This document shows, piece after piece, positions 1 through 64,000 of a stretch of 64,000 nucleotides of DNA (position 1 is its first letter; every line of letters begins with the position of its first letter). The translations under genes and the position numbers were made by a program. The notes beneath the pieces were generated by a model that ran no database searches, was not told the origin of the DNA, and saw only the letters and a program-made list of their open reading frames with translations. Location: NCBI RefSeq assembly GCF_014230055.1, contig NZ_JACHVA010000126.1, forward strand, positions 1 through 64,000, given 5' to 3'. The stretch is from Puniceicoccus vermicola. GTDB lineage: Bacteria; Verrucomicrobiota; Verrucomicrobiia; Opitutales; Puniceicoccaceae.

Positions 1-810
1 CGGGTAAGTCCCTCGACGGTCAGTAACCTCAACCAGAAGATTTACGAGCGTATTGAGGAGTGGCGGCAGAGGCCGCTCAGGAATCGCTACGTGTATACCT
101 ACCTGGACGGCCTTTGGCTCAAGCGGGCTTGGGGAGGCGAGGTCGAGAACGTCAGTATCCTCGTGGCCATCGGAGTGAACGAGATGGGATTCCGCGAGGT
201 GCTCGGAGTGAGCGAGGGCATGAGCGAAGACAAGGAGAGCTGGAGGAACCTGCTTCGCAACCTATACGGGCGGGGACTGCGCCGGATCGATCTGGCGATC
301 TCCGATAAGGCAGCCGGGTTGATCGAGGCCTTACCGGAGTTTTATCCGCAAGCCAAATGGCAACGATGTGTCTTCCACTTCCATAAAAACATCCTACACA
401 AAGTGCCCAAACAAAAGCGCGAGGAGGTGATCCCTATGCTCAAGGCAATCCATGCCCAGGAAGATGCCCAAAGTGCCCGCGAAAAAGCAATCTCCGTGGC
501 CGCCAAGCTCGAAGACTTGAAGCTCGGTCCTGCAGCCAGCATCCTGCTTCAGGGAATCGACGAATCGCTCACCTACTACCGTTTCCCCAGAGAGCACCAC
601 CGCAGCATCCGCACCAACAATATGCTCGAAAGGATCATGAAGGAGATACGTCGCAGAACCCGAGTGGTCGGAAGCTTCCCGGATGGGAAAAGCGCTCTCA
701 TGCTCGCCTGTGCCAGACTTAGATACATCGCCACCAAATCGTGGTCCGATACCCGAAAATATATGGATATGACCAAGCTTGAGGAAATCGAACTTCAACA
801 AACTGCCTGA
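1..810 (+). CDS. IS256-family (mutator-type) transposase, 5' end outside window
   Basis: The frame is open from base 1, so only the C-terminal 269 residues are visible. The family catalyses cut-and-paste transposition with a DDE active site. Candidate catalytic residues are the Asp of YLDG (codon 36), the Asp of AISDKAAG (codon 102) and the Glu of NNMLERIMKEIRRRTRVVG (codon 210); the last motif is a clear IS256 signature. A CxFH stretch (RCVFHFHKNILHK), also typical, lies between the two Asp residues. The protein ends normally at TGA 808-810, so this end looks intact. The terminal inverted repeat on the right could not be identified with confidence because the left end is missing. It lies next to the repeat-rich region at 0.9 kb. 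Confidence 0.9.
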   Translation, partial: RVSPSTVSNLNQKIYERIEEWRQRPLRNRYVYTYLDGLWLKRAWGGEVENVSILVAIGVNEMGFREVLGVSEGMSEDKESWRNLLRNLYGRGLRRIDLAISDKAAGLIEALPEFYPQAKWQRCVFHFHKNILHKVPKQKREEVIPMLKAIHAQEDAQSAREKAISVAAKLEDLKLGPAASILLQGIDESLTYYRFPREHHRSIRTNNMLERIMKEIRRRTRVVGSFPDGKSALMLACARLRYIATKSWSDTRKYMDMTKLEEIELQQTA

Positions 811-818
811 AAATCGCC

Positions 819-836
819 AGCCCCCCATGGGGGGCT
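819..836. terminator. Perfect 18-bp palindrome after the transposase
   Basis: AGCCCCCCATGGGGGGCT is perfectly self-complementary and starts 8 bases after the transposase stop. It could fold as a hairpin that stops transcription leaving the element, but no long T tract follows, so terminator function is uncertain. Confidence 0.4.
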
Positions 837-928
837 ATTGACATCAACATCAACGAAACATCATAAACCAATCACCAACGCCTTGAGGCACTCAGACCTT
901 TTTGCGAAAGATTTTGGACACTAACCGG

Positions 929-1067
929 CTCTCGCCGATCCTCTCCGCGGTGCTGGAGGGATTTGTGCATGACGGAAGTGTGGAGCGGAATGGCGAAAGC
1001 CATTTCGATGGGGCTTGGTTGAGAAATTCGAGATTTGGCCGCCTTTCCGTAGAAACGGCTCTCGCCG
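929..1067. repeat. Dispersed repeat copy A (139 bp, hairpin-forming)
   Basis: Nearly identical to 5415-5553 in the same orientation (about 7 differences in 139 positions by eye). The left part can pair with its own interior: GGCTCTCGCCGATCCTCTCC near 927-946 is an imperfect inverted repeat of GGAGCGGAATGGCGAAAGCC at 982-1001. A second copy of the left arm starts at about 1050. The same arm pair recurs in the tandem array at 56984-57440. Confidence 0.85.
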
Positions 1068-1186
1068 TTCCTCTCCGCTGGGTTGGGTAAGCGTTCTGGT
1101 CGAAGCCTCTCCCGGGTTGATCACTTTCTTTGGCTTGGAAGGATTTTCTGGATTGAGTGATCTTGATTCTGGAGCAAGATGGCGAT

Positions 1187-2110
1187 GTGAAAACTCGCCC
1201 CTTTCTCTCGTTCTTTGTTTTATTGTTACTGGCTCCGGTCGCGCGAGCAGATGTCTCGGTGGCGGTCTTGGATTTCGGCTCGAGTGAGTCGGCTCGAGAT
1301 CTTGCCGAGGATTTCGGGACGCTATTCGAGTTTGCGTTGGGAATGCAGGACGGAATTCTCCTTGTCGAGAGGGGCCAATTGGATTCGGCGTTGGACGAGT
1401 TGGCGAGAGGGTCCTCAGGAGTTGTCGGTCCAGAGTATGCGGGGAAAGTGGGTCAATTAACCGGAGCCCAGGTTTTGGTTTCCGGAAAGCTGCTGAAGGC
1501 TGGGGACGATTGGGTGGTTATTTCGAAAGTCATGGGAACCGAAACCATGCGGTTGTTTCCCGCGAAAGTGACTTTTTCTGACGAGGAGGAGATTGGTGAT
1601 GCGGTAGAGTCTCTTGCGGTCCAAGTTGCTGCGGAGATCCGTGATCATCGCCACGAATTGTTGGCGGGTTCGGGTGAAGATAGTGGCAGCCTCAATGCTC
1701 TGATCGAGATGGCGGAGGGAGTTGAATTGCCGACTCTTCGCGTAATCATCCCGGAGGTGCATATCGGTACCCGTGTTCCCGATCCGGCGGCACAGACGGA
1801 GGTGATTCGGGTGCTGCGCGAGATAGGATTTACGGTGTTGGATGGAGGTTCCGAAGAGGAGGCTGAGGTCCTGGTCACCGGAGAGGCATTCAGCGAGGCC
1901 GGATTGAGGATCCGGGACTTGGTTTCCTGTCGGGCCCGAGTCGAGGTGAAAGCGGTCGAGGAAGCTTCGGGCAACATCGTGTTCAGTGATGCCGAGAACG
2001 CGGCAGCGGTCGATACGGCCGAGTTTATTGCTGGAAAGAGTGCTCTGCAAAGGGCCGGAGGCAAGGTGGCTCCAGAGCTTGCCGAAAAACTGATCGATCT
2101 TTCGCGGTAG
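1187..2110 (+). CDS. Exported CsgG/FlgO-like protein
   Basis: A 307-residue protein of unknown function. GTG at 1187 is preferred because it opens a classical signal peptide (MKTRPFLSFFVLLLLAPVAR, cleavage near ARA-D) and has GGAG at 1171-1174; an upstream GTG at 1157 would add ten residues before it. The mature N-terminus (SVAVLDFGS, then LLVERGQLDSALDEL and GAQVLVSGKL) follows the pattern of CsgG, FlgO and TolB-N-type domains, which are periplasmic or outer-membrane-linked. A second beta/alpha domain follows (about 195-300). No lipobox Cys is present, so it is probably soluble in the periplasm. It lies 34 bases before a paralogous, larger gene, and the two likely form an operon. Assignment to the CsgG-like fold is by motif pattern only. 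Confidence 0.72.
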   Translation: MKTRPFLSFFVLLLLAPVARADVSVAVLDFGSSESARDLAEDFGTLFEFALGMQDGILLVERGQLDSALDELARGSSGVVGPEYAGKVGQLTGAQVLVSGKLLKAGDDWVVISKVMGTETMRLFPAKVTFSDEEEIGDAVESLAVQVAAEIRDHRHELLAGSGEDSGSLNALIEMAEGVELPTLRVIIPEVHIGTRVPDPAAQTEVIRVLREIGFTVLDGGSEEEAEVLVTGEAFSEAGLRIRDLVSCRARVEVKAVEEASGNIVFSDAENAAAVDTAEFIAGKSALQRAGGKVAPELAEKLIDLSR

Positions 2111-2144
2111 TTGAATGTTTTACTTTCGTGAGAGAATAGGTCCG

Positions 2145-5100
2145 ATGAGAATCTATTTTTCAGGACTCGCGTTATTTCTTCTGTGTGGGGCGGTCCTGGG
2201 AAACGGGAAAGAGTCGGAGGATGTCGTTCTGGCTATCATTTCTTCTGAAAAAGAGAGGAATGTCGCTGATATGCTTCTCGCGGATTTGTCGGGGAGGTCA
2301 GGGCTTGCGTTTGTCGAGCGCGATGAAATGGACCGAATTCGTGAGGAGCTCGAGATGCGCGATTGGTCTTTTTCGTCTGGGATCGACAGATCTCAGTTTG
2401 CCGGAGCGGATGTTCTGGTTCTCTTGAGGCGGCCAGTAGCGAAGGCTCCGCCTCTTTTGCGGTTGATTTCGACCCATACCGGGGGAGTTCTGGGAGCTAC
2501 CGAGATCCCGGAGAAGGTTTCTCCCGAATGGTCCGAGCTCACCGCTGAGTGGATCGCGAAGCATTGCCGTCTGGATCGGGTGGAAGGCGTGCCTCTCGTC
2601 ATGATGCAACTACAGTCGGCCCGAGGGGATTCCGCAAATGAGTTGCTTGTGAGCGCGAAACTGGGGCGCGAGTTGTATTTTCGGCCGGAGATTGCGGTTC
2701 TGGAGAGATGGAGGCTGAGGGATGCGGTTTTCGAGAAGTTGCTAAAAGACTCGGGAGAAAACTTTGATCGGGCGGGATGGATTCTGGAAGGAAGGATTTT
2801 CGATCAAACCGATCCGATGGTGGTCGAGATTGTTCTGCGACAAGCGGGGACCGATTCGCCCGTCCTCGAGAAAAAATTCGAGATCGATGAAGCGGGGAGG
2901 GTATTTAACAAGATCGCAGTCGAGATATCCGCTGGATTGAATGTTTCAGAAGGGGAGATCGAAGAATCGATCAACGACCGGGGTGAGGTCTCTGAGCAGC
3001 TTGATCGGGGGAAATGGGCGATGGAGTGGGGCGATTACGATCAGGCGATTCGTTCGTTTGAGAACGGGATCGCTCTAGCGCCTCGAACCTATGCCACATT
3101 CGAGGCATACTTGGCTGCCGCCTACTTCAAGAGAGGGTCATGGCAAACGGTGATTCACTCGGGGGTTAATGATGCAGACACATTTCAAAGCGGACTTCTC
3201 GATCTTTGCATGGCCTTCGCACTGCTCAGGAACGCAACGGACGATCCTCTCGAATTCGGTCCGAGAGTTCATGGGCTGGCCTGCGACATGTTGATTGGAT
3301 TGAATCGTCCTTTGACTTCCGGAGCCGCGTTGGAAACCGATATTGCTGAGGTCCGCCGGTCTCTCGCCGAACTGCGTCGGAATGCGCGTCAGGTTTACCG
3401 CAAACTTCTCATCGTTGAAGACCTGGATCCGCGTTATTTCAAACAATTGGTGGAAGTGGATTGGATCAGCGGCAGTCCTGTCGGGCATGAGTATTTCACC
3501 TCGGTGATGGCTGGACTGACATCCGGAGGGTTGTGGGAGGAGACGCGGGAGGATGCGATTGAGACGTTGATCGAGGCCTCGAAACGGCTCGAACGGATGC
3601 CGGAAGAAGGACAGGCGGCGGTTTTTGAGGCATCGGTCGGGGCGCGGGGCTTCGACTTATCCTGGATTGGGCGTTGGCCGGGAGGATTCGATCTCCCCGG
3701 GGATATGGAACTCTGGTCGGACGAAGCGAGTGGAGAAGGGGGATTGGTCGAAATGATTCCTGCGTTGGCTGCTGTCTGGGCTGCAACTTCGGTCCAAGGT
3801 TCTCCTTTTAGCAAAAACGACCCAAACGCCTGGGAGTCTGCCGCTCGCGATCTGGCAGCGGTCATTCGGGATGAGATGGAAAATTTGCTCGACCAAGAGA
3901 ATCCGGAGCTTTTGGCGCCGATCTCTGAGGTGATTGAGAGCTCCTGGCGAGTTTCGGTGTCCAGTGAATCCTACGCGGGGGCTCGAGAAGCCTTGGAGTC
4001 GGCTTGGCTGGCGGCGAACGAGGAGGTCCTCGATTCCGGCGATGACGTTCACTACATGGTTTACAACTTGTTCAATCGTCCGGAGATGGTCCCTCTCCGG
4101 GAGCGAAAGCAATTGGAGGCGCGGGTGCGCGACCTTCTGGACTCTGCGGAAGGGGGCGAACGATTTGCGTTGGAAAGAATGTTGGAAGGCTTGGCGTCTG
4201 TTCAGCCTCCCCCTCCGAGTCAGGGACTGCCCTCCAGCGGGTTCGCTTCTTGGCGTCCGCGTTTAGAGGTTCGTGAACCCATCCGTGAGGAATCGGAAAA
4301 TCCAAGGCAGAATATCACCCATTCGGCCGATTTTGGGTTCAGTTTGAGCCCCGGGCCCGAAACGAAGATCATTGGAGAGGGGCGGGAGCCGTCGCGTTGG
4401 CTCTTCCGTGCGCGCGCCGACGAACTTCGACACCCGACTGTGGAGCACCGTATTGTGTATGGAGGAGGACGCATGTGGATTGCGTGGGCGTACCCGGGCC
4501 GACTGGTGGTGGAGCATTTCGACCTCGATGGCGATTCTTCCACGCTTTGGTATCCACCTTCCCCGCGCGACGAGGTCCATTTCGGGGTCAACCTCGCGGT
4601 CCTGGGCGGCAATCTTTTCATCTACAGTCAAAGGAGTCTGCTCTGGACACCGCTCGAGAAGGAGGATTGGCATCTGTGGAAGTTCGAGCCGGGGTTCCTT
4701 CAGCAGATGAAACTGTCTGGCGGGGAGCTGTATGTGGTGGGTGGGGACTCCATTCAGCGGATCGATCCCGAGTCCGAGTCCCTCTCGATCATTTGGTCGG
4801 AACGCCTTGGGATTGAGGAGGCGGATGCGCCGGGGGCAAACGGATTGAAGTTTATCGCTTTTCCGAAGGAAGGGACTCGTGCTCCCACCTATGAGCTGCA
4901 AATCAAAAGTTCGGAGGATCGTCAGGATATTTGGCAAATGGCCAAGCAGGGAGAGTTGAGGACAAACTTTGATCCTGCTGCAGCGTTCTGGGCCATTTAT
5001 CAAATGCGGGGGCCCCAGATTCCCCCGGATCGATTCAATCGGTGGAGTTACGGATCGGCTATCGAAGGGCTTTCACCCATGGACGAAGAATCGGTCATCG

Positions 5101-5339
5101 CGGCGGGAGCGGACTCTGAGGCGATTTGGTTGCTTTATGGAGGTGGCGGTCGAGAGGATCAGCGCTATTTTCTGGGCATGGTTCCTTGGGACCGACGTGA
5201 GCCGGCGCGGGAATTGCCCATCCAAATGCCGGAATTTTCAGACACGCTTTTGGTCGCTCCCGACGCTGTGCTTGTATTCTATCAGGAATCTCTGCCGGTC
5301 GCTGTCTATTCAAAAGTGGATTGGGAGTCGGGGAACTGA
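2145..5339 (+). CDS. Large exported CsgG-like/TPR protein
   Basis: A 1064-residue protein. ATG 2145 is chosen because it begins a signal peptide (MRIYFSGLALFLLCGAVLG); ATG 2115 would add ten residues ahead of it. Residues about 25-130 repeat the pattern of the preceding protein (VVLAIISSEKE, LAFVERDEMDRIREELEMR, GADVLVLLRR), so the pair share a CsgG/FlgO-like domain. A tetratricopeptide-like helical pair follows (WAMEWGDYDQAIRSFENGIA, then AYLAAAYFKRG). The C-terminal third (about 730-1060) is rich in Trp, Gly and short beta segments spaced like a beta-propeller. Both genes lie between 139-bp direct repeats. I infer a cell-envelope assembly or sensing role; no specific function is recognised. 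Confidence 0.7.
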   Translation: MRIYFSGLALFLLCGAVLGNGKESEDVVLAIISSEKERNVADMLLADLSGRSGLAFVERDEMDRIREELEMRDWSFSSGIDRSQFAGADVLVLLRRPVAKAPPLLRLISTHTGGVLGATEIPEKVSPEWSELTAEWIAKHCRLDRVEGVPLVMMQLQSARGDSANELLVSAKLGRELYFRPEIAVLERWRLRDAVFEKLLKDSGENFDRAGWILEGRIFDQTDPMVVEIVLRQAGTDSPVLEKKFEIDEAGRVFNKIAVEISAGLNVSEGEIEESINDRGEVSEQLDRGKWAMEWGDYDQAIRSFENGIALAPRTYATFEAYLAAAYFKRGSWQTVIHSGVNDADTFQSGLLDLCMAFALLRNATDDPLEFGPRVHGLACDMLIGLNRPLTSGAALETDIAEVRRSLAELRRNARQVYRKLLIVEDLDPRYFKQLVEVDWISGSPVGHEYFTSVMAGLTSGGLWEETREDAIETLIEASKRLERMPEEGQAAVFEASVGARGFDLSWIGRWPGGFDLPGDMELWSDEASGEGGLVEMIPALAAVWAATSVQGSPFSKNDPNAWESAARDLAAVIRDEMENLLDQENPELLAPISEVIESSWRVSVSSESYAGAREALESAWLAANEEVLDSGDDVHYMVYNLFNRPEMVPLRERKQLEARVRDLLDSAEGGERFALERMLEGLASVQPPPPSQGLPSSGFASWRPRLEVREPIREESENPRQNITHSADFGFSLSPGPETKIIGEGREPSRWLFRARADELRHPTVEHRIVYGGGRMWIAWAYPGRLVVEHFDLDGDSSTLWYPPSPRDEVHFGVNLAVLGGNLFIYSQRSLLWTPLEKEDWHLWKFEPGFLQQMKLSGGELYVVGGDSIQRIDPESESLSIIWSERLGIEEADAPGANGLKFIAFPKEGTRAPTYELQIKSSEDRQDIWQMAKQGELRTNFDPAAAFWAIYQMRGPQIPPDRFNRWSYGSAIEGLSPMDEESVIAAGADSEAIWLLYGGGGREDQRYFLGMVPWDRREPARELPIQMPEFSDTLLVAPDAVLVFYQESLPVAVYSKVDWESGN

Positions 5340-5414
5340 GATAGAGTCCGCAAAGTTTCTATCGTTTTCGATCCCGGAGCGATGGATGGGGCTTGTCCGG
5401 ATACTCAGAAACGG

Positions 5415-5553
5415 CTCTCGCCGTTCCTCTCCGCGGTGTTGGAGGGATTTGTGCATGACGGAATTGTGGAGCGGAATGGCGAGGGCCATTTCGATGGAGC
5501 TTGGTTGAGAAATTCGAGATTTGGCCGCCTTTCCGTAGAAACGGCTCTTGCCG
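5415..5553. repeat. Dispersed repeat copy B (139 bp)
   Basis: Same orientation and almost the same sequence as 929-1067. Shared core strings include GAGAAATTCGAGATTTGGCC and GGAGGGATTTGTGCATGACG. The two copies bracket the CsgG-like gene pair 4.5 kb apart. Confidence 0.85.
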
Positions 5554-5689
5554 ATACTTCCCGCAGGGTTGGAGGGAAAGACCGCTTCGGGGGCTTGTGG
5601 GTTTGTCGACTTCTCGGCGAGATTCTCGCGCGCATTTTCACCCCGAATTCGGTGACAGAATTTTTTCCAAAAAATTAGGGAAATATTTC

Positions 5690-5717
5690 TTGCGTGGGGG
5701 ACTCTCAGGGGTATTCT
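5690..5717 (+). promoter_or_regulatory. Putative promoter of the rpsL superoperon
   Basis: TTGCGT (5690-5695), a 16-base spacer and TATTCT (5712-5717), 38 bases before the rpsL ATG. The same arrangement (TTGCTT, 16 bases, CATTCT) occurs before rplE, which strengthens both. Confidence 0.45.
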
Positions 5718-5755
5718 CCTCCGTTTTCGCTAAATCCGAACCATTTGAGAATTTC

Positions 5756-6133
5756 ATGCCAACGATCAACCAGCTAGTCCGCAAGCCTCGCCAATTGGTG
5801 AAGGCGAAGACGAAGTCTCCTGCGCTGAAGAATAATCCCTTCCGTCGTGGAGTCTGCGTTCAGGTCATGACCCGTACCCCGAAAAAGCCGAACTCTGCCA
5901 TCCGTAAGGTTGCCAAGGTGCGTCTCACCACCGGGATTGAAGTCATTGCCTACATCCCTGACGAAGGCCACAACCTCCAGGAGCACAGCATCGTGCTCGT
6001 GCGTGGTGGTCGTGTAAAGGACCTTCCAGGTGTCCGTTACCACATCGTTCGCGGAACTTTGGACTGCCGGGGAGTCGAAAAGCGTCGTCGGAGCCGCTCC
6101 AAGTATGGAGTGAAGCGTCCGAAGGAATCCTAA
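5756..6133 (+). CDS. rpsL: 30S ribosomal protein S12
   Basis: 125 residues ([12 protein letters not shown]...). S12 lies at the decoding centre of the small subunit. The conserved loops TPKKPNSA and [14 protein letters not shown] are intact, including the lysines whose mutation gives streptomycin resistance, so the wild-type sensitive form is predicted at these sites. Translation from ATG 5756 gives the family's normal N-terminus; the open frame upstream belongs to the leader. First gene of rpsL-rpsG-fusA. Confidence 0.97.
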
Positions 6134-6158
6134 TCAACTTCGAACCTATTTCCGAATC

Positions 6159-6632
6159 ATGTCGCGTCGTCGCCAAGCCGAAAAACGGGAGTTCATTCCC
6201 GATCCCCGTTATCAAAGCCAGCTGGTCAGCCAACTGATCAACATGGTCATGAGCTGCGGCAAGAAGTCTCTTGCTCAGCGCATCGTTTACTCCGCTTTTG
6301 AGCGTGCCAGCGAAAAGCTGGAAAAGGGTGATCCAGTGGATCTCCTTCTCGGTGCTCTCGAAAACGCCCGCCCGAAGCTGGAGGTCAAGAGCCGCCGCGT
6401 CGGGGGTGCTACCTATCAGGTGCCGGTCGAGCTTAGCTACGAACGTCAGCAGGGCCTCGCCCTTCGCTGGATGGTAGCTTCTGCCCGTGCTCGTAAGGGA
6501 ATTTCGATGGGGGAAGCCCTCGCTAACGAAATCATTGATGCCTACAACGGCACTGGAACGGTGGTCCGTAAAAAGGAAGAAACCCACCGCATGGCTCAGG
6601 CGAACCGCGCGTTTGCTCACCTTCGCTGGTAA
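6159..6632 (+). CDS. rpsG: 30S ribosomal protein S7
   Basis: 157 residues, normal length. S7 nucleates assembly of the 30S head by binding the 3' domain of 16S rRNA. It starts [15 protein letters not shown] and carries the family signatures [16 protein letters not shown] and [20 protein letters not shown]. It lies 25 bases after rpsL and 42 bases before fusA, the standard str-operon order. Confidence 0.97.
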
Positions 6633-6674
6633 GAGTTCTTTTCGAACCTTGTTCCTTTTATTGGAGTCCCCGTC

Positions 6675-8837
6675 ATGTCCGCCGCAATGGAAATTCTCGA
6701 TGTCAACGCCAAGGAGCGCCTGTGCCCCTTGGAGCGGACTCGGAATATCGGCATTGCTGCGCACATCGATGCGGGGAAGACCACCACGACCGAGCGCATG
6801 CTCTACTACACTGGCGTCGTTCATAAGATCGGCGAGGTGCATGAGGGTACTGCGGTAACGGATTGGATGGAACAAGAGCGCGAGCGGGGGATTACGATTA
6901 CCTCGGCCGCGATTTCCTGTGAATGGACTGCCGAATGGGGCCCTTTCACCGGAGAAAAGCACCGGATCAACATTATCGATACTCCGGGGCACGTCGATTT
7001 CACCGCCGAGGTCGAACGTTCTTTGCGAGTCCTCGATGGGGCCGTCGGGGTGTTTTGCGCCGTCGCCGGTGTGCAGCCTCAGTCCGAAACGGTCTGGCGG
7101 CAGATGGATAAATACAGCGTCCCGCGGATCGCTTTCATCAATAAGATGGATCGCACCGGGGCCGATTTTCACGCTGCCATTGAGAGCATGCGCGACCGCC
7201 TTCGTGCCAATGCGCATCCGCTTTATTTGCCGATCGGTGCCGAGGAAAACTTTAAGGGTCTGATTGACCTCGTGGCCAACCAGGCCCTGATGTATGACGA
7301 AACCGACCCTCTCGGTGTCCGTTTCGATCTCATCGACATTCCTGCTGATTATCGCGAGGAAGCAGCCGAGTATCGCGAAAAGCTCATCGAAGCGCTCGCT
7401 GATTTCGACGACGAACTCGCCAATCGCTACTTGGAAGGGGAGGATCTCTCCGAAGATCTGCTTCGCCGGGCTGTCCGCAAAGCGACCCTTTCCCGCGAAT
7501 TTGTCGGAGTCATTCCCGGTTCTGCATTCAAGAACAAAGGTGTGCAGCGTCTCCTCGACGCCATCATCGACTACCTGCCTTCTCCTGTTGACGTTCCCGC
7601 AATTCGCGGTGAGAGCGAAAAGGGGGAGGAAGTGACCGTTCACGCCGACGATCACAGTAAAGTGGCTGGCCTCGCATTTAAGCTGATGACCGACCCGTTT
7701 GTCGGGAAGCTTGTCTTTTTCCGCGTCTATTGTGGCCAGCTCCGTAAAGGGATGTCGGTTTACAACCCGCGCACCCGGAAGACCGAACGCATCAGTCGCC
7801 TCATGATTATGAAAGCGGATACCCGTGAAGACATCGACGTTGCCTTCTCTGGAGACATCTGTGCGATCATCGGGGCAAAAGACGTCGTCACTGGCGACAC
7901 CCTTACTGACAAGGCTCTCGACATCCGTCTGGAGCCTCCGTCGTTCCCTGAGCCTGTGATTTCCATGTCGATCGAGCCGCACTCCCGCGCCGATTCGGAA
8001 AAAATGTCTCTCGGGCTCCAGCGCCTCGCTGAAGAGGATCCGACCTTCGTCGTTTCCTCCGATTCCGAAACCGGGCAGACATTGATCGCCGGAATGGGCG
8101 AGCTGCACCTCGAAATCATCCGTGACCGCCTTTTCCGCGAGTTCAAGGTTGAGGCCGATGCCGGGCGTCCGCAAATCGCTTACCGCGAAACCATCATCGG
8201 GACCTCCGAAGCCGAGGGCAAATTCATCCGCCAGTCGGGTGGACGTGGTCAGTATGGCCACTGCGTCATCCGCATCGAGCCGAATGAAAAAGGGAAGGGG
8301 ATTGAGCTCATCAACGAGATTGTGGGCGGCACCATTCCCAAAGAATTTATCAAGCCGACTTTCGACGGGATTAAAGAAGCCTCAAATAATGGGGTCACTG
8401 CGGGATATCCTGTGATTGACTTCAAGGTTCATCTCGTGGACGGTTCTTTCCACGACGTCGATTCTTCGGAAATGGCCTTCAAAATGGCCGGGATCTTCGC
8501 TTTCAAGGAAGCGATGCGCACCGCCAGCCCGGTTCTTCTTGAGCCAATCATGAAGGTCGACGTTGAGTGTCCCGAAGAGTTCCAAGGGGATGTGGTGGGT
8601 GACTTGAACCGTCGCCGTGGCCAGATCCAGAGCATGACCACCCGCAATCAGCTCACCTCGGTTCATTCTTTCGTTCCACTCGAAACCATGTTTGGTTACG
8701 CGACCGATGTTCGCTCTTTGAGCAAAGGCCGCGCGACCTACACCATGGAGCCCTCTCATTTTGAGCAGGTTCCCAATAGTGTCCTCTCCAAAATTGTCGA
8801 AACCACTCCCCAAACCTTCCGCGGTGGGGATAACTAA
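6675..8837 (+). CDS. fusA: Elongation factor G
   Basis: 720 residues, normal for EF-G, the GTPase that drives ribosomal translocation. The G1 loop [12 protein letters not shown] (about residues 29-40), the DTPGHVDF G3 motif and INKMDR G4 motif are all intact, followed by the EF-G domains II-V (for example [14 protein letters not shown] in domain IV). Two in-frame ATGs lie at the start (MSAAMEIL); the first is used. The gene is followed after 12 bases by rpsJ with no tuf between them, unlike the E. coli str operon. Confidence 0.97.
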
Positions 8838-8849
8838 TTTTTGCCTACG

Positions 8850-9158
8850 ATGACAAAGCCACGCATACGCATTAAACTGAAGGGCTTCGATTACCGAATC
8901 GTCGACCAGTCCACCAACGACATTGTCGACACGGCCAAGCGCTCCGGCGCACGGGTGTCCGGACCCATTCCGCTTCCTACGCGGATTGAGAAGTTCACCG
9001 TGAACCGTTCGCCGCACGTGGACAAGAAGGCCATGGACCAGTTCGAACTCCGTTCGCACTGCCGTCTGCTCGACATCATTGAGCCGACCGCGAATACCGT
9101 GGACGACCTCAAGAAACTAAATCTTCCCGCCGGGGTAGAGATCACGATCAACGTCTGA
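8850..9158 (+). CDS. rpsJ: 30S ribosomal protein S10
   Basis: 102 residues starting [20 protein letters not shown], the usual S10/NusE N-terminus; an in-frame TTG at 8841 is less likely. S10 binds the 30S head and also acts as NusE in antitermination. It contains [20 protein letters not shown] with the long extended loop. It follows fusA closely and opens the S10 gene order, but a 131-base gap separates it from rplC. Confidence 0.96.
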
Positions 9159-9193
9159 TCTCACAACCCATTTCGCCCGCCAACTCTCTCGTT

Positions 9194-9221
9194 TTGAGAT
9201 AAGCAAAAACCAGTAAACAAT
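9194..9221 (+). promoter_or_regulatory. Weak candidate promoter before rplC
   Basis: TTGAGA (9194-9199), 16 bases, AACAAT (9216-9221) in the 131-base rpsJ-rplC gap, the largest gap in this part of the cluster. It may restart transcription for the rplC block. Only the -35 and partial -10 match support it. Confidence 0.3.
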
Positions 9222-9289
9222 AAACGCTAACGCAGGGCCCTTAGGGTTCAATGGAGGAATCTTTCCAACAACCCCCCTGCCTCTTGCAT

Positions 9290-9940
9290 ATGAGCTTCTT
9301 ACTGATCGGAAAAAAGATCGGCATGACACAGGTGTTTGATGAAAACAACCAGTTGTTGCCGGTAACTGTTTTGGAAGCTGGACCTTGTCCAGTAACCCAA
9401 GTAAAGACCGTCGAAAATGACGGCTATAACGCTGTGCAGATCGGATACGGCCCCCAAAAGGAAAGCCGTCTATCCAATCCACAACTCGGCCACCTCAAGA
9501 AGGCTGGCGTGGACGCAGTTCGCGTCCTCCAGGAGTTCCGCCTGAACGGCGATGAAACTTACGACCTGGGCCAAACCCTCACCGTCGAGAAATTCGAAGG
9601 TTGCGAAAAGGTTGACGTCATTGGCGTCAGCAAAGGGCAGGGCTTCCAAGGGGTTGTTAAACGCCACGGATTTAGCGGAGGTCCCGCCTCTCACGGTTCG
9701 ATGACCCACCGTCGCGGGGGTTCTTACGGTTTCTGTCAGGATCCCGGTCACGTGATCAAGGGCAAGAAAATGCCGGGTCACATGGGGAGCCGTCGTCGTA
9801 CGGTTCAAAACCTGAAAATCGTCAAGGTCGACACCGAGCGCAACCTGATCCTGGTCAAGGGAAGTCTTCCCGGCCCGAACGGTAGCCTCATCACGGTTCG
9901 CCCTGCGAAAAAGCAGCGCACCAAGAAGGCTGCCGCCTAA
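9290..9940 (+). CDS. rplC: 50S ribosomal protein L3
   Basis: 216 residues from ATG 9290 (MSFLLIGKKIGMTQVFDENN), which matches the family N-terminus; an upstream ATG at 9251 would add 13 residues of no family resemblance. L3 is one of the first proteins to bind 23S rRNA, near the peptidyl transferase centre. It contains GFQGVVKRHGFSGGPASHGS and GKKMPGHMGSRR, including the Gln that is methylated in some bacteria (KGQGFQG). Confidence 0.96.
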   Translation: MSFLLIGKKIGMTQVFDENNQLLPVTVLEAGPCPVTQVKTVENDGYNAVQIGYGPQKESRLSNPQLGHLKKAGVDAVRVLQEFRLNGDETYDLGQTLTVEKFEGCEKVDVIGVSKGQGFQGVVKRHGFSGGPASHGSMTHRRGGSYGFCQDPGHVIKGKKMPGHMGSRRRTVQNLKIVKVDTERNLILVKGSLPGPNGSLITVRPAKKQRTKKAAA

Positions 9941-9966
9941 GACCCAGTAGTTGAAGGAGTAAAACG

Positions 9967-10602
9967 ATGAATTTGAAATACTATTCCGCAGACGGAACCG
10001 GGGGTGACGAGCGCGAGTTCGCTGGCTTCCCCGTTTTCGAAGGCTCGAAGGGCCGGATGGCTCTTCGCCAAGCGATTATCGCCGTGCAGGCCAACCTGCG
10101 CCAAGGCAATGCCTCGACCAAAACTCGTGGTGAAGTGTCTGGTTCCGGTAAAAAGATGTTCCGCCAGAAGGGTACAGGCATGGCCCGCCGCGGTCCCAAG
10201 CGTACGCCTCTCCTCCGTGGAGGTGGTGTTGCCTTCGGCCCGAAGCCACGCAGCTACTCGCAGAAGGTCAACCGCAAGATGCGCCGTTTGGCACTTGCCC
10301 GCGCTCTCTTCGAGCAGGGTCAATCCGGTTCGATCAACGTGATCGAGAAGTGGGAAGCCGCCGAAGTGAAGACCAAGCCCTTCGACGCCCTCGTATCCAA
10401 GATCCAGCCGAACCGCCGGGTTCTGATCGTGGACGACGAGATTTCCACCAACGTCGCCCTTTCCGGACGTAACATCGCCCGCCTCCACTTTGCTGAAACC
10501 AGCAACGTGAACGCTTACGACATCGTCCGTTTCGACACCATTATTTTCAGCGAGCGAGCCATCGACACTCTTCTCGCCCGCGTCAACGGAGGAGAGTCAT
10601 GA
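9967..10602 (+). CDS. rplD: 50S ribosomal protein L4
   Basis: 211 residues. L4 lines the exit tunnel through its extended loop; the conserved loop is seen as KMFRQKGTGMARRGPKRTPL. A good Shine-Dalgarno (AAGGAG) lies 8 bases before the ATG. Its stop overlaps the rplW start by four bases (ATGA), indicating translational coupling. In E. coli L4 represses its own operon; no matching leader structure could be assigned here. Confidence 0.96.
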   Translation: MNLKYYSADGTGGDEREFAGFPVFEGSKGRMALRQAIIAVQANLRQGNASTKTRGEVSGSGKKMFRQKGTGMARRGPKRTPLLRGGGVAFGPKPRSYSQKVNRKMRRLALARALFEQGQSGSINVIEKWEAAEVKTKPFDALVSKIQPNRRVLIVDDEISTNVALSGRNIARLHFAETSNVNAYDIVRFDTIIFSERAIDTLLARVNGGES

Positions 10603-10889
10603 TCGAACCATCGAAAGTTTTGAAAGAAAGCCGGGTAACGGAAAAGGCCACGAACCTGACCGCCAACCTGAACCAATACACCTTTGAAGTATTCCCCGAC
10701 GCTACGCGGACTCAGGTCAAGCAAGCTGTCGAGCAAGTCTTCAAGGTCGATGTGGCCAAGGTGAATGTCCTCAACGTGAAACCCCGGGTTCGTCCGGACC
10801 GGATGCGCCGCAACCGCGCGGGTCGCGTCTCCGGAATGAAGAAGGCGATCGTTACCCTGAAAGAGGGTAGCTCGATCGAAATGATCTGA
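10599..10889 (+). CDS. rplW: 50S ribosomal protein L23
   Basis: 96 residues. L23 sits at the tunnel exit and docks trigger factor and SRP. Family features seen are the VTEKATNLTANLNQYTFEV strand region, the basic loop RPDRMRRNRAGRVSG, and the KKAIVTLKEGSSIEM ending. The ATGA overlap with rplD suggests coupled translation. Confidence 0.95.
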   Translation: MIEPSKVLKESRVTEKATNLTANLNQYTFEVFPDATRTQVKQAVEQVFKVDVAKVNVLNVKPRVRPDRMRRNRAGRVSGMKKAIVTLKEGSSIEMI

Positions 10890-10916
10890 ACGGCCGCCTA
10901 ATCAGGAGATAAGAAA

Positions 10917-11762
10917 ATGCCGAATATTGAATTTAATCCAACTACGCCAGGTCAACGCCACTACGTGCGTAACCACCAGGAGCTTTCCCGGAAGCGCCCG
11001 GAGCGTCGCCTGACCAACTCGAACCACAACCCGAAGGGTCGTAACGTTTACGGTCGTATCACTTCGCGTCGTCGGGGTGGGGGACACAAGCGCCTTTACC
11101 GTCAGATCGATTTCCGTCGTGATAAGCTCGACATCCCCGCAACCGTTCGGGAGATCGAGTACGATCCCAATCGTTCCGCACACCTCGCGCTGCTTTTCTA
11201 CGCAGACGGCGAAAAGCGCTACATCCTTTGCCCGAACAAGGTGAATGTCGGCGACACCATCGTTTCCTCGATGAAGTCGGACGGCGAATTTCACCCCGGT
11301 CATTCCTACCCGCTGTCGGAGATCCCTCCTGCCACTCGCGTTCATTGCATTGAACTCGAACCCGGTAAAGGGGCTCAGATCGCTCGTGGTGCCGGAGCCG
11401 GTGCTCAGCTGATCTCCATCGACGGAGACCGCGCGACCTTGAAGATGCCCAGCGGAGAAATCCGCCTCGTGCATTCCCGCTGCCGGGCCACGATTGGCCA
11501 AGTCGGCAATCTGGGCCACTCCAACCAGTCGATCGGGAAAGCCGGTCGTAACCGTTGGAAGGGTCGTCGCCCCCGCGTCCGCGGTGTGGCTATGAACCCG
11601 GTCGACCACCCAATGGGTGGTGGTGAAGGCCGCACCTCCGGTGGTGGTCACCCGGTCTCTCCTTGGGGTCAATTGTCGAAGGGTTATCCGACCCGCCGCA
11701 AGTCCAAGCCGTCCAACTCGATGATTCTTGTCCGCCGTAACGGCCGGAAGATGAAGCGCTAA
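10917..11762 (+). CDS. rplB: 50S ribosomal protein L2
   Basis: 281 residues, normal length. L2 supports subunit joining and the peptidyl transferase centre. The signature [18 protein letters not shown], containing the conserved His, is present, followed by the basic C-terminus (RRNGRKMKR). The ATG has AGGAG nine bases upstream. Standard S10-operon position between rplW and rpsS. Confidence 0.97.
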
Positions 11763-11785
11763 CCCGTTAATTACTTTATCGCACC

Positions 11786-12055
11786 ATGGCACGTTCCATT
11801 AAAAAAGGTTTCTTCGTCGACCCGAGCCTGATGAAAAAGATCGAGGAGGCTCAACGGGCAAGTTCCCGTAAGCCCATCCAGACTTGGTCACGTCGCTCGA
11901 CGATCACTCCCGACTTCGTCGGTCTGAATCTCAACGTCCACAACGGCCGTTCCTTTGTTCCCGTGTATGTCACGGAAAACATGGTCGGTCACAAGCTGGG
12001 TGAGTTCGCACTGACCCGGGCGTTTAAAGCACACAATCCTCGCACCCAACGCTAA
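11786..12055 (+). CDS. rpsS: 30S ribosomal protein S19
   Basis: 89 residues. S19 forms part of the 30S head and contacts the A-site finger. Seen are the [12 protein letters not shown] start, [14 protein letters not shown] and [17 protein letters not shown] signatures. The stop is only 9 bases before a small exported-protein gene that does not belong to the usual operon; rplV follows that gene. Confidence 0.96.
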
Positions 12056-12064
12056 TCCTTTTCG

Positions 12065-12436
12065 ATGCACCTTCTTTCTTCCATTCGCGCTCTCGTGGCA
12101 CTTCCGCTTTTTGCGGCAGTGGCTGTGGCAGTGCCGGCGGACAAGCCGTCCCGCCCTGGATTTGTCGACTCTTTGGAGCCGTCAAACCGGGCGCAGATCG
12201 CTCGTGTCGTCGTGGGGAGTGAAGCGGACCTCGTGGTCCTCTCCTCCGGATGGTTGGAAGGGTTTCGCACCGGAATGGCCTGCATTGTTTCCGAAGGTAA
12301 CGTGCGGACAGGGGAGATCCTCCTCGTCGACGTACGCCTGAACCACGCGGTAGGCCTTATCCTCAACCGTCCCGATGATGCTGGTATCAATGCCGGCAAT
12401 CTCGTTACCATCAAAACCTTTTCCGTTTCCAGCTAG
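12065..12436 (+). CDS. Small exported protein embedded in the S10 operon
   Basis: 123 residues with a signal peptide (SIRALVALPLFAAVAVAVPA) and a compact beta-rich mature part: ARVVVGSEADLVVLSSGW, GFRTGMACIV, RTGEILLVDVRLNHAVGLIL and INAGNLVTIKTF. The spacing of hydrophobic strands and turn glycines resembles the small beta-barrel found at the C-terminus of FlgT-type envelope proteins; this is pattern resemblance only. It lies 9 bases after rpsS and 4 bases before rplV, so it is almost certainly co-transcribed and perhaps coupled. I do not recognise a family. An artefact is unlikely because the exact fit between two ribosomal genes and the signal peptide both support a real gene. Confidence 0.75.
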   Translation: MHLLSSIRALVALPLFAAVAVAVPADKPSRPGFVDSLEPSNRAQIARVVVGSEADLVVLSSGWLEGFRTGMACIVSEGNVRTGEILLVDVRLNHAVGLILNRPDDAGINAGNLVTIKTFSVSS

Positions 12437-12440
12437 AGCC

Positions 12441-12776
12441 ATGCAAATCCAAGCTTACACGAAATACGCGAGAATGTCCCCGAAGAAGGTTCGGGAAGTC
12501 GCTCGCGAAATCCAGGGTCGCAACGCCGCAGAGGCGCTTGACCTCCTTAAATTCATCCCGCGCAAATCGGCGCGTCTCCTGCGCAAAACGCTGGAGTCGG
12601 CTATCGCCAATGCGGAAAACAACAACAATCTGGTTGCCGACAACCTCACCGTTGCCCGCGCCGTGATTGAAGAGGGGCCCGCCCTCAAGCGTTTCCGCCC
12701 GGCATCGCGCGGATCCGCACACCCTTACGCCAAGAGAACCAGTCACATCCGCATCGTCCTCAGCGACGAAGCTTGA
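12441..12776 (+). CDS. rplV: 50S ribosomal protein L22
   Basis: 111 residues from ATG 12441 (MQIQAYTKYARMSPKKVREV), the normal L22 start; an ATG at 12375 would run back through the preceding gene. L22 lines the exit tunnel with a beta-hairpin, seen as EEGPALKRFRPASRGSAHPY. It starts four bases after the embedded exported-protein gene. Confidence 0.96.
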   Translation: MQIQAYTKYARMSPKKVREVAREIQGRNAAEALDLLKFIPRKSARLLRKTLESAIANAENNNNLVADNLTVARAVIEEGPALKRFRPASRGSAHPYAKRTSHIRIVLSDEA

Positions 12777-12793
12777 ACCACCTTCACTAAATC

Positions 12794-13429
12794 ATGGGTC
12801 AAAAAGTAAATCCAATCGGTTTCCGTCTCTCCGTCCGCCGCAACTGGCGTGCGCGTTGGTATGCTCGGAAGAAAGAGTTCGCCCCGCAGCTGAAGGAGGA
12901 CATCGATATCCGCACCTTTTTGGAAAAACGTCTGCGCACCGCTTCGGTGCCCCACGTTTTCATTGAGCGCGCATCCAACCGCATTCGTGTGACCATCTAC
13001 ACTGCCCGTCCAGGGATGGTGATCGGTCGCCGCGGGCAGGACCTCGAGCGCATGAAGGCCGACCTCAACAAGAAGATCGGCAAGGACATCATCCTCGAAG
13101 TGCAGGAAATCAAGAAGCCCGACCTCGTGGCCCGTCTCGTTGCCGAGAACGTCGCCCTCCAGCTCGAGCGTCGCATTTCTTTCCGCCGCGCCATGAAGCG
13201 CGCCGTCCAGACCACGATGGCAATGGGTGCCGAAGGCATTCGTATCCAGGTCAGCGGACGTCTCGGCGGTTCGGACATCGCCCGCACCGAGCAACAGCGC
13301 AACGGTCGTGTGCCTCTTCACACCCTTCGCGAAAACATTGATTACGGGTTCGCAGAAGCCCAAACCGTCTACGGTAAGATCGGCATCAAGTGCTGGCTCT
13401 GCCTCAAGGCGGAAGACATGCAGTTCTAA
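12794..13429 (+). CDS. rpsC: 30S ribosomal protein S3
   Basis: 211 residues. S3 lines the mRNA entry channel and has helicase-related basic residues. The KH domain GxxG loop is visible as VIGRRGQDLERMK and the C-terminal domain begins VSGRLGGSDIARTE. It starts MGQKVNPIGFRLSVRRNW, as is usual. Confidence 0.97.
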   Translation: MGQKVNPIGFRLSVRRNWRARWYARKKEFAPQLKEDIDIRTFLEKRLRTASVPHVFIERASNRIRVTIYTARPGMVIGRRGQDLERMKADLNKKIGKDIILEVQEIKKPDLVARLVAENVALQLERRISFRRAMKRAVQTTMAMGAEGIRIQVSGRLGGSDIARTEQQRNGRVPLHTLRENIDYGFAEAQTVYGKIGIKCWLCLKAEDMQF

Positions 13430-13450
13430 CCAACTTAGGGAGACTCAAAA

Positions 13451-13870
13451 ATGCCTCTTTTACCATCAAGAACCAAATACCGGAAGGTCCAGAAGGGCCG
13501 CGTCCGCGGGAAAGCCAAGGGTGGGGATTACCTCGCTTTCGGTGAATTCGGAATCCAAACCCTTGACCGGGGCCGGATGACCGCCCGTCAGATCGAAGCT
13601 GCTCGTGTGGCCATTAACCGCCACCTGAAGAGAAAAGGGAAGGTCTGGATTCGCGTATTTCCTCACCTGCCGGTAACCAAGAAGCCCGCCGAAACCCGTC
13701 AGGGTAAAGGGAAGGGTAGTGTTGAATACTGGGCTGCCGTTATTAAGCCGGGCACGATCCTCTTCGAGGTCTCCGGTTGCAGCATCTCTGCCGCTCGCGA
13801 AGCCTTCCGTAAGGCCGACGGCAAACTCCCATTCCGCTGCCGCTTTGTGAGCCGCGAAGTACTGGATTGA
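13451..13870 (+). CDS. rplP: 50S ribosomal protein L16
   Basis: 139 residues. L16 positions tRNAs in the A and P sites. It shows the N-terminal basic segment [20 protein letters not shown], the [12 protein letters not shown] motif, and [23 protein letters not shown] precedes the ATG. Confidence 0.96.
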
Positions 13871-13890
13871 TCCAAGGAGGTCCCACAGTC

Positions 13891-14100
13891 ATGAAAAGCA
13901 AAGAAGCCCGAGAATTATCCGTCGCCGAGATCGAAAAGAAGATCCGCGACTCCCGCACCGAACTGGTTAACCTGCGTCTCCGCAAGCAGACCGGTCAGGT
14001 CGAAAAACCGCACCTGCTGCGGGAGATCCGTCGTGATCTCGCCCGTCTGCAGACCATCTTGAACGAAAAGAAGGCCGCTGAGTCCACCTCGGCCGCCTAA
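13891..14100 (+). CDS. rpmC: 50S ribosomal protein L29
   Basis: 69 residues from ATG 13891, preceded by AAGGAGG at 13874-13880. L29 is a two-helix protein at the tunnel exit next to L23. It has the family pattern [20 protein letters not shown] and [16 protein letters not shown]. An ATT start at 13867 is unlikely because it precedes the Shine-Dalgarno. Confidence 0.94.
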
Positions 14101-14119
14101 GTAGACAGAGGATTTCACA

Positions 14120-14383
14120 ATGAGCGAACGCAACAGCCGTAAGGATTTGATTGGCATCGTCAGTTCCCGTTCCGGGGACAAGACGATCAAGGTCACCTAT
14201 TTCTACAAGATCCCGCATCCTCTCTATAAGAAGGAAATTAAGCGGAAAACCGTGCTCCATGTGCACGACGATAAGAACGAATGTAAGGTCGGCGACAAAG
14301 TTGAGGTGATGGAAACCCGTCCCCTCAGCAAACTGAAGCGCTGGCGTGTCGTACGTGTCGTTGAGACGGCACCGACGATTTAA
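14120..14383 (+). CDS. rpsQ: 30S ribosomal protein S17
   Basis: 87 residues. S17 is an early-binding OB-fold protein of the 30S body. Conserved segments are [19 protein letters not shown] and [20 protein letters not shown]. It sits 19 bases after rpmC and 26 before rplN. Confidence 0.95.
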
Positions 14384-14409
14384 CCAATTTTGAAACGGAG
14401 GATTCATCC

Positions 14410-14772
14410 ATGATTCAAATGCAATCCAGAGTTGATGTTGCGGACAACAGCGGGGCGAAAGTCGCGCAAATGATCCGCCGCATTGGCCAGAGCAAAAAGA
14501 CCGCGTCTGTCGGTGATATTATCATCTGCAACGTCAAGGAAAGTTCCACCGACGCTACGGTGAAAAAGGGCGAAGTGGTCCGTGCGGTTGTCGTGCGCAC
14601 CAAGGCCCCGATTCGTCGTGCCGACGGTAGCTATCTTCGTTTCGACGGAAACGCGGTTGTCATCATTAACAAAGACGGAAACCCACGGGGAACCCGTATC
14701 TTCGGACCGGTTGCACGCGAATTGCGCGCCAAGTTCATGAAGATCATCTCATTGGCTCCGGAGGTACTCTAA
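14410..14772 (+). CDS. rplN: 50S ribosomal protein L14
   Basis: 120 residues, normal length. L14 forms an intersubunit bridge. It starts [17 protein letters not shown] and carries the family motif [12 protein letters not shown] and the [13 protein letters not shown] segment. GGAGG lies 7 bases before the ATG. One base separates it from rplX. Confidence 0.96.
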
Positions 14773-14773
14773 T

Positions 14774-15019
14774 ATGGCAAAAAGTATTAAAAAGGGCGAC
14801 GACGTCGTAATCATCGCGGGCGAGCACAAGGGTGCCCGCGGCAAGATTCTTCAGGTCATTCCGGCCAAGGATCGTGTACTCGTAGAGGGTGTGAACATGC
14901 GTAAGCGTCACGAAAAACGTACGCAGGACTCCGAAGGGGGAATCGTGGAGCGCGAAGCCGCTCTGCACATCTCCAACGTGATGCTCCAGGAAAAATGGGA
15001 GGCACGTTCCAAAAACTGA
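14774..15019 (+). CDS. rplX: 50S ribosomal protein L24
   Basis: 81 residues, at the short end for L24. It is an early 23S-binding protein. The KOW motif is clear: IKKGDDVVIIAGEHKGARGK. The C-terminal family segment GIVEREAALHISNVML is present. A 125-base gap with a promoter candidate follows before rplE. Confidence 0.95.
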   Translation: MAKSIKKGDDVVIIAGEHKGARGKILQVIPAKDRVLVEGVNMRKRHEKRTQDSEGGIVEREAALHISNVMLQEKWEARSKN

Positions 15020-15062
15020 TCCGTTTCGGACCAGTTGAGAAAACGGAATTTTAGGAATTTTC

Positions 15063-15090
15063 TTGCTTTAGGCGAATCTGCGGGCATTCT
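15063..15090 (+). promoter_or_regulatory. Putative internal promoter before rplE
   Basis: TTGCTT (15063-15068), 16 bases, CATTCT (15085-15090), 54 bases before the rplE ATG. It closely matches the spacing and sequence before rpsL (TTGCGT, 16, TATTCT). It would let the rplE-map block be transcribed separately. Confidence 0.45.
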
Positions 15091-15144
15091 CGCCCGCTTT
15101 TTTCCAAGCAAGCTTTAACACCGGGTCGGAAATCCGGAAAAACC

Positions 15145-15717
15145 ATGAGCAAACCAAAATTACAGTCTGTCTATCAGGAAACCATTCTCCCCGATTTGAT
15201 GAAGGAGAAGGGTTACAAGAACACACTTCAGGCCCCACGCCTGACCAAGGTGGTCATTAACACTGGCGTGAGCGCAAGCCTGGATAAGGCCGCAGTCGAA
15301 GAGGCTGCTCGCGACGTCAGCTCGATCGCCGGTCAGAAGGCCGTCATCACCCGTGCTCGCAAGAGCATCTCGAACTTTAAGCTTCGGGAAGGCATGCCGA
15401 TCGGGGCGAAGGTCACTCTCCGCGGTGCACGCATGTGGGAATTTGTTTACCGCTGCCTGAATATCGCTCTTCCGAACATTCGCGATTTCCGCGGAGTTCC
15501 CAACAAGCTGGACGGTTCCGGCAACTATACTCTCGGGGTGTCCGATCACACGATCTTCCCGGAAATCTCCACCGACGGCAGCCGCCGCAACATGGGGATG
15601 GACATCACCTTCGTGACTTCGGCCGACAACGACGCCGATGGTCACAATTTATTGAGCCGCCTCGGAATGCCGTTCCGTAAGAACCAATCGGCTGAATCCG
15701 ACGCACAAGCAGCCTAA
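15145..15717 (+). CDS. rplE: 50S ribosomal protein L5
   Basis: 190 residues. L5 binds 5S rRNA and contacts the P-site tRNA. Family segments seen are KSISNFKLREGMPIGAKVTL, IRDFRGVPNKLDGSGNYTLG and MGMDITFVTSA. It has its own upstream promoter candidate, so it may begin a sub-operon. Confidence 0.97.
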   Translation: MSKPKLQSVYQETILPDLMKEKGYKNTLQAPRLTKVVINTGVSASLDKAAVEEAARDVSSIAGQKAVITRARKSISNFKLREGMPIGAKVTLRGARMWEFVYRCLNIALPNIRDFRGVPNKLDGSGNYTLGVSDHTIFPEISTDGSRRNMGMDITFVTSADNDADGHNLLSRLGMPFRKNQSAESDAQAA

Positions 15718-15738
15718 CTCCAGCGAATTACCAGTACC

Positions 15739-16044
15739 ATGGCAAAGAAGTCAGCTATCCAAAGAAATTTGAAACGCATCCGTCTCGTCGAGAAATACCA
15801 GAAGAAGCGGATCGAACTGAAAAAGAAGCTCCTCGACCCGGATCTTTCCGACGAAGAATTTTTCAAGGCGCAGAAGCAGCTCTCAAAGCTGCCGCGTAAC
15901 TCCTCACCGGCCCGCGTTCGCAACCGCTGCTCGGTCACCGGTCGTCCACGCGCTTACCTGCGCAAGTTCGGTCTCTCCCGGATCACCTTCCGGGAACTCG
16001 CCAATGAAGGGAAAATCCCTGGCGTGACCAAGTCGTCCTGGTAA
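15739..16044 (+). CDS. rpsN: 30S ribosomal protein S14, long zinc-independent form
   Basis: 101 residues. It is the long class of S14 and lacks the paired CxxC zinc motifs of the short form; only one Cys ([11 protein letters not shown]) is present in that region. The conserved ending [19 protein letters not shown] is intact. S14 completes the 30S head near S3 and S10. Usual position between rplE and rpsH. Confidence 0.96.
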
Positions 16045-16066
16045 ACCCTAGAAGGATCGAAACAAC

Positions 16067-16465
16067 ATGGCTATTCACGATACAATTGGAGATTTCCTGA
16101 CCGCTATCCGCAACGGAAGCAGCGCTGGTCGCGAAACGATCGAAACCCCCTTTTCCAAGATGCGCCTCGCCATTGGTGAGATTCTCGTCAAGGAAGGCTA
16201 CCTCGCAAAGTGCGAGAAGGTTGAAGCTCGTAAGAACGTTCCCGCGATTCGGATTGATTTGAAGTACGTTAACAACACTCCGGCGATTACCGACCTGCAA
16301 CGGTTGAGCCGCCCCGGATGCCGTCGTTACACTTCTTCAACTGAAATGCCGAAGGTTCTCGGAGGATTGGGATTCTCCATCATTTCCACCCCTAAGGGTG
16401 TTCTTAAGGATTCCGAAGCCCGCCGACAGAAGGTCGGAGGCGAGGTTGTCTGCGAAGTCTGGTAA
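16067..16465 (+). CDS. rpsH: 30S ribosomal protein S8
   Basis: 132 residues. S8 binds the central domain of 16S rRNA and in E. coli represses the spc operon. Family features are DTIGDFLTAIRNGSSAG at the N-terminus and the C-terminal STPKGVLKDSEARRQKVGGE. The usual final segment (GEVVCEVW) is intact. Confidence 0.96.
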   Translation: MAIHDTIGDFLTAIRNGSSAGRETIETPFSKMRLAIGEILVKEGYLAKCEKVEARKNVPAIRIDLKYVNNTPAITDLQRLSRPGCRRYTSSTEMPKVLGGLGFSIISTPKGVLKDSEARRQKVGGEVVCEVW

Positions 16466-16489
16466 TCCGCCGAATAAGAGGACACAGCA

Positions 16490-17026
16490 ATGAGTAGAAT
16501 TGGAAAACTTCCGGTAGCTATCCCGGAAAAAGTTAAAGCCGAGATCACCGACAATACGGTCAAGATCGAGGGCCCGAAGGGCTCCCTTTCGCAGACCTTT
16601 GATTCATCGGTCTCGATCGAGTTTGCCGACGGCGAAATCCGTGTTTCTCCGAATGGGGAAAACCGCCGCGCCCGTGCCATGTATGGCACTGCCCGTTCGA
16701 TTATCTCGAATATGGTTGAAGGTGTGGTCAATGGTTTCAGCAAGAAGCTGTTCATCGAAGGTGTGGGTTTCCGCGCTTCGGTCAGTGGCACTAACCTGAA
16801 CCTCGCCTTGGGGTATTCCCACCCGATCGACTTTACGATCCCGGAAGGCGTGACAGTTACCGTCGCCGATAACACCAAGGTCACCGTAGAAGGGGCTGAC
16901 AAACAAGCCGTGGGCGCCTGCGCCGCTCGGATAAAGAGCTTTTATCCGGCCGAGCCTTACAAGGGCAAGGGTGTCCGGATCGAAGGTGAGTTTGTCCGCC
17001 GTAAGGAAGGGAAGAAGACTGCCTAA
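16490..17026 (+). CDS. rplF: 50S ribosomal protein L6
   Basis: 178 residues. L6 has two repeated domains and lies near the GTPase-associated centre. It starts [15 protein letters not shown] and ends with the signature [20 protein letters not shown]. Length and context are standard. Confidence 0.97.
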
Positions 17027-17049
17027 GGCAACGTCCGAGGAAACTAGTT

Positions 17050-17406
17050 ATGAAACTTGCAAAGAAAAAGAAGCTCGCTCAGAACCGCCGCTGGAGAATC
17101 CGCAAAAAGATTCGTGGCACCGCCGAGCGCCCGCGCCTGACCGTCTGCTTTACCAACAAGCATGTCTATGCCCAGTGCATCGACGACGTCGCTGGCAACA
17201 CACTCGTTTACGCCTCTTCCCTCGACAAAAATGGGGAAGGCACCAAGCCCAATGTTGAAGGGGCTACGGCTCTCGGTGGTAAGGTCGCAGACCTCGCCAA
17301 AGAGAAGGGCATCGAAACGGTCGTCTTCGACCGTGCCGGGCGTCTCTACCATGGCTGCGTGAAGGCTTTCGCCAACGCGGCCCGCGAAAACGGACTCAAA
17401 TTTTAA
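17050..17406 (+). CDS. rplR: 50S ribosomal protein L18
   Basis: 118 residues. L18 binds 5S rRNA with L5. It has the basic N-terminus ([18 protein letters not shown]) and the family motifs [11 protein letters not shown] and [20 protein letters not shown]. It ends 3 bases before rpsE. Confidence 0.96.
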
Positions 17407-17409
17407 GGC

Positions 17410-17925
17410 ATGAGAAATCCATCCAACAACCGCTCCCCGGCACCTGAGCCGGAAGAATCAGAATTTGTCGAAAAGGTCGTCCACATTAACCGTTGCGCGA
17501 AAGTCGTAAAGGGTGGTCGCCGTTTCAGCTTTGCCGCTCTCGTCGTCGTTGGCGACCGTAAGGGCAAGGTCGGATTTGGTTATGGTAAGGCCAAGGAAGT
17601 TCCCGAAGCGATTCGCAAGGGCACTGAGCAGGCACATAAGCACATGCAACCGATCCAACTCAAGGGTGACACCATTCCTCATCCGGTCATGGGTGAAGCC
17701 GATGGAGGCCAAGTCCTCCTCCGCCCGGCCAGTGAGGGTACCGGTATTATCGCCGGTGGTGGGGTCCGCGCCGTTCTCGAAGCCTCTGGCATCAAGAATG
17801 TTCTTTCTAAATCACTCGGATCCAACAATCAGCTCGCCATGGTCAACGCGACCATGGAAGGTCTGCTTCGACTCCGCACGGCTGAAAGCCGTAAGGAACT
17901 GCACGAAGCACCGGCAGGAGTCTGA
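17410..17925 (+). CDS. rpsE: 30S ribosomal protein S5
   Basis: 171 residues. S5 helps form the mRNA entry site and affects fidelity. The N-terminal dsRBD-like domain reads [18 protein letters not shown] and [17 protein letters not shown]; the C-terminal domain includes [20 protein letters not shown]. The gene is followed directly by rplO; rpmD (L30), commonly between these two, is absent. Confidence 0.97.
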
Positions 17926-17946
17926 TTCTAACGGAGACTACATATA

Positions 17947-18393
17947 ATGCGACTGCACGAATTGATTAACAGCAACGGTTCCAACCGTCCGAAGCGCCGC
18001 CTGGGTAAGGGTGAGGGCAACGGTCATGGAAAAACTTGCGGACGTGGACACAAGGGAAGCAAATCCCGCTCCGGTTACAGCATTCAGCCCGGCTTCGAAG
18101 GTGGGCAGATGCCGATGTATCGCCGCCTCCCGCACCGTGGATTCAGCAATTTCAAGTTCCACAAGGGTTATGCGATCGTCAACCTTGGCGACCTCGAGCG
18201 CTTGGCCGACGACGTGAAGGAAGTAAATCGTGAGGTTCTGGTGAAGGCCGGTCTCGTTCGCGACAACTCTCTTCCGCTCAAGGTTCTTGGCAATGGCGAG
18301 ATCAAGTCCGCTCTCAAGGTGAGCGCTGCGGCTTTCTCCGCTTCGGCCAAGTCCAAGATTGAGGCCGCCGGTGGTGAAGCTCTGACCGATTGA
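17947..18393 (+). CDS. rplO: 50S ribosomal protein L15
   Basis: 148 residues. L15 is a late-assembly 50S protein. The glycine- and lysine-rich N-terminal tail (GKGEGNGHGKTCGRGHKG) and GFEGGQMPMYRRLPHRGF are characteristic. It lies 47 bases before secY, as is usual in spc operons. Confidence 0.96.
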   Translation: MRLHELINSNGSNRPKRRLGKGEGNGHGKTCGRGHKGSKSRSGYSIQPGFEGGQMPMYRRLPHRGFSNFKFHKGYAIVNLGDLERLADDVKEVNREVLVKAGLVRDNSLPLKVLGNGEIKSALKVSAAAFSASAKSKIEAAGGEALTD

Positions 18394-18440
18394 TATTGAA
18401 AACCTCCGCTCGCTGAGCGGATTGGAAGGTCCCCTGGAAC

Positions 18441-19952
18441 ATGTTGTCAGCCTTTACTAATTGTTTAAAGATCCCGGAACTGCGCCAGAGGATTTTCTTC
18501 ACTCTCGCGCTGCTTTTCATCGCCCGTGTCGGGGCCAATATCCCTCTGCCGGGTATTGACCCTGGGCCGATCAAAGCCTTCTTCGCAGACCAAGCGTCTG
18601 CGGGTGGAGGCTTGATTGGGTTCTACAACATGTTCACCGGGGGCGCGCTTCTCAATGGCGCGATCTTCGCGTTGGGAGTGATGCCTTACATTAGTGCCTC
18701 CATCATCATGCAGTTGATGGGGGCGGTTTTCCCGGCCTTGGCCCGCCTTCAGCAGGAAGGGGAGGTCGGTCGCCAGAAGATCAGTCAGTATACGCGCTAC
18801 CTGACCATCGTTATTTGTGTGGTCCAGGCTGTACTGCTGATTACCGCGTTGGAGAAAAACCCGGCTACATTGATCGGGCAGAACTTCAATCCGGCGATTT
18901 ATGGGAGTATCGTCATTTCGGGCCACTTATGGTTCCTGATCTCCGCAACGGTCATTTTGACCTGCGGAACGGTGATCTTGATGTGGCTCGGTGAGCAGAT
19001 TACCCAGCGCGGAATCGGGAATGGGATTTCCCTTTTGATTACGGTCGGGATTATTGCCGACCTTCCGGGGGCCGTGATTACGGCTTTCCGTATGTTCAAC
19101 GCTCCTCCGGGGAGTGAGACGGCTAACCTGGGTCTGCCGCACGCCATTTTGATGATCGTCCTTCTTCTCGCGGTGACCGCGGGGATCGTGGCCGTGACTC
19201 AGGCACAACGAAAGATTCCGGTCCAATACGCAAAGCGCGTTGTGGGCCGTAAGGTCTATGGAGGACAGAATTCCTTCCTGCCCCTCAAGGTTAACTATTC
19301 CGGAGTGATGCCGGTTATTTTCGCCAGTGCGATCCTTCTTTTCCCTGCACAGATTTTGCAGACGTTGGAAGGTGCCACCGGAATGACTTTCTTCGGGGAT
19401 ATGGCAAGTTTCCTCGCCCGTGGTACTTGGTTCTACTACCTGACTTACGGGATGTTGATTCTCGTCTTCAGCTATTTCTGGGTTTCGCTGATGTTCAAGC
19501 CGATTCAGATTGCCGATGACCTGAAGAAAAATGGTGGGTTTATTCCCGGTGTTCGTCCCGGCGAGCCTACGGCCCGCTTCCTTGACTTCGTGATGACGCG
19601 CCTGACTTTGGCTGGAGCTTTGTTCCTGACCATTATCGCCGTCTTCCCGGACCTTCTCCTGTTTGTCTATCGGGTTCCCGGTAATGTCGCCGTTTTCTTC
19701 GGTGGCACCGGAATGCTGATTACCGTAGGGGTCGTTCTCGACACCATGCGTCAAGTGGAGACTTTCCTCCTGCAGCGTCACTACGACGGTTTCCTCAAGA
19801 AGGGCCGTATCCGCGGTCGCAGCCAGCAGGCACGTAATCGTCAAATGATGGAATCCCTCGAGATTCGCGATTTCTGGCGGGTCTGGCGTCCACTTTTGAT
19901 TCTATCGTCCCTTCTTTTCATCCTGGGCTTTGTCGCCTGGTTGATCCGCTAA
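18441..19952 (+). CDS. secY: Preprotein translocase subunit SecY
   Basis: 503 residues, somewhat longer than the E. coli protein (443), with ten predicted membrane segments. SecY forms the protein-conducting channel in the inner membrane. Seen are the N-terminal helix region LRQRIFFTLALLFIARVGAN, the plug/TM2 region ISASIIMQLMGAVFPAL, the QRGIGNGISL motif before TM5, and the cytoplasmic loop RKIPVQYAKRVVGRKVYGGQ that contacts SecA and ribosomes. It is followed by map after 13 bases; adk is not present between them. Confidence 0.97.
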   Translation: MLSAFTNCLKIPELRQRIFFTLALLFIARVGANIPLPGIDPGPIKAFFADQASAGGGLIGFYNMFTGGALLNGAIFALGVMPYISASIIMQLMGAVFPALARLQQEGEVGRQKISQYTRYLTIVICVVQAVLLITALEKNPATLIGQNFNPAIYGSIVISGHLWFLISATVILTCGTVILMWLGEQITQRGIGNGISLLITVGIIADLPGAVITAFRMFNAPPGSETANLGLPHAILMIVLLLAVTAGIVAVTQAQRKIPVQYAKRVVGRKVYGGQNSFLPLKVNYSGVMPVIFASAILLFPAQILQTLEGATGMTFFGDMASFLARGTWFYYLTYGMLILVFSYFWVSLMFKPIQIADDLKKNGGFIPGVRPGEPTARFLDFVMTRLTLAGALFLTIIAVFPDLLLFVYRVPGNVAVFFGGTGMLITVGVVLDTMRQVETFLLQRHYDGFLKKGRIRGRSQQARNRQMMESLEIRDFWRVWRPLLILSSLLFILGFVAWLIR

Positions 19953-19965
19953 CACACTTCGCGCG

Positions 19966-20718
19966 GTGCTTTCCGAAAAAGAAATCCCAGTCCTCCGGGA
20001 GGCTTGCCAAATCGCGGCCCGAGTTCTCGAAGAGATGTGTGAATTCGTCGAGGCGGGGATGAATACCTACGACCTCGACCAGTTCGGAAAAAAACGACTT
20101 GCGGAGTATGGTGCGGAGAGCGCCTGCTACCAGTATAGGGTGCGCGATCTCGTCTTTCCTTCCCACACCTGTCTCTCGGTCAATGATGAGATCGTCCATG
20201 GCATTGGGCGGTTGGATAGGCAGATCAGTGAAGGGGATATCATTGCAGTCGACGTCTGTGTTCGGTATCGCGGCATGATCGGCGATAACGCCCGCACGGT
20301 TCTGATCGGGAAGGGCAAACCGGAAGACGAGAAACTCTTGGCGGTCACCCGCACCGCTTTGGAGCGAGGCATTGCCGAGGCGATAGTCGGGAATCGGGTC
20401 GGAGAAATTTCCCACGCGGTTCAGACCTACGTCGAAAAGAACGGCTTCAGCGTGGTTCGCGATTTTGTCGGCCATGGCGTCGGTGAGAGTATGCACGAAG
20501 AGCCGCAGATCCCCAATTTCGGGCGTCGCCGCTCGGGTCCCAAGCTCGTTCCAGGAATGGCTTTGGCGATTGAGCCGATGGTCAACGCAGGCACTCACAA
20601 AGTGGAGATGCTCGGTGATGGATGGACGGCGGTGACCAAGGATCGTAAGCGTTCCGCCCATTTTGAGCACACCGTCCTCGTCACTCCGGAAGGTCCGGAG
20701 ATTTTGACGGTCGCCTAA
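19966..20718 (+). CDS. map: Methionine aminopeptidase, type I
   Basis: 250 residues from GTG 19966. The enzyme removes the initiator Met from nascent proteins. The five metal ligands are in place: Asp96 (AVDVCV), Asp107 (IGDNAR), His170 (VGHGVG), Glu203 (IEPM) and Glu234 (FEHTV), with the substrate-contact His79 (IVHGIG). Location after secY is the usual one. It ends the first ribosomal block; a terminator-like hairpin follows and the next genes are on the other strand. Confidence 0.95.
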   Translation: MLSEKEIPVLREACQIAARVLEEMCEFVEAGMNTYDLDQFGKKRLAEYGAESACYQYRVRDLVFPSHTCLSVNDEIVHGIGRLDRQISEGDIIAVDVCVRYRGMIGDNARTVLIGKGKPEDEKLLAVTRTALERGIAEAIVGNRVGEISHAVQTYVEKNGFSVVRDFVGHGVGESMHEEPQIPNFGRRRSGPKLVPGMALAIEPMVNAGTHKVEMLGDGWTAVTKDRKRSAHFEHTVLVTPEGPEILTVA

Positions 20719-20761
20719 CGCGGCGATTCTTCTTGGTCTTTGCCCGAGACTAGCGGGCGTC

Positions 20762-20793
20762 GGAAGGGGCCTGCTTGAGGCCTCCCTCTTTCC
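20762..20793. terminator. Candidate terminator between convergent map and barrel-protein genes
   Basis: GGCCT (20768-20772) and AGGCC (20778-20782) form a short stem with further partial pairing outward; a T-rich stretch (CTCTTTCCTT) follows. A second weak stem, GCCCG/CGGGC, lies at 20742-20758. The position between convergent genes fits. Confidence 0.4.
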
Positions 20794-20827
20794 TTGTCAG
20801 TCTCCCTCTCGATCGTGGGCCGGTTGA

Positions 20828-21622
20828 TCAGTATTGGAGATTCAGACCGGCAAAAAGCTGCCATTGGGCGAAAGAGGATCCTCGATCGGCCACCGAGTAT
20901 TGAGGCTCAACAAAGAGGTTGTAGACGATCGATTTAGTCGGGATGACTTTTCCCACTCCGAGTCCGACAGGGATCGTGTAGTCATCACTCTCGAAATCGT
21001 AGACCATAATCGGGGCACTGCGGAGATACCAACCCTCGCCCATTTGCAGAAAGAGGAATGGCTGAAAGGCCCCACTGTTGACGTCCTTCACATCGCTGGG
21101 GCCAGCAAAACTTGCCTGCCAGGTCAGGAGGTAGCCGTATTGAAACCGTTTGGATCGGGCGTCGAAAAGGACGTTGGCAAATCCTGCAGACCATTTTTCG
21201 GATCCGAGAACTGAATCAGTGGCAGTGGGCATGGTGAGCTGTGGACCCGCTCCAAAGCTGATTGCGGGATCGCCGGTATCGATAAGGTAGGCGGCAAAGA
21301 TATTAAAATCACCGAGGCCGGTTGTGTGGCCGCCGCTATCGGGGAAGGTATTCACCGGAAGGGTAGCCCGAGCCAGCCAGTCTCCTTTGAAATGGAAGGG
21401 CTGAGCATAGCGGATATCGACTTGGTTGCCGTAGTCAGCGTCATTATCTCCGGTAAACTCACCAATGTAGTAATTCTGAAAATTCAGGGCCGTGGTATTG
21501 GCGAGGGGGTTGTTGGCCTGGGCCGAGGCGGAGGGCTGACCGGCTTCGGCATTCGCCGACGCGATGCCGAGTGAGAGGGCGACGAGGGAAAGGCAGGATG
21601 AGATGGATTTGGTATTGTACAT
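20828..21622 (-). CDS. Exported outer-membrane beta-barrel-like protein
   Basis: 264 residues from ATG 21622, chosen because it starts a signal peptide ([20 protein letters not shown], cleavage near ANA-E); a longer frame from 21703 has no such start. The mature part has alternating strands ending in an aromatic C-terminus ([12 protein letters not shown]), a pattern typical of outer-membrane barrels. Segments such as [24 protein letters not shown] and [12 protein letters not shown] resemble the transporter-type barrels often labelled neuromedin-U-like in Verrucomicrobiota and Bacteroidota; that label is from memory of the pattern. The sulfatase gene lies upstream on the same strand with a 124-base gap. 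Confidence 0.72.
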
Positions 21623-21746
21623 GGTTTGTCGGAAAAACTCTGAAAAGTATGGTGTTCTGGTTTCGCTTTTAATCGCATGGATGCTGAAGTCGTGGGCCGA
21701 CACCTGACTGATGGCGGCCCACGCGTTTCAGAATCGACGCTGCAAG

Positions 21747-23450
21747 TTACTTGATCCGTCCTGGCATAACCACCTGGATATTCGGTGGATACTTGGCGAG
21801 GACCTTGTTGTAGCGGGTCGCTTCATCTCCGAGCGGGATGGTGATCGGGAGATGGCGGATGCCGTCGGAAATGTCCTCTCCGGGATTCGTGTAGAGGTTG
21901 GTCGCGGTGGCTCCACCAGTCTCAGTGACTACGGATCCGCTGAAGCCCCCGGTGAATCCTCGTGAGAAGATGGCATCCTGCAGCTCAACGACAAAGTGCA
22001 TCTTGAACTCATCCACTCGAACGGCCGATACGTGGGCGTTCAGCGTATAGATCCGGCTCTTGCGAGTCGATTGACCTTCATCCGCAAAGATGAAGGGGAC
22101 TTGGTCCACTCCATCCGTGTAGCGATCTTCCGGCAGGAAGGAAGCGACCTCGGCTCCGGGTTTTCCGGCGACGGAGATGCAGGTGTTGAAGATGTCGGCA
22201 TAGTCAAAGAGGCCGTCACTCTTGCGAGGTTCGATTACGTCCTTCCAGTAAACGAAGGTGGGGACCCGGACGCCGCCTTCCCATGAGGAACCTTTGCCTC
22301 CGCGGAAGGGGGAGCGACCGTGTGGCGGAACTTCCATCTCCGGTCCGTTGTCCGAGCCAAAGATGATCAGTGTGTTGTCCAGCTGTCCGTTTTCTTCGAG
22401 CTTCTTGACCAAGCGGCCGAAAATGTCGTCGATTTCAACGATGCCGTCCGAAAACACCGTGCGTGCCGGGGACTTTCCAGCAAACTCGTGGTTTGGATAG
22501 TTGTCGAAGTGAGCGGCGCGGGTGGCGTGATAGAGGAAAAACGGCTGATCGCTGCCCTTCATCTCGTCGAGGAAGTTCTCGCTGTAGGCGGCCCAGTCCT
22601 GATCGAGGTTCTGAATCGATTCGAGATCGATCTCGTAGAGGTTCTCGGCCCCTTTTTCGGGAGTGCAGTGCACGTTGTAGTGATTGAAGCCGAGCTTTTC
22701 CATCATCTTGAACCGTTCGGGGCTCAGAGCGACTTCCGGGTTGAAGTAAACGTCCCGCCATTCCGTGTACATGTCGGAGACGCCCAGGAAGCCGTAGTAG
22801 TCATCGAAACCGACATTTTGAGGAAGAGACCCTTTGTTTTCTCCCATATGCCATTTGCCAACGCCTTGGGTGCGGTAGCCGAGTTTCTTCAAAATATTGG
22901 CGAGGGTGGTTTTCCCGTCGAGTCCTCCAGGTTCCCCGTACATGGGCGGCCGGAGAACCCCGTGGTGGAGAGGGTTTTGTCCGGTCATGATCGTTACGCG
23001 TGTCGGCGAGCAGGAGGGGGTGGAGTAGGCGGAAGTGAGGATTAGGCCCTGGTTGGCGATTTTATCGATGTTCGGTGTCGGGTTTCCGACAGCGACCCCA
23101 CCGCCGTTAAATCCGTAGTCGAGCCACCCGACATCGTCGGTCAGGAAGATGAGAATGTTTGGCTTCTTGCCCGTTTTCTTCTCCATGGCAGCCAATTTCT
23201 CCTGCGCGTTTTTGACCTCGCTCGAGTGAACGATCACAGGCTCCATATTGTCGGCTATCTCCGTCGCTTGTAGATGGAGGTATTGGTTGGGATGATCGTA
23301 TCCGGGTGCGTCGGTTGGACCGGTGGTGCTTCCCCGCGGATTTTTGACTTGGTTCTGGTAATCAGTCTGCTGGGCGCCCGCAGGCAATCCGAGAGTAATC
23401 AGCAGGGCTGCGGCGAGTAGGGTTCGCCGGATGAATGGTTTTTGCTTCAT
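21747..23450 (-). CDS. Exported arylsulfatase
   Basis: 567 residues with a signal peptide (RRTLLAAALLITLGLPAGA). Type I sulfatases hydrolyse sulfate esters using a formylglycine made from Cys or Ser. The signature is complete: Cys147-Ser-Pro-Thr-Arg151 (STPSCSPTRVTIMTG), with metal-binding Asp105/Asp106 (IFLTDDVGW), GKWHMG and GSDNGPE. The Cys type needs a formylglycine-generating enzyme or an anaerobic maturase, neither of which is in this window. Substrate is unknown; such enzymes commonly act on sulfated polysaccharides. It sits with the barrel-protein gene as an accessory pair between the two ribosomal blocks. Confidence 0.93.
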   Translation of the reverse strand: MKQKPFIRRTLLAAALLITLGLPAGAQQTDYQNQVKNPRGSTTGPTDAPGYDHPNQYLHLQATEIADNMEPVIVHSSEVKNAQEKLAAMEKKTGKKPNILIFLTDDVGWLDYGFNGGGVAVGNPTPNIDKIANQGLILTSAYSTPSCSPTRVTIMTGQNPLHHGVLRPPMYGEPGGLDGKTTLANILKKLGYRTQGVGKWHMGENKGSLPQNVGFDDYYGFLGVSDMYTEWRDVYFNPEVALSPERFKMMEKLGFNHYNVHCTPEKGAENLYEIDLESIQNLDQDWAAYSENFLDEMKGSDQPFFLYHATRAAHFDNYPNHEFAGKSPARTVFSDGIVEIDDIFGRLVKKLEENGQLDNTLIIFGSDNGPEMEVPPHGRSPFRGGKGSSWEGGVRVPTFVYWKDVIEPRKSDGLFDYADIFNTCISVAGKPGAEVASFLPEDRYTDGVDQVPFIFADEGQSTRKSRIYTLNAHVSAVRVDEFKMHFVVELQDAIFSRGFTGGFSGSVVTETGGATATNLYTNPGEDISDGIRHLPITIPLGDEATRYNKVLAKYPPNIQVVMPGRIK

Positions 23451-23888
23451 AATGACTTTTCGGCTGAATGCCGTCGTGTTGTTCTTGGGGATGATCTTTG
23501 CCAGCTATTCCGCCTCCCTTGCCAAGATAGCAAAGGCGCGACTCGAATCGGTCGAAAGATTGTGGAGGACGCTGATGGCGTTTTGAGCAAGGGATGAGTA
23601 TATCGATCTGAAACTGGATCTACAATAGGTCCTACGTGCACCAACCTTTGCTCAAAAGGGTAGGGACGGATTCGCCAGCCGAAGTGGCGTCGTCGCGCGT
23701 CTATAATAGGGGGACTGGATTAGAGTCCTTGAGGCTCGTTCCGAAACGGTCTGAGGTATTTTCTATCAAACAGTGTTCGAGGTTCCGGTGCTCTCCTAGT
23801 ACGTATGTCGAAGTGGGGGAGTGTCGGCGGGAATTTTACCGGAATTGCACTAGTTTAAGACGCTGTATGGAACGGGAACCACCCCTCC

Positions 23889-23908
23889 CCCTCCTACTCG
23901 TAGGAGGG
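23889..23908. repeat. Perfect hairpin in non-coding DNA
   Basis: CCCTCCTAC and GTAGGAGGG (9 bp) separated by two bases. No gene immediately upstream is seen on either strand, so its role is unknown. Confidence 0.5.
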
Positions 23909-24004
23909 AGTTAGAAAATTACAGAAAGACTCCTCCCCTGCTACAGGGCATACCATTGCACACAAGACTATGGCTCTGGACGGTCTCGCAAACGCAAGAA
24001 CATG

Positions 24005-24116
24005 GGAGCGCGGAATTCATTCCGCCCCGCATGCCTCTCAGGCCTTTCGCCTTAGATTCTGAGGGAAACTTTTCATGCGCAGCCAATCTGACGGGGCGGA
24101 ATGAATTCCGCGCTCC
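24005..24116. repeat. Inverted pair of 25-bp REP-like palindromes
   Basis: GGAGCGCGGAATTCATTCC (continuing CGCCCCG) at 24005-24029 is exactly repeated in inverse orientation at 24092-24116. Each arm is itself palindromic (GCGGAAT-TC-ATTCCGC). A third exact 25-bp copy is at 43873-43897. The arrangement of two inverted palindromes about 60 bases apart is typical of REP doublets. Confidence 0.8.
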
Positions 24117-24413
24117 ATTTTAGGCATGCTCCTAAAGGACAACTCGAAGATTTTACCGAAAAACGTTAGTCTAGGAATTTGTGTGTAAGGATATGCTAGA
24201 GGGGAGGGGGATCCCGGGGACGCGGGATGGAGGGTTCCTCTTCAGAAGTCGCCAATATCAAAATTTCCTCGCTAAAACCCTTAAACTGGTGCCATTTGGG
24301 AGTATTACCGAGCTTCTGTCTCATAGGCATTAGCCGTTGAGTCGCTGAAAGGCGGTGAGTCGCTAAACTTCGAGGGGCCGATGCATTTGGAGCGAATTCG
24401 GTGAGAAAAGGAG

Positions 24414-24441
24414 TTGCCCTGAGAAAGGAAAAAAGCATCGT
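24414..24441 (+). promoter_or_regulatory. Weak candidate promoter for the alpha operon
   Basis: TTGCCC (24414-24419), 16 bases, CATCGT (24436-24441), about 100 bases before rpsM. It shares the TTGC start and 16-base spacing of the rpsL and rplE promoters, but the -10 match is poor. Confidence 0.25.
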
Positions 24442-24544
24442 TCTAGCTCCCCGAAAAAAACTTAACTTTTTCGTATTTTTTTCTGTTCAACCGCGGAAAA
24501 AATCTTCAACCTCATCGTTTTTCTTTACGCAAACCTGTCTGACC

Positions 24545-24919
24545 ATGCCACGAATTTTAGGAGTAGATATTCCCGGGAACAAGAAGCTTCCGTTCGCCCT
24601 TCGCTACATCTACGGAATTGGACCCACCCGGGCCGATCAAGTTGTTGCCGAATCTGGGCTGGACGCTGATATGCGAGCTCATGAGCTTTCCGAGGAACAG
24701 TTGAACAGCTTGGCTTCAATCGTTGCAGACAAGCAGTTCATTGTGGAAGGTGATCTTCGTCGCGAAGTAGCCGGAAACATCAAGCGTTTACAGGCCATCC
24801 GGTCAAACCGGGGCATCCGTCACCAGCGTGGGCTGCCCGTTCGTGGTCAGCGCACCAGCACCAATGCACGCACCCGCAAGGGCGGTCCGAAGACCGTCGG
24901 CGTGGTTCGCAAGAAGTAA
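24545..24919 (+). CDS. rpsM: 30S ribosomal protein S13
   Basis: 124 residues from ATG 24545 ([20 protein letters not shown]); upstream in-frame codons lie in A/T-rich leader DNA. S13 bridges the 30S head to the 50S subunit. Conserved parts are [13 protein letters not shown] and the basic C-terminus [19 protein letters not shown]. First gene of the alpha operon. Confidence 0.96.
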
Positions 24920-24940
24920 TAATATTAGGAATTTTCCGCT

Positions 24941-25453
24941 ATGAGCGAAGAGGAAGTCAAAGAAGAATCCACCGAAGAGCTTTCCGCTACGGCAGCTACT
25001 GACGAAGCGCAGGAAGAAAAGCCCGTTAAGCAGGAAGAGACGGCCGCCGATCTCTTGAAGAGCGATCTCGGTGATCTCAAAATCCGCAAGGCCAAGGGCA
25101 GCAAGAACATCACCGTCGGCGTTTGCAACGTTCTCGCCACCTTTAACAACACTAAGGTCTCTTTCGCTGACACCAAGGGGAACGTGATTTCCTGGTCCAG
25201 CGCCGGTAAGTGCAACTTCCGCGGTTCGCGTAAGTCGACTGCCTATGCTTCTCAGGTCGTAACTCAGACCGCTGGCCGCGTCGCAATGTCGCACGGTCTC
25301 AAGGAAGTCGTGGTAAAACTTAAGGGACCAGGCATGGGTCGTGACTCTGCCGTTCGTGCCCTCCAAGCTCTCGGGCTCATCGTGACGGAAATCATCGACG
25401 TCACTCCCGTCCCCCACAACGGCTGCCGCGCACCGAAGCGCCGCCGCGTCTGA
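24941..25453 (+). CDS. rpsK: 30S ribosomal protein S11 with acidic N-terminal extension
   Basis: 170 residues, against about 129 for typical S11. Residues from about 50 onward are normal ([31 protein letters not shown]-type motif seen as [15 protein letters not shown], and [17 protein letters not shown]). The first 45 residues are an extra, strongly acidic, low-complexity segment rich in Glu and Ala ([20 protein letters not shown]...). S11 lies on the platform near the mRNA exit. No internal start codon nearby would give a conventional length with a better ribosome-binding site, so the extension seems real. Confidence 0.95.
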
Positions 25454-25488
25454 TTCACTCTCAATCCTAAAGACAGGAACTTTTTTCA

Positions 25489-26097
25489 ATGGCTCGATAC
25501 ACAGGACCCTCGACCCGCATTAACCGTCGCTTTGGGATGGCTCTTTTCCCTTCGAACCGTGCGTTCGAAAATAAGCCTTACCCTCCCGGCCAGCATGGAC
25601 CTCGCCTCCGCCGCAAGAAGAGTGAGTACGCCATCGGTCTCGACGAGAAGCAGAAGCTGCGCTTTCTCTTCGGTCTTACCGAGAAGCAATTCCGCATCAC
25701 CTTCGAAAAGGCGAAAAACCGTCGTGGGGTTACCGGTGAGATCTTCCTCCAACTCCTCGAGACTCGTCTCGATAGCGTGGTTTACACCATGGGAATGGCT
25801 CGCACTCGTCGCGCCGCCCGCCAGTTTGTCAACCACGGTCACGTCCTCGTGAATGGTCACAAAGTTGACATCCCGAGCTACCAAGTTGCTCCGGGAGACA
25901 AGATTTCTGTGCGTGAGGCTACTTCCTCCCGCGCCCTGGCAACTCAGAACCTCGCCGACAATCAGTTCCGCGCCGTTCCGCAGTGGATCACCGTCAACGC
26001 AGATTTGCTGGAAGCGACCACCAATCGCGTCCCGACTCGTGACGAGATGGATCACTCCGTCAACGAACAGTTGATCGTTGAGTTTTACAGCCGATAA
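25489..26097 (+). CDS. rpsD: 30S ribosomal protein S4
   Basis: 202 residues. S4 is a primary 16S binder and fidelity protein. It has the N-terminal segment ARYTGPSTRINRRFGMALF and the S4 RNA-binding domain (LETRLDSVVYTMGMARTRRA, FVNHGHVLVNGHKVDIPSY). In E. coli S4 represses the alpha operon; no such pseudoknot was identified here. Confidence 0.97.
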   Translation: MARYTGPSTRINRRFGMALFPSNRAFENKPYPPGQHGPRLRRKKSEYAIGLDEKQKLRFLFGLTEKQFRITFEKAKNRRGVTGEIFLQLLETRLDSVVYTMGMARTRRAARQFVNHGHVLVNGHKVDIPSYQVAPGDKISVREATSSRALATQNLADNQFRAVPQWITVNADLLEATTNRVPTRDEMDHSVNEQLIVEFYSR

Positions 26098-26138
26098 GCC
26101 GAACCGCCGCATCCCGAGAAACGGAAACTATTACCATC

Positions 26139-27137
<999 letters not shown>

Positions 27138-27171
27138 TTAGCCGGAACACGCCGGATAAGGAGAATCTCCC

Positions 27172-27747
27172 ATGCGTCATTTAAAGCACCGTCACAAGCT
27201 TGGAGTTAAGACCGCCCACCGCGGCGCTCTCCTCGCAAACCTCACTGCCAGTTTGATCCTGCACAAACGGATCCAAACGACCCTTGCGAAGGCTAAGGCT
27301 CTCCGTCCGTTCGCGGAACAGGTGATCACCCTCGCGAAGAAGGCTCACGCCGCCGAAGATCCGGCTCGCAAGCTGCACTATCGTCGCTTGGCCGTCTCGA
27401 AGGTTCGGGATCAGGAAGCCGTTGCGCTTCTTTTCTCGGAACGCGTTGAAGAGTTTTTGAATCGTCCCGGTGGATACACTCGTATCTACAAGCTCGTTCC
27501 CCGTCAGGGTGACGCGGCAAACGTTGCGATCATCGAATTGATCGACGCCGACGACGAAGGCTACACCAAGCCCAAGAAGACCCGCAAGCGCTCACGTCGC
27601 TCTTCCAAGAAGGCAGAAGCCTCCGCTGAAGAATCGACGAAAGAAGAAGCACCCGCAGCAGAATCGGCTGAAGCTCCCGCAACGGAAGCAACTGCTGAAG
27701 AATCTGCGGAAGCGACTTCTGAAGAGTCCGGTTCGGAAAAGAAATAG
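27172..27747 (+). CDS. rplQ: 50S ribosomal protein L17 with Glu/Ala-rich C-terminal tail
   Basis: 191 residues; bacterial L17 is usually about 115-130. The core (MRHLKHRHKLGVKTAHRGAL, LFSERVEEFLNRPGGYTRIY, NVAIIELID) is normal. After a short basic segment (KKTRKRSRRSSKKAEA) comes a roughly 50-residue tail of Ala, Glu, Ser and Thr. L17 is at the subunit's solvent side near the tunnel exit. The tail matches in character the acidic extension of S11 from the same operon. Confidence 0.95.
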   Translation: MRHLKHRHKLGVKTAHRGALLANLTASLILHKRIQTTLAKAKALRPFAEQVITLAKKAHAAEDPARKLHYRRLAVSKVRDQEAVALLFSERVEEFLNRPGGYTRIYKLVPRQGDAANVAIIELIDADDEGYTKPKKTRKRSRRSSKKAEASAEESTKEEAPAAESAEAPATEATAEESAEATSEESGSEKK

Positions 27748-27791
27748 CCCGGGGCCGTCGCGCCTTTCGGGGGTAGTGGAACGATACGGCA

Positions 27792-28022
27792 ATGTTCGAC
27801 GTTCCGCTTCCGATCTTTTTCACCGTTTTCGTCACGACTGGCGTCGTCTTGATCTTTGCCCTTTGGATCTATTATGATCGGATGGGGGTCAGACGACACG
27901 ATCGGCTGAACCAAACCGTCTTCCACTGCGTTCGTTGTGGGAAGCTCTACGGGGTTCACGGCGAGGTAAAACAGGCCGAGTGCCCGGATTGTAATTTAAA
28001 AAATATTCCACTGCGGTTTTAA
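27792..28022 (+). CDS. Small membrane protein with zinc-ribbon motif
   Basis: 76 residues. One membrane helix (about 8-28, PIFFTVFVTTGVVLIFALWI) is followed by a cytoplasmic-type tail with two CxxC pairs (Cys46/Cys49 in CVRCG and Cys64/Cys67 in CPDC), a likely zinc ribbon. It lies 44 bases after rplQ and ends inside the stem of a strong terminator, so it is the last gene of the alpha operon. No family is recognised. Confidence 0.75.
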   Translation: MFDVPLPIFFTVFVTTGVVLIFALWIYYDRMGVRRHDRLNQTVFHCVRCGKLYGVHGEVKQAECPDCNLKNIPLRF

Positions 28023-28043
28023 GAACCGCGTGGAATTTTTTTT
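28005..28043 (+). terminator. Strong intrinsic terminator of the alpha operon
   Basis: ATTCCACTGCGGTT pairs with AACCGCGTGGAAT (one bulged T), with a five-base loop and a run of nine T. The upstream arm includes the end of the 76-residue zinc-ribbon gene and its stop codon. Confidence 0.88.
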
Positions 28044-28558
28044 TGGTTAAATGGGGCGGTTCGAGAGGCCGCGGCCCAGTCTGATTCTCTGCAATCAGGG
28101 ATCGTAACGTGGTTTCAACTAGGGCCATTCGAGTCTGTCGCCGGTTCATCAATGCTTCGAAGAATCCACTGCTACCGGAATCAGCTAGATCGGGTTCCTC
28201 GGTGTTTCATGCCGAGAGAGCCCCGTAGGCCCGCGGGAAACGAGGACCGTAGTCCGACGATTTGATTTCTTTGCTCCCGGGAATTGGTGGATCGGGTGTG
28301 TGGATCACGGAGAAACGGGAATAGGGAGAGCTTCGCGCCATGAAAGGTCTGACAGGGGAGTCGAGGAGGGGCCGGGTGCGAAAGTCGAAATCCTCTGGCG
28401 CTGATTTTGCCCTCAGAATAGACTCGATAGCTGGGTGATCCGGAGAAGCGATAGGGTTCTGGGAAGAGTTTCGCTAGCTGAGGAGGCGGATTCCTCGGTT
28501 TTTCGGCAAATGCGAAGAACTTCCGCTTGCCTGACGCTTTTTGAGGGGTTCAAATCTT
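28044..28558. other. 515-base leader region before guaA
   Basis: No gene is supported. Short frames on both strands lack recognisable products or ribosome-binding sites. No purine riboswitch or other conserved leader could be recognised by eye. Confidence 0.5.
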
Positions 28559-30103
28559 ATGATGAAGTCGCAGAAGATCGCCGTCCTGGATTTTGGGTCA
28601 CAGTACACCCAGGTCATTGCCCGCCGCATTCGGGAATGTAATGTTTATTCGAAGATTTTTCCGTACAACGTTTCGGCGGAAACTCTTCGCGAGGAGGGGA
28701 TCCAAGGGCTGATTTTGTCAGGAGGGCCTGCGAGTGTCTTGCGTGAAGATTCTCCCCGTCCCGATCCAGCAATCTTTGAGCTCGGGGTGCCGATCCTCGG
28801 CATTTGCTACGGGGTCCAGTTGATTGCCTTCATGATGGGGGGTGAGGTCAAGCGGAGTGATCGGCGTGAGTATGGTCATGGCACCCTTCGCACCGTTCGC
28901 GAGAGCCGCTTGCTGGCTTCCTTGCCGGGGGAAATCCGAGTCTGGAATTCTCACGGAGACCGGATTATCCGTCTTCCGGAGGGATTCGAGACGGTCGCGG
29001 AGACAGAGAACTCCGAGTTCGCTGGCATCGAGCATCCAGAGAAGGAAATTTTCGGACTTCAGTTCCACCCGGAAGTATCGCACACCGAATGCGGATCCGA
29101 GATCCTTCGCAATTTCCTATTCAAGGTCTGCGGGTGCACCGGAGATTGGTCGATGGCCAACTTTATCGAACGCTCGGTCGAAGATATCCGTAAATTTGTT
29201 GGCAAGGAACACGTGGTTCTCGGCCTCAGTGGTGGGGTGGATTCCTCGGTCGCTGCCGCTCTGATCCACAAGGCGATCGGCGACCAGCTGACCTGTGTCT
29301 TTGTCGACAATGGCCTCCTGCGCCTTCATGAGCGTGAACAGGTCGAATTGCTCTTCCGTGAGAATTTCTCCATGGACCTTCGCGTAGAGTCCCAGGCGGA
29401 CCTTTTCCTTGATCGTCTGAAGGGAATTGAGGATCCGGAAGAAAAGCGGAAGAAGATCGGGAATGCTTTTGTCGAGGTCTTCGAGATGGCGATCAAGAAG
29501 ATCGGCGATGTGACTTTCCTGGCCCAAGGAACGCTTTATCCGGATGTGATTGAGAGCGTTTCGATCGATGGGAATCCAGCTGCCTTGATCAAGAGCCACC
29601 ACAATGTGGGAGGCTTGCCGGAAAAGATGCGTCTGAAGCTTTTGGAACCTCTCCGGAACCTTTTCAAAGACGAAGTCCGCCTCCTCGGCCGCGAATTGGG
29701 CCTGCCGAAAGATGTTCTTTGGCGCCAGCCATTCCCTGGTCCTGGACTCGGGGTGCGGGTGCTCGGTGAGGTGAAGGAAGAGTATCTGGAGATCCTCCGT
29801 CGCGCGGATGCGATTCTTCAGGAAGAGATGGTTACTGCTGATTTCTACTACAAGGTATGGCAGAGCTTCTGCGTATTCCTGCCCGTCCGGACCGTCGGGG
29901 TTATGGGAGACGAACGCACGTATGATTACGTCGTCGCCCTTCGTATTGTCGAAAGTGCCGATGCCATGACTGCAGATTGGGCGCGTATGCCTCACGATTT
30001 GATCCGGAAGATTTCCAATCGTATCATCAATGAGGTCGATGGCGTGAACCGAGTCGTTCTCGATGTGAGCTCCAAGCCACCGAGCACGATCGAGTGGGAG
30101 TAA
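28559..30103 (+). CDS. guaA: GMP synthase (glutamine-hydrolysing)
   Basis: 514 residues from ATG 28559, with GAGGGG 11 bases upstream. It converts XMP to GMP using ATP and glutamine. The glutamine amidotransferase triad is Cys83 (GICYGVQL), His170 and Glu172 ([10 protein letters not shown]). The ATP pyrophosphatase P-loop is LSGGVDSS (about 223-230). The C-terminal dimerisation domain ends with the conserved KPPSTIEWE. Full length and intact; it stands alone here (no guaB). Confidence 0.97.
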
Positions 30104-30469
30104 GGCTGTTTGGGGGGTAGTCGCGTAGCTTCAGCTGCGTGCTTCCGGTTTTCCGGCGAATTTGGCTGTAGGGATTTTTGGGCTTTAGTGAGAAGCTTTT
30201 CTCAATTTACAGGGCAGGGCTAAAGGCCATTCTCCACAGTGGGTGGGGTGCTTGAGCGCCCACCTCGTGAGAGCTGGTGGCTTACGGGGGAGAAGAAAGA
30301 TCTTTTCGGAAGGACCGAGAAGGTCGTTCGGGAAGCGGTCGAAATTTTAACAGGCTTGGTTGCGTAGTATGAATAGGTTCGCGGGCCTTTCTTGATACAA
30401 GGGCAAGAAACGGAAGGTGCGTTTTTATCGGAACTGCGTCGTATTCAGACCGAAAATTAATGGATTTTC
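30104..30469. other. Intergenic region between guaA and the XRE gene
   Basis: No gene seen. A small imperfect hairpin centred on GCTTCAGC lies at about 30123-30140; a similar GCTTCAGC hairpin is at about 44164-44182. Otherwise featureless. Confidence 0.5.
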
Positions 30470-30760
30470 TCAATCTCTTTTTTGACGAGATCGATTGTTT
30501 TTCAGATTTCGAATGCTCCGATGAAACGCGGGAGAGAGGACTGGTTTCTGGGAATAGAGCAGTTCCCATGGTTCAACCTGATAGGCCTTGGCTATCATGC
30601 ACAGCGACGAAAGTCGTACGTCAGATTTTCGACCCGCTTCTAAAGCTTGATAGTGCTTGTAGCTAAGTCCGGACAATTCGGAAACCGCTTCTTGCGTCAA
30701 ATTGGCGTCATGGCGCAATTCCCGCAAGCGATTCTGTAGTTCTTTGTGGCAGTCTTCCAA
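30470..30760 (-). CDS. XRE-family helix-turn-helix regulator
   Basis: 96 residues, apparently from a TTG start at 30760 (no in-frame ATG precedes the domain). The helix-turn-helix is clear: LRELRHDANLTQEAVSELSG followed by LSYKHYQALEAGRK and LCMIAKAYQVEPWELL, the Cro/C1 pattern. A basic tail follows (RNLKNNRSRQKRD). It is divergent from the exported-protein cassette at 30950, so it probably regulates that cassette or itself. A possible operator, AATTTC-4-GAAATT at 30839-30854, lies between. Confidence 0.8.
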   Translation of the reverse strand: MEDCHKELQNRLRELRHDANLTQEAVSELSGLSYKHYQALEAGRKSDVRLSSLCMIAKAYQVEPWELLYSQKPVLSPAFHRSIRNLKNNRSRQKRD

Positions 30761-30838
30761 GCGAACAAGAATAGTCGTGATTCTTTTCTATGGACACCGC
30801 CTAAAGAAGGTGTTTAGTTGCTTGCCGTATCCTACCGC

Positions 30839-30854
30839 AATTTCATTCGAAATT
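30839..30854. promoter_or_regulatory. Candidate operator (inverted repeat)
   Basis: AATTTC ATTC GAAATT, a perfect 6-bp inverted repeat in the space between the divergent XRE gene and the exported cassette. A second weaker pair (ACACC/GGTGT) is at about 30794-30813. Assignment to the XRE protein is inference from position. Confidence 0.3.
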
Positions 30855-30904
30855 AATGTCCTCTGCAATTACCTCTCATTAATCATAGGTTTCTCGGCAT
30901 ACTC

Positions 30905-30933
30905 TTGACACCTCATCCCGATGATTCCAAAAC
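30905..30933 (+). promoter_or_regulatory. Candidate promoter of the exported cassette
   Basis: TTGACA (30905-30910), 17 bases, CAAAAC (30928-30933). The consensus -35 is good, the -10 poor. It places the transcript start just before ATG 30950, supporting that start over a longer frame. Confidence 0.35.
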
Positions 30934-30949
30934 CAGAACAAATGCTCCA

Positions 30950-31789
30950 ATGAAGGCTTTTCTGCTATCTTCGACTCTGTTTCTGTTGGTTTCCTCGGCA
31001 TTTGGAAGCGTAGAGAGTTTAACGCCCAGCGAGGCTATCCTTCAGGTGGAGTCGGAAATGGCTTTCAAGAAGGTGAGAGATGAAGAAAAACGTTCGGAGT
31101 TACTTTTGGTCCCCGCCGAATCGGAAAGGAAAAAGAGTTTGGAGGATGGCGGAATACTTCGACTCCGCAGGGTATCTCCACCGTCACCCTCACTGGTTCG
31201 TCAAGAGGTTGCCTCCCGGCAGCTCGATTGGACAGGAGGCGAGATCGGCGAATTTCTCTTTTGGGAAGCCGGGCGAAAAGCCCCGCAAAACATTTCCCTT
31301 TCGGTGACGGTGTATGACGGCGAAGTTTCAGAGATACGTCTCTGGCATGAAGGAGAAGTCTACATGGTTCTGAGCAATGTCCCCTTTTCCCATCTGCAGG
31401 CATTGGCTTGGTTCGAAGACGACCAAGCCCGATGGAATCTTTTTGCGATAGTGGAGGAGGTGAACGAAGAGGAGGAGCAACAAAAGAGCGTACAGGCTCG
31501 GCTTTTCGTTGCGGAATTCCACCCGCGAGAACGTCCCGATACCGATGTTTTTACTTCGTCGGACGAACCCGAATATATCGTCCTCCCTGTTGAAGAACAA
31601 ACGGTTCCTGAGCCAGTGTTCGCGAAGCTCGATGCGTTACACACCTATTACTTGGTAAACGAAAAGGAGTTGGCGGTAGAGCATCAACATCGAGAGGCAT
31701 TGGCGGAGGCTCGCCGTCGTTACCGGGAGGAACATCCGCCCGTCGCTCAGGACGTTATCATTAACTTTTGGCGGGAAAGTGAAGAATAG
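30950..31789 (+). CDS. Exported protein of unknown function
   Basis: 279 residues. The chosen ATG opens a signal peptide (MKAFLLSSTLFLLVSSAFGS); a longer frame from 30905 overlaps the promoter. The mature protein is charged, with Glu-rich stretches (VEEVNEEEEQQKS) and a beta-rich middle (NISLSVTVYDGEVSEIRLWH). No family is recognised. The stop overlaps the GTG start of the next gene by 11 bases, so the two are translationally coupled. Confidence 0.7.
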   Translation: MKAFLLSSTLFLLVSSAFGSVESLTPSEAILQVESEMAFKKVRDEEKRSELLLVPAESERKKSLEDGGILRLRRVSPPSPSLVRQEVASRQLDWTGGEIGEFLFWEAGRKAPQNISLSVTVYDGEVSEIRLWHEGEVYMVLSNVPFSHLQALAWFEDDQARWNLFAIVEEVNEEEEQQKSVQARLFVAEFHPRERPDTDVFTSSDEPEYIVLPVEEQTVPEPVFAKLDALHTYYLVNEKELAVEHQHREALAEARRRYREEHPPVAQDVIINFWRESEE

Positions 31790-34742
31790 GCATTCCATTT
31801 CAATGAGGGCGTGGCTAGCCTGGAGCGTGGCGGGGATCGGAAGTCTCGTGTTCTTTCAAGCTGCGAGTGGTTTGGATGAAGACAATGATGGCATGTCGGA
31901 CGTATTTTCGGATTACTACGAACTGGAAACGGGATCGGCTGGCGATGACTCCGATGGCGACGGACAAACGAATGCGGTTGAGTCCGAATGGGGAACCGAT
32001 CCGCATGATCCATTTGAATATGGAATTTCCAAAGTCGAGAGGATGGATGAGGAAACGGTGCGGGTAACGATTCCGACGGTCATCGGAAAGAGATACCGGT
32101 TCTCGATTTCTCTGGATCTGGAGGAATGGGAGCCCATCGGTGAAGAGTTTGTTGGTTCCGGCGGATTGGAGCATTTGTTGATCGATTTTCCGGTAGCCGG
32201 AACGAACCGGCTGTTTTGGCGGGGCGTATCGCTGGGAGAGGTTGATAACGATCTGGATGGGCTCGGAGGCTATGAGGAAAGTTTGATGGGGACCTCGGAC
32301 GAACTGGAGGACAGCGACGACGACGAATTGAGCGATCTCGACGAGTTTTTGGCAGCTCTTGATCCTCTGGGAGGATTTGTCGACAGCGATTTGGACGGAT
32401 TCTCGGATGATTTTGAAATCGCCAATAACATGGATAAGGATTCGCCGGATGGAACGGCCCCAACGGTTCGTTTCCTGAACGCCTCGCAATCTATGAATTT
32501 TTTGGAAGGAGAGAGTTACGAATTCAGGGTTGAGGCCAGTGAATCGGATCTCGGGGGCATCGAGACGGTAGAGGTTCGGATGGGGTCGAAGCATTCCCCA
32601 GCGGCTTCCATTTCTGTCGATAATCAGTTCTCGGCGCTTCTTTCGGAAATTGATTCTAGTGAAGAAACGCAGGTTCTGACTGCGAGGGCATATGGAGAGG
32701 ACGGTTCGCGTGGAGAGAGTAATGACGTTTCCGTCGATGTGGCAGAAGTTGAGCGTTGGCTATCGGTTGTCCGATCTCGATCAATTTCTTGGTACTTTGC
32801 TCGACGCTTGAACGGAGAAGAGACTGACGTTTACAATCAGCAATATTACAGGGGGGATGGAATTTTAAAATTGAAAAGCCGTGATGGATCCGAAATGGCT
32901 TCGGTTCCACTCCAGAATTACGATGAGGATGTCCTGATTATTTTCGACGACGTTGAGGAGAATTCATTGATCTTGCAGAACTCACTCTCTGGATTTCCCC
33001 TTCATTCGACAATGATTTGGAATCATTTCGGTCGAGATATTTACGGGACAATCTCATACGATGACGATGAAGTTGAGTTTGCCATACCCAACGGAGAATA
33101 TCGAATTGTCGAACCCCTACGCCCGTATCCCCAAAACGACGAGTCTTGGAAAGAGGATATGGAGATTATGATCGAGATATCCGGGAGCGAACACATTTCA
33201 TACGCAAAAGAGAGGGATCGATTTCTCGGTGAGAGAACGCTTGTCTTTGTCTATGAACCGGCACGACCAGGGTCGATTCGAGCGGGAGTCGGAATATGGA
33301 GAGTCCCAGACGGTCCCAGAATCATCGCCACACCATTTCGTCAAGGAACCTATTCTTCTCCGGGAGCACGTCGGCATTTTCTGCAAAATCAAGACGAGGG
33401 AAATTTACCTCTTCGGGTTAATGACGATTTCGATGACGAACTTTCGGTGCCTGACTTCAACGACACTGTCCTCGGAGAGGAGGACGACGATATTCTCACG
33501 ATCAATGTGAAACTCAATCTTCGCGGTTTGACGGAGTGGGATCATTTCGAGATCACCCCGTCTTCGGATAAGATCCGACTCTATTACCGGGACAATGCCG
33601 GAAATCCCGTGCTCATGCCATTGGACGACGGTTCTTACGTTTCCACCTTGATCGACGGCAACTACGTTGCCAGCCAGTTGAAGAGTGAATCCGGACTGGA
33701 TTTCTTCGTCGAGGGCATGGAGCCCTCCGATTCCGAGACGGTCGAATTTCGTGCGGCAGAAGATGACGGGGAATACGCCGTGGGCGGGTCAGAAACCGTG
33801 AAAATCGGGCCGATCTTCAAGGTGGAACTAGAGTTCGTGGAACCTCAACCATTCTTTGAGAATTCAGACAGGGTCTTTGTTGGAAACGACTTCCAAGGAT
33901 TGTTCCAGCAGCCACCGGACAAAGAGAATTCAGTGACCCTCGATCTAGTAATGGATAGTGCGGTGAAGCAGTCACTATTGAGTGGATTGAGCTTCGAGGT
34001 TCGAGTTGCTGAAAACAGCGATGGCGATGACGCAGCCGACAAAGGAGCGATTGATACAACCGACTTTATGGCATCCAACGGGGCTGATCCCGTTCTCTAC
34101 CTTACTCCGGACGAAGAGCCCGAAGATCACTGTGAAGATTTAGAAATATTAAGCCCTCGCCGTTTCTTTGAAATCGTCGCGAAATACAACGGCATCGAGT
34201 TGGCAACGAGCGACAAGATATGGGTAAACTCGCGGTTCGAATACATTGTAAATTACAGCGAGCCTGAGAATCAGCGCTATGACCGGCCAATTGCCTTAGT
34301 TCGTGCTAAGTATGACATGCCAGACAATCTGCCTCGATATAATGAGAGCCTGTCCGATGATGGTTTTGTAGGGACTCATCCGTTTCTTCCGATACCTGTG
34401 GTGCTATTTATCGAATTAGGTCCGTCTGCATATGAAAATGAAAACCGCTTGGCATCTACATGGATACACGAGAACGTTCATTTAAACCAAGGTAGGGATA
34501 TCATAAGGAAGATCGCGGCAGGTAGGACACTTTACGAACAGCATGTTGCGGATGGGAGTAATTTATCGACAATCCCACAAGCAGACAAAGATTCGATCAC
34601 TGAATGGATCGTGGGTGAAAGCGAAGCTTACTTTACCGAACAAGACAATTACGATGAAACGTGTTTAAATGCTTTTGATCGTAGCACAGTTCAAGATCAA
34701 CTGGATGAGTTCAGCAGTATCTATCACGCAATGAACCCATAA
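31779..34742 (+). CDS. Exported calcium-repeat protein with C-terminal HExxH motif
   Basis: 987 residues from GTG 31779, or 979 from ATG 31803; both give a signal peptide (MRAWLAWSVAGIGSLVFFQA). Residues about 32-75 and 160-215 contain DxDxDG-type repeats as in thrombospondin type 3 (DEDNDGMSDVF, DDSDGDGQTNAVE, DSDDDELSDLDE, DSDLDGFSDDFE), which bind calcium. A long acidic beta-rich middle follows. Near the C-terminus is HENVH (residues 897-901, bases 34467-34481) and, 45 residues on, GESEAYF, which could provide the third zinc ligand; this suggests a metallopeptidase-like domain. The 3' third is visibly less GC-rich than the surrounding DNA. Function and substrate are unknown. Confidence 0.75.
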   Translation: MKNRHSISMRAWLAWSVAGIGSLVFFQAASGLDEDNDGMSDVFSDYYELETGSAGDDSDGDGQTNAVESEWGTDPHDPFEYGISKVERMDEETVRVTIPTVIGKRYRFSISLDLEEWEPIGEEFVGSGGLEHLLIDFPVAGTNRLFWRGVSLGEVDNDLDGLGGYEESLMGTSDELEDSDDDELSDLDEFLAALDPLGGFVDSDLDGFSDDFEIANNMDKDSPDGTAPTVRFLNASQSMNFLEGESYEFRVEASESDLGGIETVEVRMGSKHSPAASISVDNQFSALLSEIDSSEETQVLTARAYGEDGSRGESNDVSVDVAEVERWLSVVRSRSISWYFARRLNGEETDVYNQQYYRGDGILKLKSRDGSEMASVPLQNYDEDVLIIFDDVEENSLILQNSLSGFPLHSTMIWNHFGRDIYGTISYDDDEVEFAIPNGEYRIVEPLRPYPQNDESWKEDMEIMIEISGSEHISYAKERDRFLGERTLVFVYEPARPGSIRAGVGIWRVPDGPRIIATPFRQGTYSSPGARRHFLQNQDEGNLPLRVNDDFDDELSVPDFNDTVLGEEDDDILTINVKLNLRGLTEWDHFEITPSSDKIRLYYRDNAGNPVLMPLDDGSYVSTLIDGNYVASQLKSESGLDFFVEGMEPSDSETVEFRAAEDDGEYAVGGSETVKIGPIFKVELEFVEPQPFFENSDRVFVGNDFQGLFQQPPDKENSVTLDLVMDSAVKQSLLSGLSFEVRVAENSDGDDAADKGAIDTTDFMASNGADPVLYLTPDEEPEDHCEDLEILSPRRFFEIVAKYNGIELATSDKIWVNSRFEYIVNYSEPENQRYDRPIALVRAKYDMPDNLPRYNESLSDDGFVGTHPFLPIPVVLFIELGPSAYENENRLASTWIHENVHLNQGRDIIRKIAAGRTLYEQHVADGSNLSTIPQADKDSITEWIVGESEAYFTEQDNYDETCLNAFDRSTVQDQLDEFSSIYHAMNP

Positions 34743-34764
34743 ATACCATATTTCGGCACTAATC

Positions 34765-35565
34765 ATGATTCGAGGAATATATCTTGCTGTTTTTCTTCCA
34801 GTGTTGCTGGTAGCCTCTGAACCTGAGCTTACGGACCAAGAAAAGCGAGAAGCATTTGAAGGTCGGAAAGAGGCAATTGAGCGTCGCTTAGTTGATCACT
34901 GGAAGACGGTTCCAGAGGAAAAAAAAGCACTTATAAATGAAGTCCTTGCCTACAACTCGGGGCGAACCAATGAGTTAACATTGGTCACCGAACTTATGTC
35001 TCCTGACTCAGATCCCATTGATCAGTTATACCCTATCCAGAGCCTTAGAATCGACTCTCGAACAATGCCGATGTTTGAAACGCTCCTTCGAGATAGTAGC
35101 AATGACACGATAAAAACGAAAATTATTTGGCGAGTTCGCAGTGAAGTCTTGAGCGGCAATCTAATCGTACGCGATGAAACTAGCTCTCTTCTTGAATCTT
35201 TTTTGGCGGATGAGACTGTCGATCCAGATATACGAAGAGCGTCGGAAATCACGCTGAGACAAGTTCGTGAAATGGAAACGAATGGAGAGCTTGCGATTCA
35301 GAACCTCGATGCCGATGTGGGTCGTGTTGTCGAGATTCCGGTCACTTCCTCCGAATCGATAGAAGGCGTTAAAGACATCGAAGAGGGTGCTTCACCCGAG
35401 CCGGTCATCGAAGAATCCGTGGCAATAGTTGACCCAGAAGAATCTCAGCACGAAGCGGTTGAAGTCGTTGAAGAATCCTCCCCCGCCTGGCCATGGATCG
35501 TCGGAGCCCTGATCCTCTTAACCGCTCTCGGACTCGTTCTTTTCCGCAAGAAATCCTCCCCCTGA
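34765..35565 (+). CDS. Exported protein with C-terminal membrane anchor
   Basis: 266 residues: signal peptide (MIRGIYLAVFLPVLLVAS), a helical charged middle with KREAFEGRKEAIERRLVDHW, a long acidic region (about 195-235), then one membrane helix (WIVGALILLTALGLVLF) and RKKSSP at the end. The single anchor with a basic end resembles surface-protein sorting tails in topology, but no LPxTG or PEP motif is present. It follows the HExxH protein by 22 bases and completes the cassette. No family recognised; relatively AT-rich. Confidence 0.7.
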   Translation: MIRGIYLAVFLPVLLVASEPELTDQEKREAFEGRKEAIERRLVDHWKTVPEEKKALINEVLAYNSGRTNELTLVTELMSPDSDPIDQLYPIQSLRIDSRTMPMFETLLRDSSNDTIKTKIIWRVRSEVLSGNLIVRDETSSLLESFLADETVDPDIRRASEITLRQVREMETNGELAIQNLDADVGRVVEIPVTSSESIEGVKDIEEGASPEPVIEESVAIVDPEESQHEAVEVVEESSPAWPWIVGALILLTALGLVLFRKKSSP

Positions 35566-35852
35566 CTCGCCTCCGATCCTGGCCCGAATCCGCAACTCGA
35601 GGTCCGTCCCGACCGCCCCCCGCCCGTGCACCCCTTTTTGATCCTTGGGTGGCCTTCGCGTTTGGCCAAAGACTTTATTTCCAATTCCGCCTGTATTCTT
35701 CTTGCCAGTCACTGGAAGTGGGGAGAGCTTGATGGGGCTGGGGGAAGCTCGCTCGTGCGGGCTCTGCTGTTTTCGATTCGGCAACTTCTTTGCGTCGCCG
35801 CAATATTCCCTCCTCTCCGCGTCCGCAGGATTAGTCGAGTCGGAGTAGGAAT

Positions 35853-36863
35853 TTATCGAGTCAACTCGCGGATTGCTGAGAGAACTTGCTCGGCGGAAAT
35901 CGCGTCAAAGCATCGCGCCCATCGATCTTGGCGGGATTCTCCTTTTTGCGGCGGTAGGTCGGAAATGATCGTCCGCGCGCGAGGACCGATCGGGGCCCAG
36001 CGGGTAGGGGAATGGATGGGGTCGCATTGGCCCATGAGGCACACCAAAGGGGCTCCGACGGCTGCCGCCAAGTGGGCGGGTCCGCTGTCGCGGGATACGA
36101 CCATGGCGGCTCCTTTGAGGAGCGAGGCGGTCTCGAGGAGAGAATCTTTTCCGCCGCGGTCTTCCCATTTGGAGTCGGGGATGCCGTGGGCAAGAAAGGC
36201 TTCTGCGGTGGCTGGGGAAGGCTCCGAGCCGATCAATATGAGATTCCAGTCGAATTCTTGGATCAGCTTTTCGGCAAGCTCCGCGTACTTTTGAGCCGAC
36301 CATCGCGGCTTGTTTCCGAAGGCAGCGGGGTGGAATAAGGCGTATGGCTTCCGAGTGATCTCTCCCGCATCCTTTTGAAAATCTTCAACGTGAAGGAAAG
36401 GCTGAATCGGGTCGGGAAGCGCGCAGCCAATTTTTTGGAGGAGATCGAAATTGCAAACGGCTTCGTGCTTTTGGCCCAAGTGGCGGGTGTAGGGAATGCT
36501 CTCGTTGAGTGCGAATCGTCCGAGTTGCTTGCCGTATCCGAGTCGGCGAGGAATTTTTGCGGCGGCGGCGGCAAACTGAAGGTCGTTGTCGGGATGTAGA
36601 AAAACGATGCAGTCGGCGGGGTTGTTCCGAAAGTAGTCCCGCCACTCTCGGAAGCGATGGCGATGAAAGCCTTTGGCTCCGGCTCCGGGAGGGCAGGGGA
36701 CGGCTTCGATCTCGGGGGTATTTGCGAAGAGCGGAACGAGCTCGGGTCGCACGAGAATCCGGATCGAGGCGTCGGGAAACGTTTTTCTCAACGGCCCAAA
36801 AGCCGCCGAGGTGAGGATGACGTCGCCGATACGATCGGTACGGGAAATGATGATCCGCTTCAT
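35853..36863 (-). CDS. Glycosyltransferase family 9 (heptosyltransferase-like)
   Basis: 336 residues from ATG 36863 (MKRIIISRTDRIGDVILTSA); a longer frame to 37031 runs into the upstream gene. GT9 enzymes add ADP-heptose to lipopolysaccharide core. The N-terminal RxDRxGD motif and the C-terminal sugar-nucleotide region (ALFHPAAFGNKPRWS, VVSRDSGPAHLAAAVGAP, LMGQCDPIHSPTRW) are typical. ATGA overlap (36860-36863) with the upstream glycosyltransferase means they are translated together. Exact sugar is not predictable. Confidence 0.9.
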   Translation of the reverse strand: MKRIIISRTDRIGDVILTSAAFGPLRKTFPDASIRILVRPELVPLFANTPEIEAVPCPPGAGAKGFHRHRFREWRDYFRNNPADCIVFLHPDNDLQFAAAAAKIPRRLGYGKQLGRFALNESIPYTRHLGQKHEAVCNFDLLQKIGCALPDPIQPFLHVEDFQKDAGEITRKPYALFHPAAFGNKPRWSAQKYAELAEKLIQEFDWNLILIGSEPSPATAEAFLAHGIPDSKWEDRGGKDSLLETASLLKGAAMVVSRDSGPAHLAAAVGAPLVCLMGQCDPIHSPTRWAPIGPRARTIISDLPPQKGESRQDRWARCFDAISAEQVLSAIRELTR

Positions 36864-38203
36864 CGCTGAGGGCCTTTCGGAGGAGGGCTTTGTGAGGAGA
36901 GAATCTTTTCCGCGAGCAGGCTCGTGTTGTTTTGCGAGAGGAAGTTTTCTTCGACCCATCGACGACCGGTCTCCGAAAGCTTCACTCGTTTGGGGTGATC
37001 TTCCCAGACTTCGAGAAGTTGGTCGGCCCAATCCGACGGGGTTTCTTCCTCGAATACCACTCCGGTTTCTTCGTGCGTGATCGCCTCCAGAACGCCTAGT
37101 GCCGGTCTCACCATCACGGGCAGACCGTGAGCGAGCGCCTCGGGAACGACGTTGGGCAGTCCATCCCGGTCTCCGTCCTTGGAAACGACGCCGGTGAAGA
37201 CAAAGAGATCAGAGTTTTGGAAATAGGGTTCGACCTCAGGGCGGGGAAGGGCTCCGGTGAGCTGAATGAAGGAGCCGAGTTGTCGCTCGACGATCTTGCG
37301 CTGTAGTTCTTCGCGGAGAGGACCGTCTCCGATGATGATGGCGTTGAAGGGGACTCCTCGTTTCCGCAACTCGTCGCAGAGTTCGATAAACTCCGAATAG
37401 CCTTTTTTCGCGACGAGTCGCCCGATGGAGAGTAGCCTTACTTTTCCGGTCGCCGGACGGGGAGTTTGCCGGTCGGGCAATTCCTGTAATCCTCTCCGAA
37501 TCAGGACAATCTTGTCGGGTGTCGCTCCCCGGGCGATGAGTTCCTGCTTCGAGGCTAGGGTGGAAGTGCGAATCCAAGAGGCGGCTCGAATCTTTTCGCG
37601 GAGAAGGCAGTCGCCCCCATCCTGAAAGAGGTCGTAGGCATGGGCGCCAAACGAAAAAGAAACTCCGGTCAGTTTGTGCAGGGTCAAGGCGGCGGTGGTG
37701 GGTGCGGTGGCCCAGATCGCGTGAATCCAGGCGGGGCGATTTTTCCGAACTTGATCGGCGAGGATCATCCCCATTCCCATTCCCAAGAGGGTCTCCTCCA
37801 GATTCAGGAAGGAACGGGGAAACCGGTGAAAGAACAATTGCAGGAGCGAGAGAAGTCCGGAAGGCTTGCGAAGCAGCCAGAACGGGATGCGCCCGAATAA
37901 GGTGAGCAACGCCAGAAGGGGGATCTTCTGCACGGGGAGGTCCGGTGCCTCACCGCCTTTCCAGATGGAGACAATCCGGAGGGGAAGGGTTTTGTGAAGG
38001 TGCCTCACTTCCCGCTCGACAAAAGTTTCCGATAGACGCGGAAACGTCGTGCAGAGGTAGAGAACCTCCGGTGCTTGCCCTTTTGTGTGCGCCTCCGATC
38101 GGAGGCCCAATCCCTCGGTTGGCTGGGGAGAGGAGCCCAACGCTCGTGTGGAACCGCCTCTCGAGCGGTTAGGAGGAATGAACGGAGGCGTGAGCCGAAC
38201 CAT
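36860..38203 (-). CDS. Glycosyltransferase family 4
   Basis: 447 residues. The core starts at about residue 46 (EVLYLCTTFPRLSETFVERE) and has the GT4 C-terminal signature LSIGRLVAKKGYSEFIELCD, IIGDGPLREELQ and GLPNVVPEALAHGLPVMVRP. The first 45 residues look unlike the family and overlap the end of the ACP-dehydratase gene by 35 bases, so the true start may be an internal GTG or TTG. Lies between the ACP-FabZ fusion and the GT9 gene in one minus-strand operon. Confidence 0.9.
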   Translation of the reverse strand: MVRLTPPFIPPNRSRGGSTRALGSSPQPTEGLGLRSEAHTKGQAPEVLYLCTTFPRLSETFVEREVRHLHKTLPLRIVSIWKGGEAPDLPVQKIPLLALLTLFGRIPFWLLRKPSGLLSLLQLFFHRFPRSFLNLEETLLGMGMGMILADQVRKNRPAWIHAIWATAPTTAALTLHKLTGVSFSFGAHAYDLFQDGGDCLLREKIRAASWIRTSTLASKQELIARGATPDKIVLIRRGLQELPDRQTPRPATGKVRLLSIGRLVAKKGYSEFIELCDELRKRGVPFNAIIIGDGPLREELQRKIVERQLGSFIQLTGALPRPEVEPYFQNSDLFVFTGVVSKDGDRDGLPNVVPEALAHGLPVMVRPALGVLEAITHEETGVVFEEETPSDWADQLLEVWEDHPKRVKLSETGRRWVEENFLSQNNTSLLAEKILSSQSPPPKGPQR

Positions 38204-39068
38204 TCACCTTGGCCGCTGCGGGCTCTTCACAAGGTTTCTCTTTTGCGCAGTCGAAGGCGAGAGCGATCTCCTCGGCAAAAGCGGCTTTTTCGTTTCCGAC
38301 CGTGATCAATCCTTCGAAGATCGCGATGGGGCGACGGATCCGCTTCAGCTTCACTTCCATCGTGAAAAGGTCGCCAGGACGGCAAATCCGGTGGCAGCGA
38401 ACTCCGTCGCAGCTCTTGAAAAAGACCGTTTCCGAAAATACGGAGGGGGGAACCTGCTTGCCTTCAGATTTGAGAAGGAAGAGGACCGCGAGCTGTCCGA
38501 GGGCTTCGATCATGATCGAGGCGGGGACAACCGGGTTGTTTTTAAAGTGTCCTTCCAAGAAGAATTCACCTCCGTCGACGCGATATTCGCCCTTGGCGGT
38601 TTCTTCTCCGACGGTGGCGCGGTTGAGGAAGAGGAATGGAGGCTGCTGCGGGAGAACCGAGGCAATCTCTTCGAACCCTAGGGAAGCGGCGCGCTTCGGT
38701 GTCGGGGATCCAGTTGCCTTACTGTCCATGTAGGCTTGGATGTCTTCGAAGGTGCGAAGTTCCCGCAATTCGTTGTTGTCGAACGAAATATTGAGCGTCT
38801 CTTCAACGAGGATGACAATTTCCATCATCGTCAGGGAGTCGATACCCAGATCCTCAAAGAGGCGGATGTCGGTCTTCCCTGAGTGGAGAAGAGGTTTGGC
38901 CTCGGGTTCGAGGAAGCGTTCAATGATCCCCGACACGATGACGGGTATCAATTTCGGATTTGAGTTCTCCCGATACTCGACTGCTGCCTCGAAGGTGCCT
39001 TCCGGGCACCGTTTGAGGGATTCTTTCAATTTGAGAGTATCTTCTGGAGATAAGGTTACTGTAGCCAC
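38169..39068 (-). CDS. Fused acyl carrier protein and FabZ-type dehydratase
   Basis: 299 residues with two domains. An acyl carrier domain (about 40-118) has the phosphopantetheine site Ser78 in LFEDLGIDSLTMMEIV. A hot-dog dehydratase domain (about 133-275) has the FabZ catalytic pair His174 (LEGHFKNNPVVP) and Glu188 (MIEALGQ), spaced 14 residues apart as in FabZ. The usual PG in the FabZ PVMPG motif is PA here. It is a single-chain fusion, so the dehydratase may act on a substrate carried in cis. The downstream operon encodes two glycosyltransferases, suggesting a role in making or placing an acyl group on an envelope glycolipid. The pathway is inference. Confidence 0.85.
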   Translation of the reverse strand: MATVTLSPEDTLKLKESLKRCPEGTFEAAVEYRENSNPKLIPVIVSGIIERFLEPEAKPLLHSGKTDIRLFEDLGIDSLTMMEIVILVEETLNISFDNNELRELRTFEDIQAYMDSKATGSPTPKRAASLGFEEIASVLPQQPPFLFLNRATVGEETAKGEYRVDGGEFFLEGHFKNNPVVPASIMIEALGQLAVLFLLKSEGKQVPPSVFSETVFFKSCDGVRCHRICRPGDLFTMEVKLKRIRRPIAIFEGLITVGNEKAAFAEEIALAFDCAKEKPCEEPAAAKVNGSAHASVHSS

Positions 39069-39261
39069 TGTGGAAAAATTGATTCAAACGGCCTCCGAAT
39101 GCGAACGAAATTCAGAGTCCTTTGGATAAAAAAGGTTAAGCCGAAGATTTTGTTTGAATGTCGAGAATTATTGAAGCTCCTAATGGTTCCTGCAATAGAA
39201 ATATTTGCATGCGATTGGGGGGTAAGACTCCTATAGTCGTCATAACGTTCATGATTTTTTA

Positions 39262-40344
39262 ATGAAAAAAGAAGAAAAGCCCGAAAAACCCGTAATTCTC
39301 ACCTGTGCACAGCCTTCAGGAGTCCTGACTCTGGGCAATTATCTGGGGGCTCTTCGCAATTGGGCGACCCTTTTGGATGGTGCGGAATGTTTCTTTGGGA
39401 TCGTGGACATGCACTCGATCACAGCAAAAAACGTTCCAGCGGAATTGCGAAAGAATTCTATCTCCTGCTTGGCTCAATACATTGCCTGTGGAATGGACCC
39501 GGAGAAGAGTCACCTCTTTATTCAGTCCCATGTCATTGGTCATGCGGAACTTGCGTGGGTTTTGAGCTGTCAGACGCCGATTGGGGATCTGCAGCGAATG
39601 ACACAATTTAAGGAAAAGGCAGCTCGGCTCGGTTTTGCAGTCGCTGACACCGAGGAGGGGGATAGCCTCCGGTTTAGTCACGAAGGGGCCCGTGCCCAGG
39701 CCTCGGTGAATTCGGGGCTGCTTTTTTACCCGGTCTTGATGGCGGCGGATATTCTTCTCTACAACGCCGATCAGGTTCCGGTGGGGGAGGATCAGCGGCA
39801 GCACCTGGAGCTTTGCCGGGATTTGGCCCGTCGCTTCAACCACAATTACTCGGATACGTTTACTGTGCCCGATGCCCTGATTCCGAAAGAGGGGGCCCGC
39901 ATTCGCTCCCTGCAGGACCCGGAAAAGAAGATGTCAAAATCGGACGACGATCCGCTCGCGACGATCTATCTCCTCGATCCTCCGAAGCTGATTCGGAAAA
40001 AAATCATGTCGGCGGTCACGGATTCGGATACCGAGATTCGCTTTGGGGACGACAAGCCAGGTGTTTCGAATCTCCTCCAGATTCTCGCGACCACCGGGGG
40101 TGAGTCCATTGAAGATCTGGTCCAATCCTTTGAAGGGAAGGGCTACGCGGATTTGAAGAGCGCGACCGCCGATTCGGTAATCGCTCTTCTCGAGCCGGTG
40201 CAAAAACGCTATGAAGAGTTGATGGCGGATAAATCGTATCTCGAATCGGTTCTCAAAGAAGGGGCAGAAGCCGCTCAAAAGCGGGCCTATAAGACACTCG
40301 CCAAAGTTTATCGGAAGGTCGGCTTTTATCCCCGGGCGCGGTAG
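39262..40344 (+). CDS. trpS: Tryptophanyl-tRNA synthetase
   Basis: 360 residues. It charges tRNA-Trp. Motifs seen are the HIGH-equivalent TLGN (23-26, within PSGVLTLGNYLGAL), GEDQRQHLELCRDLARRFN and KMSKS (223-227). Between QFKEKAARLG and the SGLLFYPVLMAADILLY segment lie about 25 residues (FAVADTEEGDSLRFSHEGAR...) that most bacterial enzymes lack. It begins a plus-strand operon and is divergent from the ACP-dehydratase gene. Confidence 0.96.
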   Translation: MKKEEKPEKPVILTCAQPSGVLTLGNYLGALRNWATLLDGAECFFGIVDMHSITAKNVPAELRKNSISCLAQYIACGMDPEKSHLFIQSHVIGHAELAWVLSCQTPIGDLQRMTQFKEKAARLGFAVADTEEGDSLRFSHEGARAQASVNSGLLFYPVLMAADILLYNADQVPVGEDQRQHLELCRDLARRFNHNYSDTFTVPDALIPKEGARIRSLQDPEKKMSKSDDDPLATIYLLDPPKLIRKKIMSAVTDSDTEIRFGDDKPGVSNLLQILATTGGESIEDLVQSFEGKGYADLKSATADSVIALLEPVQKRYEELMADKSYLESVLKEGAEAAQKRAYKTLAKVYRKVGFYPRAR

Positions 40345-40347
40345 AGG

Positions 40348-40950
40348 ATGAGCGGACGATTTGAAAGCCGTTCTTTTCGTGCGGAGTCTTTGCCACCTTG
40401 GCGTTCTTGGGTCTCACGCCTTTCGGGCGTGGCCTGTTTTCTCTCGGCGGGTATGTCCGGGATCGCCATTTGGCGGGAACCCACGGCCCTGGGGGTCGTT
40501 GTCTTTGGGGTCTGCACGATTGCCGGAGCGATCCTGATCGCTCTTCCCGAGTATTTTCGTTATTACGCGGCTTTGAAGGAGACGCAGCCCCTGCCGGATC
40601 GGGTCGAGGAGGCGTTCGAAGAGACTTATGATAATCTACGGGAGATCCGGGACGCTTTGGAACGTCTGGGGGAGGTCGTCGCTGTCCAGGAAAAGGAATT
40701 GCAGGAGAAGCACGATTCTGCCCCGGGGTCAGCCGCGATTTCGGACGAGTGGAAGGAGGAAATTGAGGAGGCTGTGACTCGGTTGCGGTTGGATTGCGAT
40801 TCGATCGAGGATCGCCTGCGGCCCATTCTTCCCGACGACGAGAAGAGTCCCTCCAGAACCCTGCCGGCAGGAATGTTGGCTCGCGCTTTGTCAGGGGCGG
40901 GAAAAGGAAAAGGGTTTCCCATTTCGAGGAACTCCGAGGAGAAGGATTGA
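40348..40950 (+). CDS. Membrane protein with coiled-coil tail
   Basis: 200 residues. Two membrane helices (about 25-42 and 48-67; LSGVACFLSAGMSGIAIW and LGVVVFGVCTIAGAILIAL) are followed by a long charged helical region (about 75-130, RVEEAFEETYDNLREIRDAL). It starts three bases after trpS and is likely co-translated. Not recognised; the topology suggests a membrane-anchored scaffold. Confidence 0.7.
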   Translation: MSGRFESRSFRAESLPPWRSWVSRLSGVACFLSAGMSGIAIWREPTALGVVVFGVCTIAGAILIALPEYFRYYAALKETQPLPDRVEEAFEETYDNLREIRDALERLGEVVAVQEKELQEKHDSAPGSAAISDEWKEEIEEAVTRLRLDCDSIEDRLRPILPDDEKSPSRTLPAGMLARALSGAGKGKGFPISRNSEEKD

Positions 40951-40998
40951 GGCAAATGGACCGGATAGGCGTCGATTCACCAAATTCTCGGGACAACG

Positions 40999-41544
40999 AT
41001 GGGCAATGATTTTCAGGCGGCTCGGCTCGCATCGGGCCTGGACGTTCGGGCGATTGCCGCAGTGGCCCGCAATCGGGTGATCGGGAGAGACGGGCAACTG
41101 CCCTGGAACCTTCCTGAAGACCGGCAATACTTGGAGGATTGCGTCCGCGGTGGCATCGTCATCGAGGGGCGGCGGTGCTATGAATCGCGAGGGAAGGCTT
41201 TCCCGGGAGCTGAGCGCACGGTCGTGTTGAGCAGCCGGGAAGATTGGTCTCCGGAGGACGCATCTGTGTGTTCTTCTCTGGAGGATGCCTATCAGCTTCT
41301 CCAAGGAGAGACTCGACCGGTATGGATTCTGGGAGGCGAGCGTCTCTACCACGAAAGTCTAACCCATTGGCGGCGGTTGTTCCTGACTTTGATTCACGAA
41401 GATTTTGAGGGGGATACTCTTTTTCCTGACTGGAAACAGCGCTTTGTGAAACAGATTCGTCGCAATGACTCACATCAGGGCGATTTGCGCTATTCCTTCC
41501 TTGTCCTCGCTCCGGTTGAGGATGAGAAGGAATGCGCACCATGA
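40999..41544 (+). CDS. folA: Dihydrofolate reductase
   Basis: 181 residues. The enzyme reduces dihydrofolate with NADPH. Typical segments are IAAVARNRVIGRDGQLPWNL (the M20-loop region with the W of LPW), EDRQYLEDCVRGGIVIEGRR and the C-terminal WILGGERLYHESL nucleotide-binding motif. The usual active-site acidic residue is present as the Glu/Asp of LPEDRQ. It ends in an ATGA overlap with the following glycosyltransferase. No thyA or thyX is nearby. Confidence 0.92.
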   Translation: MGNDFQAARLASGLDVRAIAAVARNRVIGRDGQLPWNLPEDRQYLEDCVRGGIVIEGRRCYESRGKAFPGAERTVVLSSREDWSPEDASVCSSLEDAYQLLQGETRPVWILGGERLYHESLTHWRRLFLTLIHEDFEGDTLFPDWKQRFVKQIRRNDSHQGDLRYSFLVLAPVEDEKECAP

Positions 41545-42725
41545 AGATTGTCCTGATTACGGAGACGTTTCCTCCCGAAGTGAACGGCGTCGCGATGACC
41601 AATCAGCGACTGGTTCGGGGTCTTTTGGCCAAGGGCCACGAGGTCGTTCTGGTCAAGCCGGGTAAGAAAAAGGAAGCCGGGGAGCAGGAATCCGGGTGGT
41701 CGGTGGTGCCGATCTTCGGCGTGCCGATCCCCAACTATCAGGGTTTGCGATTTGGTCTGCCGCGTCCCGGTAAGTTGAAAGGTCTCCTGCGGAGGGTGCA
41801 GCCTAGTGTTGTTCATGTTGCGACGGAGGGCCCCCTCGGTGTGTCGGCGATGCGGGCGGCGCGCAAGTTGGGGATTCCGGTCACTTCCACCTTCCATACG
41901 AATTTTCAGGACTATTGTGCGGATTATGGGTTTCCCTTCCTGGAGAAATGGGCGATGCGCTACCTGCGCTGGTTTCACAATTCCTGTGTCCTGACCACGG
42001 TTCCAGACCCCGGATTGATAGAGCGCCTGAGGACGAATGGGGTGAAGCACTTGGAATTGTTGGGGCGCGGTGCCGATACGGCTCTTTTTGCTCCGTCGCG
42101 CCGGGATGAAGGCCTTCGGCGGGAGTGGGGGGCCTCACCGGAAGATCCCGTTGCCATCTATGTCGGTCGCGCTGCAGCCGAAAAGAACATCCCGCTGGCG
42201 TTGGAGGCGTGGCAACGGGCCCGGGTAAAGTGTCCGGCCCTGAAGATGGTCGTGGTCGGTGATGGGCCAGTTCGCCGGAAATTGGCGAAGCGTTGGCCGG
42301 ATGTTGTTTTTGCCGGGATGCGGTACGATGAAGATCTCGCCCGCCACTACGCGTCGGCGGATTTGTTCATTTTCGGAAGCACTTCTGAGACTTTTGGCAA
42401 TGTTGTGATTGAGGCTTTGTCCAGTGGATTGGTCGTGCTGACCTACGACTACGCGGCCGGCCATCAGTTCATTGATTCGGGAGAGAATGGCTATCTTGCC
42501 CCCCTGGATGATCGGGAAGCCTTTTGCGGGCAGACTGTGGAGCTGGTCGAGGGCCGGGATGACTGGTCGAAGATCCGGGAAGAGGCTCGATCGACCGCGG
42601 AGTCCTATCCCTGGCAGAATACTATCGACCGATTTGAAGGAATGCTCGTCCGTGCGGCCCAAGGAGGAATTCCGGAAGAAGATTCCTTGAGCGCAGCGTA
42701 TGCCACCCCTACGGTGGGGGAATGA
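41541..42725 (+). CDS. Glycosyltransferase family 4
   Basis: 394 residues from ATG 41541 (MKIVLITETFPPEVNGVAMT), overlapping the folA stop; an ATG nine bases earlier is also possible. The ETFPPEVNGVA opening is characteristic of GT4 enzymes that transfer mannose or sulfoquinovose to lipids; the donor-binding region is VGRAAAEKNIPLALEAWQRA and GSTSETFGNVVIEALSSGL. Its place between folA and the RmlD-like gene suggests a membrane or envelope glycolipid role. Substrate not determined. Confidence 0.9.
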   Translation: MKIVLITETFPPEVNGVAMTNQRLVRGLLAKGHEVVLVKPGKKKEAGEQESGWSVVPIFGVPIPNYQGLRFGLPRPGKLKGLLRRVQPSVVHVATEGPLGVSAMRAARKLGIPVTSTFHTNFQDYCADYGFPFLEKWAMRYLRWFHNSCVLTTVPDPGLIERLRTNGVKHLELLGRGADTALFAPSRRDEGLRREWGASPEDPVAIYVGRAAAEKNIPLALEAWQRARVKCPALKMVVVGDGPVRRKLAKRWPDVVFAGMRYDEDLARHYASADLFIFGSTSETFGNVVIEALSSGLVVLTYDYAAGHQFIDSGENGYLAPLDDREAFCGQTVELVEGRDDWSKIREEARSTAESYPWQNTIDRFEGMLVRAAQGGIPEEDSLSAAYATPTVGE

Positions 42726-43648
42726 AGGTATTTGTCTTCGGAGCGTCGGGCCTGGTGGGGTCGGCAATAGCCCGGGCCTGTGTAAGGCGCCGGATCGATA
42801 CGTTTACGTTTGTCGGAAGCCGTGGATCCGGAGTGTCGGGTGTGGTTTCGGAGAGATCGGTCGATATTACGGATCGGGAAACCATCGAGCGGCTCATCTT
42901 GGAGGAGTGGCCGGATGTTGTCATCAACGCGGCCGCTGTCAGTAGCCCCGGCGATGTTGATCAGAATCCGGCTCTGGCGGAGAAGATCAACGTGGCTTTC
43001 CCCCGTCAGTTGGCCATGTTGACGCGCCACCTCGGCGCCCAGTTTATTCACTTTTCGACCGATATGGTTTTCGATGGCGATGTCGGAGGATATCGCTCCA
43101 CTGCTACCCCGAATCCACTCAGCCTCTACGGCCAGCTGAAATTGATGGCGGAGCGTGAGATCTTAAAGTTTAACGACGAGCGCCCAGTCGTTCTCAGAAT
43201 CACTATCGTCAACGGCAATAGCGTGAGCGGACAGCGTAGTGTCCACGAAAAGTTGCTGGGGATGGTGGCTGCAGGCGAAAAGCCTCGGCTTTTTACCGAT
43301 GAAATTCGGCAGCCATGTTCCGCGAGCAATGTTGCCGAGGTCGCGGTCGAACTCGCGGAGCGTAACGATCTTCATGGGATCTTTCACTGGGCGGGAAGCG
43401 ATCCTGTGTCCCGTGCCGATCTGGGACGAGCGGTGATGAGGCGTTTTGGACTCTCGGAAGATCATATAGAGGCGGTCGAGGCCGCTTCTTTGGAAGGGAA
43501 TAGCAAACGTCCGGCGAATCTAACCCTGGAACTCGAGCCCTTGGCAGGGAAATTGAAGACCCAGCCCGCCTCCTTGGCGGCTCAAATGGAAGAACTTCAG
43601 CCTCCTGCTCACCTCTATCGCTGGATTCGCGAGAACGGGAAGCTCTGA
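42722..43648 (+). CDS. RmlD-like dTDP-4-dehydrorhamnose reductase family protein
   Basis: 308 residues, SDR fold. The cofactor loop is GASGLVG (about 8-14) and the catalytic YxxxK is YGQLK. The pattern DVVINAAAVSSPGDVDQNP, FIHFSTDMVFDGD and NPLSLYGQLKLMAE is that of RmlD reductases, which make dTDP-L-rhamnose, but related enzymes act on other nucleotide sugars or as MAT2B-type proteins. The rmlA, rmlB and rmlC genes are not here. ATGA overlap with the glycosyltransferase upstream. Confidence 0.85.
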   Translation: MKVFVFGASGLVGSAIARACVRRRIDTFTFVGSRGSGVSGVVSERSVDITDRETIERLILEEWPDVVINAAAVSSPGDVDQNPALAEKINVAFPRQLAMLTRHLGAQFIHFSTDMVFDGDVGGYRSTATPNPLSLYGQLKLMAEREILKFNDERPVVLRITIVNGNSVSGQRSVHEKLLGMVAAGEKPRLFTDEIRQPCSASNVAEVAVELAERNDLHGIFHWAGSDPVSRADLGRAVMRRFGLSEDHIEAVEAASLEGNSKRPANLTLELEPLAGKLKTQPASLAAQMEELQPPAHLYRWIRENGKL

Positions 43649-43872
43649 TATAGTTTTTTCAGATTGCGGATGGGTAAATATCCGCAATGGTCCGCCATCC
43701 CTCTCGAACGCTTCCACAGGTTTGGAAGGGCCGGGCTCATTGTGCAGCGGGCATCGGTGCTGAAGGTTGGATGGGTTCCTGATCGCTTGGTGACATCTCT
43801 GGATGGAGGGAGAGCTGCGGATTTCTCGATAAAGGACCATTCTGAAAAGAGCGCGGGGAAAAGCTTTCTGTT

Positions 43873-43897
43873 GGAGCGCGGAATTCATTCCGCCCCG
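43873..43897. repeat. Third copy of the 25-bp REP-like palindrome
   Basis: Identical over 25 bases to 24005-24029 and to the inverse of 24092-24116, but solitary. The core GCGGAAT-TC-ATTCCGC forms a 7-bp stem. Confidence 0.8.
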
Positions 43898-44387
43898 ATC
43901 GAGTGGCCGCGAAAGGAGTGTGCTTTCTCGAAATGGTTGGCAAGGCGGAGAGGGGCCGTGGGAGCTAGAATGAACTTTGTTCACCATAATGCGACATCCC
44001 GAAGAGGTCTCGTAGAAGAGATCTGTCTCGAGGGGTCCCAATCATAGTGGGACTCAAAATCCCAACCTATTCAGTGGGACACTTGAGTATCGCTGCAGGC
44101 GCGTGGAGTTCATGGGGCAGTCGTAGCCGATTCGTAGGATAATCACGGAAAGGAGGGTGGGGGCGCGGTGCTTCAGCCCGCGTTTCCGATAGGTGTTTCC
44201 GGTATGTTTTGTACCTATGCAGGCAGGCTCAATCGCTGCGCTTCCGGAAGCTTGAAGAAAGTGGGTTCGTCTCGTTCCAAAAAACTCCCGCCCTAAAAAT
44301 GTACACTCAAGGCACTCTTTTGAGGGCGACCGGAATTGACACCGAGGGGAGGCTCTCCGAGAATCCTTGGAATTTGGGTAAAAAAGA

Positions 44388-44417
44388 GGGGCGCGGTCTA
44401 CCCCAAAACCGCGCCCC
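44388..44417. terminator. Strong 10-bp hairpin, terminator-like
   Basis: GGGGCGCGGT and ACCGCGCCCC are perfectly complementary with a ten-base loop; a T-rich stretch (TTTAGCTTTCTGCTTTATT) follows on the plus strand and a run of A precedes it. No coding gene ends nearby on the plus strand, so it may end an untranslated transcript. Confidence 0.6.
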
Positions 44418-44590
44418 ATTTAGCTTTCTGCTTTATTGTTACCCCAATCTCCCTTTACGGGAGAAAGTTTTAAACTTGTTATGATGCAGAGAATGCTGAT
44501 CCCGGTTGTTGATGCAAGAGAAAAAATCCAAAAAAATCATTTTTTTTCGAAAACCGGGAAAAGACCCTTTGAATCAGGGCTTTCTGCTGG

Positions 44591-44619
44591 TTGACAGGGG
44601 GAGGCTTTTGGCCGATTTT
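44591..44619 (+). promoter_or_regulatory. Putative promoter of the McsA-like gene operon
   Basis: TTGACA (44591-44596), 17 bases, GATTTT (44614-44619), just before ATG 44627. The perfect -35 argues against starting translation upstream of 44627, though the transcript leader would be very short. Confidence 0.4.
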
Positions 44620-44626
44620 TTGTGCA

Positions 44627-45112
44627 ATGGAGCAGCAGCCGCACGATTCGAAGACCGATCCGAAGATTTTCCTCACGAAAATCATCGGAGGGAAGGTGTT
44701 TACTTCGGTAGTAGATAAGGCCGATGCGGAGGATTCTATCCTCAAGGCCCCGGGGTATTCCCTGATTGCGGATGGAGAGAACTTGGGCCGGGTGAAGAAT
44801 CGGATCACGATTGAGTGTCCGGCCTGTGGATGCTCGAAGGAGAAGTTTGAGGAGACGGGCCGTTTCGGATGCCCGGAGTGTTATAAGGCATTTGGCCCAT
44901 TTTTGTCTCCAGTCTTGCGGAAAATGCATAAAGGGCTGCGACACGTCGGGAAGATACCACGGCGTCGGCTGAGTCCTCCGGTCATTGAGGAGCGGGTTCG
45001 CCTGCTGACTCTCGACCTCGAACAGGCCGTAAAGATTGAAAATTACGAGGGTGCCGCGGAATTGCGGGACGAAATCCGATCCTTGCAGTCACTCTTGAAC
45101 TCGGATTCGTGA
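44627..45112 (+). CDS. McsA-like zinc and UVR-domain protein
   Basis: 161 residues from ATG 44627. A treble-clef-type zinc module has Cys64/Cys67 (CPACG) and Cys82/Cys85 (CPECY), followed by FGPFLSPVLRKMHKGLRHVG, which is the McsA signature, and a C-terminal UVR helical pair (about 127-160, DLEQAVKIENYEGAAELRDE). In Firmicutes McsA activates the arginine kinase McsB; here the adjacent gene encodes a membrane protein and no McsB, ClpC or CtsR gene is nearby. Overlaps the next gene by four bases. Confidence 0.88.
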   Translation: MEQQPHDSKTDPKIFLTKIIGGKVFTSVVDKADAEDSILKAPGYSLIADGENLGRVKNRITIECPACGCSKEKFEETGRFGCPECYKAFGPFLSPVLRKMHKGLRHVGKIPRRRLSPPVIEERVRLLTLDLEQAVKIENYEGAAELRDEIRSLQSLLNSDS

Positions 45113-45831
45113 ATCGAGGTATTCGCACCGCGATCCTTTTGGCGATCGCCTTCGTTTTAGCTTTCGCAGCCCTGATTCTGTGGATGCCGGAGTCGTTTAT
45201 GCACGATGCAATCCGGATCGGGAAAGATCTTTGGAGTCAACTGGGCGATCACCCAGTTCTCTTATACTCTCTCATTGTGGTCCTCCCGGCATTTCCTATC
45301 CCGCAGACTCCGTTTCTGATATTGGCCGGGATGGTGTTCTCGGAGGCGCTGGGGGAAGGCTTCGGTGCCGCGGTCGCCGCCAGCGCGGTGGCCCTCAATA
45401 TTCTCTGGTCCTATTTCCTCACCGTGGGGCCCCTTCATTCCCTCGCTGAGAAGATTCTCGCCCGTTTTGAATACAGTGTGCCGAAAATTCCGCCCGAGGA
45501 TCATTTGAAATTTTCCTTTCTGGTCCGGGTGACCCCGGTTTTCCCTCTCTGCGTGCAGAACTACCTTTTGGGGCTATTAAAGGTGCCCCTCGCCAAATAC
45601 TTATTGGCGAGCTGGACGACTCAGGTTCCGTTGGCTTTTGCCGTCGCTCTCACTGCCGGAGCGATTCTGGAAGGAAATCTGGCGGTGGTCCTGGTCGCGG
45701 TCGCGGTTCTCCTTTTCCTCGTGATTGGTCTCAAGTGGGTGCGCCGTCGGTTGCGGAAAGACCCGGAACTGGAAGGGCTCGACGAAGAAATGGGAGTCGA
45801 AGATCACTCGAGCCAGCCCCTGGAATCATGA
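45109..45831 (+). CDS. VTT-domain (DedA/TVP38-like) membrane protein
   Basis: 240 residues from GTG 45109, overlapping the preceding stop. The family is thought to scramble or flip membrane lipids. Hydrophobic segments are at about 8-25, 50-70, 80-105, 155-200 and 200-222; the VTT signature regions are VVLPAFPIPQTPFLILAGMV and LVRVTPVFPLCVQNYLLGLL. A basic then acidic tail follows. ATGA overlap with xseA. Confidence 0.85.
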   Translation: MNRGIRTAILLAIAFVLAFAALILWMPESFMHDAIRIGKDLWSQLGDHPVLLYSLIVVLPAFPIPQTPFLILAGMVFSEALGEGFGAAVAASAVALNILWSYFLTVGPLHSLAEKILARFEYSVPKIPPEDHLKFSFLVRVTPVFPLCVQNYLLGLLKVPLAKYLLASWTTQVPLAFAVALTAGAILEGNLAVVLVAVAVLLFLVIGLKWVRRRLRKDPELEGLDEEMGVEDHSSQPLES

Positions 45832-47177
45832 GCCGTGGACCGGAGAGCGCAATCGGCGTAACCGAGTTGACCCGTTCCCTGAAACGAGTGATCGAGGATG
45901 GGTTTCCGGCGGTTTGGGTTCGTGGGGAGATTTCCAATCTGCGGAAACAGCCGAGTGGGCATTGTTATTTTTCCCTGAAGGATTCGGGGAGTCAGATTTC
46001 GGCGGTTCTCTTCCGCGGGAATGCCTTGCGGGTGGAATGCGAACCGGGCGATGGGCGTCAGGTCTTGGCCTTTGGGGAACTTTCGGTCTACGAGCCGCGG
46101 GGGACCTACCAGATCATCATCCGTGAAATGATCGAGGACGGGATTGGCCGACTGCAGCGGGAGTTCGAGCGCCTGAAGGAAAAAATGCGGCGCGAGGGGT
46201 TGTTTGACGATTCACGGAAAAAGGCGCTTCCGGCGCTGCCCTTGAAGGTCGGCGTTGTGACCTCGGCCAGTGGAGCTGCCATTCGCGACATGATCAGTGT
46301 TTTCCGCCGGATGGACTGGCCGGGCAGTCTCCGGATTTTCCCCTCATCCGTGCAAGGGTCAGCGGCGATTCCCTCTCTGGTCCGGCAGATCGAGCGGGCG
46401 GGGCAGATGAAGGATCTCGATCTCCTCGTGGTCGCCCGGGGAGGGGGGAGTCTCGAGGATCTCTGGTGCTTTAATGATGAGAAAGTGGCGCGAGCCTTGG
46501 GGGATTGCCCGATTCCGACGATTTCAGCCATTGGACACGAAACCGATGTGGTCTTGACCGATTTTATTGCCGATCTCCGTAAAGAAACCCCGACAGGGGC
46601 AGCCGAGTGGATCAGTAGCGTTGTCGCCCGGGTCGTTCGCGATCTTGAGGCGACGGGAGTCGATTTGGTCCGGGCGGGGAGAGAATTGTTGCGATCCCGG
46701 TTGGCCGACCTGGAACAAATCCGAACCCGAACGGTGGCGAGGCCGTTTCTCAGGCAAATTGAAAGCAACTCCCAGAGACTCGACGAATGGCGGGACCGGA
46801 TTCTCCGGACGGTCGAGCAGGGATTTGCCCAGAAGTGGAATGAGAAGGATCAGTTGAAGAACCGCCTGAAATTGCGAAGCCCCGACCGAATGCTAGCCCT
46901 GCGGAAGACGGATTTCGCAACGATCCGGAAGCGGCTGCAGCTGGTGGTGGATCGGAGGGCCAAGGAGAAGAAGGAAAAGGTGGAACACCTGATCCCAGCT
47001 CTCCGTGCCGGCGGTTTGGATCATACCCTTCGTCGGGGATTTGCAGTGGTCCGGGACGAAAAAGGTGAACCGCACAAGAAAGCGGCGGATTGGAAGGTCG
47101 GGGATACGCTCTCGATCCAGTTCCAGGATGGTCGGGTCGAGGCCCGAGCAGAAAAGATCGATCCGAAGGCGAAATAG
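45828..47177 (+). CDS. xseA: Exodeoxyribonuclease VII large subunit
   Basis: 449 residues from ATG 45828 (MSRGPESAIGVTELTRSLKR); a frame opening at 45735 reads through the end of the previous gene. The enzyme degrades single-stranded DNA. The N-terminal OB-fold (VWVRGEISNLRKQPSGHCYF) and catalytic domain (KVGVVTSASGAAIRDMISVF, LLVVARGGGSLEDLWCFNDE, PTISAIGHETDVVLTDFIAD) are intact. The small subunit xseB, often adjacent, is not found next to it. Confidence 0.96.
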   Translation: MSRGPESAIGVTELTRSLKRVIEDGFPAVWVRGEISNLRKQPSGHCYFSLKDSGSQISAVLFRGNALRVECEPGDGRQVLAFGELSVYEPRGTYQIIIREMIEDGIGRLQREFERLKEKMRREGLFDDSRKKALPALPLKVGVVTSASGAAIRDMISVFRRMDWPGSLRIFPSSVQGSAAIPSLVRQIERAGQMKDLDLLVVARGGGSLEDLWCFNDEKVARALGDCPIPTISAIGHETDVVLTDFIADLRKETPTGAAEWISSVVARVVRDLEATGVDLVRAGRELLRSRLADLEQIRTRTVARPFLRQIESNSQRLDEWRDRILRTVEQGFAQKWNEKDQLKNRLKLRSPDRMLALRKTDFATIRKRLQLVVDRRAKEKKEKVEHLIPALRAGGLDHTLRRGFAVVRDEKGEPHKKAADWKVGDTLSIQFQDGRVEARAEKIDPKAK

Positions 47178-47240
47178 CTTTCGGAGAATGGTTCGTAATT
47201 CCGCGCTTGCCCTCGTCCCGTTTGATCGTTGGTTCAAGGC

Positions 47241-48665
47241 ATGGCTTTGGATCGCTTAAAAGGTATCAAAGATCAATACGATGTGATCGTCATTGGTAGC
47301 GGGCTCGGTGGGCTCACTGCCGCGAACACGCTGGCAAAGGCGGGACGGGCGGTATTGGTCTTGGAGCATCATTACCAGCTCGGTGGGCTGGCCACATGGT
47401 TTAAGCGGCCCCGCGGGCATATTTTCGATATCTCCCTGCACGGATTTCCTTTCGGCATGCTCAAATCCTGCCGGAAGTATTGGACCAAGGAAATTGCCGA
47501 TTCGATCGTTCAGTTGAAGGACGTCCGCTTCATCAATCCTCAGTTTGATGTTTGGACGACTTTTGATCGTCAGGATTTTAGCCGGATTCTTGAGGAGGAA
47601 TTCAAGGTGCCCCGGGCCACCGTTGAAGCCTTCTTCGAACACCTTCGTGCGATGAACTACTACGACCGGGATAATCGCACCACCGGCGAAATGTTCGAGG
47701 AATTTTTCCCCGGTCGGTCGGATGTGAAGCGACTCCTCATGGAGCCCATCGCATATGCCAATGGTTCTTCGGAAAATGATCCCGCGATTACCTTTGGCAT
47801 TGTCTTCTCGAATTTCATGAGCAAAGGCGTCTTCACCTTCCAAGGAGGAACGGACGTCTTGGTCGGGAAGATGGAAGAAGAATTGAAGGCCAACGGCGTC
47901 GACATCCGGAAAAAGGTCCTCGTGGAAAAAATCGAAGTCGAGGAGGTCGACGGACTTCCGCAGGTGAGGGGAGTGACGGCCAACGGTAGATTCATCCCCG
48001 CCAAAGCAGTGGTTTCCAATGCCAACGTAAAGAACACGACCCAACGGTTGGTCGGAACTGAACACCTCGATCCCGAATACGCCAAAGCCGTGGATGCCGT
48101 ACGGGTTAACACCAGCTCTTGCCAAGTCTACATGGGGCTCCGCAAAGGTGAGTCGATCGAGAACATCGGTGACCTGGTCTTCACTTCGGCCGCAGAAAAA
48201 TTCTCAAGCGACGAGTTGACCGACCTCCACACCACCAGCCGGACCTTTTCCGTCTACTACCCGGACATGCGCCCGCACCTGGACCCTCCTCGCTACTCGG
48301 TAGTCGCCTCACTCAATGCCAAATGGTCAGACTGGGCCGACCTCGACGACGAAAGTTACGAACGGGAGAAAACGAGACTCTGCGAAGAATCCATTCAATC
48401 CCTGGAAACCTACCTCCCGGGAATCCGCCAAAAACTCGACCACGTAGAAGCCGCCACCCCCCGCACGGTCAATCACTATACCCGACACATCGGCGGAACC
48501 TCCTTCGGCACCAAATTCGAAGGTCTCCAAGTCTCCATGGACCTCCCCGAAAAAGTCCCCGGTCTCTATCACGCCGGGAGTGTAGGCATCATCATGTCCG
48601 GTTGGCTGGGAACAATCAATTACGGGGTCATCGTCTCCAGTAAAGTCGACCGCTTCCTCGGATAG
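47241..48665 (+). CDS. Phytoene-desaturase-like FAD oxidoreductase (first copy)
   Basis: 474 residues from ATG 47241. The dinucleotide-binding motif [17 protein letters not shown] lies near residue 20 and [14 protein letters not shown] follows; the C-terminal FAD-binding segment is [20 protein letters not shown]. This is the CrtI/phytoene desaturase superfamily, which includes carotenoid desaturases and isomerases and other amine-oxidase-like enzymes. No crtB is nearby, so the carotenoid link is not proven. The last 350 bases use many C-ending codons compared with the start. Confidence 0.82.
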
Positions 48666-48707
48666 AACTAAGTGACACGAAGTCTATGCCAGAAGCTAAA
48701 TAGGATA

Positions 48708-48737
48708 AAATAGGGGTCAGGGTTAAAATGATTGACT
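48708..48737. repeat. 30-bp REP-like motif before the RAYT gene
   Basis: AAATAGGGGTCAGGG followed by TTAAAATGATTGACT. The same motif with two changes occurs at 53847-53876. It lies 30 bases before the RAYT start, the usual relation of a REP sequence to its transposase. Confidence 0.7.
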
Positions 48738-48766
48738 GACTGATTCGAATCCTATCTTTTTGAGGT

Positions 48767-49729
48767 ATGAGGCGTAGGAGACAGGTTGAGCAGGAGGGTG
48801 CGAATGGGTACTATCACTTGATGAGCCGGACCGTGAATGGGGAGGCTCTCTTTGGGGATCGGGAGAGAGAGGTTCTTCGGAAGATGATTTGGCAGGTCGC
48901 TGAGTTTTCCGGTGTTCGAGTGGTGACTTATGCGGTCATGAAAAATCATTTTCATCTCTTAGTTGAGGTTTCTGGGGTGGAGAGCGCGATTTCTGATAAA
49001 GAATTGGTTCGTCGTTACCAGATTCTCTATCCCGGGCCCACCCCTTGGCAGGGGATGTCACCGGAGGTTTTTCGGTCTCATTTGGCCGAGGGCACGCGAG
49101 AAGGGCAAGATATGAGGGCGTCGTTGATTCGCCGGATGAATGATGTTTCGGAAATGATGAAGACCCTGAAGCAGCGGTTTTCGCTCTGGTATAATCGTTC
49201 TCATGAGAGGTTTGGACCGCTCTGGTCGGATCGGTTTAAGAGCGTCCTGGTCGAGGGAGATCGTTGGGCTCTGCGAACGGTTGCAGCCTACATTGATTTA
49301 AATGCGGTGCGTGCGGGGCTGGTCGAGGATCCGAAAGATTATCGATTTTGTGGATATGGCGAGGCGATTGGAGGCGGGAAGCTGGCTCGCCAAGGTCTTG
49401 CGGTGATTGAGAAGGATCTCGCTGGGTATCGGCAGACGCTTTACGGTGCCGGATCGGAAGAGAGGTTGGACAAAGTTTCGATCAGTCGAGAGGAAGCCTT
49501 GCGGGTTCTGGAGGAGGAGAAGGGGAAGCTGCCTTTGGCCGTGGTTCTTCGCTGCCGGGTGCGTTATTTTACCGATGGCATGATTCTGGGTTCGCCGGAT
49601 TTTGTGGAGCGGCAGCTGAAGCATAGTCCGGATGATCGGAAGAGGGCGCGAAAGCCCCATGCGATGAAGGGGGCAGAATGGTCAGGATTGTCGGTCGGCA
49701 CGGGGTTGCGGAAGAATCTGTTCGGATAG
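48767..49729 (+). CDS. REP-associated tyrosine transposase (RAYT, Y1/HUH family)
   Basis: 320 residues, longer than a minimal IS200-type transposase. The metal-binding HUH motif is His61-Phe-His63 (MKNHFHLLVEV). A candidate nucleophile is Tyr142 (FSLWYNRSHERFGPLW), in the position expected for the catalytic tyrosine. The C-terminal third (about 220-320) is family-specific. RAYTs nick and move REP palindromes and are usually single-copy and domesticated; the related 30-bp motifs at 48708 and 53847 are likely substrates. Start ATG 48767. Confidence 0.9.
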   Translation: MRRRRQVEQEGANGYYHLMSRTVNGEALFGDREREVLRKMIWQVAEFSGVRVVTYAVMKNHFHLLVEVSGVESAISDKELVRRYQILYPGPTPWQGMSPEVFRSHLAEGTREGQDMRASLIRRMNDVSEMMKTLKQRFSLWYNRSHERFGPLWSDRFKSVLVEGDRWALRTVAAYIDLNAVRAGLVEDPKDYRFCGYGEAIGGGKLARQGLAVIEKDLAGYRQTLYGAGSEERLDKVSISREEALRVLEEEKGKLPLAVVLRCRVRYFTDGMILGSPDFVERQLKHSPDDRKRARKPHAMKGAEWSGLSVGTGLRKNLFG

Positions 49730-49809
49730 AGTTTGGCAGGTCAGGAGCTCTTCGAGATCTGGGATTCCGGCGTTGCCGTCTCGATGCCGATCCGATTCTG
49801 TCTTCTTGG

Positions 49810-50790
49810 ATGGATGAACCAGTGGGAAGCGAAGTAGCGAGTATGCAGGGCGGTCGCCGCTTTGAGGTGACGACTCAGGAAAATGTTCGTTTGGATCGCT
49901 GGTTGTCTGGTCAATTACCCGGTTTTTCCCGGTCCCGATGGCAGAAAGCGATTCGTAGTGGCGAGGTGAAGGTCGACGGTCAAAAGGTATCCCCACGGGA
50001 GATGCTTTCTACGGGCCGGATTGTCGAGATTGCCGCAAGCGCGCTTTCTATGGAAGATGACTCGGAGCATCCTCCCGAGCCTCAGCGTTTACCATTGGAC
50101 GTGCTTTGGGAAGACGACGATATTTTGGTTATCAACAAGGCCCCAGGGATGGTGGTGCATCCGGGCAATGGTTGTCGGGATGGCACGGTGGCCAATGCCG
50201 CGTTGGCCCACTGTGGCTCCTTGCCGAATCTTGGAGATCCTCTGAGACCCGGGATTGTTCATCGCTTGGACAAGGAAACTTCGGGGGTGTTGATCCTGGC
50301 GAAGTCGGTTCGTGGTGGGGCCGGACTCTTCGAGCAGTTCAAGGAGCGCAATCTTGAAAAAGAGTATCTGGCAGTCATCCAAGGAGTCCCGCTGGATGAT
50401 GAAGGAACCTGTGAAGGGAAAATTGGGAGGCACCCCGTGCGTCGAACGCGGATGGCCGTCACCGAGGATGGTCGACCTGCCGTTTCCCACTGGACGGTCA
50501 TGGGTGCTTCGATGGCCGATAATTGGGCCTGCGTCCGAGTGAAAATCGAGACGGGTCGTACCCATCAAATTCGGGTTCATCTTTCCGAAGCGGGTTTTCC
50601 TCTCGTTGGAGATCCCTTATACGGGTATCGTAAGAATCGATCCGGTGGATTGTCACGAAAGGCGGAACGAGTTCTCCTTCACGCAGCCCGATTGACTTTT
50701 CATCATCCGGTCGACGAGCGGAAACTCACAGTGGAAGCGTCGATCCCGATGGACATGCAGCCCTTCTGGGAGGAGGTCTGTGGAGGATAG
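49810..50790 (+). CDS. rluD: 23S rRNA pseudouridine synthase, RluD family
   Basis: 326 residues from ATG 49810; ATG 49843 is an alternative and neither has a clear Shine-Dalgarno. The frame extends back into the RAYT gene but that part is unlike the family. An N-terminal S4 domain (VRLDRWLSGQLPGFSRSRWQ) is followed by the catalytic domain with HRLDKETSGV (Asp154). RluD modifies U1911, U1915 and U1917 of helix 69. Assignment to RluD rather than a related RluA-family enzyme is likely but not certain. Confidence 0.85.
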   Translation: MDEPVGSEVASMQGGRRFEVTTQENVRLDRWLSGQLPGFSRSRWQKAIRSGEVKVDGQKVSPREMLSTGRIVEIAASALSMEDDSEHPPEPQRLPLDVLWEDDDILVINKAPGMVVHPGNGCRDGTVANAALAHCGSLPNLGDPLRPGIVHRLDKETSGVLILAKSVRGGAGLFEQFKERNLEKEYLAVIQGVPLDDEGTCEGKIGRHPVRRTRMAVTEDGRPAVSHWTVMGASMADNWACVRVKIETGRTHQIRVHLSEAGFPLVGDPLYGYRKNRSGGLSRKAERVLLHAARLTFHHPVDERKLTVEASIPMDMQPFWEEVCGG

Positions 50791-50798
50791 TTCCGAGA

Positions 50799-51143
50799 TT
50801 ATTGCCACAATCGCCCATTCCAGGCGGTTTTCGTGGGATCCATATTCTCGAAGCGAATGTAGGTGGTCGGGGGGGGCGAACCAATCAGCCTCTCCAGCAT
50901 TTTGGACAAAGGGGGAGTGAGGCTTTTGATTTGCTCGCGACTGATATCTGGACTGGATAGGGTGACGAGTGTCGATGGCCCAGTTTGATTCCCCAGTGCG
51001 ATTTGAGAATAGCAGTAGACGATTTGGATAAACGAGCTGTTGCGGTTGAGCGTTTTCGAGAGTAACTCGGTAACCTTGATTGAGAATTCAGCAAAGCTGG
51101 TCTCATCTTGGGGAATATTGCTATGGATATGGAGAATCGACAT
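50799..51143 (-). CDS. MIF-like tautomerase-superfamily protein lacking Pro1
   Basis: 114 residues, the length of macrophage migration inhibitory factor. It aligns end to end by eye: SILHIHSNIP for the first strand (MIF PMFIVNTNVP), LSKTLNRNSSFIQIV, and the diagnostic end TYIRFENMDPTKTAWNG (MIF YINYYDMNAANVGWNN). The residue after Met is Ser instead of the catalytic Pro1, so ordinary tautomerase activity is unlikely. On the opposite strand to its neighbours (rluD upstream, a small membrane protein and hemW beyond), with its own divergent promoter region. Role unknown. Confidence 0.85.
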   Translation of the reverse strand: MSILHIHSNIPQDETSFAEFSIKVTELLSKTLNRNSSFIQIVYCYSQIALGNQTGPSTLVTLSSPDISREQIKSLTPPLSKMLERLIGSPPPTTYIRFENMDPTKTAWNGRLWQ

Positions 51144-51182
51144 CTCTCAAAAGTAAGTAATTTGTAATCATTTTGTTAATTT

Positions 51183-51326
51183 ATGGACGATGACTCAAAC
51201 TTAAAATCTGACGAAAATGCATCGCCGGAGAAGAAGGGGATTCCGCTGCGTTGGATTCTCTATGCAATTCTGACCTATGCCTTCTTTCAGACTCTTTACA
51301 TCTGGTGGCAGGTGAGAGGTGCGTGA
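51183..51326 (+). CDS. 47-residue single-helix membrane protein upstream of hemW
   Basis: Starts ATG 51183 (MDDDSNLKSDENASPEKKG), with an acidic cytoplasmic-type head then one membrane helix (RWILYAILTYAFFQTLYIWW). It ends at TGA 51324-51326, eight bases inside the hemW frame whose GTG start is at 51319, so hemW translation may be coupled. Below the size usually annotated; no family recognised. Confidence 0.6.
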   Translation: MDDDSNLKSDENASPEKKGIPLRWILYAILTYAFFQTLYIWWQVRGA

Positions 51327-52464
51327 GGGAGATCCCAGCTTCATTCCGGCCGGAGGGGCGCTGTACTTGCACGTCCCGTTCTGCTCGTCGATCTGTGATT
51401 TCTGTGCCTTTGACAAGGCTCTTCCCTCTCCGGGAGATTGGGATCTGTATCGAGACAGTCTGAGCCGGGAGTGGGAATCGGTCCAGTTCGAGGGAGGAAT
51501 GAGTAGTGCCTTCTGGGGCGGGGGCACTCCTGGGCTTTTAAAGGCTTCGGACATTCGGAAGATTGGGGCGAAGTTCCAGGAAGTCCTCGAACCGGGGGCG
51601 GAGTGGACGGTTGAGCTTACCCCCCTTTGTCCAACTGCGGAAAAACTCGCAGCTTGGCGGGAAGTAGGGGTTAACCGGCTCTCTCTCGGAGTTCAGTCCT
51701 TTTCGCCGCGATTGTTGGAGGCCATGGGACGCCCGTATTCGACCGAAAAGATTCCCCAGATCGTCGAGAAGATCCGGTCGGCCGGATTTCGAAAGCTGAA
51801 TATCGACCTGATTATCGCATTCCCTGGTCAAACGCGGGAAGAATTGCAGATGGATCTCGAGAGAACGGTTTCTCTGCAGCCCGATCATATCTCGGTCTAC
51901 TGTCTTACCTTGGAGGAGGATACAGCCCTTTATACTCGATTGACGCGATCGGGGCACAGGCCGGATGCCGAGGAAGAGGCGGAGCTTTACGAAATGGCTT
52001 GGGGATTTTTGGAGGAAAAAGGTTACGCTCAGTACGAGGTGTCGAATTTCGCCCGAGAAGGTTCTCAGTGTGAGCACCATCTAAATGTCTGGAGGATGGG
52101 AAATTGGCGTGGATTTGGACCTTCGGCAGCGTCTCAGCTCGGGGAGTATCGATTCCACAATCCTCACGAACTCCAGCGGTGGGCCGATTTTGTTCCCTGC
52201 GACAAAATGGAGGACTACCCTGGAAGGCAGCGAACGGTGGGAGACGACCGGGTTCGCGAGAGAATCGTATTCGGGTTGAGGATGAATGAAGGAATTCCTT
52301 CGCAGGCGATTGAAGCGCTCTCAGAGGAAGGTCAGCAGTCGCTGAAAATTTTTCTGCAGCAGATTGAAAACGAGGGGTATTTGAACCGTTCTGGAGGACG
52401 GATTTCGCTGACTTTGGCGGGTCGTCTTGTCGCGGATGAAATTTCTCGTTGGATACTCTCCTAA
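51319..52464 (+). CDS. hemW: HemW-like radical SAM heme chaperone
   Basis: 381 residues from GTG 51319. The radical-SAM cluster motif is CxxxCxxC: Cys22, Cys26, Cys29 (HVPFCSSICDFCAF). Further typical segments are GGGTPGLL, GVNRLSLGVQSFSPRLLEAM, NIDLIIAFPGQTREEL, and HISVYCLTLEEDTALY. HemW proteins were named coproporphyrinogen III oxidases but act in heme trafficking in the tested cases. The four-Cys HemN pattern (CxxxCxxCxC) is absent, supporting HemW. Confidence 0.92.
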   Translation: MREGDPSFIPAGGALYLHVPFCSSICDFCAFDKALPSPGDWDLYRDSLSREWESVQFEGGMSSAFWGGGTPGLLKASDIRKIGAKFQEVLEPGAEWTVELTPLCPTAEKLAAWREVGVNRLSLGVQSFSPRLLEAMGRPYSTEKIPQIVEKIRSAGFRKLNIDLIIAFPGQTREELQMDLERTVSLQPDHISVYCLTLEEDTALYTRLTRSGHRPDAEEEAELYEMAWGFLEEKGYAQYEVSNFAREGSQCEHHLNVWRMGNWRGFGPSAASQLGEYRFHNPHELQRWADFVPCDKMEDYPGRQRTVGDDRVRERIVFGLRMNEGIPSQAIEALSEEGQQSLKIFLQQIENEGYLNRSGGRISLTLAGRLVADEISRWILS

Positions 52465-52471
52465 CTTTTAC

Positions 52472-52500
52472 TTGCACGCGACTTTAGGAGGGGGTAAAGC
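52472..52500 (+). promoter_or_regulatory. Putative promoter of the lipoprotein gene
   Basis: TTGCAC (52472-52477), 17 bases, TAAAGC (52495-52500), 14 bases before the ATG at 52514. Confidence 0.4.
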
Positions 52501-52513
52501 CTGAAAGTAGTTT

Positions 52514-53407
52514 ATGAACCGCCTTTCTTTTTTGTTCCCCGTTTTTGGGATAATTTTGCTGATAACCGGTTGCGGTGTCACAGTTGAAAATCTCACTCCG
52601 GCTCGTGTTCCTCAAAACCCATCGGGAATCTACACGATTACCATGCAAGCCGAAGCGAAGGGGGGCGCGGTGCGCAAGAGCACTCTTCAAGGGAATATTG
52701 TTATCGATGGGGAAACCCTCCCCATGGAGCGCAATCCGGCGGACCCGAACCTCTTCGATTTTGATTACGTAATGCCGGACGACCAATCCGAGGCAGCCTT
52801 CTACTTCATCTTGAACTACAACGTTCTCGGTGGCTCCAAAGAAAAACCGAAGCAATCGATTTCCAAGCTCTACACCTTCCAGCTCGTAAACAAATACGTG
52901 ATTCAATTGCAGGTAGACCGAGCTCCTGTGGGTCGACCTGTTACGGTTTTGGGCCGTCGTTTCTTCCGGTCGGACAAAATTGTCATCGGGGGTGTCGAAG
53001 CGGAAACTCGTTTTAAGTCGGACAACGAAATCGAATTCTTGGTTCCTCCGCTTCCAGCGGGTGAATCCTATTTCGTGCAGTTGCAGACCGATGGACGTAT
53101 GGTCCCGATTGGGAACTTCATGATCGACCTCTCCCTCCTGAAGGTTGCGCCGAAGAGTCTGGCCTTTGCATCCGGGGAAACGGCCGTTCTCGTCTTCTCG
53201 GTGGACTTTGATGCACCTGCTGGTGGTTTGGCCGTCCGTATCACGACCGATATTCCTCAGTCGGTGATCATGCCTGAAGTCATCATCCCCGGAGGCAGCC
53301 GTTCGGTGAGCGTCGCTATCGAGGGTGGACGTCCGGGGCAAGGGGCACTGTTTGCAGACGTGCCGGGCATGAAGGAAGTTACGATCCCGATTTCGGTCAC
53401 CGAGTAA
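52514..53407 (+). CDS. Lipoprotein with IPT/TIG-like domain
   Basis: 297 residues. The signal peptide ends in a lipobox, LITGC, with lipidated Cys20 (MNRLSFLFPVFGIILLITGC). An IPT/TIG-like beta domain occupies about 135-205 (APVGRPVTVLGRRFFRSDKI, SDNEIEFLVPPLPAGESYFV), and a further beta domain follows to the end. Probably anchored to the outer or inner membrane by the lipid. Function is not recognised. Monocistronic by its own promoter, with a hairpin after it. Confidence 0.75.
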   Translation: MNRLSFLFPVFGIILLITGCGVTVENLTPARVPQNPSGIYTITMQAEAKGGAVRKSTLQGNIVIDGETLPMERNPADPNLFDFDYVMPDDQSEAAFYFILNYNVLGGSKEKPKQSISKLYTFQLVNKYVIQLQVDRAPVGRPVTVLGRRFFRSDKIVIGGVEAETRFKSDNEIEFLVPPLPAGESYFVQLQTDGRMVPIGNFMIDLSLLKVAPKSLAFASGETAVLVFSVDFDAPAGGLAVRITTDIPQSVIMPEVIIPGGSRSVSVAIEGGRPGQGALFADVPGMKEVTIPISVTE

Positions 53408-53414
53408 TCGGAGA

Positions 53415-53450
53415 CCGGATGCGGGCCTCCGTCCGGGGGCGAGTAGACCT
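53415..53450. terminator. Candidate bidirectional terminator, lipoprotein gene and acyP
   Basis: CCGGATG CGG GCCT CCG TCCGG folds into a two-step hairpin (53415-53436). A short T-rich segment follows at 53447-53456. It lies between convergent genes. Confidence 0.4.
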
Positions 53451-53506
53451 TTTCTTCACTAGCGGCTCGGCCGCAGGGGAAGGAGTTCAGGCTTAGTGAA
53501 AATCCT

Positions 53507-53788
53507 CTAGCGTCGGATCTGGAAAGATCCGAGAGAGGATTCGCAGGGGTGGGATTGCTGCTGGGTATCCCGAATATAATCGGAGAGTCGTTCACCCACC
53601 GCTTCGACGAATTCCTTTGTTTCGGTGGGATCTCCTTGGGCAAGTAGATGGACTCGGCCATCGGAAAGATTTTCGACGAATCCGGTGACCTCGTATCCTT
53701 TCGCGACCTTGAGCGTCTCGTAGCGGAAGCCGACTCCTTGGACCAACCCGGAGAACCATACCTCGGTCTCTATCTTTTGTTCAGACAT
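53507..53788 (-). CDS. acyP: Acylphosphatase
   Basis: 93 residues, usual length. It hydrolyses acyl phosphates. Catalytic Arg22 (GLVQGVGFRY) and Asn40 (GFVENLSDGRVHLL) are both present in their standard motifs. The C-terminal segment (SSLGSFQIRR) differs a little from the usual ending. Single minus-strand gene, with a REP-like motif behind its start. Confidence 0.92.
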   Translation of the reverse strand: MSEQKIETEVWFSGLVQGVGFRYETLKVAKGYEVTGFVENLSDGRVHLLAQGDPTETKEFVEAVGERLSDYIRDTQQQSHPCESSLGSFQIRR

Positions 53789-53846
53789 GACTCCATGATT
53801 TGTCCGGAATCCGACTCTGAGACCAGCGAATCTTTTGAAATTAGGA

Positions 53847-53876
53847 AAATAGGGGTCAGGGATAAAATAATTGACT
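53847..53876. repeat. Second 30-bp REP-like motif, non-autonomous copy
   Basis: AAATAGGGGTCAGGG followed by ATAAAATAATTGACT; 28 of 30 positions match 48708-48737 in the same orientation, without a transposase gene nearby. Lies between acyP and the ribonucleotide reductase gene. Confidence 0.7.
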
Positions 53877-53983
53877 TGGTGGAATGGTCATATGGATCGA
53901 GAAGGGGAACTTTTCGCGAGGATTAGGAGGGGTGAAAACCGAAGCATTTTGCGTTTTGGTCGTGCGGGCATCTGAGAATAAGA

Positions 53984-53999
53984 GATACAAGATATAGTG
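53984..53999. promoter_or_regulatory. NrdR box 1
   Basis: ATACAAGATATAGTGT matches the NrdR consensus (acaCwAtATaTwGtgt) at 14 of 16 positions. It overlaps a possible -10 (TATAGT, 53992-53997). Paired with box 2 exactly 31 bases downstream. Confidence 0.75.
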
Positions 54000-54014
54000 T
54001 TATTAAGCAGCTAG

Positions 54015-54030
54015 ATTTCTATATCTGGTG
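54015..54030. promoter_or_regulatory. NrdR box 2 (degenerate)
   Basis: TTTCTATATCTGGTGG: the ten-base core CTATATCTGG matches eight positions of CwATATATwG. Centre-to-centre distance from box 1 is 31 bases, the spacing found in NrdR-regulated promoters, so both sites are likely used together. Confidence 0.55.
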
Positions 54031-54067
54031 GTTTTGACGCCAATTCATCTTATTTTAGCCCTTTTCT

Positions 54068-56962
54068 ATGAAGACAAAAGCATCACAAGATTCCTCACAA
54101 ACTCCGTACCACACGGCTCTTAGCGTCGATCGCTATTTCTCCTCGGAAGACTGTCACCCCTACGACGAAATAAAATGGGATTCCCGCGAAGCGGTCATCA
54201 CCGGAGATCGGGGGGAGGAGATCTTCAAACAAGCGGGAATCGAGGTTCCGGCTGAGTTTTCCGACCTGGCGACGAAGATTCTCGCCTCCAAGTATTTCTA
54301 CGGAGATATCGACATGGGTCGGGATCCTTCGGCAGGAGGACGGGAATCGTCCCTGAAACAGGTTCTGGACCGGGTCTGCGGGACGATCGCTCAATGGGGG
54401 CGCGAGGATGGCTATTTTGCTGACGAGAAGGCTACGCGGGTTTTCCGGGAGGAATTGACGGCTCTCTGCGTCACGCAGAAGGGTGCCTTCAATTCTCCGG
54501 TATGGTTCAACCTCGGTCTCTACCAAGCGTATGGGATCGGAAAGGATTCGGCGAAGGGCAATTTTTACTGGAATCCCGAGTTGGAGGCCGTAGCACGGGC
54601 CGAGAGTCAGTATGAGTATCCGCAGTGTTCGGCCTGCTTTATCCAGAAAGTGGATGATAATCTTGAGTCGATCATGGATCTGGCTCGCGCCGAAGCGATG
54701 CTCTTCAAGTTCGGCAGTGGAAGTGGCACCGACCTCTCCTCCATCCGTTCGAGTCGGGAAAAGCTCTCCGGCGGGGGCCATCCGAGCGGGCCACTCAGTT
54801 TCCTCGCGGTCTACGATTCGGTGGCCGGGGTGGTCAAAAGTGGGGGAAAGACCCGGCGTGCGGCTAAGATGAACGTCCTCAAGGACTGGCATCCGGATGT
54901 TGAGGAGTTCATCGACGCAAAGATGAATGAGGAAAAGAAGGCCTGGGCGTTAATCGAGCAGGGCTACGATCCAAGTTTCAACGGCGAAGCCTACGGATCG
55001 ATTCGTTTCCAGAACGAGAACCTCTCGATCCGCGTCTCGGACGATTTCATGAAGGCCGCCAGTGGGGAATCGGAGCCGACTTGGTGGACGAAGCGGGTTT
55101 CGGACGGATCCAAATGTGAGAAAAAGGACGCCAAAGCCCTTTTCCGAAAGATTGCCGAAGGGACTCACCTCTGCGGCGACCCCGGCCTCCAGTTCGACGA
55201 TAGCATTGACCGTTGGCATACTTGCAAGGGTTCCGGGCGACAGAATTGCACCAACCCGTGCAGCGAGTATCTCTTTCTCGACAATTCCGCCTGCAATCTG
55301 GCGAGCATCAACCTGATGAAGTTCATGAAGGATGGAGAGTTCGACGCTGAGTCCTTCGCACGAGCCTGCCGGATCTTCATCATCGCTCAGGATATCATCG
55401 TCGATCGCTCCTCCTATCCGACGGAAGGTATTGCCTACAACTCCCATTGGTTCCGCACCCTCGGGCTCGGATATGCCAATCTCGGGGGTCTGTTGATGAG
55501 CCTCGGATTGCCTTACGACAGTGAAGAAGGTCGTGCTTACGCGGCGGGCATCACCGCCGTGATGACCGGAGCCGCCTATAAGGTCTCCACGGAAATTGCC
55601 CGGGCAAAGAGTCCCTTTGCCGGATACCACGATGCTCGTCATTACGGAGTCCCAAATCCGCCGATGGCCGATAATGTGGAATCGATGCAGGAGGTGATCG
55701 AGATGCACCGTAGTCATGCGGCGTCAATCTCTCCCCGTTGCCCGAAATCGATCTCCGAATTTGCGGTCGACCTCTGGGATGAGGTTAGCCGGGAAGGGGC
55801 AGAAGTGGGCTATCGAAACGCCCAAGTCACCGTTCTGGCTCCAACCGGAACCATTGGCTTCCTGATGGATTGCGATACGACCGGAATCGAGCCAGCGATC
55901 GGATTGGTGGCCTACAAGCAATTGGCCGGCGGAGGGATGTTGACCTTGCCGATTCAGACGGTCCCCAAGGCGTTGAACAAGCTTGGCTACGACGAACCTG
56001 CAATCGAACGGGTTCGCGATTACATCAAAGAGTATGGAACCGTAGAGCCGATTCAGAAAGAAGGAGAAACCCTCGAGAGTGGCATCCGCTCAGAGCATTT
56101 GCCGGTTTTTGACACGGCTTTTCGTTCGGGGCTTGGGGAAAGGTCGCTCTCTTGGCGTTCGCACATTCGGATGATGTCAGCGGTTCAACCTTTCCTCAGT
56201 GGGGGGATTTCCAAGACGGTGAATATGCCGAACCAGGCAAACATCGACGATATTCGCGACGCTTACATTGATGCTTGGAAAATGGGCATCAAGGGCGTGG
56301 CGATCTATCGTGATGGGTCGAAGAGGAGTGCCCCGATCCAGACTCGGAAAGAGGAGGTGAAGGAAGAAAAGGCGGTCCAGATCGTCACTGAACCGTATCG
56401 TCGCCGTTTGCCGGATACGCGGGAAGCCGTGACTCACAAGTTCAGCATCGGTGGTTCCGAGGGGTATTTGACCGTTGGCAAATTTGAGGATGGCAATCCG
56501 GGAGAAGTCTTCCTGCAAATGTCGAAGGCCGGAAGTACGGTTAATGGCTTGATGGACACGATTGGGATCCTCCTCTCTCTCTGTCTGCAATATGGCGTGC
56601 CGCTGGAGACGCTCGTTCGCAAGTTCTCCCACGTTCGCTTTGAGCCGGAGGGCATGAGCAAGAATCGCGATATTCCCATGGCCAAGAGTGTGATCGATTA
56701 TCTCGGTCGCTGGCTCGGCATGGAGTTCGTTGACGGCTACCGTGCGAAGATGTCTCCAGTCGCTGCCGAGGAGGAGCGACTCGCAAACGATCAAGTGATC
56801 GATTCAGCGCAAGAGGATTCTGAGCCCAGTCGCCAGCAACTGGAGTTGTTGACGGAGAGTGAGGGAAATCTCACCTGTCCTGAGTGCGGAAGCCACCGGG
56901 TGAAGGTGACGGGCACCTGCGCGTGCTGCCTCAATTGTGGCACCTCTTTGGGGTGTTCCTGA
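54068..56962 (+). CDS. nrdJ: Class II (B12-dependent) ribonucleotide reductase
   Basis: 964 residues. The enzyme makes deoxyribonucleotides using adenosylcobalamin and needs no oxygen. Sequence marks include FNSPVWFNLGL, QCSACFIQKVDDNLESIMD, FGSGSGTDLSSIRSS, NPCSEYLFLDNSACNLASIN with the active-site Cys, and VLAPTGTIGFLMDCDTTGIE. The C-terminus has a Cys-rich zinc-binding end (CPECGSHRVKV, then CACCLNCG). NrdR boxes precede it, implying repression by NrdR when dATP/ATP is high; the repressor gene is not in the window. No cobalamin riboswitch was recognised in the 279-base upstream region. No class I genes are adjacent. Confidence 0.95.
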   Translation: MKTKASQDSSQTPYHTALSVDRYFSSEDCHPYDEIKWDSREAVITGDRGEEIFKQAGIEVPAEFSDLATKILASKYFYGDIDMGRDPSAGGRESSLKQVLDRVCGTIAQWGREDGYFADEKATRVFREELTALCVTQKGAFNSPVWFNLGLYQAYGIGKDSAKGNFYWNPELEAVARAESQYEYPQCSACFIQKVDDNLESIMDLARAEAMLFKFGSGSGTDLSSIRSSREKLSGGGHPSGPLSFLAVYDSVAGVVKSGGKTRRAAKMNVLKDWHPDVEEFIDAKMNEEKKAWALIEQGYDPSFNGEAYGSIRFQNENLSIRVSDDFMKAASGESEPTWWTKRVSDGSKCEKKDAKALFRKIAEGTHLCGDPGLQFDDSIDRWHTCKGSGRQNCTNPCSEYLFLDNSACNLASINLMKFMKDGEFDAESFARACRIFIIAQDIIVDRSSYPTEGIAYNSHWFRTLGLGYANLGGLLMSLGLPYDSEEGRAYAAGITAVMTGAAYKVSTEIARAKSPFAGYHDARHYGVPNPPMADNVESMQEVIEMHRSHAASISPRCPKSISEFAVDLWDEVSREGAEVGYRNAQVTVLAPTGTIGFLMDCDTTGIEPAIGLVAYKQLAGGGMLTLPIQTVPKALNKLGYDEPAIERVRDYIKEYGTVEPIQKEGETLESGIRSEHLPVFDTAFRSGLGERSLSWRSHIRMMSAVQPFLSGGISKTVNMPNQANIDDIRDAYIDAWKMGIKGVAIYRDGSKRSAPIQTRKEEVKEEKAVQIVTEPYRRRLPDTREAVTHKFSIGGSEGYLTVGKFEDGNPGEVFLQMSKAGSTVNGLMDTIGILLSLCLQYGVPLETLVRKFSHVRFEPEGMSKNRDIPMAKSVIDYLGRWLGMEFVDGYRAKMSPVAAEEERLANDQVIDSAQEDSEPSRQQLELLTESEGNLTCPECGSHRVKVTGTCACCLNCGTSLGCS

Positions 56963-57476
56963 GCGGATCGTTGTCAGGAGATCTGTAGAAATGGCTATCG
57001 CCATTCCTCTCCGAGTGTGATCTGGAGCGGAAGCGCGATAGCGATTTCGAGGGATTACTGAGGAGTTCGTGCTTTGGCAGGAGACTGTAGAAATGGCTAT
57101 CGCCATTCCTCTCCGAGTGTGATTTGGAGCGGAAGTGCGATAGTGATTTCGAGGGATTTCTGGGGAGTTCGCGCTTCGGTTGGGGACTGTAGAAATGGCT
57201 GTCGCCATTCCTCTCCGGGTGGGAATTGGAGCGGAATCGCGATAGCTATTTCGATGGATTTCTGGGAAGTTTGCGCTTTGGTCAGGAGATCTGTAGAAAT
57301 GGCTATCGCCATTCCTCTCCGAGTGTTAATCGGAGCGGAAGCGCGATAGCGATTTCGGGAGATTTCTGAGGAGTTCGCGCTTTGGCAGGGGACTATAGAA
57401 ATGGCTATCGCCAATCCTCTTCGCGACATGATCTGGAGCGGTTGACTGGATCGTATTCTGCGGTGATTCTTGCGGG
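56963..57476. other. Intergenic region filled by a tandem repeat array
   Basis: Nearly all of this stretch is the tandem array described separately (56984-57440). Frames crossing it on both strands mirror the repeat and are not genes. Confidence 0.7.
56984..57440. repeat. Tandem array: four full and one partial 102-bp hairpin units
   Basis: Units start at about 56984, 57086, 57188, 57292 and 57394, giving a period of 102-104 bases; the fifth is truncated. Each has a left arm (GAAATGGCTATCGCCATTCC TCTCC) and a right arm (GGAGCGG then GCGATAGCGATTTC) that can pair imperfectly. The same arm sequences occur in the 139-bp repeats at 929 and 5415. The array lies between nrdJ and a flavoprotein gene. 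Confidence 0.88.
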
Positions 57477-59051
57477 GTGAGTGAAACCTATGACGCGATT
57501 ATCGTTGGAGGCGGGCATAATGGCCTGATTACGGCGGGTTATCTGGTGAAGGCCGGATGGAATGTGGCGGTTTTTGAGCGTCGTCCGATTATCGGAGGAG
57601 CGGTTTGCACGGAGGAGGACCGGATCCCCGGCTACAAGATCGACGTCGGTAGTTCGGCCCACATTATGATTCACCAAACGCCCGTCTTGGGCGATTTGGG
57701 GTTGGAGCGGTTTGGGCTGGAGTATTTGGAGATGGATCCATGGGGATACGCTCCGTCGCCGAATGGCGGGCCGGCGATTCGTTTCTACAAGGATCTCGAA
57801 AAAACTTGTGAGAGCATCGCTGCGGTCAGCCCGTCGGATGCGGAGGCTTATCGAAAGTTTGCCGATGCCTGGAAGGGGATCAATGAGGGGGCCTTGCGGG
57901 CTTTTCTGGGAGAGCCAAGCCCATGGAAGCTGTTCAAAGCTTTCTTCGGTCGCTCGATCAAGGGATGTGGACGTATCGAAATGTTGCGGAAGATATTTGG
58001 TCCATACGGTCAGCTGGTGGAGGAGACTTTCGAGAATGAACAGTTGAAGACGGCGATCCTCTGGCTGGCCGCGCAGTCGGGACCTCCCCCGGGGGAAATC
58101 GCCAGTGGTAATTTCGCCGGTTGGCACGCGATGTATCACCAGAGCGGGATGAAGCGAGCGAAAGGCGGAAGTGGTGCGCTGACGCAGGCCCTGAAGAAGA
58201 TGATTCTCGCGGGCGGCGGCACGGTCCGCGAGGACGCGCCGGTGCGCCGGATTCTGACGGATGCGAGCGGCAAAAAGACCACGGGGGTGGAATTGGAGTC
58301 GGGAGAGCAGTTCGAGGCGAAGACGGTTGTCGCTGCCTGTCACATCAAGACGACGGTGGAGACTCTCCTCGCCGACGCGCCTCTACCCGAAAGGATTCGC
58401 AAAGGCGTGGCGAAGCTGCGGATTGGCAATGGATTCGGCATGATTGTGCGATGTGCGATGAGCGGATTGCCGGAATATGCCGGAGAACCACTGAACGGGG
58501 GAGCCGGGGATTGTCACCACGGGCTCCAGTTGCTTTGCGGTTCACGGGAGGAGATCGACGATGCCTATGGGGACTTCATGCGGGGGAGACCTCCTGAAAA
58601 TCCAGTGCCACTGGCGATGACTTTTTCAGCACTCGATCCGACTCTCGCCCCGGAGGGAAAGCACGTCCTCTTCGTTTGGGGGCAGTATCATCCCTATGAA
58701 CTGCGCAATGGGGAGAACTGGGACGACATCGCGGAGCGCGAGGCGGACAAGCTACTTGCGGCAGTGGACCGCTACGCTCCAGGCACCTCGGAGAAAGTGA
58801 TTGATCGATACATCCAGACTCCTTTGGAGATCGAGAGACTCCACGGTCACCATCGGGGAAATGTCATGCACTTGGAGATGAGTTTGGACCAAATGTTTTT
58901 CTTCCGCCCACTCCCTGAGCTCTCGCGGTATCGTGTCCCGTCAGTAGACGGTCTTTATCTGACGGGTGCCAGCACCCACCCCGGAGGGGGAGTTTGGGGC
59001 GCTTCAGGACACAATACGGCGAAGGTAATGTTGAACCGCAAAGGACGCTAA
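57477..59051 (+). CDS. Phytoene-desaturase-like FAD oxidoreductase (second copy)
   Basis: 524 residues from GTG 57477. The dinucleotide motif is IIVGGGHNGLITAGYLVKAG near the N-terminus, with FERRPIIGGAV following; the C-terminal FAD segment is GLYLTGASTHPGGGVWGASG. This C-terminus resembles CrtO/PYROXD2-type oxidoreductases more than the protein at 47241 does. Carotenoid substrate is not shown. The gene starts 36 bases after the tandem repeat array. Confidence 0.82.
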   Translation: MSETYDAIIVGGGHNGLITAGYLVKAGWNVAVFERRPIIGGAVCTEEDRIPGYKIDVGSSAHIMIHQTPVLGDLGLERFGLEYLEMDPWGYAPSPNGGPAIRFYKDLEKTCESIAAVSPSDAEAYRKFADAWKGINEGALRAFLGEPSPWKLFKAFFGRSIKGCGRIEMLRKIFGPYGQLVEETFENEQLKTAILWLAAQSGPPPGEIASGNFAGWHAMYHQSGMKRAKGGSGALTQALKKMILAGGGTVREDAPVRRILTDASGKKTTGVELESGEQFEAKTVVAACHIKTTVETLLADAPLPERIRKGVAKLRIGNGFGMIVRCAMSGLPEYAGEPLNGGAGDCHHGLQLLCGSREEIDDAYGDFMRGRPPENPVPLAMTFSALDPTLAPEGKHVLFVWGQYHPYELRNGENWDDIAEREADKLLAAVDRYAPGTSEKVIDRYIQTPLEIERLHGHHRGNVMHLEMSLDQMFFFRPLPELSRYRVPSVDGLYLTGASTHPGGGVWGASGHNTAKVMLNRKGR

Positions 59052-59116
59052 TCGGGTCGGCGGAGGGTGGAGCAGCAGTTGCATTTTGGCCACGGGTCGG
59101 CTTTGATTTTTGAGCG

Positions 59117-60172
59117 ATGCGCGTCCTGTTTTTGAGCCTGATGAGCTGTCTTACCCTTTGGGGTAGTGATGCAGTTGCCGCAAAAAGCCATCCTCTGCGG
59201 GCTTCGGACGTCGATGGCATTGAGAGAATTAACTATAAGGGTTGGGAGGATGCGTATCGTCTCTCCAACGGCACGGTCGAGTTAGTCTTTGTTCCCTCGA
59301 TCGGTCGCATTATGCGGTACGGCTATATCGACGGAGAGAATTGTCTCTGGGAGAATCAGGAGCTTTGGGGACAGCCTCCGGCCGGAGTCGGGGAGGACTG
59401 GAGGAACTTCGGCGGCGACAAGATTTGGCCTTGGCCGATGAGCCGTTGGTTTGACGGCATAACGTTTCTTCCTCCGCGGTCTTGGGACGCAGAGGGATAC
59501 ACTGTGGAAGTGTTGGGTGATCGGAGGCTCTTGGTCAGATCTCTCGGGAACTATGAGGGGAAGTTTCGAGTGGTACGAGAAATCGCTTTAGCCGCGGAAG
59601 GATCTCAGGCTTTGGTGAGGTCGCTCTTGGTCGGTCCCGAGGAATCTGTGACGGAACCGATTGCGCTTTGGTCGGTCTCGCAGGTCCCCGTGCCGGAGTT
59701 TCTGATCGTTGAAGCGGGAATGGAGAGCGGTCAGTTCAAGCAAATGGAGGTGGATCCCTGGAAGCCGAGCGAGGCTTTTGGGGACGACAGAATTTTCGTT
59801 TTTGAATCACCGACCTCGGAGACCCGCGTAAAGGTCGGTCTGAATGGAGACGCGGCTTCAGCGGTCCTCGGAAACACCTTATTTTTTCAAAAACAGGTGG
59901 AACCTGAACTTGGGGAAGATGACTGGGAACCCTTTGAACGGCTACAGGTTTTCTGGGAAGGGACCCCTCCACTGTTCTACAGCGAAATTGAGTTTACCTC
60001 ACCCCGGGTGAGACAGGTGGGGCAGGTCGCTATGACCACGGTTTGGAATTTGCGATCATTTGACGGGGACGTTCCGGATCGAGCCGAGATGATCGCCGAG
60101 TTCGAGAAATTGGACGGAGAGATCAACTCATCGACGGTTGCTGTCGATGAAGCTTTCGGCTCGAGAGAATGA
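59117..60172 (+). CDS. Exported DUF4380-type protein
   Basis: 351 residues with a signal peptide (MRVLFLSLMSCLTLWGSDAV). The aldose-mutarotase-like pattern (YRLSNGTVELVFVPSIGRIM, then FGGDKIWPWPMSRW) is that of DUF4380 proteins, whose function is unknown. Its 3' end overlaps the convergent flippase gene by 50 bases. Confidence 0.75.
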   Translation: MRVLFLSLMSCLTLWGSDAVAAKSHPLRASDVDGIERINYKGWEDAYRLSNGTVELVFVPSIGRIMRYGYIDGENCLWENQELWGQPPAGVGEDWRNFGGDKIWPWPMSRWFDGITFLPPRSWDAEGYTVEVLGDRRLLVRSLGNYEGKFRVVREIALAAEGSQALVRSLLVGPEESVTEPIALWSVSQVPVPEFLIVEAGMESGQFKQMEVDPWKPSEAFGDDRIFVFESPTSETRVKVGLNGDAASAVLGNTLFFQKQVEPELGEDDWEPFERLQVFWEGTPPLFYSEIEFTSPRVRQVGQVAMTTVWNLRSFDGDVPDRAEMIAEFEKLDGEINSSTVAVDEAFGSRE

Positions 60173-61379
60173 TGTAGAGCGATTCGACGATGAGCAGGGC
60201 ACAGAGCGCGCCCATCGCCCCGAAATAGTAACAGGCCGGAACCAGGAGGGCTAGGGAGACGATTCCGCAAACGATACGCAGCCGGGCCGTAAACTGGGCC
60301 CCGTCCTCGTCGCGGACCTGAATGGCTAAAGCTTGGATGCTGCTGGTGGTATCGAGGATCGCGTAGAGGATTGCCGGAATCAGGAGAATGGCGGCCGACC
60401 GGAATTCCTCTCCGAAGAGGAGGACGAAGGTGAAGCCACCGGCAAGGAGAGTGTAGAGGATACCCGCTACGCCGATGCCGCTGATGAGTGCGTAGCTCAG
60501 GCGCAGGTTTCTATAAAAGCGATCGCTCTCTCCTCGTTTCAGTTGAACGGCCAGTCGCGGTCTAAGAATGTTGCTGAAAGCCACGGAGAGAAGTCTCATG
60601 GGCCCGATCAGTGTCCACGCGGCCCCGAATTGGGCGACGGTGAGAGTGGTGCTGAAGGTGGCCAGGCTGATCGGCTGCAGACGGGAGCATACAGAGTTGG
60701 CGATGGAACCCTTCAGCATAGCGCCGCCTTGTTTTCGAGCCCGCTGGTCCAACAGCTCGACCTCCTGATCTTGGGGACAGTCCTTGGGATTAGGCTGGGA
60801 GAGCACCCGCGCCATCCAGAAACTACCGAGAAGGCTCGCGATGAAGAAACTCCACCAGTAGGCGGCATGAGCTTGGTCGCCGATTTGCCAACCGATCAGG
60901 ATTGCGGCGGCGACGAAGACGATGATTGTGACATCCACGGCGAGCGCCTGAAGCATTTGGAAACGTGCCATCAGGAGGCTGCGCCGGAAGTTTAGCTCAA
61001 GACTGGCGAGGCAGGCCCCGATAAACCCGAGATAAATGGAGAACGGAACCTCCTCGCGAAGTACGACCGGGATTGCGACCACCGCAACCACGGTTCCCCA
61101 GAGGTAATATCGGCGGAGCCTTGCGTGAGACTTTGCGAAGAAGACTTGGCTGGTCGCCCGGTTTGTGCCCGCTCCCAGGTGAATGAGAGGAGTGATGATA
61201 GAAGCCCCCGGAAGCGTCTGAAAAATGACGAGAGCGGAAGTTAGAATGATGTAGTGGGCAAAACTCTCCGCGCCCGCCGTCTTCGCGATGACGATCCCGA
61301 TCCCCAATCGAAAGAGGGAGAGGAGGGCGCTGTCTGCAAGTGCGAAGAACTTGTCCTTATTGGCGAGAAAGGCTTTCAC
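60123..61379 (-). CDS. Polysaccharide flippase-like membrane protein (Wzx type)
   Basis: 418 residues from GTG 61379, which overlaps the TGA of the upstream gene (GTGA). About twelve hydrophobic segments cover the whole length (for example LLSLFRLGIGIVIAKTAGAE, IVFVAAAILIGWQIG, FTFVLLFGEEFRSAAILLIP), the pattern of Wzx/MurJ-type exporters. It likely moves lipid-linked glycan across the inner membrane. The substrate is unknown. Confidence 0.8.
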   Translation of the reverse strand: MKAFLANKDKFFALADSALLSLFRLGIGIVIAKTAGAESFAHYIILTSALVIFQTLPGASIITPLIHLGAGTNRATSQVFFAKSHARLRRYYLWGTVVAVVAIPVVLREEVPFSIYLGFIGACLASLELNFRRSLLMARFQMLQALAVDVTIIVFVAAAILIGWQIGDQAHAAYWWSFFIASLLGSFWMARVLSQPNPKDCPQDQEVELLDQRARKQGGAMLKGSIANSVCSRLQPISLATFSTTLTVAQFGAAWTLIGPMRLLSVAFSNILRPRLAVQLKRGESDRFYRNLRLSYALISGIGVAGILYTLLAGGFTFVLLFGEEFRSAAILLIPAILYAILDTTSSIQALAIQVRDEDGAQFTARLRIVCGIVSLALLVPACYYFGAMGALCALLIVESLYIILSSRKLHRQQPSMS

Positions 61380-62605
61380 TGCGAGGCCCTTTGGCTCTGG
61401 GGGTGCTCTTTCAGGGTTTTCTCGAAGCAAGAGAGGAGCTGCTCAGCATGGGCTTCGGGAGTGAAGTTCGCTTCGTAATGCTGCCGGGCTGCCAGACCCA
61501 TTTGTTCCCTCATTTCACTGTCGCTCAGGAGGAGCGTCAGTTTTTCGGAGAGGATCGGCGCGGATCCAACGGGGAAGTGAAATCCCTGCACCCCATCTTT
61601 GATGATCTCGGCGGGGGCACCGCAGTTGGAGGCGATGACCGGGCAACCTGCGGAAAAGGCTTCGATCATCCCGAGGCCGAAAGGCTCTGCCCAGCGACTG
61701 GGGAAAATCAGAGCTTTCGTACTGTGGAGGAACTCGGTGACCCGCTCTCGGGGTTGTTGGCCGCAGAAGTGAATGCCTGGGATGTTTTCGGCAAGGGTTC
61801 TCAAACGCTCTTCATCGGGTCCTTGTCCGACAATTCGAAGAGTCGGAGGTGACTCGGGCGGGAAAAGTTTTGTGAGTATGCGCCACGCTTCGATGGCTAC
61901 GTCCGTCCCTTTTTCCGGGGTGAGCCGACCGACAAACAAGGCGTCGCTCACCGAGTCCTGATGGGAAATCTGCGATTCCCGGACCGGTCTCTCGCAACCG
62001 TTCGGGATGATCGTGATCTTCTCATCGGGAAGACCCATCTTCCGGTGTTGATTGGCGACCTCCTGACTCGGGCATATGTACCGATCGACAGTTTGGGTGT
62101 AGGTTCCGTTCGACCAAGCCCTATTGACGGTCCGCATCCATGAGAGACTCCCGATCCGGCTGTTGCGGTAGCATTTGTGCCGGACGGACGGAAGAGTGTG
62201 CCCGGGCGTGCAGTCGTGGCAGGATTTTTCTTCCCGTCGAAACGTTCCGCTGGCGCAGCCGATCCGGTAGTTGTGAAGGGTTTGCACGACCGGAATTCCG
62301 CAGTCGTGGTGGGCGTCGTAGATGGCAGGGCTGAGAATGGGGAACCAGTTGTGAACGTGGCCGATGTCCGCCTTGTTTTCCTTGAGGAATTGAGAAACTT
62401 CTCGGTGAATTTCTCGATTGTAGGGAGTCCTCCATGCGTAACCGATTTTCTGAAAGGCACTTGCCTCGCCAAAAACCTCTGAGTTGCGAACCACAAATGG
62501 GAGGACCGTATGGCCCATCGATTCGAGAGTTTTGCACTCCAGCTCGAAGACGACGTCTTCTCCTCCCGGCAGAGCGTAGTAGTTATGAAATACAGCAACG
62601 CGCAC
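61376..62605 (-). CDS. Glycosyltransferase family 4
   Basis: 409 residues. The N-terminus (MRVAVFHNYYALPGGEDVVF) and acceptor region (HVHNWFPILSPAIYDAHHDC) lead to the GT4 donor domain (ALFVGRLTPEKGTDVAIEAW, FPSRWAEPFGLGMIEAFSAG). A cluster of four Cys (CASGTFRREEKSCHDC, then CYRNS) lies around residue 118-145. Overlaps the flippase by four bases and follows the O-antigen ligase by five. Confidence 0.92.
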   Translation of the reverse strand: MRVAVFHNYYALPGGEDVVFELECKTLESMGHTVLPFVVRNSEVFGEASAFQKIGYAWRTPYNREIHREVSQFLKENKADIGHVHNWFPILSPAIYDAHHDCGIPVVQTLHNYRIGCASGTFRREEKSCHDCTPGHTLPSVRHKCYRNSRIGSLSWMRTVNRAWSNGTYTQTVDRYICPSQEVANQHRKMGLPDEKITIIPNGCERPVRESQISHQDSVSDALFVGRLTPEKGTDVAIEAWRILTKLFPPESPPTLRIVGQGPDEERLRTLAENIPGIHFCGQQPRERVTEFLHSTKALIFPSRWAEPFGLGMIEAFSAGCPVIASNCGAPAEIIKDGVQGFHFPVGSAPILSEKLTLLLSDSEMREQMGLAARQHYEANFTPEAHAEQLLSCFEKTLKEHPQSQRASQ

Positions 62606-62610
62606 GATTC

Positions 62611-63942
62611 TTAATTTCCTTGGCTGAATTCGTAGTTGAGGTGATTGCGGTCAGGATTCGTGAAGATCAAAGTGATCCAGCAAATGGCAAAGAAGGGGAA
62701 GGCATCGAACCGCAGAAAGAAACTCTGGCTCATGGCGTAGATGCTCATATAGCTGATGACGACCGCAAGCATGGCGGCAGAACAATTTCGCTGACGGCTT
62801 CCGGGGCTGCCGGAAACGAAGGTCCAGCTCAGGAAAATCCGGAGAGGGAAAACGATGAGAACCGCGATGAGCCCGATGATTCCCAAGTCGACCAGAATGT
62901 CCAAATAGGTGTTGTGACTCTGCCTTGGATTCCAGGTCTGGACGAGTTCTCTTCCTTTTCCCTCTGTCCAGAAAGCTCCGTATCCATTGCCGAGAAGGAT
63001 ATCTTTCTTGGCCTCGATCCAAACGGCGTTCCAGAGTTCGTCTCTTCCGGAAAGAGACTCGTCACGACCGGTTGCGTCGAAGAAGGCGGACTTGAGGGTG
63101 TCGACCCCGATCAACGAAACGAGGACGATGCCGGTGAGGATGCAGATCTGGAGAAAGCCGCGCCGATAGTTCGAAGCGGAAAAGAACAAGTAAGCACCGC
63201 AGCCGATGAGGGTGGCAGTCCAAGTCGTGACCGAAAAGGTGAGAAAAAGGCCAAGGGCGAGGATCCCACGGGAGCCGAGGATCAACCAACGCTCCATTGT
63301 CGATTGAGGAGGCATGCCGAACGAGAGCAAGAGTCCGATGGAGAGAAAGGGAGCCAGGGTGTTGGGGTGGTTGGAGATGCCGGCGAGACCCGGACGAGCC
63401 GGATTGACGGTGATATTGGCGGGGAGGGCTACGTAGAAAGCCAGAGAAAGTAGGGCGGCGGCAGTGCAAAAGTAGACGAGGATCCGCATCATTTGGCGCG
63501 CTGGGTGATCCGTAGAGTGGACCATGACAAGCAAAGTAATGATCCCAAAGGCATAGATGATTCCACGCTTGATCGTCAAAGTGGCTTCAGCGGACCAGAG
63601 GACCGAGCCGAGGATCAGTCCCAAGATTCCCAGGACCGGCAAATGCATGATGACAACCGGACCCAGGCTTCGACTGAAGAATAGGCGGGTGACGGCGAGC
63701 ATTCCGGTTCCAGCAAAAAGGAGTTGCCGGATAGCCGACCCACTATTGCTGTCGGAGAGGGTAATGGGCTGTGTTGGCGGTCGGAAGTTGGAAGCCAGAT
63801 AGAGTAACCAGAGAAGAACTGCCCCAGTAAGGAGCAACCCTACCCAGGATCCTCTCAATGGGGCTATCTGGTCGAGCAGGGCATCCCGGTGGTCGCGGGA
63901 AGCGACGGCTTCTCCTGTGACGTTCGGGCTTAGCTCGCTCAT
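62611..63942 (-). CDS. O-antigen ligase-like membrane protein (WaaL/Wzy_C)
   Basis: 443 residues with about eleven hydrophobic segments. The diagnostic periplasmic loop and motif are LSGRDELWNAVWIEAKKDIL and GNGYGAFW, followed by SHNTYLDILVDLGIIGLIAV, the Wzy_C signature with its conserved His. Such proteins join or polymerise glycan on a lipid carrier at the periplasmic face. It starts in an ATGA overlap with a gene that continues outside the window. Confidence 0.9.
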   Translation of the reverse strand: MSELSPNVTGEAVASRDHRDALLDQIAPLRGSWVGLLLTGAVLLWLLYLASNFRPPTQPITLSDSNSGSAIRQLLFAGTGMLAVTRLFFSRSLGPVVIMHLPVLGILGLILGSVLWSAEATLTIKRGIIYAFGIITLLVMVHSTDHPARQMMRILVYFCTAAALLSLAFYVALPANITVNPARPGLAGISNHPNTLAPFLSIGLLLSFGMPPQSTMERWLILGSRGILALGLFLTFSVTTWTATLIGCGAYLFFSASNYRRGFLQICILTGIVLVSLIGVDTLKSAFFDATGRDESLSGRDELWNAVWIEAKKDILLGNGYGAFWTEGKGRELVQTWNPRQSHNTYLDILVDLGIIGLIAVLIVFPLRIFLSWTFVSGSPGSRQRNCSAAMLAVVISYMSIYAMSQSFFLRFDAFPFFAICWITLIFTNPDRNHLNYEFSQGN

Positions 63943-64000
63943 CGACGACGGAACGGTTTGAGAGATTGAATAACTTTGTCGATCTGAGCCGACAGAACCG
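63939..64000 (-). CDS. C-terminal end of an upstream gene, cut by the window edge
   Basis: Only the last 19 residues are visible (VLSAQIDKVIQSLKPFRRR), ending at TGA 63941-63939 in an ATGA overlap with the O-antigen ligase. That coupling style is frequent in this genome, so a real upstream operon gene is likely. No function can be assigned. Confidence 0.5.
   Translation of the reverse strand, partial: VLSAQIDKVIQSLKPFRRR

Follow-up and report, generated by a model that had tools for sequence, protein, structure and literature searches.

A tandem array of a GGAG-tagged REP family in Puniceicoccus vermicola and its probable cognate transposase

Alternating palindromes between two genes

We analyzed the first 64,000 nucleotides of Puniceicoccus vermicola contig NZ_JACHVA010000126.1 (assembly GCF_014230055.1), hereafter called the window. 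An upstream gene (54068..56962, + strand), taken from the list of open reading frames, encodes a 964-aa ribonucleotide-reductase-like protein, which was named by reading its sequence and not by family search. The downstream gene (57477..59051, + strand) encodes a 524-aa FAD-dependent oxidoreductase/phytoene-desaturase-like protein, also named by reading. Between them, 24 bp past the ribonucleotide-reductase-like gene, lies a non-coding tandem array. TRF reported it as the single array of the window (56971-57420; period 102, 4.4 copies, 86% matches), and a repeat search of the window found four in-register copies at spacings of 102, 102 and 104. Together with a scan for REP elements, these searches place the whole BIME-like array at 56971..57441, with nine REPs of alternating orientation in units of 102-104 bp. 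The initial annotation had described five units of 102 bp. The array and its period were borne out, but there are four complete units and an incomplete fifth, carrying nine hairpins in all.

In the 102-bp unit, a 26-nt element is present twice, in opposite orientations, and what looks like a single long two-armed hairpin is two short palindromes placed face to face. The element occurs as two subtypes, represented in unit 1 by A5-T26 (GGAGAGGAATGGCGATAGCCATTTCT) and C5-G26 (GGAGCGGAAGCGCGATAGCGATTTCG). The subtype A copies of units 1 to 4 lie on the minus strand at 56987..57012, 57089..57114, 57191..57216 and 57295..57320, and the subtype C copies on the plus strand at 57024..57049, 57126..57151, 57228..57253 and 57332..57357. 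In unit 2, the subtype C copy (GGAGCGGAAGTGCGATAGTGATTTCG) preserves its pairing through G-T wobbles. The incomplete fifth unit contains a degenerate subtype A REP (57397..57422, minus strand), and the array ends in a 7-nt stub of a truncated subtype C REP (GGAGCGG; 57435..57441, plus strand), recognized from its sequence. The REP at 57024..57049 forms an HH doublet (tags outside) with the next REP and folds with it end to end (z -3.8). Four REP doublets of the window gave folding z values of -3.8, -1.1, -4.7 and -1.2, so that two of them fold clearly and the other two weakly.

The same REP family occurs as dispersed clusters in the window. One, at 921..1076, contains three REPs (<><), and the other, at 5407..5562, contains two REPs and a degenerate third at 5537-5562; the two clusters are 92% identical (repeat family D2, 164 nt). 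The motif GGCTATCGCCATTCCTCTCC has 11 matches in the window at three or fewer mismatches, compared to none in 100 shuffles. These matches and the REP scan agree with the earlier proposal that the copies near 0.9 and 5.4 kb share the hairpins of the array. A separate observation concerns the start of the window: its contig and contig C141 open with the same arrangement over positions 1-810, each having an ORF of 239 aa at 91-810, which suggests an assembly break at a repeated element.

An Rfam search of the array returned no family at gathering score, so no ready-made model would have caught the REP array. No intrinsic terminator was predicted at the array. Homologues of the oxidoreductase-like neighbor were found in 80 loci, and those in other genomes have no comparable array alongside. 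Judged by homologues of a neighboring gene, the genome falls in Verrucomicrobiota, close to Opitutales. We rejected a protein-coding repeat: the 102-bp period is divisible by 3, but one unit measures 104 bp, and the periods of arrays elsewhere include 109, 110, 119, 122 and 145. Plasmid or phage origin was also dropped, as there was no match.

The REP element and its genomic distribution

The REP consists of a G(G/T)AG tag followed directly by a 9-bp hairpin, [A/C]GGAAxGGC-GANA-GCCxTTTC[T/G]. On the tagged strand, subtype A reads GGAG-AGGAAyGGC-GAnA-GCCrTTTC-T and subtype C reads GGAG-CGGAAGCGC-GATA-GCGATTTC-G. We profiled conservation using one copy per cluster and subtype, with 46 clusters for each subtype. 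Conservation drops at position 1 and at about 26-28, which sets the REP length at about 26 nt. The closing pair 5-26 is A-T or C-G according to subtype, each in 98% of its 46 clusters. Within the stem, pairs covary across the 278 copies: pair 10-21 is T-A in 104 and C-G in 78, pair 11-20 is G-C in 194 and C-G in 72 (A-T also occurs), and pair 12-19 is G-C or A-T. Many subtype C copies retain a G-A mismatch at 10-21. The paired fraction is 0.88 compared to 0.74 in shuffles, above all 1000 of them. Of the 278 copies, 269 retain a G-T wobble at 7-24, which favors the hairpin of the tagged strand; the energies predicted for subtype C are -5.8 kcal/mol on that strand and -2.5 kcal/mol on the other. 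The tag is GKAG in about 255 of 279 copies, with 208 GGAG and 46-47 GTAG.

The initial annotation had proposed counting copies genome-wide. The whole genome contains 287 REP copies at two or fewer mismatches, compared to 2 for a reversed control pattern. In the 1.98 Mb of the genome that was scanned in detail, 278 REPs fall into 61 clusters, the largest being an array of 19, and the family is thus both dispersed and tandem, as first noted. Neighboring REPs alternate in orientation in 180 of 217 cases, and all but one of these 180 inverted neighbor pairs (179) join both subtypes; 30 of 32 clusters are strictly mixed-subtype. HH spacers measure 41-48 nt in 76 of 78 pairs. TT (tags-inside) spacers range from 9 to 35 nt and are array-specific, being unrelated between most arrays. 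Within arrays, REPs diverge by 2.9% and spacers by 10-12%, a gap that is partly due to ascertainment because units were chosen by their REP match. According to a home-made, simple codon-usage gene finder, 271 of the 278 REPs lie outside predicted genes, at a coding fraction of 0.76. Clusters occupy 31 tandem, 21 convergent and 6 divergent gene gaps, with divergent gaps making up 164 of 715 overall.

We compared spacers among 41 arrays and found sharing in 18% of same-contig pairs and 1% of different-contig pairs (1 of 2000 label shuffles), some of the same-contig arrays being near enough to one another for simple duplication. This pattern hints at local spread of whole units.

The strict pattern has 179 matches in this genome, whereas a search of 383 further genomes of the class gave no match. 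A looser pattern recovered a few copies in a genome of the same genus (G001), the closest of them GTAG-tagged, and one GTAG-tagged doublet in another genome, G094. The family is a new, lineage-expanded REP family whose expansion is seen in this genome only, the GTAG families of Opitutus terrae having been compared by description only. An empty-site comparison with the nearest relative, over 0.8 Mb of G001, yielded no clean empty site; two clusters alone had at least two flanking genes there, and neither was conserved on both sides. The ribonucleotide-reductase-like gene was not found in G001-G003.

A candidate transposase and other RAYT/REP pairs

A Pfam Y1_Tnp search of the genome gave 50 matches, none of which lies near the REPs of this family. 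The NCBIfam RAYT (REP-associated tyrosine transposase) model added several genes to those of the Pfam search, including a match at C52:76435-76800, and the idea of an orphan REP family without a transposase was dropped once this gene was recovered. The gene (C52:76339-76896) encodes 186 aa and is framed by REP clusters of this family at C52:76043-76251 and 76925-77022. Its product carries an HUH motif (HAH, within PDHAHF) and the tyrosine motif HYIQENPV, which also occur in other RAYTs of the genome. It matches NCBIfam REP_Tyr_transpos with an E value of 1.7e-12 at 47 bits, for a curated cut-off of 80, and scores 13.8 against Pfam, under the cut-off of 23. The best match of solved structure is the E. 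coli TnpA-REP (4er8), to which it is only distantly related (phmmer E 0.007). Judged from sequence, the C52 RAYT is the probable cognate transposase of this REP family.

Homologues of the C52 RAYT are found in 14 of 102 relatives, mostly one per genome, at about 31-50% identity. In G089, which belongs to another family of the order, a homologue with 47% identity (C2:168160-168696) lies 0.4 kb from GTAGCGGAACGGGGAACCCCGTTTCG, a GTAG-tagged hairpin, and related GTAGCGGATCGGCGAATGCCGTTTCG elements occur in arrays with 96-bp spacing. The outer arms GTAGCGGA...TTTCG are common to the G089 hairpin and to the present family; the inner stem differs, with its pairing preserved.

RAYT/REP pairs are unusually numerous in this genome. 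Another REP family with a GGAG tag (GGAGCGCGGAATTCATTCCGCCCC) is present in the window at 24005-24028 (+), 24093-24116 (-) and 43873-43896 (+), has 39 copies in 1.98 Mb and flanks a different RAYT gene, C139:90696, which matches NCBIfam REP_Tyr_transpos at the cut-off. Three or more additional REP families, most of them with a GTAG tag, surround RAYT genes of their own on C16, C9, C80 (20438-21312) and C92. In the array at C132:5295-6443, copies of the present family and of the GGAGCGCGGAAT family occupy a common stretch, the period being close to 138. The window also encodes a 320-aa Y1 transposase (48767-49729, +), which belongs to a genomic set of 36 similar genes and is akin to the TIR-associated transposases (TIRYT, GGGGWSAS motif) described in PMC3733652. 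The motif AAAATAGGGGTCAGGG lies beside it at 48707, with a second copy at 53846.

Origin and significance of the array

REPs are palindromes of 20-50 nt that are mostly preceded by GTAG, and BIMEs are inverted pairs of REPs in tandem (PMC8266576, PMC3733652); those of E. coli are y/z mosaics (PMC8266576). In the GTAG families, HH spacers are conserved and TT spacers are variable, and Opitutus terrae is rich in such repeats (PMC3733652). REPIN clusters are tandem copies that include flanking sequence and lie beside their own RAYT (PMC3116915). The array of the window belongs to this known REP/BIME/REPIN class and has all of the features that can be tested in sequence. The REP is an imperfect palindrome of 26 nt present in 287 copies, and it carries a 5' tetranucleotide, in a variant that is mostly GGAG and not the classical GTAG. 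As in BIMEs, REPs alternate at regular spacing in tandem units, in arrays of up to 19. As in REPINs, they form inverted doublets with an HH spacer of fixed length that fold into hairpins, clearly in two and weakly in two of four window doublets. The RAYT gene with REPs of this family on both sides corresponds to a REPtron. The initial view that the repeats do not fit REPs is thus contradicted by the tag, the 9-bp palindrome, the extragenic location, the alternation of two subtypes, the tandem clusters that include flanks and the REP-flanked RAYT.

The GTAG REP families described by Di Nocera et al. (2013; PMC3733652), which include those of the verrucomicrobium Opitutus terrae, likewise combine a tag and a hairpin, are linked to RAYTs, and are extragenic, with tandem groups, conserved HH spacers and variable TT spacers. 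Their stems span 5-13 bp, a range that includes the 9 bp found here, and they too have subfamilies with alternative complementary stems; their tag is GTAG, whereas it is mainly GGAG here. E. coli BIME-2, the substrate of TnpA-REP (PMC8266576), shares the inverted alternation of two REP subtypes in tandem copies, an imperfect stem with a conserved mismatch and a tag located 5' on the folding strand. The sequence differs, and in P. vermicola the subtypes are distinguished by an A-T or C-G closing pair. The REPINs of Pseudomonas fluorescens SBW25 (PMC3116915) are also inverted doublets of fixed length that fold into one hairpin, and they also form tandem clusters that include flanks, with a cluster adjoining its own RAYT. 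Single doublets are found there, whereas in P. vermicola the majority of copies belong to large arrays with as many as 19 REPs.

We are confident that the array of the window is a BIME that arose by insertion of a REP doublet (REPIN) between two genes, followed by tandem amplification of the doublet along with its flanking bases. The mobility of these REPs is inferred by analogy with the systems above. The mobile unit would be the 26-nt REP, moved as an inverted doublet of the two subtypes. By the same analogy, the RAYT would bind the tagged single strand exposed at replication, cut near the hairpin and carry the doublet to new sites, and slippage or unequal exchange may afterwards lengthen the arrays. 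The initial suggestion that the family can multiply by replication or transposition fits with these data: transposase-linked multiplication is the best explanation for hairpins of a single family being both scattered and in tandem. We also propose, tentatively, that the strict two-subtype rule may be active, with the RAYT using the closing pair to tell left from right ends, or with same-type doublets being destroyed by hairpin nucleases, and that whole units may spread locally.

It is also conceivable, though we consider it unlikely, that the hairpins serve the host, as RNA or as DNA, and that this is the main reason why the arrays persist; such a function might be 3'-end protection, Rho-dependent termination or the binding of gyrase or another protein, and mobility would then belong to the past. 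Clusters do favor gaps between tandem (31) and convergent (21) genes over divergent ones (6), but neutral insertions would likewise avoid promoters. REPs are conserved four times better than spacers, although this is partly ascertainment because copies were picked by REP match. Moreover, a tag specific to one strand is the feature that a transposase recognizes, and the array has no predicted intrinsic terminator. Relatives have none or almost none of these REPs (strict pattern in 0 of 383 genomes), which argues against an old essential function. Effects on the mRNA of the upstream gene, through 3'-end protection or Rho-dependent termination, or on supercoiling are unproven.

Another RAYT could have moved the REPs in trans, and the genome has about ten further RAYT-like genes that could also act on this family. 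The C139:90696 gene is an example, its flanking family likewise carrying GGAG, and the C132:5295-6443 array holds both families over the same stretch. We regard this as improbable, because the C52 RAYT alone is framed by the present family, and the other RAYT-type genes whose flanks were examined carry other palindromes. Still less credible is the view that slippage turned a chance palindrome into an ordinary minisatellite, with no involvement of transposition. Units within one array are indeed about 87% alike in their spacers and regular in length, but slippage accounts for array growth and not for dispersal: the same 26-nt element recurs in 61 clusters with unrelated TT spacers, and REPs frame a RAYT gene. 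Short palindromes at regular spacing could also recall a CRISPR array, an integron attC array or a structured RNA gene family, a reading to which we give almost no weight. CRISPR is excluded, in agreement with the initial annotation, because spacers are near identical within the array (87% alike within arrays); repeats also alternate in strand, no Rfam family matches, frames are not preserved from a 102-bp to a 104-bp unit, and the periods of arrays vary from 101 to 145.

Our preferred reading, a transposed and amplified REP doublet, leaves the accepted picture of REPs unchanged. It adds a REP/RAYT pair from the Verrucomicrobiota that is characterized by large, clean arrays and a GGAG-dominant tag. 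Relatives that carry the same RAYT lineage and GTAG-tagged versions of the element provide a natural series for the study of tag and closing-pair recognition and of BIME array growth.
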